64,000 nt of DNA, from positions 1-64,000 of the forward strand of contig NZ_QWLV01000004.1 of the NCBI RefSeq assembly GCF_003515075.1, written 5' to 3'. The DNA is from Sphingomonas gilva. GTDB lineage: Bacteria; Pseudomonadota; Alphaproteobacteria; Sphingomonadales; Sphingomonadaceae. The notes below the pieces were generated by a model, which had not been told where the DNA came from, made no database searches, and worked only from the letters and a program-made list of their open reading frames with translations. Of this stretch, positions 1 through 64,000 are shown in pieces; position 1 is the first letter of the stretch; each line of letters starts with the position of its first letter. The translations under genes were made by a program, and so were the position numbers.

Positions 1-239
1 ATCTGCCGGAGCGATTGCCCGGCTTCATGAAGCCGGGCAATCGCACACCGTTCCTCGATCGAAAGCTGGCGGTATCTCGACATGGCAACACCTGTACGTG
101 GTGTTGCACTTCGTTTGTGAACTCAGAGGGGTCCATGGCGCCGCGAACACCAATGCCTGCGGAGCTTGCGGAGCGATGGACCCCGGAACAAGTCCGGGGT
201 GACAAATGACGTAGGAGGTGTCCGAGGGCGCTCACAACC
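1..239. repeat. Intergenic region with three hairpins downstream of pth
   Basis: No gene is recognised in this stretch. It holds three inverted repeats. Positions 11-25 pair perfectly with 30-44 (15-bp stem, 4-nt loop). Positions 85-92 pair with 100-107 (8-bp stem, 7-nt loop). Positions 180-187 pair with 193-200 (8-bp stem around ACAAG), followed by GACAAATGAC. The third has the look of a dispersed sphingomonad repeat. The first could end transcription of pth but has no T-run, so a terminator role is unproven. Confidence 0.6.
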
Positions 240-812
240 TCACAAGTCCGCCAGCCGCATCGCGACGTCGTTCATGAAGCGCACGTCGTCGCCCGCCGCC
301 AGCCATCCGGCCTCGGCGGCGATCGCGCCCAGCATGTCGGAAAGCGGCTCGATCTCGGTCTTGTGATAGCGGCCCAGCACATGGCCGGTGACCAGCGCCT
401 TGTCGCCGGGATGGCCGATGCCGATCCGCACGCGGCGAAAAGCGTTGCCGATATGCGTCTCGGTCGAGCGCAGGCCGTTATGCCCGGCCGTGCCGCCGCC
501 GGTCTTCACCTTGACCTTGAACGGGGCGAGGTCGAGCTCGTCGTGGAACACCGTCACCGCGTCGAGGCCGAGCTTGTAGAAGCGCATCGCCGCGCCGATC
601 GCCTGGCCGCTCTCATTCATGAAGGTGCCGGGCTTCAAGAGCAGGATCTTGTCGCCGCCGATGCGGCCTTCCTGCGCCCAGCCCTGGAACTGCTTCCTGG
701 GCGGATCGAACCGGTGCACCTCGGCGATCGCGTCCGCCGCCATGAACCCCACATTGTGGCGGTGCATGGCGTAGGACGCGCCGGGATTGCCGAGGCCGAC
801 CCAGAGCTGCAT
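240..812 (-). CDS. pth: Peptidyl-tRNA hydrolase
   Basis: Cytosolic enzyme that cleaves the ester bond of peptidyl-tRNAs released from stalled ribosomes, recycling tRNA; essential in most bacteria. The 190-residue product has the family length and opens with the diagnostic WVGLGNPG motif. The catalytic His lies in the HNVGF motif near residue 20. Further conserved blocks are KPGTFMNESG near residue 60, the HDELDL motif near residue 90 and GGTAGHNGLRS near residue 107. It lies downstream of rplY in the same orientation, the usual arrangement. The 244-nt gap between them is unusually long because it is filled with palindromic repeats. Confidence 0.97.
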   Translation of the reverse strand: MQLWVGLGNPGASYAMHRHNVGFMAADAIAEVHRFDPPRKQFQGWAQEGRIGGDKILLLKPGTFMNESGQAIGAAMRFYKLGLDAVTVFHDELDLAPFKVKVKTGGGTAGHNGLRSTETHIGNAFRRVRIGIGHPGDKALVTGHVLGRYHKTEIEPLSDMLGAIAAEAGWLAAGDDVRFMNDVAMRLADL

Positions 813-820
813 TTGAATCT

Positions 821-911
821 CCCCTCCCCTTCAGGAGCGTTGGGTCGAACGTGCCCCGCACGTTCTGAACAGCGCGGGGCGCTATTCACCCAACGCTGGT
901 CGGGGGAGGGG
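821..911. repeat. Palindromic element A in the rplY-pth spacer (three-way-junction fold)
   Basis: A C-rich arm starting at 821 faces a G-rich arm ending at 911. Inside it, AGCGTTGGGT (836-845) pairs perfectly with ACCCAACGCT (888-897). That stem encloses two further hairpins: 847-854 with 858-865, and 871-875 with 879-883. The whole unit can fold as a closed three-way junction in DNA or RNA. It carries the same CCCCTCCCCTTCAGG edge as the copies inside glyQ and glyS, so it appears to belong to the same dispersed family. Confidence 0.75.
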
Positions 912-949
912 CATGTGCGGCAAGTGACCGCATGCGTCCACCAACAGGC

Positions 950-1044
950 CCCTCTCCCAACCAGTTCAGGGTGAATATCACCCCGTGATATTCAGGTCAT
1001 GCCGGGGGCATGACCGACCCTGAACTCCCCTGAAGGGGAGAGGG
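950..1044. repeat. Palindromic element B in the rplY-pth spacer (three-way-junction fold)
   Basis: The outer arm CCCTCTCCC (950-958) pairs with GGGAGAGGG (1036-1044). The next stem, GTTCAGGGT (964-972), pairs with ACCCTGAAC (1017-1025). Inside are two perfect hairpins: 972-981 with 985-994 (10 bp) and 995-1003 with 1007-1015 (9 bp). The edge at 1027-1039 can alternatively form its own small hairpin. The architecture matches element A although the inner stems differ in sequence, which suggests compensatory evolution of structure. Confidence 0.78.
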
Positions 1045-1056
1045 CTTTGATGCCGA

Positions 1057-1791
1057 TTACTCGCCCTTGGCTTCGCCTTCGCCCTCGGCGGGCGTTTCGC
1101 CGGCGGTCTCGCCCTCGGGCGCGCCGCCTTCGGTCGCCTCGGCCTCGGCGGCATGCTCCGCGGCGGCTTCCTCGGCCAGCGCGGCTTCTTCCGCGGCGGC
1201 TTCCTGCACCTCGGACTTCATCGCCGACGGGGCGATCAGCGTGGCGACGGTGAAGTCGCGGTCGTCGATCGCGGAAGCCGTGCCCTTGGGCAGCTTGACC
1301 TGGCTGATATGGACCGAATCGCCGATGTCGAGGCCCTTGAGGCTGATCTCGATCTGCTCGGGGATCTCGGCCGCGTCGCACACCAGCTCCAGCTCGTGGC
1401 GGACGATGTTGAGCACGCCGCCGCGCTTGATGCCGCGCGATTCCTCCTCGTCGCTGAACACCACCGGCACCGCGACGGTCACCTTGGCGTGCTCGGAGAT
1501 GCGCAGGAAATCGACATGCACCGGGCGGTCGGTGACGGGATCGAACGCCACGTCCTTGGGCAGCGTGCGCACGGCCGATTTGGCGGCGCCTTCCACCATC
1601 ACCACGGAATTGAAGAAGTGGCCGGTCATCAGCGCCTTGACCAGCGCCTTTTCCTCCACGTGGATGGACACGGGGTCCTGCTTGTTGCCGTAGATCACGG
1701 CGGGTACGCGGCCTTCGCGACGCAGCGCACGGGAGGCTCCCTTGCCAACCCGGTCACGCGTCTCGGCCGACAGCGACAGCTGCTCGCTCAT
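1057..1791 (-). CDS. rplY: 50S ribosomal protein L25 (Ctc family)
   Basis: 5S rRNA-binding protein of the large subunit, in the longer L25/Ctc form. The 244-residue product starts with the typical [21 protein letters not shown] block, followed by the VIYG and HVDFLRI segments and the TL5-type C-terminal beta domain to about residue 190. The last 50 or so residues are an extreme Ala/Glu/Gly-rich acidic tail, common in alphaproteobacterial L25 and probably disordered. It is the first gene of a rplY-pth unit on the minus strand. Confidence 0.95.
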
Positions 1792-1912
1792 CTCATGTCT
1801 CCGTTTGCGCTATATGCCCGCCATGCCTCCAGGGATGTCAGCGGCGGGAAGCTGGCGCGCATAGGCGAAAGCGGGGCGGGAGGCAAGGTGCAGCCCGGCC
1901 CTTGGCGATTCG

Positions 1913-2839
1913 TCAATATTCGACGCGCTCGGTCCTGATCCCGCGCTTGCTGAGCGCGTCCTGCACGCTGCCCTTGCCCGACAAATGCCCCGCGCCGACC
2001 GCCATGAACACCGTGCCGGGCTTTTGCAGCCGCGTCCTGATCCAGTCCGCCCAGCGATCGTTGCGGTCGGTCAGCAGGATCTTCTGGACATTGGGCATCT
2101 CGCCCAGCTGCGCGTTCATCTCCTCGGCCAGCGCATCGGGGTTGCCCGCCGCCCATTCGTCGACCATCCGGTCGAGCGTCGCCTCGATCTCGTCGAAGCC
2201 GTCGATGGTGGAGACCAGCAGGCCGGTCTGGTCCGCCTCGGGCATGGTGTCGAAAAAGCCCAGCTGCTCCTCGAACCCCTCGAGCGCGATGACCGGCTTG
2301 TTCGTCGCCTTGGCCGCCGCCGCCAGCTGCATCTCGACCCCGCTCGCCGGATCGTATCCCGCCTTGGTCAGCGGCAGGAGGCCGAGCAGCACCGACGCGT
2401 ACCATGGCTCGAACTGGTCGAACGCGGCCGGCGGCAGGCCAAGCGAGGCGAGCGCGGCGGCATAGGGCGCGCGCCTCGCCTCCGGCAGCTTCTCAGTCAG
2501 CGGCGGCCCGTCGGGATCGATCGCGAGCGGCATCATCGCCTTCGCCGCCGCCTGCTGGTCTTCGGGCTGGATCACCTCGACCACCATCTCGCCGGACATG
2601 TCGAAGGCGTTCTTCACCGCCTCGTCGAACCAGCCGAGGCCGGGCTTCAGCACATGCACCGTGCCCAGCATGTAGATCGTCGTGTCGGCGTCCTTCACCA
2701 CCCACAAGGCCGGATCGGCGTCCTTGAGCGGAGCGGGGGCGGGGGTGGGAGCCGCCGCCGGCGCGGTCTGCGCCGCGGCGGGGAGCGATCCCAGCGCGAG
2801 GGCGCCGGTGGCTATGGTGGTCAGCAAGCGGGACAACAT
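1913..2839 (-). CDS. TraB/GumN family protein (paralogue 1)
   Basis: The ATG at 2839 is chosen because it gives a clean signal peptide (MLSRLLTTIATGALALGSLPAAAQ) and a 308-residue product; an upstream ATG at 2890 would add a non-signal extension. After an Ala/Pro linker the mature part begins the TraB/GumN domain, with the GTVHVLKP motif and, near the C-terminus, GAGHLSGKGSV. Both His/Gly-rich motifs typify this family, which is related to Tiki-type metalloproteases. Probably a periplasmic metal-dependent hydrolase; the substrate is unknown. A second copy lies 1 kb upstream. Confidence 0.85.
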   Translation of the reverse strand: MLSRLLTTIATGALALGSLPAAAQTAPAAAPTPAPAPLKDADPALWVVKDADTTIYMLGTVHVLKPGLGWFDEAVKNAFDMSGEMVVEVIQPEDQQAAAKAMMPLAIDPDGPPLTEKLPEARRAPYAAALASLGLPPAAFDQFEPWYASVLLGLLPLTKAGYDPASGVEMQLAAAAKATNKPVIALEGFEEQLGFFDTMPEADQTGLLVSTIDGFDEIEATLDRMVDEWAAGNPDALAEEMNAQLGEMPNVQKILLTDRNDRWADWIRTRLQKPGTVFMAVGAGHLSGKGSVQDALSKRGIRTERVEY

Positions 2840-2871
2840 AGGTTTTCCTTCAAGGCAGGAGGGGCAACAAT

Positions 2872-3528
2872 TCAGCGGTATTTGAGCCACAGCCAGACGA
2901 CGCCGGCGGCGACGATGGTGCAGAAATAGATGGCGATGCCATCAGGGGCCGGCAGCAGCCCGCCGCGCCACAGCAGCCACCAGACGGGCGCGCCGATCCA
3001 ATAGGCGTAGATCGCCAGGAGCGCGCCCTTGTTATAGGCGGCCGCCTCCTGCTCGTCGGCGACACGCAGATGCCAGTAGATCGAGATGAGCGGCGCCGGC
3101 ACGCCGATCAGCAGCGCCAGCGCGATCGCGTAGCCCGCCGGTATCGGATCGTCGTTGAAGATGCTGGGCGATGTTCCCGCCATCAGCATCACGATGGCGA
3201 TCACGCCGCCAAGCGCGCCGGCGACGGCCAGCGTCACCACATTGCGGCGGTCGCGCGGCGCGGCCTCCTTCAGCGGCGACATCGAACGCAGCCCGCGATA
3301 GCTGACGTAGATGCACAGCGCGGCGAACAGCGAGACCCCGGCGAGCAAGGCTATCAGCGTCGTGGACATCGCCCCGCCGCCCTTTTCGGCATGGCCGACG
3401 ATTATTCCGGCGATCATCGAACAGGCGCACAGCGCGCCGATCAGCGAAGCGACCAACAGTGCGATCCTACCCAATGTCCTGGGCCCGCTCCGCACATCCT
3501 CATCAATCGCCATGGCCGTCCCCATCAT
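2872..3528 (-). CDS. Six-helix membrane protein paired with an XRE regulator
   Basis: About 218 residues with six predicted membrane segments spread over the whole length and short polar loops; I do not recognise a catalytic motif. The ATG at 3528 is preceded by AGGAG at seven nucleotides and lies inside the 3' end of the XRE regulator gene (26-nt overlap), so the two are likely translationally coupled. Small XRE regulators paired with a multi-pass membrane protein are a recurrent bacterial arrangement. The membrane partner may sense or export something under control of the regulator, but no function can be assigned. Confidence 0.75.
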   Translation of the reverse strand: MMGTAMAIDEDVRSGPRTLGRIALLVASLIGALCACSMIAGIIVGHAEKGGGAMSTTLIALLAGVSLFAALCIYVSYRGLRSMSPLKEAAPRDRRNVVTLAVAGALGGVIAIVMLMAGTSPSIFNDDPIPAGYAIALALLIGVPAPLISIYWHLRVADEQEAAAYNKGALLAIYAYWIGAPVWWLLWRGGLLPAPDGIAIYFCTIVAAGVVWLWLKYR

Positions 3529-3709
3529 CGAAAATCTCCTCGATCCGCATGTCGAACAGGCGCGCAAGCTTGAACGCCAGCGGCAGCGACGGATCGTATT
3601 TTCCCGTCTCGATCGCATTCACCGCCTGGCGCGAGACATCCAGCCGCGCGGCGAGTTCGGCCTGGCTCCAGTTGCGCTCGGCGCGCAGCACCTTCAGCCG
3701 GTTCTCCAA
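3503..3709 (-). CDS. Small XRE-family transcriptional regulator
   Basis: 68-residue protein consisting almost entirely of one helix-turn-helix domain: NRLKVLRAERNWSQAELA, then VSRQAVNAIETGKYDPS and LAFKLARLF. This matches the short XRE subfamily that normally starts MxNRLKxLR. A TTG start at 3709 is therefore chosen; it has GGAGCG just upstream. The in-frame ATG at 3811 would add 34 residues with no homology and would translate through a palindromic TGTCAG/CTGACA cluster that looks like its operator. DNA-binding, probably autoregulatory. Confidence 0.85.
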   Translation of the reverse strand: MENRLKVLRAERNWSQAELAARLDVSRQAVNAIETGKYDPSLPLAFKLARLFDMRIEEIFDDGDGHGD

Positions 3710-3720
3710 CGATCGCTCCG

Positions 3721-3807
3721 TGTCAGCGTCGCCTGACCGAATGTCAGGTTTCCATGACCAATGCCAGCGAGTCGCGGTTGTGTCAACAACACCTGACATT
3801 TTGTCAG
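3721..3807. promoter_or_regulatory. Cluster of TGTCAG/CTGACA operator-like half sites
   Basis: Directly upstream of the TTG start of the XRE gene lie repeated half-sites: TGTCAG at 3721, CCTGAC at 3732, ATGTCAGG at 3741, ATGAC near 3753, TGTCAA at 3781, ACCTGACAT at 3791 and TGTCAG at 3802. Several form inverted pairs. This density in 87 nt is best explained as a set of binding sites for the adjacent small XRE protein. The interpretation is an inference; the repeated motif is directly visible. Confidence 0.6.
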
Positions 3808-3837
3808 CCATGGGTGACTTTCGCGAGGGAATCCGCG

Positions 3838-4773
3838 CTAGCGATCGATTCGCGGGCTCGCCACGCCGCGCTTCGCCAGCATCGCCTGCACCGAATCGGG
3901 GCCGACCAGATGCCCCGCGCCGACCGCGAACAGCACGGTGCCCGGCCGCTTCATCCGCTCGATCAGCCAGCCGGTCCAGGCGCGGTTGCGGTCGCGGATC
4001 AGCGCGGCATAGACCGCCGGGCCCAGATCGGCCTCGCCCAGCCCTTCGGCCAGGCCGGAAACGTCGCCCCTGGCCCAGGCCTCGTCCTCGTTCGCGGCGT
4101 CGCCGGCATAGGCCTCTTCATCCTCCAGCAGCCGCAGCAGATCGGCCTCCGGAATCGCGCGGACCGCCGCGATCACCGCGTCCGGGTCCTCGACGCTCAG
4201 CACCGGCTTGCCCGCCTTCAGGAACAGGCGTTCGAGCGTCGCGTCCGCGCCCGCCTCGTCGGTCGCGCCGTCGTCGGGCAGCCCGCCCATGCCCAGCGCG
4301 AACACCGCCATCCAGGTCGGCAGATGGTCGAACATCGCCGCGGGAAAGCCGCTCTCGTCGATCGTCCGCTTGACCGCCGCGCGCTTGCCCGGCCGCACCC
4401 GGTCCAGCAGCGGCGGGCGCTTGACCTCCATATCGGCGGCCATCTCGGCGACCAGCTTGCCCTCCAGCGCCGCGAAATCGGCGTCGCTGCTCTCGACCAC
4501 CAGCTCGTCCGCCCGCGCGATCACCCGGTTCAGCGTGCGCGACCGCCATTTGAGCGTCGGCCGCAGGATGTGGATCGTGCCGAACAGATAGATCACCGTG
4601 TCGTGATCGGCGATCCGCCAGATCGCCGGCGCGGGGGTGAAGGTCTGGACGCGCTCGGCCCCGGGCGGCGCCTGCTTGTGCAGGCGATCCGCCTTCTGCG
4701 CCGGCGCGGCCGCGGCGGTCAGCGCCAGCACCGCGGCAAACGTGGCGCGCACCAGGAAAGTCAGGGACATCAC
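3838..4773 (-). CDS. TraB/GumN family protein (paralogue 2)
   Basis: 311 residues with a signal peptide ending near AAAAPAQ, followed by the TraB/GumN domain. GTIHILRP sits near residue 65 and GAGHLVGPDSV near the C-terminus, the same positions as in the paralogue at 1913-2839. Predicted exported hydrolase-like protein of unknown substrate. It is transcribed divergently from glyQ (93-nt spacer) and lies upstream of the XRE/membrane-protein pair, so the two paralogues bracket that pair. Confidence 0.85.
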   Translation of the reverse strand: MMSLTFLVRATFAAVLALTAAAAPAQKADRLHKQAPPGAERVQTFTPAPAIWRIADHDTVIYLFGTIHILRPTLKWRSRTLNRVIARADELVVESSDADFAALEGKLVAEMAADMEVKRPPLLDRVRPGKRAAVKRTIDESGFPAAMFDHLPTWMAVFALGMGGLPDDGATDEAGADATLERLFLKAGKPVLSVEDPDAVIAAVRAIPEADLLRLLEDEEAYAGDAANEDEAWARGDVSGLAEGLGEADLGPAVYAALIRDRNRAWTGWLIERMKRPGTVLFAVGAGHLVGPDSVQAMLAKRGVASPRIDR

Positions 4774-4866
4774 GACCGGTTCTCGCTGCGCTCGCGAAAC
4801 GGGTCAAGCGGCTTGCCGAAGTCGTCGCCTTGACCCTCCGCGCGCCTTGCCTGTAGGCGCGCCTGC

Positions 4867-5787
4867 GTGACCGGGCCCTCGCTTTCGTTCCAGGACATGA
4901 TCCTGACGCTCCACCGCTACTGGGCGGACCGCGGCTGCCTGATCCTGCAGCCCTATGATATGGAGATGGGGGCGGGCACCTTCCATACCGCGACGACGCT
5001 GCGCGCGCTCGGCCCCGATCCGTGGAACGCCGCCTTCGTCCAGCCCTGCCGCCGGCCGACCGACGGCCGCTACGGCGAAAATCCCAACCGCCTCCAGCAT
5101 TATTACCAGTATCAGGTGATCCTGAAGCCCAGCCCGCCCGATCTCCAGGCGCTCTATCTCGGCAGCCTCGACGCGATCGGCATCGATCCGCTGAAGCACG
5201 ACATCCGCTTCGTCGAGGACGATTGGGAATCGCCCACGCTCGGCGCCTGGGGCCTCGGCTGGGAGGTCTGGTGCGACGGCATGGAGGTCACCCAGTTCAC
5301 CTATTTCCAGCAGATGGGCGGCTACGACTGCAAGCCCGTCTCGGGCGAGCTGACCTACGGCCTCGAACGCCTCGCCATGTACATCCAGGGCAAGGATTCG
5401 GTGTACGATCTGGCGTTCAACGCGCCAGTCTCCCTCTCCCCTTCAGGGGAGAGGGCCGGGGAGAGGGGCAGTTCGCCATCCTATACCTATGGCGACGTCT
5501 TCCTCGAAAACGAGCGCCAGATGAGCGCGTGGAACTTCGAGGTGGCGGACACCGATCGCCTGTTCGACGGCTTCCGCAAGGCGGCCGCCGAATGCGAGCT
5601 GTGCCTCGACAGGAAGCTGCCGATCCCCGCCTATGAGCAGGCGATCAAGGCCAGCCACATCTTCAACCTCCTGAACGCCCGCGGCGTCATCTCGGTCGCC
5701 GAACGCCAGGCCTATATCGGCCGCGTCCGCGATCTGGCGAAAGGCGCCTGCGCCGGCTGGATGGAGAAGAACGGATGGAGCGCGTGA
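4867..5787 (+). CDS. glyQ: Glycine--tRNA ligase alpha subunit, with an in-frame repeat insertion
   Basis: Alpha subunit of the alpha2beta2 glycyl-tRNA synthetase; carries the class II catalytic core. The 306-residue product contains [30 protein letters not shown] and [29 protein letters not shown] blocks characteristic of GlyQ. The GTG at 4867 gives the expected N-terminus. Oddity: between YDLAFNAP and [13 protein letters not shown], two blocks normally almost adjacent, lie about 18 extra residues ([18 protein letters not shown]). They are encoded by a copy of the CCCTCTCCCCTTCAGGGGAG palindrome. Without it the protein would have the usual length of about 288. It precedes glyS. Confidence 0.97.
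5432..5470. repeat. Palindromic repeat inserted in frame in glyQ
   Basis: CCCTCTCCCC (5432-5441) pairs perfectly with GGGGAGAGGG (5446-5455) around TTCA, followed by a partial second arm GGGGAGAGGGGCA to 5470. It is the same element edge as in glyS, the rpoB-rpoC spacer and the rplY-pth spacer. The insertion keeps the glyQ reading frame open and adds a Ser/Gly/Glu/Arg-rich loop between two conserved blocks of the enzyme. Confidence 0.9.
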
Positions 5788-6319
5788 GCGCCACCAAGAT
5801 CCGCCCCCGCGAAAGCGGGGGAGAGGGACCGCTCGCGAAGCGAGTGGTGGAGGGCGCGCGCGCCACCGCGACGGGAAGAAGGTTGGTTCACGCGAAGGCG
5901 CAAAGCCGCGAAGAATTTTTGTTTACGCGGAGGCGCGGAGACGCGGAGATCTGTCCCCGCCGCGCCAGCGGCCCTCATTTCCATGCGTCAGCCAAGGCTC
6001 CTGCATTTGAAGGGACAGGCAAGGTCGCGCCGCTGCACAACAGCTCCGCGTCTCCGCGCCTCCGCGTGAACCATCCCTTTTCTCCTCGCGCCTTCGCGCC
6101 TTCGCGCGAAGGATGTTTGTTCGCGCAGAGACGCGGAGACGCGGAGGTGCTGGTTTCCCGCGCGAAGCGCCCGCAAACCCTCACCGCTGCCGCGCGCCGG
6201 ACCCGTGAGGGGAAAGAGCCGCTGCGCGGCAGTGCCGCCTCTCTGCGTCTCCGCGCCTCCGCGCGAACCAGCCTTCTCCTTTCTCCTCGCGCCTTCGCGC
6301 CTTCGCGTGAACCCATCTT
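5788..6319. repeat. glyQ-glyS spacer packed with dispersed repeats
   Basis: This 532-bp spacer contains no credible gene. At 5804-5850 is a double hairpin (CCCCCGC/GCGGGGG around GAAA, then an imperfect CCGCTCGC/GCGAGTGG), related to the element inside glyS at 7226. From 5883 to 6318 two modules recur in both orientations: TTCACGCGAAGGCGCGAAG-type and CGCGGAGACGCGGAG-type. Forward copies lie near 5888-5955 and 6113-6150, inverted copies near 6045-6108 and 6238-6313. The inverted pairs could form long imperfect stems. glyQ and glyS are usually close together, so the spacer looks expanded by repeat insertion. Confidence 0.8.
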
Positions 6320-8917
6320 ATGACCGACTTCCTCCTCGAACTCCGCTCGGAGGAAATCCCCGCGCGCATGCAGGAAAAGGCGCGCGCGGACCTCGAACGG
6401 CTGTTCGCCGCCGAACTCGCCAAGTCCGGCCTCGCCGCGGCGGAAATCATCACCTACGCCACGCCGCGCCGCCTCGCGCTGATCGCCCGCGATTTGCCGG
6501 GCGAAACCGCAGCGGTCAGCGAGGAGATCAAGGGCCCGCGCGCCAACGCCCCCGAACAGGCGCTCGAAGGTTTCCTCCGCAAGACCGGCCTGACCCGCGA
6601 CCAGCTCACCGAGCGCGATGGCGTGCTCTACGCAATCACCGAAAAGCCCGGCCGCGCCGCCGCGGAGGTGCTGGCCGAGGCGATCCCGGCGATCGTCCGC
6701 GCCTTTCCCTGGCCCAAGTCGATGCGCTGGGGCGCGGCCTCCGCCTCCACCGAAAGCCTGCGCTGGGTCCGCCCGCTGCAGGGCATCGTCGCGCTGCTGG
6801 GCGAGGATGTCGTCCCCTGCGAGATCGTCGGCGTGCAAGGAGCATCGGCAGGAAAAGTGGGTACCGGTTTTCCGTCCGCCGATGCGACCCTCAAAAGCTC
6901 CGCGGCGACGGTCGGCCACCGCTTCCACCACCCGGGCGTCATCACCATCGGCAGCGCCCACGATTATGTCGAAAAGCTGCGCGCCTGCCACGTCGTCGTC
7001 GACGGCGCCGAACGCCGCCGCCTCATCGCCGATGGCGCGGCAAAGGCCGCCGCCGACGCCGGCCTCGAGCTGATCGAGGACGAAGGCCTGCTCTACGAGA
7101 ATGCCGGCCTGACGGAATGGCCCGTCCCCCTTCTCGGCCGCTTCGACGAGGCGTTCCTGACGGTCCCCCCCGAAGTCATCCAGCTCACCGCCCGCGTGAA
7201 CCAGAAATACTTCGTCCTGAAAAATCCTCCCCCGGCGTCGCCGGGGGAGGGGGACCACCCGCAGGGTGGTGGAGGGGGCTCGCCCCAGACGATCCGTCTC
7301 GCCAACGCCTTCATCTGCACCGCCAACATCGACGCGACCGACGGCGGCAAGGCGATCGTCGAAGGCAACCAGAAGGTCCTCGCCGCCCGCCTCTCGGACG
7401 CGCGCTTCTTCTGGGACCAGGACCTGAAGGTCCCGCTCGACGAGCAGGCGAAGAAGCTCGGCCAGATCGTCTTCCACGAAAAGCTGGGCACCGTCGCCGA
7501 CAAGGTCGACCGCGTGGCGAAGCTGGCGAGATGGCTGGTCGAAGAGGGGATCATAAAACCCTCTCCCCTTCAGGGGAGAGGGAGGAGCCGCGAAGCGGCG
7601 GAGGGAGAGGGGCAGGACGCTTCGCACTACGACCCGGCTTCGATGCTAGACACACTGCCCCTCTCCCCAGCCCTCTCCCCTGAAGGGGAGAGGGAGCATC
7701 TCGCCGCCCTCGCCGAACGCGCCGCGCGTCTCGCCAAGGCGGACCTCGTCACCGGCATGGTCGGCGAGTTCCCCGAGCTCCAGGGCGTCATGGGCGGCTA
7801 CTACGCCGCCGCGCAAGGCGAAGACCCCCAGGTCGCCGCCGCCATCCGCGATCACTACAAGCCCGTCGGCCAGGGCGACGAGGTGCCGACCGATCCGGTG
7901 ACGGTTGCTGTGTCGCTGGCAGATAAGTTGGATACGTTGTCCCAATTCTTCATCGTTGAGGAGTTTCCGACAGGTTCCAGGGACCCGTTTGCATTACGCC
8001 GTGCTGGATTGGGCGCGCTAGCTCTGCTCCAGGAAAACAACCTGCGGGTCTCGTTGCGCGCGGCTTTGTTCAAACCTCTGCTCGACCGGTCGATGCAGAT
8101 GTTCGCCGGCGATGAACTTCGAGCAGCGAGCGAAGTTCGTGAACTTGTGGCTCAGTTTTCGGATCCAGAAAGAGGTGAAAGTCTTTATCTCTCAATGATA
8201 TCAAATACTAAGGACCGTGCGCGAAGCGAGCGAGACACTTGGTTCGCAGACAAGATACTCGGTACAATCTACTATGTATCTGCGTTTCTCGCCGACCGCC
8301 TCAAGGTCCAGCAGCGCGAGGCGGGCGTCCGCCACGACCTGATCGATGCGGTGTTCGCCTTGGGCGGCGAGGACGATCTCGTCCGCCTGCTCGCCCGCGT
8401 CCATGCATTGCAGGCGTTCATGGCCACCGCCGACGGCGCCAACCTCCTCGCCGGTTACAAGCGCGCGGCGAACATCCTGAAGAAGGAGGGTTGGGAAACC
8501 CAGCCCTCTCCCCTTCAGGGGAGAGGGAGGAGCCGCGAAGCGGCGGAGGGAGAGGGGCAGGACGCTCGGCCCAATGACCCGGCTTCGATGTTGGACACAC
8601 TGCCCCTCTCCTCGGCCCACTCCCCTGAAGGGCAGAGGGGGAAGATTCCGCTGTCCTACACGCCCGAACCGGCGGAGAATGCCCTCATCGCCGCGCTCGA
8701 TTCGGCCGCGCCGCGCGCCGAGGCCGCAATCGGGGCGGAGGATTTCGAGGGGGCGATGGCGGCGCTGGCGACGCTCCGCGCCCCTATCGACGCGTTCTTT
8801 GACAGTGTGACCGTGAACGACCCCGATCCCGCCAGGCGCGAGGCCCGGCTGAACCTCCTCGCGCGGATGCGCGATGCGGTCCATTCGGTCGCCGATTTCT
8901 CGAAGATCGAGGGCTGA
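6320..8917 (+). CDS. glyS: Glycine--tRNA ligase beta subunit, with three in-frame repeat insertions
   Basis: Beta subunit of glycyl-tRNA synthetase, needed for tRNA binding. The 865-residue frame starts FLLELRSEEIPARM and contains the GlyS blocks ATPRRLAL, KSMRWG, LRWVRPLQ, ADKLDTL, RDPFALRRAGLG and DRLKVQQREAGVRHDLIDAVFALGGEDD. The E. coli protein has 689 residues. Much of the excess is repeat-derived peptide: about 20 residues at 7226-7285 and about 45 residues each at 7559-7694 and 8504-8639, the latter two nearly identical in sequence. All preserve frame. Residues about 525-657 are encoded by DNA of markedly lower GC with rare codons (ATA, GTA, AGA), suggesting a recombinant patch. Confidence 0.95.
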   Translation: MTDFLLELRSEEIPARMQEKARADLERLFAAELAKSGLAAAEIITYATPRRLALIARDLPGETAAVSEEIKGPRANAPEQALEGFLRKTGLTRDQLTERDGVLYAITEKPGRAAAEVLAEAIPAIVRAFPWPKSMRWGAASASTESLRWVRPLQGIVALLGEDVVPCEIVGVQGASAGKVGTGFPSADATLKSSAATVGHRFHHPGVITIGSAHDYVEKLRACHVVVDGAERRRLIADGAAKAAADAGLELIEDEGLLYENAGLTEWPVPLLGRFDEAFLTVPPEVIQLTARVNQKYFVLKNPPPASPGEGDHPQGGGGGSPQTIRLANAFICTANIDATDGGKAIVEGNQKVLAARLSDARFFWDQDLKVPLDEQAKKLGQIVFHEKLGTVADKVDRVAKLARWLVEEGIIKPSPLQGRGRSREAAEGEGQDASHYDPASMLDTLPLSPALSPEGEREHLAALAERAARLAKADLVTGMVGEFPELQGVMGGYYAAAQGEDPQVAAAIRDHYKPVGQGDEVPTDPVTVAVSLADKLDTLSQFFIVEEFPTGSRDPFALRRAGLGALALLQENNLRVSLRAALFKPLLDRSMQMFAGDELRAASEVRELVAQFSDPERGESLYLSMISNTKDRARSERDTWFADKILGTIYYVSAFLADRLKVQQREAGVRHDLIDAVFALGGEDDLVRLLARVHALQAFMATADGANLLAGYKRAANILKKEGWETQPSPLQGRGRSREAAEGEGQDARPNDPASMLDTLPLSSAHSPEGQRGKIPLSYTPEPAENALIAALDSAAPRAEAAIGAEDFEGAMAALATLRAPIDAFFDSVTVNDPDPARREARLNLLARMRDAVHSVADFSKIEG
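7226..7285. repeat. Double-hairpin repeat inserted in frame in glyS
   Basis: CCTCCCCCGGC (7226-7236) pairs perfectly with GCCGGGGGAGG (7240-7250). ACCACCC (7254-7260) pairs with GGGTGGT (7264-7270), followed by a G-rich tail. This is the same double-hairpin family as at 5804-5850. It encodes a Pro/Gly-rich peptide between YFVLKN and IRLANAFICTANI, two blocks that are normally separated by only a few residues in GlyS. Confidence 0.85.
7559..7694. repeat. 136-bp palindromic element, copy 1 inside glyS
   Basis: Both ends carry the 24-bp hairpin CCCTCTCCCC-4 nt-GGGGAGAGGG (7559-7582 and 7671-7694). Inside, GGGAGAGGGGCAG (from about 7602) pairs with CTGCCCCTCTCCC (from about 7655), and CCGCGAAGCGG makes a small hairpin. 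It is colinear over 136 bp, without indels, with copy 2 at 8504-8639, exactly 945 nt downstream. It is translated in frame as a 45-residue Ser/Gly/Glu/Arg-rich insert. Confidence 0.93.
8504..8639. repeat. 136-bp palindromic element, copy 2 inside glyS
   Basis: Same structure as copy 1, with about a dozen substitutions and no indels. The left half through GGGAGAGGGGCAGGACGC is identical. The right terminal hairpin is slightly decayed (GGGCAGAGGG instead of GGGGAGAGGG). It encodes [19 protein letters not shown], as does copy 1, and again keeps the glyS frame. Confidence 0.93.
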
Positions 8918-9002
8918 CCAGAACCACGCCAGACACTGAACATACTGAACACAGCGTGATCTCCTCCCCGGAAAATCAGACGCTTGCGACAGGGACTTGA
9001 GA

Positions 9003-11666
<2,664 letters not shown>

Positions 11667-11667
11667 G

Positions 11668-12252
11668 ATGGACGAGGCCGTCACGGAACCGCCCCCCGAA
11701 CAGGCGCCCCGCCGGAGCCTGAAGCTCTGGCATCGCATCCTGATCGCCGCCCTTGTCGGCGTGGTGCTCGGTCTGCTGCTGACGGTCTGGGCGGTGCGCG
11801 GAAGCGGCATGGGCGGCGACCGGCAGATCGGCCCCTGGTCGACCTCGACCGCCACCGGTTCGGCCGATGCCGGCCCGTTGCTACGCGCCCGCGTTGCGCT
11901 CAGGGGCCTGCTCGCGCTCACCGCGCGCGAGGCGGTCTACCTCAACGCCACGGCCGACAGCGCCGCCCGCCCGCTCGATGGCGGCTGCACCTATCGCCTT
12001 GCGGGCGCGGCTCCTGCGGCGCGCTGGTGGAGCATCACCGCCTATGACAGCGAGGGTTATCTCATCGGAACACCAGCCGCGCGCTACTCGATCGGCGGCG
12101 CCGGCGACGCGGCGATCGATGCGACCGTCGGGCCGGACGGTCGCATCACCACGCTTCCCGGCCAGCCTTTCGAGCTCACCCTGCGCGCCTACAACCCGGA
12201 ACCGTCGCTCCTTTCCGGGGAGATGCCCGTGATCACGCGGCTGTCATGCTGA
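11668..12252 (+). CDS. DUF1214 domain membrane-anchored protein
   Basis: 194 residues: a short cytoplasmic tail, one N-terminal membrane anchor (about residues 23-45) and a periplasmic DUF1214 domain with AREAVYLNATAD, WWSITAYDSEGYLI and a C-terminal LRAYNPEP segment. Function unknown. It is followed, with a 7-nt overlap, by a DUF1254 protein; the two domains often occur together or fused, so they probably form one envelope complex. It begins 1 nt after the ppdK stop and may be cotranscribed with it. Confidence 0.85.
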   Translation: MDEAVTEPPPEQAPRRSLKLWHRILIAALVGVVLGLLLTVWAVRGSGMGGDRQIGPWSTSTATGSADAGPLLRARVALRGLLALTAREAVYLNATADSAARPLDGGCTYRLAGAAPAARWWSITAYDSEGYLIGTPAARYSIGGAGDAAIDATVGPDGRITTLPGQPFELTLRAYNPEPSLLSGEMPVITRLSC

Positions 12253-12776
12253 AGCGCTTCGTCCCCTGGATCGCGCTGGTCGCGGGCGTCGCCATGCTGA
12301 CCTTCGTCGTCGCGCTCTACGCGACGCCCGGCCTGCTCATGCGCGCGGCGGTGGGGCGTCTCGCCGATCGCGGCGGGGTCAACCGGATGGCGCACGCGCC
12401 GCTCGCCACCGCCGAGGCGCGCACCATCGTCCGTCCCAGCCCCGATCTCGCCTATTCGAGCTGCCCGTTCGATCTCGCTGACGGCGCGGTGACGGTCACC
12501 GTCATGCCGGTCGACGCGCCTTATTGGTCGCTGTCGGTCTATGACAGCCAGACAGACGCGGTGTTCGTCCGCAACGATCGCGAGATGCGTGGAGAGCCCG
12601 TCCGCATCGCCATCGCGCGGCAGGGCCAGACCATCCCGGCGGGCTATGTGCCGGTGTGGGTGGACGGCCGCCGCGGCGTCGCGCTGCTGCGGATACTGGT
12701 GCCGAACGCCGCCGCCTTCCCGGGGATCGACGCCGCGCGCAAAGCCTCCAGCTGTCAGGTTGCGACGCCTAGCTGA
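12246..12776 (+). CDS. DUF1254 domain membrane-anchored protein
   Basis: 176 residues with an N-terminal membrane anchor (residues about 7-33) and a compact periplasmic domain containing YWSLSVYDSQTDAVFVRND, which resembles the core motif of the preceding DUF1214 protein. Overlaps that gene by 7 nt, so the two are translationally coupled. Biochemical role unknown. Its 3' end overlaps the convergent HhH-protein gene by 8 nt. Confidence 0.8.
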   Translation: MLKRFVPWIALVAGVAMLTFVVALYATPGLLMRAAVGRLADRGGVNRMAHAPLATAEARTIVRPSPDLAYSSCPFDLADGAVTVTVMPVDAPYWSLSVYDSQTDAVFVRNDREMRGEPVRIAIARQGQTIPAGYVPVWVDGRRGVALLRILVPNAAAFPGIDAARKASSCQVATPS

Positions 12777-13278
12777 ACCAGCGCCTTTTGTGCCCTTCGC
12801 GGTCGCCGCTGCGCAAGGTCGCCGCCTGCTCGCGCCAGTTCTCGCGCTCGATCGTGCCGGGGGCCAGGCCAAGCCGGCCTTCGAGCGCGGCCTCGTCGCT
12901 GGCGGACATCTTCTCGATATCCTTGAAGCTGTGATAGCCGGCGTCGTTCAGTCGCGCCTCGCCGTCGGGGCCGATACCCTTGATCGCGGACAGGTCGTCA
13001 CGGCCGCCGCGCGCCGCGGCGCCGACCGCACTCGCGCCGACTCCCGCGGGAGCATGCTTCTCAAGCTCTGCGATCCGCCTGTTCGACGCCTCCACACGGG
13101 CATCGTTGGCGCGCAGCCGCTCCTCGTAGCCCTTACGCTCCTCGGCGCGGGACGCGCGTTCGGCCGCCAGTTCTCGCTTCCATTTCTTGCCGCCCGATCG
13201 GCTGAGCAGGCCGAGCACCCAGCCGAGCAGCAGGACAAGGGCCAGGATCGCCCATTGGGTCGGGGTCTGGAAAAGCAT
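12769..13278 (-). CDS. Membrane-anchored helix-hairpin-helix protein
   Basis: 169 residues. An N-terminal membrane helix (about 8-26) is followed by a charged, probably coiled-coil stretch (about 32-72), an Ala/Gly linker and a C-terminal helix-hairpin-helix domain with DLSAIKGIGPDGEARLNDAGYHSF-type sequence. HhH domains bind DNA non-specifically, so this may tether DNA to the membrane, but similar proteins have no established function. It overlaps the end of the convergent DUF1254 gene by 8 nt and lies downstream of the tad operon in the same orientation, behind a GCCGGTC/GACCGGC inverted repeat (about 13280-13319). Confidence 0.75.
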   Translation of the reverse strand: MLFQTPTQWAILALVLLLGWVLGLLSRSGGKKWKRELAAERASRAEERKGYEERLRANDARVEASNRRIAELEKHAPAGVGASAVGAAARGGRDDLSAIKGIGPDGEARLNDAGYHSFKDIEKMSASDEAALEGRLGLAPGTIERENWREQAATLRSGDREGHKRRWFS

Positions 13279-13337
13279 CGCCGGTCATCCTCCACGTTAC
13301 GCGGGGAGAACGACCGGCCATGCCTACACGTTCCGCG

Positions 13338-14348
13338 TCAGATGTTGCCGCCCGCGAACGCGTCGCTGATGTCGCAAGCCGCGGGGCCCAAGATGACGAT
13401 GAACAGCACCGGCAGGATGAACAGGATCAGCGGCACGGTCATGATCGCCGGCAGGCGCGCGGCCTTCTCCTCCGCGCGCATCATCCGCTCGTTGCGGAAC
13501 TCGGCGGACAGCACGCGGAGCGCGGAGGCGAGGGGCGTGCCGTATTTCTCGGTCTGGATCATCGTCGTGACGACGCCCTTCACCGCCTCCAGATCGACGC
13601 GCAGGGCGAGGTTCTCGAACGCCTGGCGGCGGTCGGTCAGGAAGGACAGCTCGATCGCGGTCAGCGCGAATTCGTCGCCCAATTCGGGATAGGCCTTGCC
13701 CAGCTCCTTCGCCACGCGCTGGAAAGCGGCGTCGACGGTCAGGCCCGCCTCGGCGCAGATCACCAGCAGGTCGAGCGCGTCGGGCAGGCCCTTGCGGATC
13801 TCGTGGCTGCGCTTGGTGACCTTGTTCTTCAGCCAGATGTCGGGCGCCTTGTAGCTCAGCACCAGCGCGCCAGCGACCGCGCCATATTTCTTGATCGCGC
13901 CCCATTCGGGAAAATAGTCGACGCCGTAGATCATGAAGGCGACGAACCCGCCGAGGACGATGGGCGTGACGAGCCGGCCGAAGATGATGGCGACCGCCAT
14001 GTCCTTGGACCGGATACCCGCCTGCACCAGCTTCGCCTGCACCACCTTCAGCTGTTCGTCCTGCAGCACCTTCAGGCTGCCGAGGAGGCTGCGGATGCGG
14101 TCGGTCGTCTCGTTCTTCTGGACGAGCTTGGCCCGCCTGCGCGACGTGGAGGCCGCGATACCCGCCTTCAGCTGCTCGCGGCGTTCGTTGAGCGCCTTGA
14201 CGCGCTTCGCCATCGGGTCCTTCACCGTGGTCGCCGCATAGACCGCCAGCATCACGGCGAACGCCGCGACGGCCGACAGCATCGTCGCCACCATCAGGAC
14301 ATCGACACCCAGAAGCGTGGGGCCGCCGCTCGTTCCCGTCATCTCCAA
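13338..14348 (-). CDS. tadC: Tad pilus inner-membrane platform protein TadC
   Basis: 336-residue member of the GspF/TadC family. It has an N-terminal membrane helix, a long cytoplasmic segment, a T2SSF domain (ALDLLVICAEAGLTVDAAFQRVAKEL) and two to three C-terminal membrane helices (IMTVPLILFILPVLFIVILGP). With TadB it forms the inner-membrane platform for assembly of Flp-type pili. Last gene of the tad operon, 10 nt after tadB. Confidence 0.92.
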   Translation of the reverse strand: MEMTGTSGGPTLLGVDVLMVATMLSAVAAFAVMLAVYAATTVKDPMAKRVKALNERREQLKAGIAASTSRRRAKLVQKNETTDRIRSLLGSLKVLQDEQLKVVQAKLVQAGIRSKDMAVAIIFGRLVTPIVLGGFVAFMIYGVDYFPEWGAIKKYGAVAGALVLSYKAPDIWLKNKVTKRSHEIRKGLPDALDLLVICAEAGLTVDAAFQRVAKELGKAYPELGDEFALTAIELSFLTDRRQAFENLALRVDLEAVKGVVTTMIQTEKYGTPLASALRVLSAEFRNERMMRAEEKAARLPAIMTVPLILFILPVLFIVILGPAACDISDAFAGGNI

Positions 14349-14358
14349 CGCCCCCGCA

Positions 14359-15333
14359 TCAAATCTCGAAATCGATCATCTTGGCCATGATGAATGCGCC
14401 GATGCCCATCCAGATCAGGCCGCCGCCGCCCGCGACCATCAGCCGCTGATCGACGAAGAAGTTTTGCATATAGCTGCCGTTGATCATCCAGATCATGCCG
14501 AACACGATGAAGGGCAGCGCGCCGATGATATAGGCGGAGGCCTTGGATTCGGACGACATCGCGCGGATCTTCAGCTTCATCTGCCCGCGCTTGCGCAGCA
14601 CGTCGGCGAGATTGCTGAGCGTCTCGGCCAGATTGCCGCCGGTCTCGCGCTGGATGGCGAGCGTGATGCAGAAGAACTGGAACTCCGGCGTGCCCAGGCG
14701 GTCCGCGGTTTCCTGCAGCGCCGCTTCCATCGCCCGACCGATCTTCATCTTGTCGACCACGGTGCGGAATTCGACGCCGACGGGGCCGGGAACTTCCTGG
14801 GCGACGACCGACATCGTCTCGGTCACCGGCAGGCCCGAGCGCAGGCCGCGCACGAGCAGCTCGATGGCGTCGGGAAACTTGGCGTTGAACTGCATGATCC
14901 GGCGCTTGATGTAGAAATTGACCACCATGTGCGGCAGCCCGCCGCCCACGACGACACCCACCAGGAGCGCCAGCAGGAACGGCGCGCCCTTGATCATCAG
15001 CAGCCCGGCGACGACCACGACGATCGCCGCCGAAGCGATCATGTACTGGCCCATCGTCCAGGTCTTGCCCGTCTGCGACAGGCGTTTGCGGATCAGCGCC
15101 GGGTTGGGCAGCAGCCGGTTGGCGTAGCCGTCCATTTTGGTCTGGCGATTGGCAATCGCGCGGCGCATCTGCGCCTCGACCGCGCCGGACGCGGTATCGG
15201 CATGGCGATCCTTGAGCCCCGTCATGCGGCGCTCGACCGCCTTCTTGGGCGAAGGGCCGGCGAACGCGAAGGCGATCATGCCCAGCACCACGAGCGCGCC
15301 CAGCGCCATCGTCAGGATCGGCATCATTCCCAT
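14359..15333 (-). CDS. tadB: Tad pilus inner-membrane platform protein TadB
   Basis: 324 residues: N-terminal membrane helix, cytoplasmic linker, membrane pair around residues 95-130, a T2SSF domain with FPDAIELLVRGLRSGLPVTETM and LGTPEFQFFCITLAIQRETGGNL, then C-terminal helices. Partner of TadC in the pilus platform. In most tad loci the ATPase gene cpaF/tadA sits directly upstream of tadB; here only 57 nt separate tadB from cpaE and no ATPase is present. Confidence 0.92.
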   Translation of the reverse strand: MGMMPILTMALGALVVLGMIAFAFAGPSPKKAVERRMTGLKDRHADTASGAVEAQMRRAIANRQTKMDGYANRLLPNPALIRKRLSQTGKTWTMGQYMIASAAIVVVVAGLLMIKGAPFLLALLVGVVVGGGLPHMVVNFYIKRRIMQFNAKFPDAIELLVRGLRSGLPVTETMSVVAQEVPGPVGVEFRTVVDKMKIGRAMEAALQETADRLGTPEFQFFCITLAIQRETGGNLAETLSNLADVLRKRGQMKLKIRAMSSESKASAYIIGALPFIVFGMIWMINGSYMQNFFVDQRLMVAGGGGLIWMGIGAFIMAKMIDFEI

Positions 15334-15390
15334 CGTCGTCGGCCCAGTTCCTTCAACGGGCGGCCGTGCGCGAGGCGCACGGCGCGCCGA

Positions 15391-16677
15391 TCACTTCGCC
15401 CTTTTGGGCATCATCGCCTTCAGATCGCCGAACTTGCCGAGCAGCGACATGCCCTTGGGCTTGTCCTTCGCCTTCTTGCCGTCGGCGGTCTGGTTCTCGG
15501 CCTGCTCATCCGCTGCGCCCAGGATGCGTTCGGCAAGCTGCGCAACCGGCTGGATCGTCTTCGATCCCTTGCCCGCCTCGGCCATTGGCTTGCCCAGCTT
15601 GGCGGCGTTGGCGGCGACCTTCTGGTCGAACGGCACGCAGTAATCGAGCTTGCGCTCGATCGAGGTCTCGAAGTCCTTGCGGCTGATCTCGAGCGCGCCG
15701 CTCGCAGGCACGCGGTTGCCGACGACCAGCACCTGCGCATGCGGCGCGTTGGACTTGAGCCAGGAGAGGATGCGGATCGAATCGCGCGCCGCCGCCAGCG
15801 TGATCTCGGTCACCACGACGGCGACCTGCACGTCGTTGATCAGGTGCGGATGCTGGACCAAGATCGATCGCGGCATGTCGATGACGGTGCATTCGAACGC
15901 GCCGCGCATCTCCTCCTGCAACTGGAAGAAGGCGCTCCCGTCGGACAGGATCGGCTGGTGGATCGGCGCCTCGGCGGAGAGGATCGCCAGCCGCTCGGTC
16001 GCCTTGACCATCGCGCGTTCGATGAACAGCCCGTCGATGCGGCTCGGATTCTCGATCGCATCGGTCAAGCCGCGCCCCGGTTCGACATCGAGCGCGAGCG
16101 CCCCCGTACCGAAATGCACGTCGAGATCGAGCAGCGCCGTATTGCGCTTGTCGCGTTCGCTGAACAGCCAGGCGAGCGAGGTGGCGAGCGTCGACGCGCC
16201 GACGCCGCCGCGCGTGCCGATCACCGCGGCGGAGATATGCGGGCGCTCGCTGCCGGTGTCGACCTTGGGCGCGGAAAGGATCGCCTGCGCATGCGCGAAG
16301 GATTCGCGCAGCATGTCGGGCGACAGCGGCTTCAGCAGGTAATCCTGAATGCCGCTCGCCAGGAGGTCGCGGTACAGCCGAACGTCGTTGACCTGGCCGG
16401 CGGCGATCACCACCGTGCCCGGCTCGCAGACTTCGGCGAGCGCGTTGATGTCGTTCAGCGGATCGCCCGATTCGGACAGATCGACGAACAGGATGTGCGG
16501 GCTCGCCGAGACCGAGAGCGATTGCACCGCGTTGCGCAGCCCGCCCTTGTTGATCTTGTCGCCCGGCCAGCCGAGCTCGACCGCGATCGGGCGGATCGCC
16601 TCGGCGGTCGTCTCGTCGCAGGCATAGGCAACGAACGCGTCACGCGTAGAGCTGCTCGCTTTCCAAGGTGCGTTCAT
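15391..16677 (-). CDS. cpaE: Tad pilus assembly ATPase-like protein CpaE/TadZ
   Basis: 428 residues. An N-terminal receiver-like domain (about 1-140) is followed by a ParA/MinD-type P-loop domain with a deviant Walker A in GTRGGVGASTLATSLAWLF (about residue 155) and LDLDVHFGTG. CpaE/TadZ proteins position the pilus machine at the pole. The Ala/Lys-rich C-terminal tail is variable. Its ATG shares one base with the cpaD stop codon, indicating translational coupling. Confidence 0.93.
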   Translation of the reverse strand: MNAPWKASSSTRDAFVAYACDETTAEAIRPIAVELGWPGDKINKGGLRNAVQSLSVSASPHILFVDLSESGDPLNDINALAEVCEPGTVVIAAGQVNDVRLYRDLLASGIQDYLLKPLSPDMLRESFAHAQAILSAPKVDTGSERPHISAAVIGTRGGVGASTLATSLAWLFSERDKRNTALLDLDVHFGTGALALDVEPGRGLTDAIENPSRIDGLFIERAMVKATERLAILSAEAPIHQPILSDGSAFFQLQEEMRGAFECTVIDMPRSILVQHPHLINDVQVAVVVTEITLAAARDSIRILSWLKSNAPHAQVLVVGNRVPASGALEISRKDFETSIERKLDYCVPFDQKVAANAAKLGKPMAEAGKGSKTIQPVAQLAERILGAADEQAENQTADGKKAKDKPKGMSLLGKFGDLKAMMPKRAK

Positions 16678-17327
16678 CAGTTGGATCCTCCGCCAGAGCC
16701 GCCCGTGGCGCTTTCCGATTTGAGACCGCCCTTGCCGGTCGGCTCCGCCTCGCGATAGGTGTCGATCGCCTTGGTTCCGCGACCGGCGTCATAGACGAGC
16801 GGACGGTCCTGCCCGCGGACGAGATCCTCTGGGTTGGCGACCATCGCCGCCAGGTTGCTGTTGGTCCCGCAGCCGAAGTTGGACGAGGCGTGCGCATCGA
16901 AATTGGGCTGCGACATGCGGCTATAGTCCGGGCAGCCCGGCACCTCGGCGCGGCTGCGCGTGACGATCACGCGCACCGTCCCCGGGGCTACCGCTCCGAC
17001 CGTGACGGGGGCTGCATCCGACACCAGGATGCCGTGGCGCGCCGCCTGACGGGCGATGTCCGCGCGAACGCCGGTGTTATAGGCGCCGCCGTCGTCGATC
17101 GAGAGTCGATCGCCGTAACCGAGCTTCATCGACGCGAGCCAGCCGCTCAGGCGACTGGGCTCTCCCATGCCCAGTCCGTCGCCATGGACGCCGAGATCGA
17201 GCGCATAATCGGCGCGGCTGACAACGGGCTGCTGGACCGATTCCACGCCGCGATTCTCGGTGCCCGCGCACGCGGCGAGGCCGAGCGTCGCGATCAGGAG
17301 GCCGGTGGATGCAAGAAGACGCTGCAT
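16677..17327 (-). CDS. cpaD: Tad pilus lipoprotein CpaD
   Basis: 216 residues with a lipoprotein signal peptide (lipobox LAAC, Cys near residue 20) and the CpaD-family periplasmic domain: ARQAARHGILVSDAAP, VIVTRSRAEVPGCPDYS and NFGCGTNSNLAAMVANPEDLVRG. Outer-membrane-associated partner of the CpaC secretin. Glycine/serine-rich end. Sits between cpaC and cpaE. Confidence 0.92.
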   Translation of the reverse strand: MQRLLASTGLLIATLGLAACAGTENRGVESVQQPVVSRADYALDLGVHGDGLGMGEPSRLSGWLASMKLGYGDRLSIDDGGAYNTGVRADIARQAARHGILVSDAAPVTVGAVAPGTVRVIVTRSRAEVPGCPDYSRMSQPNFDAHASSNFGCGTNSNLAAMVANPEDLVRGQDRPLVYDAGRGTKAIDTYREAEPTGKGGLKSESATGGSGGGSN

Positions 17328-17347
17328 GTCTTGTCCTTCCTGAGGGC

Positions 17348-18991
17348 TTAGAAGCTGAAACCGGGCGTCGCGCTCGACGATGCGGTCTTGGGACCGGTCG
17401 CGGGCGGCGGCGCCTTGGCCTGCACGGGCGGTGCGGGAAGCGTCGGGCCTGCGGGCAGCGGCGCGGATCCGATGACCGGCCCGGCAGATGGCGCGGTCGT
17501 CGGCTTGGGCCGCTCCTCACCGGACTTGCCGCCGCCGGTCTGGCCGAGCAGCACGCGCTCGAGATCGGTTGGCGCCTTGAAGCCGTCGGTCGGCAACTTG
17601 ATGTCCCCGGCATTGACCGGCTTCACCAGATACGGCGTGATCACGATCACCAGCTCGGTTTCCGAGCGCCGGAACGCGTTCGAACGGAACAGCGAGCCGA
17701 GGATCGGCACGTCGCCAAGGCCTGGCGTCTTGTCGATCGAGTTGTCGACGCTGTTGGACAGAAGCCCGCCGATCATCATGCTCTGGCCGGAGCCCATCTC
17801 CAGCGTCGTTTCGGCGCGGCGGGTGGTGAGGCCAGGGATGGTGACCCCGCCCAGCGTGACCGAGCCGGCCGCGCTCAGCTGGGAAACCTCGGGGCGAACG
17901 CGCATCGAGATGCGGCCGTCGGCCAGCACCGTCGGGGTGAACGCCAGGCTGACGCCATATTGCTTGTATTCGACCGTCACCGCGCCCAGCCCCTGGCTGA
18001 TCGGGATCGGAATTTCGCCGCCCGCCAGGAAGCTGGCGGTCTCGCCCGACAGCGCGGTCAGGTTGGGGCTCGCCAGCGTCGTCACCTGGCCGTCGCGTTC
18101 TCCCAGGTCGAGCACGTCGGCAATATCGAGACCGAGGAACCGGCCCGCGAATCCCAGGGACGTGCGTGCGCTGCTGCGGATATCGCTGAAATCGAACGCC
18201 GTGCCCGAATTGGGATAGACGAAGTCGCCGATGCGCGGATCGAACGGCAGCGTGATCGAGCCGGCCGGCAGGCCGAACCGCGACGACGCGTCAAGCTGCG
18301 GCAGGTCGGAGGTGTCGACGTTGCCGATCGAACCGAACTCGCGGCCCGACACGCCGATCTTGAACCCGCCGGTGTCGCGCGTGATCAGGTTGTTGCCGAT
18401 ATTCTTGGCGAAGTCGCGGCTCACCTCGGCGATCTTGACCTGCAGGTTGACCTGCAGCGGCGTCGCCGTCTTGAGGCGGCTGATGACCGTGGTCTCCTCA
18501 CCGACAAAAGCTTTGGCCAGCCGTTCCGCCTCCGCGCTGTCGCTGGGGCTGAGCACGGTGCCGGTCAGCAGCACGACGCCGTTCATCGTCGATGCCGTGA
18601 TGTCCGCTTCCGGCATCGCCATATCGAGCATCGCATCGAGCGAACCGAAATTCGCGCCGACCCGAATGGTGGTGGAATAGACCACCTTGCCCGACTTGGA
18701 TGTTGCGTAGACCGTCGTCTCCCCGGCTTTCTTACCGAAGATGAACAGCTGGGTCGGCGACCGCACCTGCACATCGGCGATCTCGTCGCTGGCGACGAAC
18801 AGGTCCGACATCGGCGCATCGAGCTTGACCATGCGGCCCTGGCCGACGCTGATCTGGATCGTTTCGTTCGGTGTCCGGGCCACGACCTGGGCCGCGGCCG
18901 GGGCGGACGCGGTGGCGGCGAGGCCGACCGCGAGCGCCGCAGCGAGGGCGGTGCCCAGGCTCGTGCGGGCAACCAGCTTATTGGTGCGCAT
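17348..18991 (-). CDS. cpaC: Tad pilus secretin CpaC/RcpA
   Basis: Outer-membrane secretin for the pilus. 547 residues from the ATG at 18991, chosen for its GGGGG Shine-Dalgarno and correct signal peptide. Order: signal peptide, N-terminal pilus-secretin domain (VRSPTQLFIFGKKAGETTVYA), a BON-like region and the secretin core (about 240-440) with GETASFLAGGEIPIP, VEYKQYGVSLAFTPTV and GDVPILGSLFRSN. The C-terminal 100 residues are Pro/Ala-rich. It follows cpaB directly. Confidence 0.95.
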   Translation of the reverse strand: MRTNKLVARTSLGTALAAALAVGLAATASAPAAAQVVARTPNETIQISVGQGRMVKLDAPMSDLFVASDEIADVQVRSPTQLFIFGKKAGETTVYATSKSGKVVYSTTIRVGANFGSLDAMLDMAMPEADITASTMNGVVLLTGTVLSPSDSAEAERLAKAFVGEETTVISRLKTATPLQVNLQVKIAEVSRDFAKNIGNNLITRDTGGFKIGVSGREFGSIGNVDTSDLPQLDASSRFGLPAGSITLPFDPRIGDFVYPNSGTAFDFSDIRSSARTSLGFAGRFLGLDIADVLDLGERDGQVTTLASPNLTALSGETASFLAGGEIPIPISQGLGAVTVEYKQYGVSLAFTPTVLADGRISMRVRPEVSQLSAAGSVTLGGVTIPGLTTRRAETTLEMGSGQSMMIGGLLSNSVDNSIDKTPGLGDVPILGSLFRSNAFRRSETELVIVITPYLVKPVNAGDIKLPTDGFKAPTDLERVLLGQTGGGKSGEERPKPTTAPSAGPVIGSAPLPAGPTLPAPPVQAKAPPPATGPKTASSSATPGFSF

Positions 18992-18992
18992 C

Positions 18993-20015
18993 TTACTTAC
19001 CCCCAACCGGAACTTCGGTTACATTGTTGCCGCGCGCCACCCGGACGACTGGCCCCTTGGCAACGGCCGCGCCCGGGAAGGCGCCGCTGCTGCCGCCCGA
19101 ATCCCGGCTGCCGCGATCGTCCGCAGGCTTGGCCGGCACCGTGCGGCGCTGGAAGCGCGACACGTCGGCGCCGGTGACGAATGTGGTTTCGGTATCGATC
19201 GGCCGACTGGCGACGGCGAGCAGAACCTGCTTGTCGGCCGCGGCGTCGTCGCCCTCGGGCACCGAGACCTCGCCCGAAGCGATGGCACGCTCCAGCTCGG
19301 CGTTGTTGTCGGCGAGCGAGCGCAGCGACAGCGAAAGCTGGCCGATGGTCTGCGCGACCGCGATCTTCTCGGCGATGCGCGGCGTCGCCTCCAGCGTCAC
19401 GGTGGAGAATGTCTGCACCGTAGGCTTGCCTTCGTCGTTGATCGCATCGGTGCGCTGATCGGTGGCGAGCACGCGAACGTTGCGGAGGATCGTCTCGGTC
19501 GCCTTGAGCGGCGGCCCATCGCCACCGCCAGAGACCGATTGGGTCAGGACGATGTCCACCCGGTCGCCCGGGAAGACGAAGCCGGCGACGCCGGATTGGG
19601 CGGAGACGGACACCGTGACCGCGCGCATGCCTGGGCTCAGCGCCGCGGCGAGGAAGCCGCGCTCGCCCGGCTGCACCAGTGATCCCTGCGTGATCGGCTG
19701 GCCGGCGGTGATCGCGTTGCGCACCACCGCGCCCTGCAGCCTGGCGGCGTCGACCGGGCCGCCCTTGACGAAATAGGCGGTGTCGTTGACCAGCTCCTGC
19801 GGCCAGGGCTGATAGCGGAAGCTGTCCGGCTCGATGATGGTGCCGACGGGCAGGGCGCGGGTGGCGACGAGCACTTCCGGTCCCTCGACCTTCGTCGGCA
19901 TCACTGCCGCCGCCTGTGGCGCGGCCGCGCCGGCAAACATGCTGCGCGCCATGAAGGCCGTCAAAGCGGCGACGATCAGTGCGCCGACCAGCAGAGCGAT
20001 TTTCTTGGCATCCAT
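18993..20015 (-). CDS. cpaB: Flp pilus assembly protein CpaB/RcpC
   Basis: 340 residues: one N-terminal membrane helix, an SAF domain (about 45-110; VLVATRALPVGTIIEPDSFRYQPWP) and an RcpC/CpaB domain with FVFPGDRVDIVLTQSV. Periplasmic accessory to the CpaC secretin, thought to contact peptidoglycan. The last third is low-complexity. It overlaps the upstream region of cpaC, consistent with one operon. Confidence 0.94.
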   Translation of the reverse strand: MDAKKIALLVGALIVAALTAFMARSMFAGAAAPQAAAVMPTKVEGPEVLVATRALPVGTIIEPDSFRYQPWPQELVNDTAYFVKGGPVDAARLQGAVVRNAITAGQPITQGSLVQPGERGFLAAALSPGMRAVTVSVSAQSGVAGFVFPGDRVDIVLTQSVSGGGDGPPLKATETILRNVRVLATDQRTDAINDEGKPTVQTFSTVTLEATPRIAEKIAVAQTIGQLSLSLRSLADNNAELERAIASGEVSVPEGDDAAADKQVLLAVASRPIDTETTFVTGADVSRFQRRTVPAKPADDRGSRDSGGSSGAFPGAAVAKGPVVRVARGNNVTEVPVGGK

Positions 20016-20066
20016 GACGTTACAGCGCCTTTCCCCGAAGCAGGTCGATTGAACCCGCGTTAAGCA

Positions 20067-20540
20067 TCATCCGAAATGGTTAAGGATCGGTTGGTGAATG
20101 GAAACGAGTCCGGCGAAGGCGATCGCGACGCCGTAAGGTATCTCAGGTTGCCCGGATTTCCGCCGGATTCGGCGTTCGATGACGAGCAGGATGGTCAAGG
20201 CGCCGCCCGCCAGCGCCATCACCATCAACAGGCTCAAGAGCGGTTGCCACGGGAACCACAGCGCAAGCGCGCCGAGCATCTTGACGTCGCCGCCGCCCAT
20301 CTGGCCGGCCATGAAGGCGAGCGTGAACAGTCCGAACACGGCAAGGCCGAGCCCCAGCTGGATCGCGACGTCGGGCCACAACTGATAGCCGGTCGCCCAC
20401 CAGAAGGCGGGCGCGAGCGTGGCGATGGCGATGTTCTTCCAATCGGCGATCTCGCGGATGCGGATATCCTCGACCGCCGCCGAAACCAGCAGCATCGCGA
20501 GCACGCCCAGCAACGCTATCGAGACCTGATCCCACCCCAT
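20067..20540 (-). CDS. cpaA: Prepilin peptidase CpaA/TadV
   Basis: 157-residue A24-type aspartic peptidase that processes Flp prepilin. The two catalytic aspartates are in EDIRIREIADWKN (about residue 25) and AGQMGGGDVKMLGALALWFPW (about residue 85). Four membrane segments. It is the first gene of the tad cluster, and no flp pilin gene lies upstream: the next gene is divergent, only 48 nt away. Confidence 0.93.
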   Translation of the reverse strand: MGWDQVSIALLGVLAMLLVSAAVEDIRIREIADWKNIAIATLAPAFWWATGYQLWPDVAIQLGLGLAVFGLFTLAFMAGQMGGGDVKMLGALALWFPWQPLLSLLMVMALAGGALTILLVIERRIRRKSGQPEIPYGVAIAFAGLVSIHQPILNHFG

Positions 20541-20588
20541 CGGGAAATGTCCTAGACGGGATGGCTTTCAAAAACGTAACCAAGCCGG

Positions 20589-21536
20589 ATGGCAGATTTC
20601 CCGCACCGCGCCACGATCGACGCGGAAGGATCGATCGATCACTGGACCGCGCCCGACGGCTGGCGCCTGCGTCGCTTCTCGCTGCCGCCGGGCGGCGCGT
20701 CGCCGCGCGGATCGATCCTCTTCCAGGGCGGGCGCGGCGACATCTTCGAGAAATATTTCGAGGCGTTCGATCGCTGGCAGGCGGCGGGCTGGGGGGTGAC
20801 CTCTTTCGACTGGCGCGGGCAGGGCGGCTCGGGGCGGCTGGGTGGCGATCCCAAGGTCGGCCATCTGGCGGACTTCACGCCGCTGGTGCGAGATCTCCAT
20901 GATTTCTGGCACGTGTGGCGAGACGCCACGCCGGGGCCGCACGTCGTGATGGGGCATTCGATGGGCGGCTATCTGGTGCTGCGCGCGCTGGTCGAGGACG
21001 CGATCGACCCGGATGCGGCGGTGCTGGTCGCGCCGATGCTCGGCCTGCATGGCGCGCCATTCGGCGTCGCGGCGATGGAGCGCATCGCCCGCTTCATGAC
21101 GCGCATCGGCAAGCCCGACCGCGCGGCGTGGAAATCAAACGAGAAGCCCGCGACGCTCACCACGCGGCAGAAGCTCCTTACCCACAGCCTCGAACGCTAC
21201 GACCAGGAGATCGCCTGGAAGCTGGAGCGGCCGGAGATCGCGATCGGGCCGCCCAGCTGGGCCTGGGTGACCGCGGCGTTCGAAGGCACGCGCCTGCTCC
21301 GCGCCGATCCGCGGCTGGCGACGATGGCGGTGCCGACGCTGATCCTGTCGCCCGACGCGGACAAGCTGGTCGACGCATCGGCCGGCCGCGCGATCGCCGC
21401 GCGGCTGCCCGATACGAAGCTGGTGCGCTTCGGCCGCGAATCCGCACATGAGATCCTGCGTGAGGCCGATCCGGTTCGCAACCGCGCGCTTGCGGAGATC
21501 GACGCGTTTCTGGGCGCGCGGGCGCCGCGCGCCTGA
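20589..21536 (+). CDS. Alpha/beta hydrolase (serine aminopeptidase/lysophospholipase type)
   Basis: 315 residues with the Hydrolase_4 fold: FQGGRGDIFEKYFE near the N-terminus, DWRGQGGSGR, the nucleophile elbow GHSMGGY (Ser near residue 125) and late Asp and His in SPDADKLVD and ESAHEILRE. Resembles the monoglyceride lipase/lysophospholipase L2 (PldB) group; cytosolic, no signal peptide. Its stop shares one base with the next start, so it is coupled to the FAD oxidoreductase. Confidence 0.88.
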   Translation: MADFPHRATIDAEGSIDHWTAPDGWRLRRFSLPPGGASPRGSILFQGGRGDIFEKYFEAFDRWQAAGWGVTSFDWRGQGGSGRLGGDPKVGHLADFTPLVRDLHDFWHVWRDATPGPHVVMGHSMGGYLVLRALVEDAIDPDAAVLVAPMLGLHGAPFGVAAMERIARFMTRIGKPDRAAWKSNEKPATLTTRQKLLTHSLERYDQEIAWKLERPEIAIGPPSWAWVTAAFEGTRLLRADPRLATMAVPTLILSPDADKLVDASAGRAIAARLPDTKLVRFGRESAHEILREADPVRNRALAEIDAFLGARAPRA

Positions 21537-22615
21537 TGTTCGATTTCGCCATCGTCGGGGCGGGCATCGCCGGGGCGAGCCTCGCGGCGGAGCTCGCCGC
21601 ACACGGCCGCGTGGCCATCCTCGAAGCGGAGGCGCAGCCCGGCTATCACGCCACCGGCCGCTCGGCGGCGTTCTGGAGCGAGACCTATGGCGGCGCGGCG
21701 ATCCAGCCGCTGACCACCGCGTCCGGCGCGGCGCTTCGCGCCGGCGGTTTCCTCGCGCCGCTGGGATCGCTCCACATCGGCCGGATCGGGGATCGCGCCG
21801 CGGTAGATGCGTTTCTGAACGCGTTCGCCGATACGCCGATCACGCTCGAGGAAGTCGATCCCGCCACGCGCATTCCCGGCCTGCGCGCCGAATGGCGGCT
21901 AGGCGTGCTGGAGCCGAGCTGCGCCTATATCGATGTCGCCGGGCTCCATGCCGATTGCCTCGCTCGTGCCAGGCGGGCCGGCGCGGTGCTGATGACCGAC
22001 GCCGCGCTCCGCTCGGCGCGGCGTATTGCCGGCGGATGGGAGATTGAAGCCGGTGCGGAGCCGATCGCCGCGCGCATCCTGGTCGACGCCGCGGGCGCCT
22101 GGGCCGATCAGGTCGCGGTGTGGGCGGGCGTGGCGCCGCTCGGCATCCGCGCCTTTCGCCGCACCATGGCGCAGCTGCGCACCGATCCCGCCGCGCCCGA
22201 ACATCTGCCCCATGTCGCGGCGATCGACGGCAGCTTCTATTTCAAGCCCGAAGCCGGCGGGAAGCTGTGGCTCAGCCCGCATGACGAGATCGCGACCGAT
22301 CCCTGCGATGCGCAACCCGAGGAGATGGACGTCGCCATCGCCATCGACCGGTTCGAGCACGCCGTCGATTGGCGCGTCGCGGCGGTCGAGCGCAAATGGG
22401 CGGGCCTCAGGAGCTTCGCGCCCGACCGGCTGCCGGTCTACGGTTTCGACCAGCGCGCGGAGGGCTTCTTCTGGTTCGCTGGCCAGGGCGGTTTCGGCAT
22501 CCAGACCGCACCCGCCGCCGCGATGCTCGCGGCGAGCCTGATCACCGCCGCGCCGCCCGATCCGGCGGTCGCCGCTATCGATCCGGCGCAATACGGCCCC
22601 GACAGATTGAGCTAG
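21536..22615 (+). CDS. FAD-dependent oxidoreductase (DAO family)
   Basis: 359 residues with an N-terminal dinucleotide-binding motif (IVGAGIAGASLAAEL), the substrate-domain start HATGRSAAFWSETYGG, and a C-terminal FAD-contact block (GLRSFAPDRLPVYG, WFAGQGGFGIQTAPA). Belongs to the glycine/D-amino-acid oxidase group; its substrate cannot be read from the sequence. Translationally coupled to the upstream hydrolase and convergent, with a 4-nt overlap, with the HerA-like gene. Confidence 0.88.
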   Translation: MFDFAIVGAGIAGASLAAELAAHGRVAILEAEAQPGYHATGRSAAFWSETYGGAAIQPLTTASGAALRAGGFLAPLGSLHIGRIGDRAAVDAFLNAFADTPITLEEVDPATRIPGLRAEWRLGVLEPSCAYIDVAGLHADCLARARRAGAVLMTDAALRSARRIAGGWEIEAGAEPIAARILVDAAGAWADQVAVWAGVAPLGIRAFRRTMAQLRTDPAAPEHLPHVAAIDGSFYFKPEAGGKLWLSPHDEIATDPCDAQPEEMDVAIAIDRFEHAVDWRVAAVERKWAGLRSFAPDRLPVYGFDQRAEGFFWFAGQGGFGIQTAPAAAMLAASLITAAPPDPAVAAIDPAQYGPDRLS

Positions 22616-24069
22616 GCGAGCGCCTGTTCGCCCGGATCGCTCGGCGCGGTGGTCCAGCCGAGGCTCGGCACCGCGAAGGAGCGCTTGCCCGACAAGTCGA
22701 TGCGCGAGGCGATCAGCCCGCGCTGCTCGATATTGGCGATCAGGCGGCGGACCCGGCCTTGCGAATGGGTGCCGTAGACGCGGGCGATTTCGGCATCGCC
22801 CGGTGTTTCGGCGCCCTCGCGCGCGGCGCGGGCGATGAGGAGGAAGGGGCCGAGCATGTCGTCGGGCAGGTCGCCCGCCGCCGCCAGCGCCTCGCCCCAG
22901 TCGTGCCGCTCCGCCGGATCGATCCCCGCGCGCGCCATCGCCAAGCGGCGGGCGAAATCGGCGAGCGCCACGGGCGGCTTGACGAAGCCGCGCATCCGGC
23001 AGCGCATCTGGAAATCCTGGTAGAGCGCAGGCGCGGGACGAAAGGCCGCTTCGGGATCGGCGACGAGATCGCGCATCGCATCGGCCGCGGCCGCCTCGAA
23101 CGCGTCCTCGTCGAACGGGGCGGCTTCCGCCGGCGCGGGCGTCTCGATCCGCGCCGCCAGTTCCTCTGGCTCGATGCGCGTGGGCGGTGGCGGAGGAGGG
23201 GGAGCCGCAGCGGGCTCGACCGGCGCCAGCAGCGTGTCGCGGATCGTCTCGGCCGGCCGTTCGGGAAGCGGCAGCAGCGCGACATTGCCGCTGCGCGCGG
23301 AGGTCTTGACCGCACCGATGCGGATCGCCACCGGCCGCCGCGACAGCGCCGGACCGAGCGCGAGGAACGATCCGCGCTGCAGATCGCGGATCTGCTCTGC
23401 CTGCCGCCGCTCCATGCCCAGCAGGTCGGCGGCGCGCGCCATGTCGATATCGAGGAAGGTGCGGCCCATCAGGAAGTTGGACGCCTCCGCCGCGACGTTC
23501 TTGGCGAGCTTCGCCAGCCGCTGCGTCGCGATGATGCCGGCCAGCCCGCGCTTGCGGCCGCGGCACATCAGGTTGGTCATCGCGGAGAGCGAGGCGCGGC
23601 GGACATCGTCGGCCACCTCGCCGGCCGCGGCCGGGGCGAACAGCTGCGCCTCGTCGACCACCACCAGCGCGGGGAACCAGTGCTCGCGCGGGGCATCGAA
23701 CAGCGCCGAGAGGAACGCCGCGGCGCAGCGCATCTGCGCCTCTGCCTCCAGCCCCTCCAGGCTCAGCACCACGCTCGCGCGGTGCTCGCGGATGCGCTGG
23801 GCGAAGCGCCCCATCTCGCGCTCCGAATAATCGCTCGCCTCGATCACGACATGGCCGAACGGCTCGGCCAGCGTGACGAAGTCGCCCTCCGGATCGACGA
23901 TCACCTGCTGGACCAGCCCGGCGCTGCCCTCCAGCAGCCGGCGCAGCAGGTGCGACTTGCCCGATCCCGAATTGCCCTGGACGAGCAGCCGGGTCGCCAG
24001 CAGCTCCTCCACGTCGATCGGCACCGGCCTGCCGGCGCCGTCCACCCCCATGTCCACGCATACGCTCAC
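22612..24069 (-). CDS. HerA-like ATPase (DUF87/helicase domain)
   Basis: 485 residues from a GTG at 24069; an ATG at 24051 is an alternative, and the open frame upstream has a different, non-homologous composition. The N-terminal P-loop domain has Walker A GNSGSGKSHLLRRLLE (about residue 32), Walker B ALVVVDEAQLFAP and the sensor-like ATQRLAKLAKNVAAEASNFLMGRT, typical of HerA/FtsK-related ATPases. A Pro/Ala linker and a C-terminal domain with a probable winged helix (RVYGTHSQGRVRRLIANIEQRGLI) follow. Probably a DNA-translocating or DNA-processing ATPase; no nuclease partner is adjacent. Confidence 0.85.
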   Translation of the reverse strand: MSVCVDMGVDGAGRPVPIDVEELLATRLLVQGNSGSGKSHLLRRLLEGSAGLVQQVIVDPEGDFVTLAEPFGHVVIEASDYSEREMGRFAQRIREHRASVVLSLEGLEAEAQMRCAAAFLSALFDAPREHWFPALVVVDEAQLFAPAAAGEVADDVRRASLSAMTNLMCRGRKRGLAGIIATQRLAKLAKNVAAEASNFLMGRTFLDIDMARAADLLGMERRQAEQIRDLQRGSFLALGPALSRRPVAIRIGAVKTSARSGNVALLPLPERPAETIRDTLLAPVEPAAAPPPPPPPTRIEPEELAARIETPAPAEAAPFDEDAFEAAAADAMRDLVADPEAAFRPAPALYQDFQMRCRMRGFVKPPVALADFARRLAMARAGIDPAERHDWGEALAAAGDLPDDMLGPFLLIARAAREGAETPGDAEIARVYGTHSQGRVRRLIANIEQRGLIASRIDLSGKRSFAVPSLGWTTAPSDPGEQALA

Positions 24070-24207
24070 CGCTGAGCCTTTGGCCGAGCGGGAGGCGGAA
24101 GGGCAAGGGGGAAGCGGCGAGTATAGCTCGCGTCTATGACGGCCGGTGCAGAATCTTGGGGCGCGGGCGCGCGCGCCAGGGCATGACGACCACGAAGGAG
24201 AAAACGC

Positions 24208-24555
24208 ATGTCCGCCAAGCCGCCGCTCAGCCCTGCCCGCGTCGTCGGGAACCTGGTCTTCACCTCGGGCCAGCTCGCGCGGGGGGCGGACGGCGCCATC
24301 GTCGCCGGCGGGATCGAAGCTCAGGCGAAGCAGGTGATGGCGAACCTCGCCGAGGTGCTCGCCGACAATGGCTGCACTCCCGCCGATGTCGTCAAGGTCA
24401 CCGCCTGGCTGACCGACGCGAGCTACGGCGCGGCGTTCAACGCCGCCTATCGCGAGGTCTTCGGCGAGCCCTATCCGGCGCGCTCCACCGTCGTGTCGGG
24501 CCTGCTCGCGCCCGACGCGCTGATCGAGGTGGAGGCGATCGCGCTGAAGCCCTAA
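24208..24555 (+). CDS. RidA family protein (enamine/imine deaminase)
   Basis: 115 residues, typical YjgF/YER057c/UK114 length, with VGNLVFTSGQLA, the VVKVTAWLTDASY segment, and PARSTVVSGLLAPDALIEVEAIA carrying the conserved Arg. RidA proteins hydrolyse reactive 2-imino/2-enamino acids produced by amino-acid-degrading enzymes. A good Shine-Dalgarno (AAGGAG) precedes the ATG. It lies 9 nt upstream of a LysR gene and near a D-amino-acid dehydrogenase, whose imine product is a plausible substrate. Confidence 0.92.
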   Translation: MSAKPPLSPARVVGNLVFTSGQLARGADGAIVAGGIEAQAKQVMANLAEVLADNGCTPADVVKVTAWLTDASYGAAFNAAYREVFGEPYPARSTVVSGLLAPDALIEVEAIALKP

Positions 24556-24564
24556 GAGAGGCGC

Positions 24565-25464
24565 ATGCGCTTTCGTCACATCGAGATCTTCCACTCCGTC
24601 TACACCAACGGATCGATCAGCGGAGCGGCGCGCGCGCTAGGCGTGTCGCAGCCTTCGGTCAGCAAGATGCTGCGCCATGCCGAGGATCAGCTCGGCTTCG
24701 CGCTGTTCCGCCTGGTGCGGGGACGGCTGGCGCCGACCGACGAGGCGCACGCGCTGTTCCGCGAGGCGGGCGACGTGTTCGAACGGCTCGCGTCGCTGCA
24801 GCACACCGCGCGCAATCTGGCGCAGGCCGGTGGGGGGCATATCCGCATGGGCATGGTCCCCAGCCTGGCGCTCGACGTCGTGCCGCAAGCGCTGGCCCGC
24901 TTCCGCCGCGACCATCCGCGCGTGACCTTCGAGGTCCACACCCACCATCATGACGATCTGGTCCGCTCGTTGATCGAACGCGAGACCGATCTCGCCATCG
25001 CCTACACCCCGCCGCCGCACCCGCGGCTGGCGCGCACCGTGCTGACCGAGGGCGAGCTGGTGGTGATGTTCCCCAAGGGCAGCTTCGTCGCCACCGGCGA
25101 GCGTCTGCCATTGACCGCGCTCACCGGCAAGGATGTGATCGGCGTCGCCGCGACCGGGCCGATCGGCGACGTGCTGACCGCCGCCGCGGCGCGCGAGGGC
25201 GTCGCCTTTCGCGAAACCGTGTCGGTCCAGACCTTCTTCATCGCCGCGCGTCTGGCGCAGCTGGAGCGCGGCATCACGGTGATCGACGAATTCACCGCGC
25301 GTGCCTGGCGATCGGACGATTTCACGGTGCTGCCGACCGATCCGCCGCTCGGCTTCACCATCAGCCACGTCACGCTGGAGGATCGCCCGCCCTCGCGCGC
25401 AGCCCGCCAGTTCCTCGCGGTGCTGGCGCAGGTGCTTGCCGATAGCCGCAGCGGCCATCCATAA
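24565..25464 (+). CDS. LysR-type transcriptional regulator
   Basis: 299 residues. The N-terminal winged HTH (MRFRHIEIFHSVYTNGSISGAARALGVSQPSVSKMLRHAE) is followed by the periplasmic-binding-protein-like effector domain (HIRMGMVPSLALDVVPQALARF). It is cotranscribed with ridA and lies upstream of the dadA-like gene, receptor, symporter and gamma-glutamyltransferases. It is thus the best candidate for the pathway-specific regulator of that cluster; the effector would be an amino acid or gamma-glutamyl compound (inference). Confidence 0.93.
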   Translation: MRFRHIEIFHSVYTNGSISGAARALGVSQPSVSKMLRHAEDQLGFALFRLVRGRLAPTDEAHALFREAGDVFERLASLQHTARNLAQAGGGHIRMGMVPSLALDVVPQALARFRRDHPRVTFEVHTHHHDDLVRSLIERETDLAIAYTPPPHPRLARTVLTEGELVVMFPKGSFVATGERLPLTALTGKDVIGVAATGPIGDVLTAAAAREGVAFRETVSVQTFFIAARLAQLERGITVIDEFTARAWRSDDFTVLPTDPPLGFTISHVTLEDRPPSRAARQFLAVLAQVLADSRSGHP

Positions 25465-25622
25465 CTCCGATCTATAGCTGTCACAAATGATTCATCGGTG
25501 GCAAGCCCGCGCCAAGGGCTAAGTTGCCTCCAAACCGGCGACGTAACGATCGATGCCGGAATTGGGGGATCGCGAAACGAAATGACGCTGCTGGCGCAAT
25601 CATTGTTCAATCCGGTCGTCGG

Positions 25623-26843
25623 ATGAAGGGCGATGGCGATGTGCTCGTCATCGGCGCAGGCGTGGTTGGGGTGACCACCGCGCTCGCGCTGATCGAGCGG
25701 GGCCGGCGGGTGACGCTGGTCGACGCCGCGGAAGGGCCGGGACTGGGCACGTCCTACGCCAACGGCGCGCAGCTGAGCTATGCCTATACCGATGCGCTGG
25801 CCAGCCCGGCGATGGTCGCGCAGATGCCGCGGCTGATCGCCGCCGCCGATCCCGCCTTTCGCCTGCGCCCCTCGCTCGATCCAGACTTCCTGCGCTGGGG
25901 CCTGGCCTTTCTGCGCAACGCCACCGCCACGCGCTTTCACCGCAACACGATCGCCGGGCTGACGCTGGCGATCGAATCGCGCCTGGCGCTGCACGGCCTG
26001 GTCGAGCGTCACGGCATCGAGTTCGCCCACGCCACGCCCGGCAAGCTGCACATCTACCGCAACGCGAAGGGGCTGGCCGCCGCCGCGGAGCTGGCCGCGA
26101 TCAAGCGCACGATGGGCTTCGATCAGCATGTGCTGGGCGTGGACGAGGCGGTCGCCGCCGAGCCGATGCTCGACGCGATCCGGCGCGACATGGCCGGCGC
26201 GCTGCACACGCCGGAGGAGGAGGTGGGCGATCCGTACCGGTTCTGCCTCGGCGCGCTCGCCGCGTTGAAGGCATCGGAGCGCTTCACCGGCTGCTTCCGC
26301 TCGCGCGTGTCGCGGATCGATGCGCGCGGCGGCCGTCCTGCGGTCGTCACCGACAATGGCGGGCGGATCGACGCCGCCACGATCATCCTGTGCGCCGGCG
26401 CAGATGCGGCCAAGCTCGCGCGGACGGCGGGCGCGCGGCTGCCGATCCAGCCGATGAAGGGCTATTCGCTGACCGCCCCACCGGGGGCCGCGGCGCCCGA
26501 GGTGAGCATCACCGACGTATCCAACCGCGTCGTGTTCGCACGGTTGGGCAACCGGATGCGCATCGCCGGCCTGGCCGATCTCGGCGTGCGCGACCGGAGG
26601 GTCGATCCGAGGCGCTTCGCCGCGCTGGTCGGCAGCGCGCGGGCCGCGCTGCCCGGCGCGGCCGACTACGACAATATCGAGCAAAGCTGGGCCGGCCTCA
26701 GGCCGATGACCCCGGATTCGCTGCCGATCATCCGCAAGATCGCGCCCGGCGTGTTCGCCAATGCCGGCCACGGCGCGCTGGGGTGGACCTATGCGGCGGG
26801 CGCGGCCGAACGCGTCGCGCGGCTGATCGGCGAAGGAAATTGA
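25623..26843 (+). CDS. dadA: D-amino acid dehydrogenase (DadA-like)
   Basis: 406 residues from the ATG at 25623, chosen because VLVIGAGVVGVTTALALIERG then begins near the N-terminus as in DadA. FAD-binding motif, then GTSYANGAQLSYAY (DadA signature region), HTPEEEVGDPYRFC and the C-terminal GLRPMTPDSLPIIRK and GHGALGWTYA. The family oxidises D-amino acids to 2-oxo acids via imines, passing electrons to the respiratory chain. It is followed by a TonB receptor and transporter genes. The exact substrate is not readable; D-glutamate or D-alanine is possible. Confidence 0.88.
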   Translation: MKGDGDVLVIGAGVVGVTTALALIERGRRVTLVDAAEGPGLGTSYANGAQLSYAYTDALASPAMVAQMPRLIAAADPAFRLRPSLDPDFLRWGLAFLRNATATRFHRNTIAGLTLAIESRLALHGLVERHGIEFAHATPGKLHIYRNAKGLAAAAELAAIKRTMGFDQHVLGVDEAVAAEPMLDAIRRDMAGALHTPEEEVGDPYRFCLGALAALKASERFTGCFRSRVSRIDARGGRPAVVTDNGGRIDAATIILCAGADAAKLARTAGARLPIQPMKGYSLTAPPGAAAPEVSITDVSNRVVFARLGNRMRIAGLADLGVRDRRVDPRRFAALVGSARAALPGAADYDNIEQSWAGLRPMTPDSLPIIRKIAPGVFANAGHGALGWTYAAGAAERVARLIGEGN

Positions 26844-26895
26844 CGGCGCGGCAGACGCCGGACGGACAGTGGGACCAGGGATAAGGGGAATGACA

Positions 26896-29800
26896 ATGAA
26901 GACCGGATTTCGCATCGCCATGCTGATGGGCGGCGTCTCGCTGCTCGCGACCGCCGCCGCCGCGCAGGACACCCCCGCGCCGCCGCCGCAGACCGCGGAG
27001 GAGGTGCAGGAACAGGCCGAGGCGCAGGGGACCGCCGACGACATCGTCGTCATCGGCTCGCAGATCAAGGGCGCGGATGTGGCGGGCAACCTGCCCGTCA
27101 CCGTGCTCAACCAGGACGATATCGATGCGGTCGCCGCCACAAGTGGCGACGAGCTTTTTCGCGCGATCCCGCAGGCCGGCGATGTCGCCTTCAACGAGAG
27201 CCGCGATGCCGGCGGCATCAACGATGCGCGAGGCGACACCGCCTCGATCAACCTGCGCGCGTTGGGCACCGGCAACACGCTGGTGCTCTTGAATGGCCGC
27301 CGCATGGTCCTTCATCCCGGTACACAGTCCGAAAATCTGGTTCCGGTCCAGAGCGTCAACACCAATGCGATTCCCGTGATGGGCATCCGCCGCGTCGAGG
27401 TGCTGCTCGACGGCGCCGCCGCCATCTACGGCTCGGACGCGGTGGCGGGCGTGATCAACACGGTGCTCAAGGACAATGTGAAGGGGGTCCGCGCCACCGG
27501 CGAACTCGGCTTCACCGATGATTCGGGCCAACTCGAATATGAGTTCGCGTTCGAGGCCGGCCACAGCTTCAACGGCGGCAATTCCAACATCTCGCTGCTC
27601 GGTTCGTACAACCACCGCGATCCGCTGTACGCGCGTGAGCGCCGCAACTCGCGCTCGTCGGACATGCGCCCGCTGTTCGTCGGCACGCCGTGGGAAGGCA
27701 ATGCCGATTTCGACAACACGTCGACCAGCACCGGCTGGGGCGAATTCTATCGCCTGCACGGCGACTATTCGCGTCCGACGGCGGTTTCGCCCGTTACGAC
27801 GACGCGCGTGAACGGCGTCACCCTGGCAACCGGAACGGGCGGCTCGTTCCACATCCAGCCCGATACCAACGAGGGCTGCCTCGCACCTGGCTTGGCGCCG
27901 AGCACCTGTTTTGACAACAGTACGCTCGCGACCACTAGTGCCGACCGCAACCTACGGTACGACATCAACACCGAACGCACCATCCAGGGGCTGAATGACC
28001 GGATCAACCTGTTCGGCTTCTTCAACCATGATTTCGGCAGCGTCGAACTCTTCGCCGAGGCCGGCTGGTATCGCGCCGATTATCAGGCGTTCCGCGAACA
28101 GGAGACCGCGCTCGCCAGCCAACGGCTGATCGTCCCGGTCGACGGCTATTGGAACCCGCTCGGCCCGGTCGGCAGCCCGAATCGGATCCCCGGGCTGACG
28201 GGTGTCCCCACGGCGGGGGTAGCGGTCGAAGTCGACGACTATCGCCTCATCGATGCCGGCCCGCTCCGCGTCAACGTCCGCAACGATACGATCCGCGCTC
28301 TCGCCGGATTGCGCGGCGAAGTCCTCGGCTTCGATTTCGATTCAGCGCTGCTGTATTCGAAGGCGCGCACCAACGACACCATGTATCAGCCGAGCCTGAC
28401 GCTGCTCCAGGAAGCGCTCTCGCGTACCGATGCCAGCGCCTATAACCCGTTCGCCGGCGGTGATCCGCGGAACCCGTCGCGCTACGGGTCGAACAGCAAT
28501 CCGCAGGACGTCATCGACAGCTTCATGGTCGATGTCTCGCGCATCAGCACCACCGAGTTGATGATGGCCGACTTGAAGCTCTCAAAGAACGACCTGTTCA
28601 CCCTGCCCGGCGGCCGGGTCGGCATGGCGACGGGCGTCGAGTTCCGGCGCGAGACCTTCGCGGACGACCGCGACGATCGGCTCGACGGCACCGTCGCTTT
28701 CGTCGCGCTCGACAAGTCGAGCAACGGCAGCGACGTGATGGGCGCGAGCCCTACGCCTGATAGCTCGGGCGCGCGCAACACCATCTCGGCCTATCTCGAA
28801 TTCGCGGTGCCACTGGTGTCGCCGGAGATGGACGTGCCGCTGATCCGTTCGCTCGACCTCCAGCTCGCCGGCCGGATGGAGGCTTATCAGGGCTTCAGCA
28901 CCGTCGCGAAACCCAAGGTCGCGCTGTCCTGGTATCCGGTCCGCAACCTCCAGTTCCGCGGCAGCTGGTCGCAGGGTTTCCGCGCGCCGAACCTGCCGCA
29001 GCTGTTCGAGAGCGGAATCCAGCGTTCCAACACGCGCACCGATTGGATTCGCTGCGAAGCCGATCTCCGCCTGGGGCGCATCTCGACCTTCGCCGATTGC
29101 ACTGATCTTCCGGGCCGCAGCCAAGGCGTGGTCAGCAACCGTTCGGGCAGCCAGGATCTGAAGCCTGAGGAGTCGGAAAACCTCTCGGTCGGCGGCACCT
29201 TCCAGATGGATCTTGGCCGCGCCGGGCGTCTCACCTTCACTGCGGATTATTGGGAAATCCGCCAGAAGAACGTGATCGGGCTATTCGGCGACAGCAACGC
29301 GTTGATCCTCGACTATCTCCTGCGGCTGCAGGGCTCGTCCAACCCGAACGTCCAGCGCCTGCCGCATGACCAGGAGGATACCGAAGCTTTCGAGAACAGC
29401 GGGATCGCACCGGTGGGCGAGATCATCCAGGTGATCGACAACTACACCAATCTCAGCCCGCGCACGGTGCGCGGCTACGATCTCGGCCTCTATTATCGGG
29501 TCGAGGACACCGGCATCGGCGACTTCAGCCTGCGCGTGAACGCCGCGCGCCTGCTCGAATTCTTCCAGACGCCCGATCCGCTTACCCAGAGCCTCATCGA
29601 TGCGCAGGGCGCAGGGACGATCAACGACTTCATCAATATCGCGGGCGCCGAGAGCCTGATCGAGGAGAATGGCCGTCCCAAATGGCGTGGGTCGGCAAGC
29701 CTCACCTGGCGTTACGACCAGTTCGGCGCGGGCTGGTACACGAGCTATACTGGCCCGGTCACCGATACTTCGGCCGCGCTTGACGACGGTACGCGTTTCC

Positions 29801-30003
29801 GGGTCGACGACCATTTGACCCACAGCCTCTACCTACAGGTCGAAGCCGAAGGCGGGTTGCTCGACGATACCCGGTTGCGCGTCGGCGCGCGCAACATCTT
29901 CAATCGTCTCGCACCGCTGGCGGACGGGACCTATGGCTATATCGGCGACCTCTACAGCAACCGCGGCCGCCAAGTATATTTTCAACTCAGCAAGCGCTTC
30001 TAA
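26896..30003 (+). CDS. TonB-dependent receptor
   Basis: 1035 residues from the ATG at 26896 (AAGGGG seven nucleotides upstream). Signal peptide ending ATAAAAQD, a Gln/Glu-rich spacer, TonB-box region DDIVVIGSQIKG, and a plug domain (NLPVTVLNQDDIDAV, NLRALGTGNTLVLLNGRRM, RRVEVLLDGAAAIYGSDAVAGVINTVL). A large 22-strand barrel follows, ending in a C-terminal Phe (QVYFQLSKRF), as in outer-membrane proteins. The size and plug type match receptors for peptides or other organic nutrients rather than siderophores. Neighbours suggest uptake of gamma-glutamyl or D-amino-acid-containing oligomers. Confidence 0.94.
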   Translation: MKTGFRIAMLMGGVSLLATAAAAQDTPAPPPQTAEEVQEQAEAQGTADDIVVIGSQIKGADVAGNLPVTVLNQDDIDAVAATSGDELFRAIPQAGDVAFNESRDAGGINDARGDTASINLRALGTGNTLVLLNGRRMVLHPGTQSENLVPVQSVNTNAIPVMGIRRVEVLLDGAAAIYGSDAVAGVINTVLKDNVKGVRATGELGFTDDSGQLEYEFAFEAGHSFNGGNSNISLLGSYNHRDPLYARERRNSRSSDMRPLFVGTPWEGNADFDNTSTSTGWGEFYRLHGDYSRPTAVSPVTTTRVNGVTLATGTGGSFHIQPDTNEGCLAPGLAPSTCFDNSTLATTSADRNLRYDINTERTIQGLNDRINLFGFFNHDFGSVELFAEAGWYRADYQAFREQETALASQRLIVPVDGYWNPLGPVGSPNRIPGLTGVPTAGVAVEVDDYRLIDAGPLRVNVRNDTIRALAGLRGEVLGFDFDSALLYSKARTNDTMYQPSLTLLQEALSRTDASAYNPFAGGDPRNPSRYGSNSNPQDVIDSFMVDVSRISTTELMMADLKLSKNDLFTLPGGRVGMATGVEFRRETFADDRDDRLDGTVAFVALDKSSNGSDVMGASPTPDSSGARNTISAYLEFAVPLVSPEMDVPLIRSLDLQLAGRMEAYQGFSTVAKPKVALSWYPVRNLQFRGSWSQGFRAPNLPQLFESGIQRSNTRTDWIRCEADLRLGRISTFADCTDLPGRSQGVVSNRSGSQDLKPEESENLSVGGTFQMDLGRAGRLTFTADYWEIRQKNVIGLFGDSNALILDYLLRLQGSSNPNVQRLPHDQEDTEAFENSGIAPVGEIIQVIDNYTNLSPRTVRGYDLGLYYRVEDTGIGDFSLRVNAARLLEFFQTPDPLTQSLIDAQGAGTINDFINIAGAESLIEENGRPKWRGSASLTWRYDQFGAGWYTSYTGPVTDTSAALDDGTRFRVDDHLTHSLYLQVEAEGGLLDDTRLRVGARNIFNRLAPLADGTYGYIGDLYSNRGRQVYFQLSKRF

Positions 30004-30010
30004 CTGGCGC

Positions 30011-30038
30011 GCGCCTGCGTCCGCTGCGGCGCAGGCGC
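30011..30038 (+). terminator. Hairpin after the TonB receptor gene
   Basis: GCGCCTGCG (30011-30019) pairs perfectly with CGCAGGCGC (30030-30038), eight bases after the receptor stop, followed by CTTCATTT. The T-run is weak, so it may attenuate rather than end transcription into the symporter gene. Confidence 0.5.
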
Positions 30039-30114
30039 CTTCATTTCGCGATCGGCCTTGATGGCCAGGCTGACCAGCCTCGCGCCCACGCCGCCACTCC
30101 GTCGGAGCATCCCA

Positions 30115-31440
30115 ATGACCGAGACGACCGCACCCGAGGCGCCGATGCCCGAAGCAAGTGAACCCACCGCCCGATCCCGCGTGCTCCACCGCGCCGGGCG
30201 GGCGTGGTTCGGCATCGCCTTGTGGAAGCGCATCCTCGCCGCGCTGGTCTTGGGCGCGGCGGTCGGCATCGCCTGGGGTGAGGGGGCGACCAGCATCGGC
30301 TGGATCGGCGAGCTGTTCGTCCGGCTGATCCGGATGCTGGTCGTGCCGCTCGTCTTCCTCACCATCGCCTCGGGCGTCGCGGCGCTGGCCGATCCGAAGC
30401 GGCTGGGGAGCATCGGGGTGAAGACGCTCGGCATGTACGTCCTCACCACCGCGCTGGCGGTGACGACGGGGCTGGTCGTGGCGACCCTCATCGCCCCCGG
30501 CCTGGGCGCAAGCTTCGCCGATGCGGTGCCGCGCGCGGTCGCGCCGCCCAAGGATACCGCGCGGATGTTCATGGAGATCGTGCCCGACAATCCGATCGGC
30601 GCGATGGCGAGCGGACAGACGCTGTCGGTGATCTTCTTCGCGGTACTGGTCGGCGCCGGCGTGATCGCCGCGGGCGAGGGGGCGGAGCCGGTCCGTCGCC
30701 TGCTCGCCGGCGGATCGGAGGTGATGCTCAAGATCGTCGGCTTCGTCATGGAGACCGCGCCCTTTGGCGTGTTCGCGCTGATCGCGGTGGTGATGGGGAC
30801 GAGCGGGCCGGCGAGCTTCCTCGCGGTGCTGAAGCTCGGCTTGTGCGTCGTCGTCGGCTCGGCGTTCGTCACGCTCGTCATCCATGGCGGCATCGTCGTG
30901 CGGCTGCTCGCCTGGTTGCCGCCCTTGCCCTTCTTCCGCGGCATCGCCGATGCGATCATGGTCGGCTTCTCGACCTCGTCGAGCTCGGCGACGCTGCCCG
31001 TCGCGATCCGGGTGGCGGAGCGCAATCTGGGCGTCTCCCCGCCGGTCGCCTCGACCGTGCTGCCGCTTGGCGCGACCATCGGCATGGACGGGGCGGCGAT
31101 GTACGTCGCGATGCTCACCCTGTTCGCCGCGCAGGCGTTCGGCGTCCAGCTGAGCCTCGCCGACTATCTGGTGATCGCAGCGACCACCACCATCGTCGCC
31201 ATGGGCGTGGCGCCGGTGCCGTCGGGATCGCTGTTCGTCCTCGCCGCCGTCCTCGCGGCGATCGGCATCACGCCCGAGCAGACCGCGATCGTCGTCGGCT
31301 TCATCCTGCCGTTCGATCGCATCCTCGACATGATCCGCACCGTTCCCAACGTCACCTCGGACCTGTCGATCGCCACCGCCGTCGCGCGGTGGGAGGGCGA
31401 GATGGATGTCGGCGCCTATAACTCGCGGGACGACGTATGA
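30115..31440 (+). CDS. Dicarboxylate/amino acid:cation symporter (DAACS family)
   Basis: 441 residues from the ATG at 30115 (GGAG eight nucleotides upstream). Inner-membrane GltP/DctA-type transporter. The family landmarks are present: LFVRLIRMLVVPLVFLTIASGV, the Ser-rich hairpin STSSSSATLPVAIRVAERNLGV, LPLGATIGMDGAAMY (cation/substrate site) and a late DRILDMIRTVPNVTSDL. Imports glutamate, aspartate or C4-dicarboxylates with protons or sodium. Its stop codon overlaps the start of the first gamma-glutamyltransferase, linking glutamate release to uptake. Confidence 0.93.
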   Translation: MTETTAPEAPMPEASEPTARSRVLHRAGRAWFGIALWKRILAALVLGAAVGIAWGEGATSIGWIGELFVRLIRMLVVPLVFLTIASGVAALADPKRLGSIGVKTLGMYVLTTALAVTTGLVVATLIAPGLGASFADAVPRAVAPPKDTARMFMEIVPDNPIGAMASGQTLSVIFFAVLVGAGVIAAGEGAEPVRRLLAGGSEVMLKIVGFVMETAPFGVFALIAVVMGTSGPASFLAVLKLGLCVVVGSAFVTLVIHGGIVVRLLAWLPPLPFFRGIADAIMVGFSTSSSSATLPVAIRVAERNLGVSPPVASTVLPLGATIGMDGAAMYVAMLTLFAAQAFGVQLSLADYLVIAATTTIVAMGVAPVPSGSLFVLAAVLAAIGITPEQTAIVVGFILPFDRILDMIRTVPNVTSDLSIATAVARWEGEMDVGAYNSRDDV

Positions 31441-33155
31441 TGATGATCCTTCGCCACCTCCTCCTTGCGCTCGCCGCGCTGGCGCTGCCTGCCGGCGCGA
31501 TCGCGCAGAGCCGCCAGCTCCTCGAATATCCCAGCATCCATTCGCCCGTCATCGGCACGCGCGGGATGGTCGTCAGCCAGAACGAGATGGCGAGCGAGGT
31601 GGGCGCGGCGATCCTGCGCAAGGGCGGTAACGCGGTCGACGCCGCGATCGCCACGGCCTTCGCGCTCGCGGTCACATTGCCCCGCGCGGGCAATATCGGC
31701 GGCGACGGCTTCATGACCGTCTATGACGCGAAGACCGGGCAGGTGCGCGTCATCGATTTCCGCTCGGTCGCGCCGCGCGCGGCGACGCCGGCGATGTTCG
31801 TCGACGAGGCGGGCAAGGAGCGCGCCATCGCCAGCTTCGGCTATCTCGCGCCCGCCGTGCCCGGCACCGTCGCCGGCCTGGCGCACGCGCACAGGAAATG
31901 GGGCAGGCTCCCCTGGGCCGATCTGGTCGCGCCCGCGATCGGGTTGGCGCGCGATGGCGTGAAGCTGACCGCCGATGAGGCGTTCGTGTTCGGCTGGGGC
32001 GAGAAGCGGCTGTCCAACAGCATCTCCGCCAAACGCACTTTCTACAAGCCCGACGGCACGCGCTACGCCAAGGACGAGGTGCTGAGACAGCCCGATCTCG
32101 CCTGGAGCCTGCAGCAGATCGCCAAAGGCGGGGCGGACGCCTTCTACAAGGGAGAGATCGCCCGCCGCATCGCCGCCGACATGAAGGCGAATGGCGGCAT
32201 CATCACGCTCGCCGATCTCGCCGTCTATCGCCCGGTCGAGCGCGCGCCGCTGGTCGGCACCTATCGCGGCCACACCGTCTATACTGCGCCACCGGCCAGC
32301 GCGGGCGGGGCGACGCTCCTCAACATGCTCAACATCCTCGAGCATTTCGACCTGAAGCCATTGGGCGCCGGCTCCGCCGCGTCGCTCCACCTGATGGCCG
32401 AGACGATGAAGCTCGGCTATCTCGACCGCTACCGTTCACTGGGCGACCCCGCTTTCGTCACCGCGCCGGTCAAGGGCTTTATCTCAAAGGAATATGCCGC
32501 CGAACGCGCCAAGCTGATCAAGCGCGACGCGGCGACGCCGCCCGATACGCTGGGCGCGGGCGACCCGACGCGCTTCGAAAGTCCCTCCACCACCCATTTC
32601 TCAATCGCGGACAAGGACGGCAACGTCGTCTCGACCACCTATACGCTGGGCGCCGATTTCGGATCGGGGGTGATGATCGCGGGCACGGGCATATTGCTCA
32701 ACAACCAGATGAACAATTTCAGCCACGAGCAAGCCTGGGAAGCCCAGCGCAGCGGCACGCCGCCGCCGCTCAACGCGCTTACGCCGGGCAAGCGGATGCT
32801 CTCCACCCAGATGCCGACGATCGTGATGAAGGACGGCAAGCCATGGCTGGTCACCGGCACGCCGGGCGGCAGCACGATCATTGACACGGTGCTGCAGGTG
32901 ATCGTCAATGTCATCGATTTCGGCCTGAACATCGACGAGGCGACGCATCAGCCGCGCATCTATCAGGGAACGGGCGACAGCTTGCGGGTCGAACCCAATT
33001 TCAACCCGGACACCGTCGCGGCCTTGAAGGCGAAGGGTCATAAGATCACCAGCGACGAAACGATGGGAAGCGCACAATCGATCATGATCGAAAACGGGCT
33101 GTTCCTCGGCGCAGCCGATCCGCGGCGGCCGGGCGCTAAGGCGATCGAGCCGTGA
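31437..33155 (+). CDS. ggt: Gamma-glutamyltransferase 1 (periplasmic)
   Basis: 572 residues with a Sec signal peptide (cut after about AIAQ). Ntn-hydrolase family: made as a precursor and self-cleaved before a catalytic Thr, here in the STTHFSIAD motif (Thr near residue 386). Other marks are GGNAVDAAIATAFALAVTLPRAGNIGGDG, SFGYLAPAVPGTVAGL and the C-terminal TPGGSTIIDTVLQVI. Hydrolyses or transfers gamma-glutamyl groups from glutathione and related peptides. Overlaps the symporter stop (ATGATGATG) and is followed with a 1-nt overlap by a second GGT. Confidence 0.95.
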   Translation: MMMILRHLLLALAALALPAGAIAQSRQLLEYPSIHSPVIGTRGMVVSQNEMASEVGAAILRKGGNAVDAAIATAFALAVTLPRAGNIGGDGFMTVYDAKTGQVRVIDFRSVAPRAATPAMFVDEAGKERAIASFGYLAPAVPGTVAGLAHAHRKWGRLPWADLVAPAIGLARDGVKLTADEAFVFGWGEKRLSNSISAKRTFYKPDGTRYAKDEVLRQPDLAWSLQQIAKGGADAFYKGEIARRIAADMKANGGIITLADLAVYRPVERAPLVGTYRGHTVYTAPPASAGGATLLNMLNILEHFDLKPLGAGSAASLHLMAETMKLGYLDRYRSLGDPAFVTAPVKGFISKEYAAERAKLIKRDAATPPDTLGAGDPTRFESPSTTHFSIADKDGNVVSTTYTLGADFGSGVMIAGTGILLNNQMNNFSHEQAWEAQRSGTPPPLNALTPGKRMLSTQMPTIVMKDGKPWLVTGTPGGSTIIDTVLQVIVNVIDFGLNIDEATHQPRIYQGTGDSLRVEPNFNPDTVAALKAKGHKITSDETMGSAQSIMIENGLFLGAADPRRPGAKAIEP

Positions 33156-34837
33156 TGCGGCGCGTTGTCCTCATCGCCGCGCTGGCGCTCGCCGCCTGCG
33201 CCCCCAAGCCGGCCGCGCAGGCGCCCGCATCCACCGAACGGCAGGGCTTCGTCGCGGCCGCGCATCCGCTGGCAGTGGAGGCGGGCCTCGCGGTGCTGCG
33301 CCGCGGCGGCGATGCAAGCGATGCGGCGGTTGCGGTGCAGGCGATGCTCGGACTGGTCGAGCCGCAAAGCTCAGGGCTCGGCGGCGGTGCGTTCATGGTG
33401 CGCTACGATGCCGCGACCAAGACCGTTGCGGTCTATGACGGGCGCGAAACCGCCCCCGCCGGCGCGACGCCGGACATGTTCCTGGACGCAAACGGCAAGC
33501 CGCTGCCGCGCGGCGCGGCGATGACCAGCGGGCGCGCGACCGGCGTGCCCGGCGCGGTGGCGATGCTGGCGATGGCGCATGGGCGGCACGGCAGGCTCGC
33601 CTGGAACAGCCTGTTCGGCGACGCCGCGCGCGTGGCGGATGAAGGCTTCACCGTCACCAGCCGGCTCGAACGCTTCGTCCATGGCGATTTCGCGCAGGTG
33701 AGCGCGCCCGACGTCGTCGCCTATTTCAGGAATGCGCAGGGTGAGAAGGTCCAGGCCGGCGATACTCTCCGCAATCCCGCTTATGCCCATTTCGTGCGAC
33801 GGCTGGCGACCGAGGGGACGGACGCGCTCTACAAGGGGGAAACCGCGCGGCGCATTGTCGCGCGGCTGCGCCAAGGGCCCAATCCCGGCAGCATGACCGA
33901 GGCCGATCTCGCCGGTTACCGGCCCGAGGCGCGCGAGGCGTTGTGCAACGGCTACCGCGTCTACCTGCTCTGCGTGCCGCCGCCGCCTTCGTCGGGCGTC
34001 GGGCTGTTGCAGCTGATGGCGATGCTCGAGCGCACCGACATCGCGTCGCGCGGGCCGGGCGATCCCGTAGCCTGGGTTCAATTCGCCGAGGCGAGCCGGC
34101 TGATGTACGCGGATCGCGACGCCTATGTCGGCGATCCGGCCTTCGTCCGCGTGCCCGTTGCAGGGTTGCTCGATCCAGCCTATGTCGCGAGCCGCGCCAG
34201 GCTGATCGGCAACGCCGCCGCCGCGCCGCCCGAAGCGGGCACGCCTCCGGGCGTGCCTCCGGCGCGGATCGACGCGACCCACGAGGTGCCCGGCACCTCA
34301 CACTTCGTCATCATCGACGGCTTCGGCAACGCCGTGTCGATGACGACCACGGTCGAAAGCTATTTCGGATCGGGCCGGATGGTCGACGGCTTCTTCCTCA
34401 ACAATCAGATGACCGATTTCTCCTTCGTGCCCGAAGGCCCTAACGCAGTCGCACCGGGCAAGCGGCCGCGATCGTCGATGACGCCGCTCATCATCCTGTC
34501 CAAGCAGCGCGATCTGGTCGGTGCACTGGGATCGCCGGGCGGCACAGCCATCCTCGCCTATGTGGGCAAGGCGCTGGTCGGCAGCCTCGATTGGGGGCTG
34601 ACGATGCAGCAGGCGATCGACCTGCCGAACCTGGTCGCGCGCGGCGACAGCTTCGCCGGAGAGGCGGACAAGTTCGCTCCCCCGTTGCGCGCGGCACTGG
34701 CGACGCGCGGCGTGAAGGTGCGCTCCGGCTCGGGCGAGGATTCGGGACTGCACGGCGTCATCATCAGGAATGGCCGTTTCGATGGCGGCGCGGATTCGCG
34801 GCGCGACGGCGTCGTCCGAACCACGGGAGGACAGTGA
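33155..34837 (+). CDS. ggt: Gamma-glutamyltransferase 2 (predicted lipoprotein)
   Basis: 560 residues from the ATG at 33155; a GTG one codon earlier is possible. The signal peptide ends in a lipobox (LAAC, Cys about residue 14-15), so this paralogue is predicted to be membrane-anchored, unlike its soluble neighbour. The catalytic Thr lies in the PGTSHFVIIDG motif (about residue 381); GGDASDAAVAVQAMLGLVEPQSSGLGGGAF and GSPGGTAILAYVGKA are also conserved. It diverges strongly from GGT1, suggesting different gamma-glutamyl substrates. Coupled to GGT1 by a 1-nt overlap. Confidence 0.93.
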   Translation: MRRVVLIAALALAACAPKPAAQAPASTERQGFVAAAHPLAVEAGLAVLRRGGDASDAAVAVQAMLGLVEPQSSGLGGGAFMVRYDAATKTVAVYDGRETAPAGATPDMFLDANGKPLPRGAAMTSGRATGVPGAVAMLAMAHGRHGRLAWNSLFGDAARVADEGFTVTSRLERFVHGDFAQVSAPDVVAYFRNAQGEKVQAGDTLRNPAYAHFVRRLATEGTDALYKGETARRIVARLRQGPNPGSMTEADLAGYRPEAREALCNGYRVYLLCVPPPPSSGVGLLQLMAMLERTDIASRGPGDPVAWVQFAEASRLMYADRDAYVGDPAFVRVPVAGLLDPAYVASRARLIGNAAAAPPEAGTPPGVPPARIDATHEVPGTSHFVIIDGFGNAVSMTTTVESYFGSGRMVDGFFLNNQMTDFSFVPEGPNAVAPGKRPRSSMTPLIILSKQRDLVGALGSPGGTAILAYVGKALVGSLDWGLTMQQAIDLPNLVARGDSFAGEADKFAPPLRAALATRGVKVRSGSGEDSGLHGVIIRNGRFDGGADSRRDGVVRTTGGQ

Positions 34838-34839
34838 CA

Positions 34840-35709
34840 ATGCGGCATGCGCTCATGGCTCTGGCGGTCATCATAGCAGCGCCCGCTGCGGCGCAGGACG
34901 CGGCGCCGGTCAAGGTGGAGCCTGTCACCTTCCTCAGCCGCGACGGCAAGACCCAGGTGAAGGGCTATCTGTTCAGGTCCGCCGCCACGCCGGAGAAGAA
35001 CGCGCCCGCGGTGGTTATGCTGCACGGCCGCTCGGGCGCCTATTCGAGCCTTTCCAAGGGCAAATATGACGCGACCACGCTCAGCGCGCGGCACAAGGCC
35101 TGGGGCCGCCTGCTCGCGCGGTCCGGCTATGCCGCGCTGATGGTCGACGATTTCGGACCCGTGGGCTATCCCGGCGGCTTCAAGGCGGGCACCTACAAGG
35201 ATCGCCCGGCGGCGGTGGACGAGGTCGTCTACCGCCCGCTCCACGCCTATGGCGCGCTGCGCTACCTGCAGCAGCGGCCCGATGTGGACGGCACGCGGGT
35301 GGCCTTGCTCGGCTGGTCCAACGGCGGCAGCGCGACGCTCGCAGCGATGGCGGACGACAAGCCGGGCGACATGAAGAAACTGGGCTTCAAGGCGGGCGTC
35401 TCGCTCTATCCGGGCTGCGGGCTCAAGCGCCGTTTCGCCAAGGACGGTTATACGTCCTATGCGCCGGTGCGCGTGTTCATGGGCACCGCCGACGAGGAGG
35501 TTTCGCCCAAATTGTGCGAGAGCCTGGTCGCGCGCAGCAGGGAGAAGGGCGGGGACATCGCCATCCGCATGTTCGACAGCGCGACGCACAGCTATGACAC
35601 GCCGACCAAATCGCGCCAGTCGGTCAAGGCCAATGCCGAGGCCAAGGCCGCGACCGAGGCGGACATCCTCGCCTTTCTCGACCGGATGTTGAAGGACCCT
35701 GCGCAATGA
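34840..35709 (+). CDS. Dienelactone hydrolase-like exported protein
   Basis: 289 residues from the ATG at 34840, preceded by GGGAGGACAGTGACA. Signal peptide ending APAAAQD. Alpha/beta-hydrolase fold of the dienelactone hydrolase family: [23 protein letters not shown], nucleophile elbow GWSNGGS (Ser where classic DLH has Cys), Asp in MGTADEEV and His in SATHSYD. A secreted esterase or lactonase is plausible. It follows GGT2 closely and overlaps the VOC gene by 4 nt. Confidence 0.87.
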
Positions 35710-36128
35710 GCGACCTGACCCCGTTCCACTTCGCCTTTCCCGTCGACGATCTCGACGCCGCGCGGCACTTCTACGGCACCGTGCTGGGATGTCCGGAGGG
35801 GCGCAGTGACGCCGACTGGATCGATTTCGATCTGTTCGGCCATCAGATCGTCGCGCATAATGTCGGCGGCGGCAGGCGTGTTGCCGGGCATAATCCGGTC
35901 GACGGCCACGCCGTGCCCGTGCCGCATTTCGGCGTGGTGCTGACGCCCGAGCGCTGGCGGGCGCTCGCCGAGCGGCTCAAGGCGCACGGCGTCGCCTTCG
36001 TCATCGAACCGCACACCCGCTTCCCTGGAGAGCCGGGCGAGCAATCCACCATGTTCTTCCACGATCCCGCCGGCAACGCGCTGGAGTTCAAGGCGTTCGC
36101 CGATCTCGGCCAGCTGTTCGCGCGATAG
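35706..36128 (+). CDS. VOC family protein (glyoxalase/dioxygenase fold)
   Basis: 140 residues with two beta-alpha-beta-beta-beta units. The metal ligands expected in this superfamily are visible as His in PFHFAF, His in PHFGVV and Glu in GNALEFK. Close to a group of small VOC proteins often annotated as glyoxalase or dioxygenase; the reaction is unknown. Overlaps the preceding gene by ATGA, so it is the last gene of the gamma-glutamyl cluster. Confidence 0.88.
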
Positions 36129-36131
36129 CCG

Positions 36132-36602
36132 CTACATGGAGTCCAGGTAGCGGCGCATCGCGTCGGCGGTCGGCCCGGTCAGGCGGACGAGGGTGCGCCG
36201 CCGGTCGTGCGGATCGGCGTAGCGCTCGACCAGGCCGCGCGCCTCCAGCACCGCAATCCAGCGCTGCGCCGAATTGGCCGATGTGCAGGCGCCCGCCGCG
36301 GCGTCGGACATCGTCGTCTCGCGCCCCGATTCACCGGCGATGAACAGGTCCAGCAGCGCGTCCCAGGCGGGTTCGCCGAACAGATCGTCGCTGCCGGGAA
36401 AGAACTTCGTCCGCTCGCGGCGCGCCTGGTAGATTCGCCGCGCGAAGGCCTCGTCCCTTTCGACCCCCACTTCGCCGATCAGCGTCGGCCGCAGCTCGGC
36501 CAGGTTGCGGCGGAACTCGTCGATCGATTTCGCCAACTCGTCGATGGCGAAACCGTGACGTGATGTGTCGGACGGGTCCGTCTTTCGATCCGCGTTCATC
36601 AT
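36132..36602 (-). CDS. Winged-helix DNA-binding protein (MarR-like)
   Basis: 156 residues. After about 75 residues with ARRIYQARRERTKFFPGSDDLFGEPAWDALLDLF comes a winged helix with TSANSAQRWIAVLEARGLVERYADPHDRRRTLVRLT, the recognition helix and basic wing of MarR-type regulators. Its start overlaps the radC stop (ATGA), so the two are translationally coupled. Convergent with the VOC gene. Targets unknown. Confidence 0.85.
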   Translation of the reverse strand: MMNADRKTDPSDTSRHGFAIDELAKSIDEFRRNLAELRPTLIGEVGVERDEAFARRIYQARRERTKFFPGSDDLFGEPAWDALLDLFIAGESGRETTMSDAAAGACTSANSAQRWIAVLEARGLVERYADPHDRRRTLVRLTGPTADAMRRYLDSM

Positions 36603-37141
36603 AGCAGCCCCCTCTGCCGCATGCTGGTCAGCCGCCCGCTCGCGACGATCAGATGGTCGTGCACCGTGATGTCGAGGAAGCGGGCGAGCATCATGATCTG
36701 ATGGGTGATGTCGATATCGGCCCGGCTCGGCTCCGCCTGGCCGCCGGGATGGTTGTGGACGATGATCAGCGCGCTCGCCCTGAGCTCCAGCGCGCGGACG
36801 ATGATCTCGCGCGGGTAGATGCGGGCCTGGCAGACCGTGCCCTGCGCGACCATCTCGTCGCGGATCAGGTGATTGCCGCGATCGAGGAACAGCACGCGCA
36901 GCTGTTCGAGCGGCAGGTCGGTCATGGTTGCGATCAGATAGTCGGTCAGCAGCTTGTCGCTGGAAGCGATCGGAAGCGCGGTCGCCCGCTTGCGCAGCGC
37001 ATGGGAAATCGCTTCGCTGGTCGCGCTCAATAGCGCGACGGCGCCTCGCGCGTCACGTCCCAGCACCCGCGCCACTGCCTCGTCCGGCATCGCCAGCGTC
37101 GCGCCGAGCGAGCCGAATTCGTCGATCAGCGCATCGGCCAT
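36599..37141 (-). CDS. radC: RadC-like JAB domain protein
   Basis: 180 residues from the ATG at 37141. An N-terminal helical segment (MADALIDEFGSLGATL) is followed by a JAB/MPN domain with the zinc motif HNHPGGQAEPSRADIDITHQI and DHLIVASGRLTSMRQRGLL. RadC family; despite the name, its role in repair is unproven. Shorter than full RadC because the usual N-terminal HhH part is reduced; the reading frame stays open upstream, so a longer form cannot be excluded. Overlaps the upstream membrane-protein gene by 16 nt. Confidence 0.85.
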   Translation of the reverse strand: MADALIDEFGSLGATLAMPDEAVARVLGRDARGAVALLSATSEAISHALRKRATALPIASSDKLLTDYLIATMTDLPLEQLRVLFLDRGNHLIRDEMVAQGTVCQARIYPREIIVRALELRASALIIVHNHPGGQAEPSRADIDITHQIMMLARFLDITVHDHLIVASGRLTSMRQRGLL

Positions 37142-37614
37142 CCGGGCGGCGCGTCGGCCGGCGAGGGGGGCGAGAAGGCGCTCCAGGACCTGTCGGCACC
37201 GAAGGCCGCCATCCGCCTCCAGTGGCGCCACGTGCCGATCGCGAGCAAGGCCATCATGGGATAGCTCCAGAACGCCAGCATCGCGGCATAGGCCCATGGG
37301 ATCACCTCCGGGCTCGCCATCTTGGCCAGATGGGCCGCAACCGCGACCGCTTGCAAACCAGTCATCCATAACGGCCAGAATCTTTCGGCGCGTAGCGCGA
37401 CCGCGAGCAGCGCGGCGAGCATGGCGCAGTCCACCATGAAAATTCCCAGCTCGACGCCGTGAAAGCGCACCGGGAATTGCGATTGAACCAACATCGAAAC
37501 GGCATAGGCGACCAGCATCAGCACGGCGACGATGCGTTCGGGGGCTCCCCCTCGAACCAGAGCATAGGCGCTGACTGCCAGCTGCAAGCCGAGGAAGATG
37601 TAGAGTCTGAGCAT
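37126..37614 (-). CDS. Small integral membrane protein
   Basis: About 162 residues from the ATG at 37614 (MLRLYIFLGLQLAVSAYALV). Four to five membrane helices over most of the length, then a short basic and Pro-rich tail. No known domain recognised. The hairpin at 37620-37648 lies just upstream; a TTG at 37650 would lengthen the protein by 12 residues but would place translation through that hairpin. The 3' end overlaps radC. Confidence 0.7.
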   Translation of the reverse strand: MLRLYIFLGLQLAVSAYALVRGGAPERIVAVLMLVAYAVSMLVQSQFPVRFHGVELGIFMVDCAMLAALLAVALRAERFWPLWMTGLQAVAVAAHLAKMASPEVIPWAYAAMLAFWSYPMMALLAIGTWRHWRRMAAFGADRSWSAFSPPSPADAPPGWPMR

Positions 37615-37619
37615 CGCTT

Positions 37620-37648
37620 GACCGGACCACGGTGGGGCGGGTCCGGTC
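37620..37648 (-). terminator. Perfect 9-bp hairpin between two minus-strand genes
   Basis: GACCGGACC (37620-37628) pairs with GGTCCGGTC (37640-37648), 11-nt loop. It lies between the 116-residue hypothetical gene and the membrane-protein gene, 6 nt before the chosen start of the latter. No T-run follows, so it may be a weak terminator or a structure that limits ribosome access. Confidence 0.45.
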
Positions 37649-37668
37649 AAGGATCCTCGCGACCGGCG

Positions 37669-38019
37669 TCAGCCGACCGCGCGAAGGCGTCCCTTGGTGC
37701 GGGTCTCTTCGATCTCCGGGCATTCGGACGTGTCGCCGTAACCGGTGGTCAGCACGCCGACATCGCCGCCCGCTTCGATCAGCGCCTTGTGCGCGCGGAT
37801 CAGCGCGCGCCGCGCCTCGACCATCTGGGTTTGCGCCGCGGAGACCTGGGCGATCGCGGTATGGCCGATCGCGGCGCCGACGCCGGTGTCGGCGCGCGCC
37901 TTGATCATCGCCGCGATCAGCTGCGCCGAACAGGCAATGGCTTCGTCGATCTTGTCTTCGGTCGGCAGCAACTGGGCGCGGATTTCTTCCGCAGCTGCAA
38001 TCTTCTGGTGCATCATCAT
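37669..38019 (-). CDS. Conserved-looking hypothetical protein, 116 residues
   Basis: Mostly helical, Ala/Ile/Glu-rich protein (HQKIAAAEEIRAQLLPTEDKIDEAIACSAQLIAAMIKARADTG), without signal peptide or membrane segment and with a polar C-terminal tail (TSECPEIEETRTKGRLR). I do not recognise a family. Codon use fits real coding sequence, and it sits directly downstream of the LuxR-type regulator gene in the same orientation, 46 nt away. The two may form a unit. Confidence 0.65.
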   Translation of the reverse strand: MMMHQKIAAAEEIRAQLLPTEDKIDEAIACSAQLIAAMIKARADTGVGAAIGHTAIAQVSAAQTQMVEARRALIRAHKALIEAGGDVGVLTTGYGDTSECPEIEETRTKGRLRAVG

Positions 38020-38065
38020 CGTTCCCCACCGCGTCTGCGGTGGGCAGCGCGGATGCCAAGTTAAG

Positions 38066-38629
38066 TCAGGAGAGGGCGCGCTTCGCGGCTGTGGCGATTG
38101 TGCCGAGAGCCTCGATTCCGGAAAGGAAGATCCCCGCCGAAAGGGCTGTTCCCACCGCCACCGCGATGGTCCAGCCCAGCCTTTGCATGATGGTCAGGTC
38201 ATTGCGTTCCCCTCTGCGGACGGGAAGCGGGGCTATGAAGCGGGCCGGTTGCGAAGATGCGAACGCCAGATAGGGCGCCTGCATCTCGTGAACCGCGTTT
38301 GCTTCCCGCCACCGGTCTCCGATGTCCGGCGACAGGGCTGGGGCAGGATCGGCATCCTCGGCAATGTACGGCGCTTGATATATCAACGATTGATATCCGT
38401 CGGCCTCAGCCGCGGCGAAGGCGCGCGCGGCCTCCACGCGTGAGGATACGCCGAGAATCTCGATCGCCTGGCGCAGGCGCTGGTCGACGGTGTGCGGCGA
38501 TATGCCGATCTCGCGCGCGATGTCCTTCGAGGTCAGGCGCTGATGGACCAGCCGCAGGCAGACCCGTTGACCGGGCGTCAGGCGCGCGAGTCGCTCGATC
38601 GGCACGGCGGGAACGGATTTGCTGGCCAT
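38066..38629 (-). CDS. LuxR-type HTH regulator with a C-terminal membrane anchor
   Basis: 187 residues. Unlike classic LuxR proteins the HTH is N-terminal (LTPGQRVCLRLVHQRLTSKDIAREIGISPHTVDQRLRQAIEILGVSSR, residues about 16-65). A variable polar region follows, then one hydrophobic segment near the C-terminus (IMQRLGWTIAVAVGTALSAGIFLSG). This implies a DNA-binding protein tethered in the inner membrane. No receiver or ligand domain is present. It may read envelope signals, but this is inference. Confidence 0.82.
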   Translation of the reverse strand: MASKSVPAVPIERLARLTPGQRVCLRLVHQRLTSKDIAREIGISPHTVDQRLRQAIEILGVSSRVEAARAFAAAEADGYQSLIYQAPYIAEDADPAPALSPDIGDRWREANAVHEMQAPYLAFASSQPARFIAPLPVRRGERNDLTIMQRLGWTIAVAVGTALSAGIFLSGIEALGTIATAAKRALS

Positions 38630-38720
38630 CGGTCACTCTCCGGCAGGCGCCATATTGCGCCCGCGTTTTGCGGCACACGCTACAGAGACATATCCAGAAT
38701 GGATGGTTTTTTTCAGGCGT

Positions 38721-40967
38721 TCAAGCGGCGCTTAGGGTAAATCGTCCGCTTACGCCCTCATCCTCGGCATGATCGGCGATCCAGATGTCGAACTCGCCCG
38801 GTTCGACCATCCAGCCGCCGTCGCCCCAGAACATCAGGTCCTGGTGGTCGAGGGTGAAGCGCACCACCTCGCTGGCCCCCGGCGCGAGCGTGACCGGGGC
38901 GATTCCCTTCAGCTCGCGCACCGGCCGGGTGCGGCTCGCCACGCGGTCGCGGATGTAGAGCTGCGCGACATGGCGCCCGGTGCGCTCGCCGGTGTTGGTG
39001 ACGCGCGCGGTGATCGCGATCTCGCCATTCCAGGCCATGGTCTCGGGAAGCTCTAGCGCGTCGATCGCGAAGCTGGTGTAGCTGAGGCCGTGGCCGAAGG
39101 CGTAGCGCGCCTCGTTCTTCGTGCTGCGATAGCGCGCCTTGAACTCCTGGCTCTCGGTCTGGGGCGCCGGCCGGCCGGTGGTGCGGTGGTTGTAGAAATA
39201 GGGCTGCTGCCCGCTTTCCCGGGGGAAGCTCACCGCCAGCCGGGCGGAGGGGTTGACCTTGCCGAACAGCACGTCGGCGACCGCGTTGCCCATCTCAGAT
39301 CCCAGGAACCAGGTCGCGAGGATCGCCGGCGCATCGCCGATCGCGCCCGACAGCGCCAGTGCCCGGCCGTGGCGGAGCAGCACGACGACCGGCTTGCCCG
39401 TCGCCACGACCGCTTCCGCCAGCGCGCGCTGCGCATGCGGCACGCGGATATCGGTCACCGACTGCGCCTCGCCCGACATGCCCGACGATTCGCCGATCGC
39501 GAGCAGGACGACATCGGCATTCTCGGCGGCCGCGACCGCGGCGGCGATCCCGCCCTCGATCGGGCTTTCGATGTCGGATCCGCGCACGACCGAAAGCGAC
39601 CCGCCCGGCCCGAGCGCGGCGCGCACGCCGGCTTCGATCGAGATGTTGCGTTCCGCATCGCCGTAGAAGGACCAGGGGCCGAGCACGTCTTCGTCCGCGC
39701 ACGGGCCGATCAGGGCGTACCGCCCGGCGTCGGGCGACAGTGGCAGCAGACCGCCTTCGTTCCTGAGCAGCACGATCGACCGCGCCCCGGCATCGCGCGC
39801 CAGGCTGGTCATCGCCGGTGTTTGCACCCGACGCTGCTCGGCGCCCGTATCGAGCGATCGGTAGGGATTGTCGAACAGTCCCAGCGCCTCTTTCACATGC
39901 AGCACGCGTCGGACCGAGGCGTCGACCACCGCCATCGGCACCACGCCCGATTCGACCAGACCGGGCAGATAGTCGACGTAAAGCCCCGATTGCATCGAGA
40001 TATCGACCCCGGCCAAGATCGCCAGCCGCGCCGCATCACGGTCGTCGGCGGCATAGCCATGCGCGACCAGCTCCTGATCGGAGGTGTAGTCGCTGATGAC
40101 GAGTCCGGCGAAACGCCACTGACCGCGCAGCAGGCCGGTGATGAGCGCGCGGTTGCCGCTCGCCGGCACGCCGTTCACGTCATTGAACGCGGACATCGCG
40201 GTCAGGGCCCCTTCGTCGAACGCCTCGGCGAAGGGCGGCAAGTGGATTTCGCGCAGGCTCGCCTCGGACAGCTCGACCGAATTATAGTCCATCCCGCCCG
40301 AGACTGCGCCATAGCCGACGAAGTGCTTGGGACAGGCGAGCATGGTGTCGTCGCGCTTCAGGTCGGCGCCCTGGAAGCCGCGGACGCGCGCGCGGGCCAG
40401 TTCGCCGCCCAGCCAGGGATCCTCGCCCGCGCCTTCGGCGACGCGGCTCCAGCGCTGGTCGCGCGCCACGTCGACCATCGGTGCGAAGGTCCAGTGCAGG
40501 CCGACCGCGGTCGCCTCCAGCGCGGCCCCGCGCGCGGTCGCCTCGGCGAGGTCGAGGTCGAAGCTGCACGATTCGGCGAGCGGGATGGGGAAAACGGTCT
40601 TGAGGCCATGGATCACGTCCGCGGCAAACAGCAGCGGGATGCCCAACCGCGATTCCTCCAGCGCCGCCTTCTGCGCCCGTCGCGCGCCGGCCACGCCGAT
40701 GCCGTTGAACAACGTGCCCACTCGGCCGGCGCGGATCTCGCCCAAGGTCGCCTCGGCGTTCTGATTGCCAACCAGCGGATTGATGTTGGGCGCGAACGGC
40801 CTGAGCGTATCGGCGAAGCACGACAATTGCCCCGCCTTCTCCTCGATCGTCATCCGCGCGATAAGCGCTTCGATGCGCGGGCTGGCGGCGAAGGTGGCGC
40901 TGGGGACCGCGGCAAGCCCCGTGACCGCGTCCGCCCTAACCAGGCGGCGGTCGATAGTGGCGGTCAT
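38721..40967 (-). CDS. bglX: Beta-glucosidase, glycoside hydrolase family 3 (BglX-like)
   Basis: 748 residues from the ATG at 40967. GH3 N-terminal barrel (IEALIARMTIEEKAGQL, PLLFAADVIHG, CPKHFVGYGAVSGGMDYNSVELSE) with the nucleophile Asp in GLVISDYTSDQEL. Next come the GH3 C-terminal alpha/beta sandwich and a fibronectin-III-like domain (TNTGERTGRHVAQLYIRD). Releases glucose from beta-glucosides; no convincing Sec signal peptide is seen, so location is uncertain. A perfect LacI-type palindrome lies 26 nt upstream of the start, suggesting sugar-responsive repression. Confidence 0.94.
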   Translation of the reverse strand: MTATIDRRLVRADAVTGLAAVPSATFAASPRIEALIARMTIEEKAGQLSCFADTLRPFAPNINPLVGNQNAEATLGEIRAGRVGTLFNGIGVAGARRAQKAALEESRLGIPLLFAADVIHGLKTVFPIPLAESCSFDLDLAEATARGAALEATAVGLHWTFAPMVDVARDQRWSRVAEGAGEDPWLGGELARARVRGFQGADLKRDDTMLACPKHFVGYGAVSGGMDYNSVELSEASLREIHLPPFAEAFDEGALTAMSAFNDVNGVPASGNRALITGLLRGQWRFAGLVISDYTSDQELVAHGYAADDRDAARLAILAGVDISMQSGLYVDYLPGLVESGVVPMAVVDASVRRVLHVKEALGLFDNPYRSLDTGAEQRRVQTPAMTSLARDAGARSIVLLRNEGGLLPLSPDAGRYALIGPCADEDVLGPWSFYGDAERNISIEAGVRAALGPGGSLSVVRGSDIESPIEGGIAAAVAAAENADVVLLAIGESSGMSGEAQSVTDIRVPHAQRALAEAVVATGKPVVVLLRHGRALALSGAIGDAPAILATWFLGSEMGNAVADVLFGKVNPSARLAVSFPRESGQQPYFYNHRTTGRPAPQTESQEFKARYRSTKNEARYAFGHGLSYTSFAIDALELPETMAWNGEIAITARVTNTGERTGRHVAQLYIRDRVASRTRPVRELKGIAPVTLAPGASEVVRFTLDHQDLMFWGDGGWMVEPGEFDIWIADHAEDEGVSGRFTLSAA

Positions 40968-40993
40968 TCGGGGCCCCTCCGGCGGCAAAATAC

Positions 40994-41007
40994 TGTAACC
41001 GGTTACA
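40994..41007. promoter_or_regulatory. LacI/GalR-family operator palindrome
   Basis: TGTAACCGGTTACA is a perfect 14-bp palindrome with the central CG typical of LacI/GalR operators. It sits 26 nt upstream of the beta-glucosidase start, in position to block transcription. No LacI-family gene is present in the window, so the regulator must be encoded elsewhere. Confidence 0.8.
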
Positions 41008-41128
41008 TGGTCGGCCAGCTGGCGGGAAAAATCAACCCGCAGCGGATCGATCCGACGGACTTCGAGCTCACTTGCCGTCGGCGCTCGGCATCGGCTATCC
41101 AGCCAAGAGTTCTGGGGGGAACGGGCAT

Positions 41129-41749
41129 TTGGGGAGCGTCCATATCATAGCCGCGATTGCGGCCATCGTAATGGCCGGACAGGCAGCGGCGCAACCGCAG
41201 GATGCCTCGCCGGCGCCTGTGCCGCCATCGGCTGCCCCGCCCGCGGCATCGCCCACCGATGCATTGCGCCTGCCGGCGAAGACGCTGGTCGATATCGAGA
41301 TCACCCAGGCGCTCGATTCCAAGACGGCGAAATCCGGAGACCGCTTCACGCTCAGGCTGGCCAGCCCGATCGTGGTTGCCGGCCAGACATTGGTGCCCGC
41401 CGGAGTGGTCGGGGAAGGCGAGGTGGTCCACGCGGCCAAGGCGCGCTTCGGCGGCAAGGCGGGCGAGCTGGTGCTTGCCGCTCGCTTCGTCGATTGCGGC
41501 GCGGTGCGAGTGCCGCTTGGCTATTTCAAGTTCGGCGCAGCCGGCGAAAACCGTCCCGGCACCGCGCTCGCGGCCAGCATGGTGGTGCCGTTTGCCGGCC
41601 TGCTCATCGCCGGTGGCGAGATGCGCGTGGTGCCTGGCGCGCGCGCCAACGCCAAGGTTCGATCCGATGTCCAGTTCACCGAAGGCGCGGTTCCGGCCTG
41701 CGCGCCGCCGGTCGAAGTGCAGCCACAGCCGGATGGGGGAATTTCATGA
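41129..41749 (+). CDS. Exported protein of unknown function, TTG start
   Basis: 206 residues from a TTG at 41129. This start is preceded by GGGGGGA at nine nucleotides and gives a proper signal peptide (VHIIAAIAAIVMAGQAAAQ); the upstream ATG at 41072 would bury it. The mature part has a Pro/Ala linker and a beta-rich domain with LVDIEITQALDSKTAKSGDRFTLRLASPI and VPAGVVGEGEVVHAAKARFGGKAGELVL. This resembles envelope domains found beside outer-membrane proteins, but no firm family is named. Coupled by ATGA to the next gene. Confidence 0.75.
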   Translation: MGSVHIIAAIAAIVMAGQAAAQPQDASPAPVPPSAAPPAASPTDALRLPAKTLVDIEITQALDSKTAKSGDRFTLRLASPIVVAGQTLVPAGVVGEGEVVHAAKARFGGKAGELVLAARFVDCGAVRVPLGYFKFGAAGENRPGTALAASMVVPFAGLLIAGGEMRVVPGARANAKVRSDVQFTEGAVPACAPPVEVQPQPDGGIS

Positions 41750-42255
41750 AGTTTACCGCATTGAGGCTCGCGGTTGTCGCCGGCCTGATGGTCGCCGGCG
41801 TGGCCCATGCTCAGGAGGCGGCGGTGACGGCCTCTGCACCGGCTCTCCCGCCGATCAAGACCAAATCGGGCGTGCTGGACGAGCCGGAGGCCGGCAAGGG
41901 CCAGGTGGTGTTCTTCCGTCCCGGCTCGATCATGGGGATCGCGCTGGGGTGCACCGTTCGCGAGATGGAGGGCGCTGTGGTGAACGAAGTCGCGCGTCTC
42001 GGCTCGGGCAAATATTACGTCGTCCAGGTCGAACCCGGCCGGCATGAATATTTCACCACGGGCGAGCGTACCGATACGCTCGCGCTCGAGATCGAGCCCG
42101 ACGAAACCTATTTCGTGAAGTGCAATATCGGCATGGGCCTCGTCGCCGGAGGCGCCAACCTGTCGCCATCGGATCGCGAAGCCTTCGCCAAGAAGGCCAA
42201 GGGCCTCAAGATGTGGGCCGGACACGACGAAGACAAGAAGAAGCCGAAAGGCTGA
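41746..42255 (+). CDS. DUF2846-like exported protein
   Basis: 169 residues: signal peptide (cleaved after about VAHAQ), then a small beta domain with QVVFFRPGSIMGIALGCTVRE, GSGKYYVVQVEPGRHEYF and EPDETYFVKCNIGMGL, the pattern of DUF2846 proteins. C-terminus Lys-rich. Periplasmic or lipid-associated function unknown. Start overlaps the previous stop (ATGA). Followed by a bidirectional hairpin. Confidence 0.75.
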   Translation: MKFTALRLAVVAGLMVAGVAHAQEAAVTASAPALPPIKTKSGVLDEPEAGKGQVVFFRPGSIMGIALGCTVREMEGAVVNEVARLGSGKYYVVQVEPGRHEYFTTGERTDTLALEIEPDETYFVKCNIGMGLVAGGANLSPSDREAFAKKAKGLKMWAGHDEDKKKPKG

Positions 42256-42271
42256 TCCGTGGCGAGTTCTG

Positions 42272-42303
42272 AAGGCCGCCGGTCCTGATGGACGGGCGGC
42301 CTT
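42272..42303. terminator. Bidirectional terminator between convergent genes
   Basis: AAGGCCGCC (42272-42280) pairs perfectly with GGCGGCCTT (42295-42303) between the stop codons of convergent genes at 42255 and 42305. A/T bases flank both sides, though no long T-run follows. Confidence 0.6.
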
Positions 42304-42304
42304 C

Positions 42305-43393
42305 CTATTCCGCCGCCACAACGCGGGCCGGAGCCCGTGCGCGGCTGCGCGGACGGCGGAACCAGAAGCTCCACACGGCGAAGCTGCCCAGCATCGCCAG
42401 CGCCAGGCCTGAGAGGGTCATCACCAGCCGATAGGGCAGGCCGCCCACCTTCGCCGCGTGCAGCGGATAGGCGTAGTTGAACACGCGCCAGCCGAGCGGC
42501 AGCGCGAAGGCGTCGCGCGCCTCGATCAACCGGCCGCTGTCGGGTGCGAAATAGAGCGTGGTGCGGCCGTTGGGCAGCCATTCGGCAGGCTGGCGGGTGC
42601 GCAGCGAGATCAGCCCGCCCGGCTGGCGCGGCAGGCTCAGGATGCGGATCTCGGCATCGGGATAGAGCCGGCGCGCCTCGCGGATCATGCCCGCCCAATC
42701 GAGATCGGCCGCCAAAGGCGCGCCTTCGACTTCGGGCGGCAGCAGCGCCATCTTCATCTCGGCGGGGCTCGACAGGGGTGAGAGCAGGGCGTTGCGTACC
42801 GGCTCCAGCGCGAGCATCGTCCCGGTGACGAGCGAAATCAGCAGCAGCGGCGCGGCAACGACGCCCAGGTCGCGGTGATGCATCAGGATCGCCGGCCGAC
42901 TCATCCGTTTGGGCCAGGGGCGGAGCTTGAAGGTCCGCCGCGTGCGCCACCACAGGATCACGCCTGTGATGACGAAGCCCAACCCCGCGAGCCCCGCGAT
43001 CCCCGCCACTATCTCACCCGTGTCGCCGGAGAAGAGATGGTGGTGGAAATCGAACAGCCACACCTCCGGCCGGTCCCATTTGCCGTCCCAGCGCGTCACG
43101 ATCCGGCCCGCCTGATCGGCGTAACCGCCCGCGCCCTCCGGATAGGTCAACCGCGACAGGCCGAAATCGCTGGTCGCGAACAGGATCGATTGCGGCCGAT
43201 CCGCCGGATCGGCCATCAGCTGCTCGACCTGGGCAACGATCGCCGCGGTCGATTGTTGCTGCGCCGCCTCCGCGCCGGGCAGCGAAACCCAGGCGTCCTT
43301 GTGCACCAGGACAGCGCCGGACAAACCCATCAGCGCGAGCAGCAGCCCGATCACGCCGCCCGTCCAGCGGTGGATCAGGTCGAGCAGCCGCAT
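42305..43393 (-). CDS. PepSY-associated membrane protein
   Basis: 362 residues with the PepSY_TM arrangement: an N-terminal helix (LIHRWTGGVIGLLLALMGLSGAVLVHKDAW), a periplasmic PepSY domain, a central helix pair (IAGLAGLGFVITGVILWWR, HHRDLGVVAAPLLLISLVTGTML), a second periplasmic domain and a last helix. Conserved His residues on the first and central helices fit heme/iron-reductase-type functions. Such proteins are usually paired with siderophore receptors; here its start shares a base with the stop of the TonB receptor gene. Likely helps release iron in the periplasm. Confidence 0.88.
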   Translation of the reverse strand: MRLLDLIHRWTGGVIGLLLALMGLSGAVLVHKDAWVSLPGAEAAQQQSTAAIVAQVEQLMADPADRPQSILFATSDFGLSRLTYPEGAGGYADQAGRIVTRWDGKWDRPEVWLFDFHHHLFSGDTGEIVAGIAGLAGLGFVITGVILWWRTRRTFKLRPWPKRMSRPAILMHHRDLGVVAAPLLLISLVTGTMLALEPVRNALLSPLSSPAEMKMALLPPEVEGAPLAADLDWAGMIREARRLYPDAEIRILSLPRQPGGLISLRTRQPAEWLPNGRTTLYFAPDSGRLIEARDAFALPLGWRVFNYAYPLHAAKVGGLPYRLVMTLSGLALAMLGSFAVWSFWFRRPRSRARAPARVVAAE

Positions 43394-45555
43394 CAGAAGC
43401 GCACGTCCCAGCCCAGCGTGAAGGTCCGTCCGCGGCCCGAGAAGAAGCGCAGGTCGTCGTTCGTCGAGATCGTGTCGCTGTTGTAGGTGATATAGGCCGC
43501 GTCGAAGATGTTCGATGCCGCCAGCGTCACTCCGCCGAAGCCGGTGTCGTAACGCAGCACCGCGTCGGCGGTCTCATAGCCGACAAAGGCCGTGTCGTTT
43601 TCCAGCGCGTCATTCTCGCCATCGAAACGGCGCGACAGATAGAACTGCCCCTGCAGCCGCGCGCTGAACGGTCCGCGACGGAAATCTGCGGCCAGGTTCA
43701 GCCGGTCGGGCGAGATATTGGCGCCGTCCAGGTCGATATCGACAACACCGTCCTCGTCGCTGTCGGTCCGTCCGGAGAGGTGGGCGTAGCCCGCCGAAAC
43801 GCGCAGGCCCGGAACCGGCGTTTGGACGCCCAGGTTGATCTCCAGCCCCTCGATCTCGATGCGCTGGCGCTGCACGTCATAGACTCCGCCCTCGTTGAGG
43901 ACGAGCAGCCCGCCGAGATCGCTCGACGACCAGAAATAGGCGGCGCTCGCATCGAGCGGACCGCGCTTCACCTCGATGCCGATCTCGCGATTGTTCGACA
44001 CCACCGGGCTGACGTCGAGGAAGTCGTCGATATCGACGCCGACCTCGCGGATCCCGCGCAGGATGCGGCCGACATCGGCGATGGTGTAGCCCTCGGCATA
44101 GCTCGCATAGCCGCGTACGCCCTCGACCGGCTCGACCACCACGCCGCCGTTCAGCAGCAGATCGTCGAAGGTCGGCTGGCCGCCGCCAACCTCGCGCCCG
44201 CCATAGAAGGCGAGGGTGCGGAAATCGTCGACCTTCAGCTGGACATTCTCCCAGCGCGCGCCGCCCGCCAGGCGCAGGCGATTGTCGAACAGCCCCAGGT
44301 TGAGCTGGCCGAAGGGCGCCAGGCTGCGGAACTCGGTGGGCGGCACCCAGGCCCGGCCGGTGTGGATCAGCGACTGCTCGGTCTCGTCCCACAAGCTGTC
44401 GAAACCGATCGTCGCGGTCAGCGCGCCCGCGATCTCGCGTTCATAGCTGAAGCGGCCGCCGAACTTGCGCGACTTGTTGGCCGATTGGTCGAACAGCGTT
44501 CCCTCGGGCGCGATCGCCTCGTCCTGGAAGGTGCCGGTGATGCTGCCGCCGAAAATGTCGCGCGAGCGGTTGAAGAACGCCTGGAGCACCAGGCTGCCTC
44601 CGGCGAGATCGCTGTCGGTCAGCGTCAGGCTGACGGTTTCGACCCGGTTGGACGGCGGCTCGCCGCCGTTGGTGCCGCGCACGCTGGTGGACGGAATGCC
44701 CAGTTCGCGGTCGCCCGGTATCCGGACATAATGGTCATAGCCCTTGAGCTCGAACCGGTTGGCGATCAGCTCGACGCGCGCGCTGCCCGAGAGTTGATAG
44801 CCCAATAGGCCGAATGCGGACCAGCTTTTGCTGTCCTGCACGTCCCCCTGCGCTTCGTCGACGCCGATGATCCGCCCCGCGCCGTCATAGAATACGCCGC
44901 GCCGTTCGAAGGCGCCGCCCACCGAAACATCGAACGCTCCGGCGCGGTAGGAGACGAGCGCGGCCGCCTTGCCGCCCAGTCCGTTGTCTTCGAACCCGCT
45001 AGATGCGGTGCCCTGCAGCAGCGCGCGGCCGCTGATGCCATCCTCGCTCGGCGCGGGCACGATCACCTGGTTCACCACGCCGCCGGTCGCGCCGATGCCC
45101 TGCAGCGCGTTCGATCCGTAGATCAGCTCGATCCGGTCGATGAAGAACGGGTCGATCGTGTAGCCGTCACGCGATCCGTCGCGGATCGGCGTCGATTGCG
45201 GGATGCCGTTGATCGCATAGAGCGGCGATCGCCCGCGCAAGGTCTCGCCAGATCCGGAGAGCTTCTGGCGGGTGGGTGAGAAGGAGGGGGAGAGGTTCGC
45301 CACCGCATCGACGATCGATCCGGCAATCGCCACCTGCTGCGTCAGCTCCTCGGTATCGATGATGTCGACCGTCAGCGGCAGCGCGCTTGCCGGCAATTCG
45401 GTGCGAGCGGCGGTGATGACTATGTCGCCGGCGTCCCCCCGCTGATCGTCCGCTGCCGCGGCGGGATCGGCGTTCGGCCCCTCGGCCTGGGCGAAGAGCG
45501 GCGCAAGCGGCGTCGCGCCGGCGAGCAGCGCGGTAAGCAAAACGGTACGGTTCAT
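43393..45555 (-). CDS. TonB-dependent siderophore/metal receptor
   Basis: 720 residues, the size of iron receptors. Signal peptide ending PLFAQAE, TonB-box region DIVITAARTELP, plug domain (LPLTVDIIDTEELTQQVAI, GRSPLYAINGIPQSTPIRDG, RIELIYGSNALQGIGATGGVVN) and barrel ending in Phe (FTLGWDVRF). A Fur-like box lies upstream and a PepSY-TM protein is coupled downstream, so ferric-siderophore uptake is the best reading. The ligand is unknown. Confidence 0.93.
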   Translation of the reverse strand: MNRTVLLTALLAGATPLAPLFAQAEGPNADPAAAADDQRGDAGDIVITAARTELPASALPLTVDIIDTEELTQQVAIAGSIVDAVANLSPSFSPTRQKLSGSGETLRGRSPLYAINGIPQSTPIRDGSRDGYTIDPFFIDRIELIYGSNALQGIGATGGVVNQVIVPAPSEDGISGRALLQGTASSGFEDNGLGGKAAALVSYRAGAFDVSVGGAFERRGVFYDGAGRIIGVDEAQGDVQDSKSWSAFGLLGYQLSGSARVELIANRFELKGYDHYVRIPGDRELGIPSTSVRGTNGGEPPSNRVETVSLTLTDSDLAGGSLVLQAFFNRSRDIFGGSITGTFQDEAIAPEGTLFDQSANKSRKFGGRFSYEREIAGALTATIGFDSLWDETEQSLIHTGRAWVPPTEFRSLAPFGQLNLGLFDNRLRLAGGARWENVQLKVDDFRTLAFYGGREVGGGQPTFDDLLLNGGVVVEPVEGVRGYASYAEGYTIADVGRILRGIREVGVDIDDFLDVSPVVSNNREIGIEVKRGPLDASAAYFWSSSDLGGLLVLNEGGVYDVQRQRIEIEGLEINLGVQTPVPGLRVSAGYAHLSGRTDSDEDGVVDIDLDGANISPDRLNLAADFRRGPFSARLQGQFYLSRRFDGENDALENDTAFVGYETADAVLRYDTGFGGVTLAASNIFDAAYITYNSDTISTNDDLRFFSGRGRTFTLGWDVRF

Positions 45556-45602
45556 GGCCCTCCCTTTCGAGCAGGCGCGCCATAGCCGCGACTATCCGCA
45601 AT

Positions 45603-45617
45603 TGCAAACCATTCGCA
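45603..45617. promoter_or_regulatory. Fur-like box upstream of the TonB receptor
   Basis: TGCAAACCATTCGCA is a near-palindrome (TGC-A-AA / TT-C-GCA arms) resembling alphaproteobacterial Fur-regulated sites. It lies about 50 nt upstream of the receptor start at 45555 and supports iron-repressed expression of the receptor/PepSY pair. Confidence 0.55.
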
Positions 45618-45640
45618 TTAGAAAAAAGACGCGCGGCAAG

Positions 45641-45673
45641 GAAAAGCCGCCGCCCGGCTTACCGGACGGCGGC
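45641..45673 (-). terminator. Rho-independent terminator of rpoBC
   Basis: On the minus strand GCCGCCGTCCGG (45673-45662) pairs with CCGGGCGGCGGC (45657-45646), followed by TTTTC. It is 28 nt after the rpoC stop and upstream of the Fur box for the next operon. Confidence 0.85.
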
Positions 45674-45700
45674 TCATTCCTGCGGCGCTGTTCCGAACGA

Positions 45701-49975
<4,275 letters not shown>

Positions 49976-49994
49976 TATTTTGCTCCGCTTTAAG

Positions 49995-50092
49995 CCCTCT
50001 CCCCTTCAGGGGAGAGGGTTGGGAGAGGGGCCTGAAATCAGCGGTTCAGGCACTGCCCCTCTCCCCGGCCCTCTCCCCTGAAGGAGAGAGGG
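49995..50092. repeat. Palindromic element in the rpoB-rpoC spacer
   Basis: A 98-bp member of the same family as in glyS. The terminal hairpin CCCTCTCCCCTTCAGGGGAG lies at 49995 and the inverted terminal hairpin ends near 50092. Internal GGGAGAGGGGC and GCCCCTCTCCC arms pair around a CTGAA/TTCAG stem. It occupies nearly the whole spacer and would be transcribed as nested hairpins in the rpoBC mRNA. Confidence 0.85.
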
Positions 50093-50102
50093 AGGAAGAA
50101 GT

Positions 50103-54281
<4,179 letters not shown>

Positions 54282-54404
54282 GGAGATATTTCGCCTCTTC
54301 GCGTAAGAATGTCGCAGCGCAGGCAGAGACGCAAAAAGCCGCGCATCTCCATCGCTGGAAATGGCAGCTTCAAGCGTCCTGAAACCCCAGCCGATCCATG
54401 CGTG

Positions 54405-54429
54405 GGACACGCTGCGCGACGGCGTGTCC
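54405..54429 (-). promoter_or_regulatory. Hairpin in the rpoB 5' leader
   Basis: GGACACGC (54405-54412) pairs perfectly with GCGTGTCC (54422-54429). It falls near the 5' end of the predicted 170-nt rpoB leader. It could influence leader stability or attenuation; no experimental counterpart is known to me. Confidence 0.45.
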
Positions 54430-54456
54430 TGTTCCGAAAGGCTGTGGTGAAGGCGC

Positions 54457-54485
54457 GATGTAGGGTTTGGCGGGCAATATGTCAA
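54457..54485 (-). promoter_or_regulatory. Predicted sigma-70 promoter for rpoBC
   Basis: On the minus strand: TTGACA (54485-54480), a 17-nt spacer and TACATC (54462-54457). The -35 is a perfect consensus and the spacing is ideal. It lies about 170 nt upstream of rpoB, giving rpoBC a transcription start independent of rplJL. Confidence 0.75.
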
Positions 54486-54608
54486 ACGGTCGGCCACAGT
54501 TCGACCCCATACGCAACCGAGGCGACGATCAGCGCTCCGTCGCTCGCATCGGGCGCTTCATCGCAAGGGGAGGCGCGGTCCGTTCCGTCTGGCCCCAATG
54601 CCGCGGCT

Positions 54609-55886
54609 ATGAATCGCTCGTATCCGGTCAAGGCGCGCCTGTATTCGCGCGCCGCGCTCATTGCCCTCCTGATCGCGCCCGCATCCGTCGCGGCGCAGGA
54701 CACTCAGGACATGCCGCCGTCGCTGGACGATTTCTCGCTCCAGCCGGGGCAGAACCAGGTCCAGCCCGCGCAGCCGCCCGCGGTGGTGCCGACGGTGCCG
54801 CAGAACCAGGTTACCCCAGCGCCGACTCCCGCGCCAACCTCGCCGCCGACGCCAGCGCCGGCTCCGCCGCCCCGCAGTCCCGATCCTGCGCCGGTGCGAC
54901 AGGAGCAACCGCAAGAGCCAGCCGCCTCCGCTCCAACTCCAGCTCCAGTCGAAGCTGCACCCCCGGCCAACAACATGGCGCCGGTGCCGACGCCGGTGAT
55001 CGAACCCACCGCGCCCGAGGCCGCCCCGGCCACCGCGAACGTCGCGCCGCCGGAGCCCGCCGGGGAGGGAGGCCGCGCGTGGCTTGCCCTGCTCGCTGCG
55101 GGGCTCGCGCTCCTCGCCGGCGTTGGCGGTTTCCTGCTGTGGCGGCGCTCGCGCGCGAACCGTTACGACGATAGGGACCGGATCATCAGCTTCGACGAGG
55201 CACCGGAGGGAACCGCGCCTCCTGCCGCCGCGCCGGCGGACCCGGTGGCGGTGGCGGAGCGCGAAGCCGCCCCGCTCGATGGGGCGACCGCGGATGAGGC
55301 AGCGCCGATGGCCGACGCGGCGATCTCCGAACCGGCCGCCGAAGGGGTCGCCGCCGCGACCATCCCCGCGCAGGCGCAGGACGGCCGCCCGTGGATCGAG
55401 TTCGCGCTGCGGCCGGTCAAGGCCGGGGTCAATGTGATGGACGCGGTGGTCGAGTTCGAGCTGACGGTCGGCAATGCGGGTGCGGTGGCGGCGGACGATG
55501 TGCGGATCGCCGCCTGGCTGCTGAGCGCCAGTCCCAATCAGGAAGCGGAGATCGCCCGCTTCCTCGAAGATACGCCGGCGGAGGCGGTCATGGCGCCAAT
55601 CGAGATTCCGCCAGGCGGCGGTCAGCAGGTGAATGCAGCGATCGCCCTGCCGCGCGCCGGCGTGAACGTGGTCACCGTCCGCGACAGACGGTTCTTCGTG
55701 CCGCTGGTCGTCGCCGATGCGCGCTATCGCCTGCCGGACGGTGGAGAGGGCCGCACCTCCGCGACCTTCGTCGTCGGCACGGCGCGTGACGGCCAGGAAA
55801 AGCTCGGCCCGATCTGGCTCGACCGCGGCATCCGCATGCACGCCAATGTCGAGGCGCGCCTCCACGGCGATCCGGCAAGGGCATGA
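54609..55886 (+). CDS. Proline-rich membrane-anchored protein of unknown function
   Basis: 425 residues from the ATG at 54609. Signal peptide (LIALLIAPASVAAQ), a 120-residue Pro/Ala/Gln/Thr-rich disordered region, a membrane helix (WLALLAAGLALLAGVGGFLLWRR) and an acidic Ala-rich stretch. A C-terminal beta-rich domain (WIEFALRPVKAGVNVMDAVVEFELTVGNAGAV) resembles an immunoglobulin-like fold. The helix would place the last domain in the cytoplasm if the signal is cleaved. No named family. It lies on the opposite strand between rpoB and rplL. Confidence 0.8.
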   Translation: MNRSYPVKARLYSRAALIALLIAPASVAAQDTQDMPPSLDDFSLQPGQNQVQPAQPPAVVPTVPQNQVTPAPTPAPTSPPTPAPAPPPRSPDPAPVRQEQPQEPAASAPTPAPVEAAPPANNMAPVPTPVIEPTAPEAAPATANVAPPEPAGEGGRAWLALLAAGLALLAGVGGFLLWRRSRANRYDDRDRIISFDEAPEGTAPPAAAPADPVAVAEREAAPLDGATADEAAPMADAAISEPAAEGVAAATIPAQAQDGRPWIEFALRPVKAGVNVMDAVVEFELTVGNAGAVAADDVRIAAWLLSASPNQEAEIARFLEDTPAEAVMAPIEIPPGGGQQVNAAIALPRAGVNVVTVRDRRFFVPLVVADARYRLPDGGEGRTSATFVVGTARDGQEKLGPIWLDRGIRMHANVEARLHGDPARA

Positions 55887-56416
55887 TCGCGCGGGCGCTC
55901 GGCTTGGCGCTGGCATCGGCAGCTCTGTGGCCGGCGTCGCTCGCCGCGCAGGAGGCCTGGGTCGGCGTCGCCGCTCACGGCGTCGACACGCCGCTGACCT
56001 TCGATACCGGAGAGGGAGGCGTCGATCTGCAGGCGGGCTACCGCTTCGCGCCCGAGCGCGCACTGGCCGTCATCGGATCGCCTGCGCCCTATGTCTTCGC
56101 GCTGGTCAACAGCGATGGCGACACCAGCCTGATCGCTGCGGGGCTGAGCTGGAAGCGGGGCGAACGGCTCTATGCCCGCCCCGGCATCGGCGTTGCGGTG
56201 CATGACGGCCCGTCGCTGCGCGTGCGTGCCGGCGATGATCTGCGCACCGATCTCGGCAGCCGCCTGCTGTTCGAGCCCGAACTGGCGCTTGGCTGGCAGG
56301 CGACGCCACGGCTGGGGATCGAGGCGAGCTGGGTCCATGTCAGCCACGCCCAACTCTTCAGCGGGCAGAATCCGGGCCTCGACGTCATCGGCGCGCGCTT
56401 GGTGGTGAAGCTATAG
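55883..56416 (+). CDS. Acyloxyacyl hydrolase-like outer-membrane protein (PagL family)
   Basis: 177 residues with signal peptide (cut after LAAQ) and an eight-strand-type barrel pattern. The C-terminal part EPELALGWQATPRLGIEASWVHVSHAQLFSGQNPGLDVIGARLVVKL matches the lipid A 3-O-deacylase PagL region. Its His and Ser fall in HVSHA, where PagL has an HxSN-type motif, and an acidic partner follows from the family. It would remove a fatty acid from lipid A and modulate the envelope. Start overlaps the preceding stop (ATGA), so the two are coupled. Confidence 0.72.
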   Translation: MIARALGLALASAALWPASLAAQEAWVGVAAHGVDTPLTFDTGEGGVDLQAGYRFAPERALAVIGSPAPYVFALVNSDGDTSLIAAGLSWKRGERLYARPGIGVAVHDGPSLRVRAGDDLRTDLGSRLLFEPELALGWQATPRLGIEASWVHVSHAQLFSGQNPGLDVIGARLVVKL

Positions 56417-56533
56417 AGCCTGTCCTGCTTTGGCTGACCCACTTTCTCTTGGTCGCCCCTGGTCAGTGAGTTGCGCGCGCACATCGCGGCTAGGCTCCCG
56501 TCCCCCCGCTTATCCAGTGCTGCAAGGTTTTGA

Positions 56534-56656
56534 GGAGCAAGGCATCCGACGCTGCAGTTCGGCAGCTATCTGATCTTCTACATCCATCCAGAGGCCGTCA
56601 GGGTTGTGCACGTCCTTCACGACGCGCGCGACTATCCCGGCTTGCTGGAGCAATAG
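56534..56656 (+). pseudogene. ParE/RelE-type toxin gene remnant
   Basis: A 40-codon open stretch ending at TAG (56654-56656) translates as the C-terminal part of a ParE-family toxin (FGSYLIFYIHPEAVRVVHVLHDARDY). The strand order, the RVxHxLHxARDY ending and the downstream stop match the family. There is no start codon: an in-frame TGA lies directly before it, and no antitoxin gene is found. It is therefore a decayed fragment of a toxin-antitoxin module next to rplL. Confidence 0.7.
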
Positions 56657-56690
56657 AAAAGGGCGGCCCGTCGCCGGACCGCCCTTTTTC
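56657..56690. terminator. Terminator downstream of rplL
   Basis: GGGCGG (56661-56666) and CCGCCC (56679-56684) with extended imperfect pairing, flanked by AAAA on one side and TTTTT on the other, so it can act in both directions. It ends rplJL transcription on the minus strand. Confidence 0.8.
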
Positions 56691-56713
56691 CGTAATCGCA
56701 AAGAAGCAAAAGC

Positions 56714-57097
56714 TTACTTGAGTTCCACCGTCGCGCCGGCTTCCTCGAGCTGCTTCTTGATCTTCTCGGCCTCGTCCTTCGACACGCCTTCCTTGACGGC
56801 CTTGGGTGCGCCTTCGACCAGCGCCTTCGCCTCGGTCAGGCCGAGCTGGGTGATCGCGCGGACTTCCTTGATGACGTTGATCTTCTTGCCGCCGTCGCCG
56901 GTCAGGATGACGTCGAACTCGGTCTTCTCTTCGGCGGCGGGAGCGCCAGCACCGGCGCCACCGGCGGCCGGGCCGGCAACTGCGACAGCCGCGGCGGCGG
57001 ACACGCCCCACTTCTCTTCGAGCAGCTTCGACAGTTCGGCCGCTTCGAGGACGGTCAGCTCGCTCAGCGCGTCGACCAGCTTGTTCAGGTCTGCCAT
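56714..57097 (-). CDS. rplL: 50S ribosomal protein L7/L12
   Basis: 127 residues from the ATG at 57097 ([34 protein letters not shown]). N-terminal dimerisation domain, Ala/Gly/Pro hinge, C-terminal factor-binding domain ([45 protein letters not shown]). Forms the L12 stalk with L10. It lies 50 nt after rplJ and is followed by a terminator, so rpoBC is not in the same transcript unless readthrough occurs. Confidence 0.98.
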
Positions 57098-57147
57098 GAT
57101 ATTCACTCCAATCTAAAAAAGGGTCAGTTCAAAGGGATATTCGAAGT

Positions 57148-57663
57148 TCAGGCGTTCTCTTTGGCACCATAGGCGCCGAACACGCGCGCCAGCTGCCCCG
57201 CCGGGGCCGCGGCGATCTGCGCCAGCTTGGTAGCGGGCGCCTGGACGAGGCCGACGATCTTGGCCCTGAGCTCGTCGAGCGAGGGGAGGGTCGCAAGCGC
57301 CTTCACCCCGTCCACGTCGAGCACGGTGTCGCCCATCGCGCCGCCAACGATCTCGAACTTGTCGTTGGTCTTGGCGAATTCGACCGCGACCTTGGCGGCG
57401 GCGATCGGATCGACCGAGGTGGCGAGCGCCACCGGGCCGGTCAGCATCTCGCCGATCGACAGATAGTCGGTGCCATTGAGCGCGATCTTCGCGAGCTTGT
57501 TCTTCGATACCCGGTATTGGGCGCCGGCTTCGCGCATCTTCGTCCTGAGCGCCGACGACTGGGCGACGGTCAGGCCGAGGTTGCGGGTGACGACCACCAC
57601 GCCGACCTCGGAGAAGGTGCGGTTCAGCTCGGCGACCGCTTCGACTTTCTGGGCACGATCCAT
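57148..57663 (-). CDS. rplJ: 50S ribosomal protein L10
   Basis: 171 residues from the ATG at 57663 ([33 protein letters not shown]). rRNA-binding N-terminal domain and C-terminal helix that carries L7/L12 dimers. Known in bacteria to repress its own leader mRNA. The reading frame stays open for 127 codons upstream, but that part has no L10 homology and overlaps the promoter. rplK and rplA are not found upstream, where plus-strand genes begin. Confidence 0.97.
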
Positions 57664-58150
57664 GCCATTCTCCACGTCTGGCCCGTGGGAGGCGCGCCTC
57701 CCGCGAACCGGTTGCCGCCCCGCGCAGCCGCGAGGGCGGTTACTCGATAGTCCGAGGGGAAGGATCGTTCGGCCCGCATGAAGCGCAGGCAGATCCGGAA
57801 ATGCGGCAAGCGCCGGTCCGGCAAAATCATTTCCCCGTCTAGGCGGCGCGATTAAGCTCCATGCGGAGCAGCCACTGTCTCGGACGGAAACCCGCGGGCG
57901 AACCCATGGGTAAGCGCGCGCCTTTAGCGCAAAGCGCACGCCAGTCAAGCGCGATCGCGCAATTTGGCCTCGCTCCCGGGAACCCCGTCGCGCCTCGCGG
58001 ATTTTTGACTGTGCGGAGCGCCAACCGGCGCGCGCCGCGCACATCTGGTCGCTAGACGGATGGACCGGCGCGGCGCGGCAGTCTCTGGCGGGCGCGGGGG
58101 TTGGCGTATCGGCGCGCAGGGGTTCCAGGCGCGCCTTGAGGGAGGTTTAT
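57664..58150 (-). promoter_or_regulatory. rplJ promoter and long leader (no gene in 57664-58150)
   Basis: On the minus strand TTGACT (57948-57943) with a 16-nt spacer and TAAAGG-like -10 (57926-57921) form a plausible promoter. This would produce a 5' leader of about 250 nt before rplJ. Its length and GC-rich inverted segments fit an L10-type autoregulatory leader, although I could not fold it to the family consensus by eye. The remainder to 58150 holds no credible gene; 58140-58150 carries the GAGGGAGG Shine-Dalgarno of the next gene. Confidence 0.6.
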
Positions 58151-58399
58151 ATGCGTATCCAATCCATCATGCTGGCGGGCTTCGGCGCTCTGGCGCTCGC
58201 CGCTTGCGCTCAACGAGAAGAAGAGATGGCGGCCCTGCCGCCGCCGCCGGGCGCGGTGCCCGGCAGCACCGCCGCTGATCGCGACGGAGACGGGATTATC
58301 GACGGCTATTACACCGCCGACGGCATCTATCATGCCAACTACACCCCGCCGCCGCCCCCGCCGCCCCCGCCGCCGACGCAGCTGGGGGAACGGGGCTGA
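58151..58399 (+). CDS. Small lipoprotein with a polyproline tail
   Basis: 82 residues from the ATG at 58151, preceded by a strong GAGGGAGG. Signal peptide with lipobox LAAC (Cys about residue 19), a Glu/Pro linker, a calcium-loop-like DRDGDGIIDGYY segment and a run of ten Pro near the C-terminus. No known family. It lies 17 nt before an L,D-transpeptidase gene and may share its transcript, so an envelope role is plausible. Confidence 0.75.
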   Translation: MRIQSIMLAGFGALALAACAQREEEMAALPPPPGAVPGSTAADRDGDGIIDGYYTADGIYHANYTPPPPPPPPPPTQLGERG

Positions 58400-58416
58400 T
58401 CGCTTCGAACCGGGGA

Positions 58417-59736
58417 ATGCGGCCCAGCCGCATTCCCCACCTCGTCCTGTTCGCCACGGCCGCCGCCTCGATTCCAGCGGCGGGTTCTCCTGCGCACGCG
58501 ACGCAGGCGCAGGCCGCGCCCGCGGCCGATGCGCTCGCCAGCGCGATCCGCGAGGAAGCCGGCGGCGCGGTCAAGCGCTTCTACGAGGAGCGTCAGTTCC
58601 GTCCGCTCTGGGTGAAAGGCGGAAGGATAGGGCCGCAGGCCGATACGCTGATCGGCTATCTCGAAACCGCGCGGCTCGACGGGCTCAAGCCCTCTTCCTA
58701 CGATATCGACGACCTGCGCGAGGCGATCGCGGCAGCGCGTGGCGGCGATCCGCTGGCGGTCGCCCGCGCCGAGGTCGAGCTGTCCGAGGCTTTCGCCCGT
58801 TACGTCCGCGATCAGCGCCGTCCGCGCGACGTCGACATGGACTATGCCGATAGCAAGCTGAAACCGAAGAAGCCCAAGGTCGAAACGGTGCTGCGCGCCG
58901 CGGCCTTCCCCAAGTCGTTCGAGGGCTATGTCAAGGATATGGGCTGGATGAGCCAGCACTATGTCCGGCTGCGCCGCCTTGCCGCCACCGCGCAGAAACA
59001 GGGCTTGTCGGAAGCGGCGGCGGAGCGGCTTCGCCTGAACCTCGATCGCGCCCGGCTGCTGCCCAGCCCCTGGACGCGCCACATCGTCGTCGATTCCTCC
59101 TCCGGCCAGCTCTGGTACTTCGAAGCCGGGGAGCAGGTCGGCACGATGCGTGTCGTCGTGGGCGCGAAGGAGACGCAGACGCCGATGCTCGCCGGCATGC
59201 TGCAATGGGCGATCCTCAATCCCTATTGGAACGTGCCAACCTATCTCGCCCAGAACAACATCGCGCCGAAGGTCCTGTCCGGCCGGACGCTCGCATCGAT
59301 GCGGATCGAGGCGCTGACCGACTGGAGCGCGGACGCGCAGAAGCTGCCCGCCTCCTCGATCGATTGGGCAGCGGTCGCGTCCGGCAATCAAGAGGTGCGC
59401 CTGCGCGAGCTGCCGGGGCCGGCCAACTCGATGGGCCGCGTCAAGTTCCTCTTCCCCAACGAACAAGGGATCTACCTGCACGACACGCCGGCGCGCGATC
59501 TGTTGAAGAAGAACGACCGCCATTTCAGCAATGGCTGCATTCGCCTGGAAAAAGCGGCCGAGCTCGGCCGCTGGCTGCTGCAGAAGTCGATCCGCACCAG
59601 CTCGAAGACGCCCGAGCAGGCGGTGCCGCTGCCCGTGCAGGTGCCGGTCTACCTGACCTACATCACCGCCGCCGCCACAGAGAGCGGCCTCGCCTTCCGC
59701 CCGGACGTGTACGGCAGGGACGGGGGCGACGGCTGA
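58417..59736 (+). CDS. L,D-transpeptidase (YcbB/LdtD-like)
   Basis: 439 residues: signal peptide, an N-terminal scaffold domain of about 200 residues (AVKRFYEERQFRPLWVKGG), then the YkuD catalytic domain with IYLHDTPARDLLKKNDRHFSNGCIRLE carrying the catalytic Cys and His. Makes 3-3 cross-links in peptidoglycan or attaches proteins to it. Long form resembling E. coli YcbB. A second L,D-transpeptidase gene begins 4 kb away at the window edge. Confidence 0.93.
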   Translation: MRPSRIPHLVLFATAAASIPAAGSPAHATQAQAAPAADALASAIREEAGGAVKRFYEERQFRPLWVKGGRIGPQADTLIGYLETARLDGLKPSSYDIDDLREAIAAARGGDPLAVARAEVELSEAFARYVRDQRRPRDVDMDYADSKLKPKKPKVETVLRAAAFPKSFEGYVKDMGWMSQHYVRLRRLAATAQKQGLSEAAAERLRLNLDRARLLPSPWTRHIVVDSSSGQLWYFEAGEQVGTMRVVVGAKETQTPMLAGMLQWAILNPYWNVPTYLAQNNIAPKVLSGRTLASMRIEALTDWSADAQKLPASSIDWAAVASGNQEVRLRELPGPANSMGRVKFLFPNEQGIYLHDTPARDLLKKNDRHFSNGCIRLEKAAELGRWLLQKSIRTSSKTPEQAVPLPVQVPVYLTYITAAATESGLAFRPDVYGRDGGDG

Positions 59737-59740
59737 ACGA

Positions 59741-60151
59741 TCAAACGCTCAGCGTGTCGTAGACCACCACCTTGCGCCACAAATGGCTGCAGTTCGCGAC
59801 GAACGCCTTGTGCACGGGGTGGTCCTGATAGGTCTTCTGATCGGCGACGCTGTCGAAGAACAGCAACTCGGAGACGTCGTAGCTCGAATCGACCACCTCG
59901 CGATCTTCGGTCGGCGCCGGGACGCCGATGTGGAGGCCGCGAACGACGTCGATGACGGCAAGCTTCCTTATGCCCGCGATCAGCTGCTCGCGGTCTTCCG
60001 CGGAGCCTGCATTCCTCAACCAGAAGAAGACGTGATGGACCAGCTTCGCGGAGACGGGGCCGGCGTCTGAGGTTGCGGAGGCCGGCACGGCCACTACGCC
60101 CGCGCCGCCCAAGGCGATCATCGACATGACATTCCTGCGATTGGCTTCCAT
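59741..60151 (-). CDS. Dabb-domain protein with a signal sequence
   Basis: 136 residues from the ATG at 60151; an in-frame ATG at 60172 is possible. The N-terminus NRRNVMSMIALGGAGVVAVPASA looks like a signal peptide. The rest is a dimeric alpha-beta-barrel (Dabb/stress-responsive) domain: KLVHHVFFWLRNAGSAEDREQLIAGIRKL, YDVSELLFFDSVADQKTYQDHPVHKAFV. Related domains occur in small heme- or polyketide-handling proteins; function here is unknown. Convergent with the L,D-transpeptidase gene. Confidence 0.82.
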   Translation of the reverse strand: MEANRRNVMSMIALGGAGVVAVPASATSDAGPVSAKLVHHVFFWLRNAGSAEDREQLIAGIRKLAVIDVVRGLHIGVPAPTEDREVVDSSYDVSELLFFDSVADQKTYQDHPVHKAFVANCSHLWRKVVVYDTLSV

Positions 60152-60186
60152 TGCATCTTCCCCATTCGTCAACCGCGGCCCCCGCG

Positions 60187-62799
60187 CTACTCGGAGACCG
60201 CTTGGCCGGCGTCCTCGGCGGTCGGCGCAGGAGGCGCCGAGCCGATCAGTTCGTCTATCGCCCGTGCGACATTTTCAAGCGTATAGGGCTTCTGGACGAC
60301 AGTATGCCCGCGATACTCCATCGGAAGCTGGGCCTGCTCGCCATAGCCGGTCGCGAACAGGAACGGTACGCCTAGCTCCGTCAGCCTGTCGGCCACGGGG
60401 AAGCTGTTGCGGTCGCCCAGGTTGATGTCGAGCATCGCAATGTTCGGCCGGTGCGCCTCGATCGTATCCAGGGCTGCCTCCACCGTCGCCGCGGTCGATA
60501 CCGTTTCGGCGCCCAGCCGGTTGAGGATATCCTCAGCGTCGAGTGCGATGATCAGGCTGTCCTCGATCAGCAAGACGTCGTGGCCAACGAGCATCCGGCC
60601 GGGCGGCGACGTCGGATGGCCGGCCGAGGGCCGCGGAAACTTGATCGCCGGTCCGGCAATGTTGCGCGGCTCGGACACATGCCGCGCCGGGATGCAGAAG
60701 CTCGCCTCGACCCCGGTCGGCGCATAGTCGACGCTGGCGGTGCCGCCCAGGTCATAGGGCACCGAACGATCGATGATCGTCGTGCCGAATCCCTTTCGCG
60801 TCGGCGCGGTCACCTCGGGGCCACCGGTCTCGCGCCAATTGAACACCAGATCGCCTGCCGGATTGCGACGCCATGAGATGGTCACCCGGCCGCCATCCGA
60901 CAGGCTGCCGTATTTGGTCGAGTTGGTGACGAGTTCGTGGAGCACCAGCGCCATCGTCGAATAGGCCTGGGGATTGAGCATGACCGGATCGCCTTCGGAA
61001 GCGATGCGCTCATGCTGATCGACGAAGGCGCGCGCCTCGGCATCGATCAACGCCTGCAGCGGGGCCGGGCCCCAATGATCGTCGGTGATCTGGTTGTGCG
61101 CGCGCGCCAGCGCATGAATGCGGCCGTCGATCAGCTTGACGAAACCTTTGACGGCCTCGTCGCTAGGCTGCGATTGGCGGATCAGCCCGCGGATCACGCC
61201 CAGGATGTTGCGCACACGGTGGTTCAGCTCGGCGATCAGCAGCTCCTGCCGCGCGCTCGCCTGTTGCCGCTCGGCCGATGCTTCGTCGGCCAGTCGCAGC
61301 ACGACTTCGATCAGCGTCGCGCGCAGCGTTTCGGCCACCCTGATTTCCGAGGCGCTGAACGGCTTCGATCGGCCCTGGACCAGCTCCTTCCATTCGGCAA
61401 AACTCTCCCGCGGAGTCAGACGGGGACCGTTGGGGCCGTATTCCACCGGCTTGTGCGGATCGCCCGCCCAGCGCACCGACCGCACCAGCTCGCCGCGGAA
61501 CAGCACGACATAGTCGCGCGGAGAGCGCGAGATGGGGATCGCCAGCATGCCTGCGGCGGTCGATGCGAAGTTTTGCGCATCGGGCATGATCGACGCGATA
61601 TGGTCGGTCGCATAGACCTTGCCGGACGCGGTGCTGTTCAGCGCGCGAACGACCTTGCGGAAATCCTCCATCTGCGGCGTCGTGCCGGAAAAGGCGTAGT
61701 TGCCGTTTATCCATACGCCGACCCCGTCCGCGGGGATCGCGCTGGTCAGGATGTCGCCCAGCCAGTCGGGATCCTTCAGCAGCGTTTCGTCGGATGCCAC
61801 GGCGCCCAGCAGTTGGTCGGAGATGTCGCGCGCGCGCCGTTCGAACTCGACCGTTTCCTGGCGCTCGCGGCTTTCCAGCCGCATCGCGAACATTTGCGCG
61901 AACAGCTCGCTCACGGATCGCCGTTCGAAGGTCGGTACGCGCGGCGAATAATGATGGCAGGCGAACAGCCCCCACAATTTGCCTTCGACGATGATGGAGA
62001 TCGACATCGATGCATCGACCCCCATGTTTTTCAGATATTCGATATGGATCGGGGACACCGATCGCAGCACGGACAAGGAGAGATCGATCGGCCGGCCCTT
62101 CTCGTCACGTTGCGGAACGATCGGCACCGGGGTTGCGTGCACATCAGCGATAAGCCGCAACAGATTGCGCTTGTACAGCTCGCGCGCCTGCGCCGGAATG
62201 TCGCTTGCCGGATAGTGAAGCCCAAGGAACTTGCCGATGCCGGGCTTGCAGGCCTCGGCCGCGACCTCGCCCGATCCGTCCGCGGCGAAGCGATAGACCA
62301 TCACCCGGTCGAATCCGGTCAGCGCACGCACCTGTCGCGCGCCTTCGCGGAAGAAGGCAGGCAGGTCTGCGCAGCGGTCCAGCCGCGTCACCATCGATCG
62401 GACCATGCCGGTGGCGTCGCCATGTTCGTCGGATGCCGGTTCGGCCTCGATCACGATCTGCCCGCCGGATACGTGCAGGGCGATGTCGAACGGCTTGCGG
62501 CCGTCGATCAGGGAGCACTGGAACAGCCGCTCGACGGAATCGGGGCCCTGCAGCATCGCCGATCGGTTGCGTAGATCATGCACGCTTGCGGCGCGGCATA
62601 TCTCGGCCAGCGGCCGTCCGATCAGTTCGTCCGGCGCCAGGCCGATGAACTCGGCGGTGTTGGCCGAGGCGCGCGCGACGTTCCAATCCGTGGTCAGCGC
62701 CAACAGGAAACCGATCGGCTGGATCGCGCCCAGGATGTGAATGGGCTCGCGATCGCAATTGGTCAGGTCGATCCGTTCGTTCTTGTCCGCCAAGCTCAA
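60187..62799 (-). CDS. bphP: Bacteriophytochrome HWE histidine kinase with fused receiver
   Basis: 870 residues. Order: PAS (about 20-120) with the biliverdin-binding Cys15 in TNCDREPIH; GAF (about 145-310) with LHYPASDIPAQARELY; PHY (about 325-510); HWE kinase with His in LNHRVRNILGV and HELVTNSTKYG; C-terminal receiver (about 745-860) with phospho-acceptor Asp in MLDINLG. Red/far-red photoreceptor that signals by phosphotransfer, with its own receiver. A TTG start overlaps the bphO stop (TTGA), so translation is coupled. Output genes are not visible. Confidence 0.95.
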   Translation of the reverse strand: MSLADKNERIDLTNCDREPIHILGAIQPIGFLLALTTDWNVARASANTAEFIGLAPDELIGRPLAEICRAASVHDLRNRSAMLQGPDSVERLFQCSLIDGRKPFDIALHVSGGQIVIEAEPASDEHGDATGMVRSMVTRLDRCADLPAFFREGARQVRALTGFDRVMVYRFAADGSGEVAAEACKPGIGKFLGLHYPASDIPAQARELYKRNLLRLIADVHATPVPIVPQRDEKGRPIDLSLSVLRSVSPIHIEYLKNMGVDASMSISIIVEGKLWGLFACHHYSPRVPTFERRSVSELFAQMFAMRLESRERQETVEFERRARDISDQLLGAVASDETLLKDPDWLGDILTSAIPADGVGVWINGNYAFSGTTPQMEDFRKVVRALNSTASGKVYATDHIASIMPDAQNFASTAAGMLAIPISRSPRDYVVLFRGELVRSVRWAGDPHKPVEYGPNGPRLTPRESFAEWKELVQGRSKPFSASEIRVAETLRATLIEVVLRLADEASAERQQASARQELLIAELNHRVRNILGVIRGLIRQSQPSDEAVKGFVKLIDGRIHALARAHNQITDDHWGPAPLQALIDAEARAFVDQHERIASEGDPVMLNPQAYSTMALVLHELVTNSTKYGSLSDGGRVTISWRRNPAGDLVFNWRETGGPEVTAPTRKGFGTTIIDRSVPYDLGGTASVDYAPTGVEASFCIPARHVSEPRNIAGPAIKFPRPSAGHPTSPPGRMLVGHDVLLIEDSLIIALDAEDILNRLGAETVSTAATVEAALDTIEAHRPNIAMLDINLGDRNSFPVADRLTELGVPFLFATGYGEQAQLPMEYRGHTVVQKPYTLENVARAIDELIGSAPPAPTAEDAGQAVSE

Positions 62800-63344
62800 T
62801 TCGCTCTCAAAAACATCCGTCCGCTACGCTCGAACAGCGCAAACACCTCGCTTGCCGCAGTTATCGCGGAATTCATGTCATCCGCGGCCTTCAACCGCTC
62901 GTCAATGATCGAGAGCAACCGACGCCAGCTTAATGAGTTTCCGCCCGATAAAAATGCGGTGGGAAAGTGGGCGGGCACCGAGCGCTTCAGCAGCGCACCG
63001 CCCAATCGGGACCCTTCAAGCACATAGATTGCGCCGAGCAGCGCAGCGTCGCCGTTCAATTCCAGCCGATCGAGCGGCGGCGGGGGGGATAGGCCAAACG
63101 CGATCAGATCGCCGCGGAGAAGCTCGGCGCGGCGTCGGCTCGGCCAATCTGGTACGACCGTCTCTGCCCGGCCGTTGTCGAGTGCGCGCTCGGTGGCGAA
63201 CAGCGCGCCCGCCTGAGCCGTTAGGAACTGGCCATATCCCTCGCGTCGGTCGAGCGCCGCTGCCGAAAAGACCTTGTCGACCCGATCGTGGTGCTCTGCC
63301 GTGGCTGATCGCAGGGTCAGGCGGGCGGCGCCTGTGCCGATCAT
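62796..63344 (-). CDS. bphO: Biliverdin-producing heme oxygenase
   Basis: 182-residue BphO-type heme oxygenase that opens heme to biliverdin, the chromophore of the coupled bacteriophytochrome. The proximal His lies in TAEHHDRVDK (about residue 18), and the distal helix carries the Gly-rich YVLEGSRLGGALL. Low similarity to plant forms but standard length. Stop overlaps the TTG start of bphP; preceded by a small lipoprotein gene 8 nt upstream. Confidence 0.92.
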   Translation of the reverse strand: MIGTGAARLTLRSATAEHHDRVDKVFSAAALDRREGYGQFLTAQAGALFATERALDNGRAETVVPDWPSRRRAELLRGDLIAFGLSPPPPLDRLELNGDAALLGAIYVLEGSRLGGALLKRSVPAHFPTAFLSGGNSLSWRRLLSIIDERLKAADDMNSAITAASEVFALFERSGRMFLRAN

Positions 63345-63352
63345 CCGGTCTT

Positions 63353-63667
63353 CTATTCCGTGACCGTCTGGTCGGCATCCTCGGCGGGGGTCGCATCGCG
63401 TTCCACGCGCGCGGTCATGCCCGTGGCCTCGGCGTCGGCCAGCACCTGCTCGTCGGGCGCGATCTCCTCGACTGGCGCGGCCTCCGCGACATTCGCTGGC
63501 GGCAGCGCGGGCGGGGCCGGGGGCGCGGGGGCGGGCTCGACCGTTTCCACCGGCGCGGGCTCGGGCGGCGCTTCTGGCTCCGATCCACAGCCCGCGAGCA
63601 GTGTCAGTCCGGCAAGCGCTGCGATCATGTGACGGGCGGGGAGGCGCATCGGCTTCGTCATCCTCAT
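63353..63667 (-). CDS. Small Pro/Ala/Glu-rich lipoprotein
   Basis: 104 residues from the ATG at 63667, which overlaps the upstream L,D-transpeptidase stop (ATGA). Signal peptide with lipobox LLAGC (Cys about residue 27), then a low-complexity Pro/Ala/Glu-rich region and an acidic C-terminus. Probably an extended periplasmic lipoprotein; its coupling suggests a cell-wall role. No family recognised. Confidence 0.75.
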   Translation of the reverse strand: MRMTKPMRLPARHMIAALAGLTLLAGCGSEPEAPPEPAPVETVEPAPAPPAPPALPPANVAEAAPVEEIAPDEQVLADAEATGMTARVERDATPAEDADQTVTE

Positions 63668-64000
63668 CTGGCGGCGACCTCTTCTATGGCGGACCGCCGC
63701 TCGATCTTCTCGGCGAGCTGGCTGTCCCAGTCATAGGGGTCGGCGCGGAAGTTCATCGTGCCGTCGGCACTGGCGTATGCCGTCCAATAGAGCAAGTACA
63801 CCGTCGCCGGCTCGGGCAATTTCACGCGCTGCGTCTTGCCGGTGTCGACCGCCGCCTGGATCGCGTCTGCGCCCCAGGCGGGATCGTCGCGCAGCAGCAG
63901 CTGAGCCAGGTCGGCGGGCCGCTCGACGCGCACGCAGCCATGGCTCGCCAGCCGGTCGTAACGGCTAAAGGTCGATTGGCTCGGCGTGTCGTGCAGATAA
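63664..64000 (-). CDS. L,D-transpeptidase, C-terminal part (runs off the window)
   Basis: About 111 codons visible; the gene continues past the window end. The YkuD catalytic core is present: LHDTPSQSTFSRYDRLASHGCVRVE with catalytic His and Cys at about 63936, then PATVYLLYWTAYASADGTMNFRADPYDWD typical of the long YcbB-type enzymes. Same subfamily as the gene at 58417. Translationally coupled to the downstream lipoprotein, bphO and bphP. Confidence 0.88.
   Translation of the reverse strand, partial: YLHDTPSQSTFSRYDRLASHGCVRVERPADLAQLLLRDDPAWGADAIQAAVDTGKTQRVKLPEPATVYLLYWTAYASADGTMNFRADPYDWDSQLAEKIERRSAIEEVAAR

Follow-up and report, generated by a model that had tools for sequence, protein, structure and literature searches.

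Two loops of the glycine--tRNA ligase beta subunit (GlyS) of Sphingomonas gilva each contain, in frame, one copy of a 136-nt palindromic repeat that is dispersed through the genome of this organism. Among related species the same two loops are filled by palindromes of several families, the family at a given loop differs even between close species, and the loops concerned fall in stretches of predicted disorder. These observations are most easily reconciled, with a probability that we put at about 0.8, with the view that translated, disordered and near-neutral loops of GlyS are landing pads on which palindromic repeats turn over rapidly. Loops of an essential protein thereby seem to have been rewritten repeatedly by selfish DNA. 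In this scheme a dispersed repeat, here termed family A, would settle in two loops at the GlyS surface (S1 and S3) with the reading frame intact, and the inserts would most likely be translated into disordered, near-neutral linkers. Members of several palindrome families would then occupy the two loops in turn, by replacement, nesting and collapse by deletion, while selection on an essential gene would maintain the reading frame through the inserts. The loops are probably hit through their tolerance of inserts, not through any attraction that they exert.

The glyS elements and their dispersal in the genome

The window analysed is a stretch of 64,000 nucleotides (contig NZ_QWLV01000004.1, positions 1 to 64,000), in which glyS occupies positions 6320..8917 of the forward strand and encodes 865 residues in an open frame containing several in-frame inserts; the identity of the gene is given by Pfam PF02092 (E 9.3e-168) and by NCBIfam glyS (652 bits versus a cut-off of 300). 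The two family A elements lie on the same strand at 7559..7694 (loop S1, residues 414-458) and 8504..8639 (loop S3, residues 729-773), each starting at codon position 1. An earlier note on this DNA had described them as a colinear, indel-free pair placed in frame 945 nt apart, and alignment confirms that description: the copies pair without gaps at 92% identity, with a spacing equal to 315 codons. Eleven nucleotide differences separate them, by which 7 of the 44 codons compared differ, with the residue altered in 6 of these 7. The 5' hairpin is perfect in both copies. The 3' hairpin is perfect in the S1 copy and has decayed by two mismatches in the S3 copy, so that the terminal hairpins attributed to both copies are present in full at S1 and at the 5' end of the S3 copy, and the attribution is slightly overstated for the 3' end of the latter. 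Folds predicted for the RNA are very stable, at -99 kcal/mol (z -9.3) for the S1 copy and -85 kcal/mol (z -5.3) for the S3 copy; none of 200 shuffles folded as stably. The core of the family is CCCTCTCCCCT-NN-AGGGGAGAGGG, a dimer of inverted hairpins. The window element starts CCCTCTCC and lacks the CGTC end tag by which CGTC-tagged REPs are defined.

Further elements were mapped in the window. A third palindromic insert in frame in GlyS (S0, NPPPASPGEGDHPQGGGGGSPQ) occupies approximately 7226..7279 of the forward strand, with boundaries set by eye; it is kin to family D, described below, and like peptides are found at several sites elsewhere in the genome. The neighboring gene glyQ, encoding the alpha subunit (4867..5787, forward strand; assigned from the open-frame list and Pfam/NCBIfam), contains a family A hairpin module of 14 residues at 5432..5472 on the same strand, read in a frame different from that of the GlyS copies. 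A 98-nt copy of the family A dimer, at 49995..50092, has no open frame of at least 150 residues across it and was taken as intergenic. The gap between glyQ and glyS (5872-6311) holds another repeat (CGCGCCTTCGCGCCTTCGCGTGAA and similar sequences) in several copies and both orientations. Within glyS itself, a near-palindrome, GGAAAAGTGGGTACCGGTTTTCC, at 6851-6873 encodes KVGTGFP in a stretch with pLDDT below 50, a place at which segments of at least 12 residues occur in 2 of 134 GlyS. A scan of the window against Rfam returned no family reaching its gathering score.

The genome of the strain (3.54 Mb in 17 contigs) was searched as a whole. A DNA search with the 136-mer returned at least 78 matches (40 of 63 first-look candidates having been scored), and the hairpin pattern, with three or fewer mismatches allowed, matched 65 times, against no match for the reversed pattern used as a control. 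Of these 65, the 53 modules that were read fall into 32 groups. Most groups pair a TTCA-loop hairpin with a TGAA-loop one, the two being inverted around a spacer as in BIMEs and REP dimers. In 10 of the 32 groups, representing 10 positions in 9 genes, the repeat is in frame and flanked on both sides by matches to the protein family: GlyS (twice), GlyQ, IleS, ValS, MurD (with a weak match on the N-terminal side, E 3e-4), MutL, MetH, HrpB and a dihydrolipoyl acyltransferase. The remaining groups sit between genes or are read in frames that have no family match. These genomic matches support the earlier suggestion of dispersed palindromic elements, comparable to those of Rickettsia, that interrupt an essential gene without loss of frame and are present more than once in a single synthetase. 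Four of the 9 genes encode synthetase subunits; rough estimates of this enrichment range from 1e-5 to 3e-7 and, resting on assumed gene numbers (24/3,300, or 60/3,300 to allow for length), are to be read as a hint only.

The search, with tabulation of the genic copies, also shows that these are read in differing frames. The frame encoding PSPLQGR is used in GlyS, ValS and the acyltransferase (E2), PLPFRGE-like peptides are encoded in IleS, MurD, HrpB and MutL, and LSPSGER is encoded in GlyQ. Moreover, among 16 dimers from this genome, 46 of 96 frames are open versus 51.8 in shuffles, which indicates that the repeat is not poor in stop codons. A single frame that evolved to be harmless when translated, as had been proposed for the element, is not supported by these two results. 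Nor do the S1 inserts favor it: three frames are used there by family A and three by family D, as separate arrivals would produce. Selection acting on the host gene is the most plausible reason why the reading frame is retained.

Palindrome families and their turnover at the GlyS loops

The genus sample comprised 61 genomes, of which 58 had a glyS match; four matches that were pieces at contig ends or cut (G007, G012, G043 and G054) were left out. In one of these, G054, glyS is divided over contigs C24 and C25 near S1 and a family B hairpin lies at C25:75-98, a case that shows how an assembly can be interrupted at a dispersed repeat in this gene. The window GlyS, 53 others from the same genus and 80 named GlyS loci (the best of 592 matches that were confirmed) make up a set of 134, which, after removal of 26 outgroup sequences and 3 duplicates, leaves 105 distinct sphingomonad GlyS. 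Inserts cluster at S1 (window residues ~413-463) and S3 (~726-775), with few at S0 (~302-320). In this sphingomonad set, which includes those drawn from the best 80 of 592, a segment of at least 20 residues fills S1 in 70 of 105 and S3 in 60 of 105 (9 of the latter consisting of a native-looking TGEEDP stretch alone); none of the 26 outgroup GlyS has such a segment at either site.

The confinement of palindromes to these loops is evident from a hairpin test that uses no motif (arm of at least 8, loop of 3-8). In the 105 GlyS there are 123 hairpins over the 11.9 kb of S1 (10.3 per kb) and 63 over the 11.0 kb of S3 (5.7 per kb), compared with 25 in 195 kb of core gene (0.13 per kb); at least one is present at S1 in 63 and at S3 in 40 of the 105. 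Under identical settings, the 26 outgroup GlyS yielded none at S1, which is short in these genes (789 nt in total), and none at S3; a single hairpin was found at S0 and 13 were found across the core. Shuffles of whole genes, with an arm of 9, gave 9 hairpins in 239 kb. The segment S2 (residues 581-653) was considered as a further palindrome site and is excluded by its 3 hairpins in 17.3 kb (0.17 per kb). It is a second hypervariable segment (window ~8060-8285), free of palindromes and often lower in G+C, that reaches at least 12 residues in 111 of 134 GlyS and differs in sequence, over ~10-100 residues, in most sphingomonad species among those listed.

With motifs picked after the insert sequences had been viewed, a family (A, B, C, D, E with a variant, H, F or G) could be given to 65 of the 70 segments at S1, and 46 segments at S3 were likewise classified. 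The C-rich hairpin families A, B, C and D may be distant kin of one another. Family E is of the CGTC type, H being a GC-rich variant of it; CCGTCA is present in family E inserts of other species, such as L145 and L079, and the family agrees with the CGTC REPs in those parts of Di Nocera et al. (2013, PMC3733652) that treat intragenic REPs. Families A to D are themselves dispersed in the genus: the family A element is present in 51 of 61 genomes, B in 41, C in 35 and D in 45, and reversed patterns of B, C and D matched nowhere in any of the 61.

Placed on a GlyS tree (609 core columns with the insert sites excluded; built by a quick search, with weak support for 28 of its 102 inner branches), the family at S1 requires 38 changes among the 65 assigned segments, where shuffles require 33-44 (mean 39.3) and 34% of 500 are as low; the two nested-looking inserts that the S1 label G takes in (L070 and L154) were counted here as their outer family A. 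Merging A to D gives 19 changes versus 18.5 in shuffles. At S3, 20 changes compare with a shuffled mean of 26.2, and none of 500 shuffles is as low. Family identity at S1 thus carries no phylogenetic signal; S3 retains some, which indicates slower turnover there. Among close species, the family at S1 is D in L155 and H in L158; in L172 the segment is short and resembles a collapsed D, as if a deletion between two GGGGAG stretches had shortened it. On the tree S1 switches between filled and unfilled at least 17 times, and well-supported branches force 12 or more of these switches. One founding insertion at S1 followed by a few losses, at which a helix turn shared by filled genes had hinted (see below), is thereby not supported.

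A related explanation is that the loops are targets that the repeats prefer, in the sense that they favor existing palindromes or C/G-rich loops and that an occupied loop draws the next element. Such a hotspot would account for the nested-looking inserts, L154 and L070, in the latter of which family A arms lie 145 nt apart with a further segment between them, and for the sharing of one family by S1 and S3 within a gene (14 of 38 versus 6.7 expected, 0.0014). This excess, however, could also reflect the family that is abundant in a genome, and may stem from local copying or from that abundance; furthermore, neither a target motif nor a target duplication was identified. The precise insertion with duplication of the target that the earlier note envisaged is not supported: by eye no duplication flanks the window glyS copies, and no close empty allele was found for comparison. 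We consider a preference of this kind possible, with the odds clearly against it, and continue to favor tolerant loops as landing pads.

Loop context, IleS and the means of movement

The loops concerned are poorly ordered by prediction. An AlphaFold2 model of the window GlyS (46 aligned sequences, mean pLDDT 85) falls below 50 at residues 176-183, 315-322, 417-436, 439-441, 732-734 and 736-773; these stretches are the sites S0, S1 and S3 together with a small insertion around residue 180. A solved GlyS beta chain (7yse) has short loops at the matching positions, residues 378-386 for S1 and 593-604 for S3. An extra helix turn, LAxxAE, adjoins S1 in 69 of 70 filled GlyS and in 3 of the 35 that have no long S1 segment (one of the 35, L085, being cut by a contig end); these three may be remnants. 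The sharing of this turn despite repeated changes between the filled and unfilled states is not predicted by a model of free landing.

The inserted segment is probably present in the GlyS protein. An open frame runs through the inserts in all 134 GlyS, a set that includes the best 80 of 592, a choice favoring intact genes. Removal of the segment before or during protein synthesis, by RNA processing or ribosomal by-passing, would leave it absent from the enzyme. By-passed sites typically carry very stable hairpins, as the window copies do, an indirect parallel; but removal would not need the frame that is kept throughout, and the helix turn adjoining the insert is a feature at the level of protein. 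We regard removal as most improbable.

A further explanation would invoke domestication: the loops or the hairpins of their mRNA might be useful, as a folding pause, in mRNA stability or as a linker, and any palindrome that landed would be kept and yet be replaceable. The families differ, yet the combination of a hairpin with a Pro/Gly/Ser-rich linker recurs at the GlyS and IleS loops, and the stability of the window RNA folds, the near-universal helix turn in filled genes and the share of synthetase subunits among family A genes could all be understood in these terms. On the other hand, one third of the sphingomonad GlyS do without a long S1 segment, a collapsed form exists (as in L172), and most codon differences between the window copies alter the residue. 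A useful role is unlikely, and near-neutral occupation of tolerant loops remains the preferred reading.

The same pattern may extend beyond GlyS. IleS was located in all 61 genus genomes (the matches listed for G005 and G022 having one in-range stop codon each), and one of its loops, at about residues 476-546 of the S. gilva protein, resembles GlyS S1 and S3: it holds 42 hairpins in 4,290 nt versus 42 in 86,838 nt elsewhere, distributed over 21 of the 30 IleS examined. Its inserts belong to families A (8) and B (6), to a further type, K, and to E and G, with 9 unassigned; the label E of the L224 and L226 inserts is an accident of the motif, both belonging to K. Near residues 276-336 of the same protein lies a segment resembling GlyS S2.

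The means by which copies move is a supposed step of the scheme. PF01797, the RAYT (Y1 transposase) family, has no match in the S. gilva genome, in a search whose control was positive in 5 of 14 named genomes; it is found in 4 of the 61 genus genomes and absent from 57, and copy-rich genomes such as G018 (family C) and G022 (family B) have none. RAYT was rejected as the mover in view of its absence from the genome of S. gilva and from those 57. A bolder and tentative proposal, which we judge doubtful, is that the GlyS and IleS loops are exchange sites where, once a loop has been opened, its palindrome is swapped for one of another family so frequently that the family present becomes random with respect to phylogeny. 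The swapping might be an active process, independent of RAYT and directed at existing palindromes, and the protein would have adapted to the loop through the helix turn. If this were so, core enzymes would carry a continually renewed, species-specific peptide derived from selfish DNA. With more than 100 species, the filling, refilling, nesting and collapse of a single loop in an essential enzyme can be followed as a natural series. Such a series allows tests of how selfish DNA turns into protein, in which loops it is tolerated, whether synthetases are involved by chance or for a reason, and what mobilizes REP-like elements in genomes that lack a RAYT gene.

Relation to known palindromic elements

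In-frame selfish palindromes are familiar mainly as static oddities of Rickettsia genes. The palindromic elements (RPEs) of that genus, as portrayed in the relevant portion of PMC10969869, are dispersed palindromes of ~100-150 bp found in frame in many unrelated genes, and the window family, which is likewise palindromic, dispersed, within this size range and in frame in unrelated protein genes, resembles them by description. It differs in its host, a sphingomonad of free-living type, and in the succession of several families at one loop of one gene. Bacterial MITEs, covered in part of the same source (PMC10969869), are short, non-autonomous inverted repeats that are at times fused in frame; the window element is similarly short, composed of inverted repeats and in frame, but differs in that no parent transposon was found for its family and no target duplication was seen by eye.

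The closest precedent is provided by intragenic REPs, which, in the sections of PMC3733652 devoted to them, occur in many bacteria, in S. alaskensis and E. litoralis also inside tRNA synthetases, and of which different ones occupy roughly one site in recB of two Xanthomonas. The CGTC- and GTAG-tagged REPs of those sections share with the window family the placement of in-frame dimers within genes, and differ from it in their tags, the window family having neither. The main text of PMC3733652 contains no mention of glyS, glycyl or GGGGAGAG, although its supplementary gene list may include GlyS, and in its parts covering intragenic REPs turnover over ~100 species is not described. The expectation that several palindromes in one sphingomonad synthetase would constitute a distinct phenomenon is not supported, given the intragenic REPs already published from synthetases in that paper. 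No description of several palindrome families that quickly follow one another at fixed loops of a single essential enzyme was found in the open-licence literature, to which the search was confined, subscription papers lying outside it. In-frame palindromes and intragenic REPs are already known; what appears to be new here is the turnover of multiple families at fixed loops.
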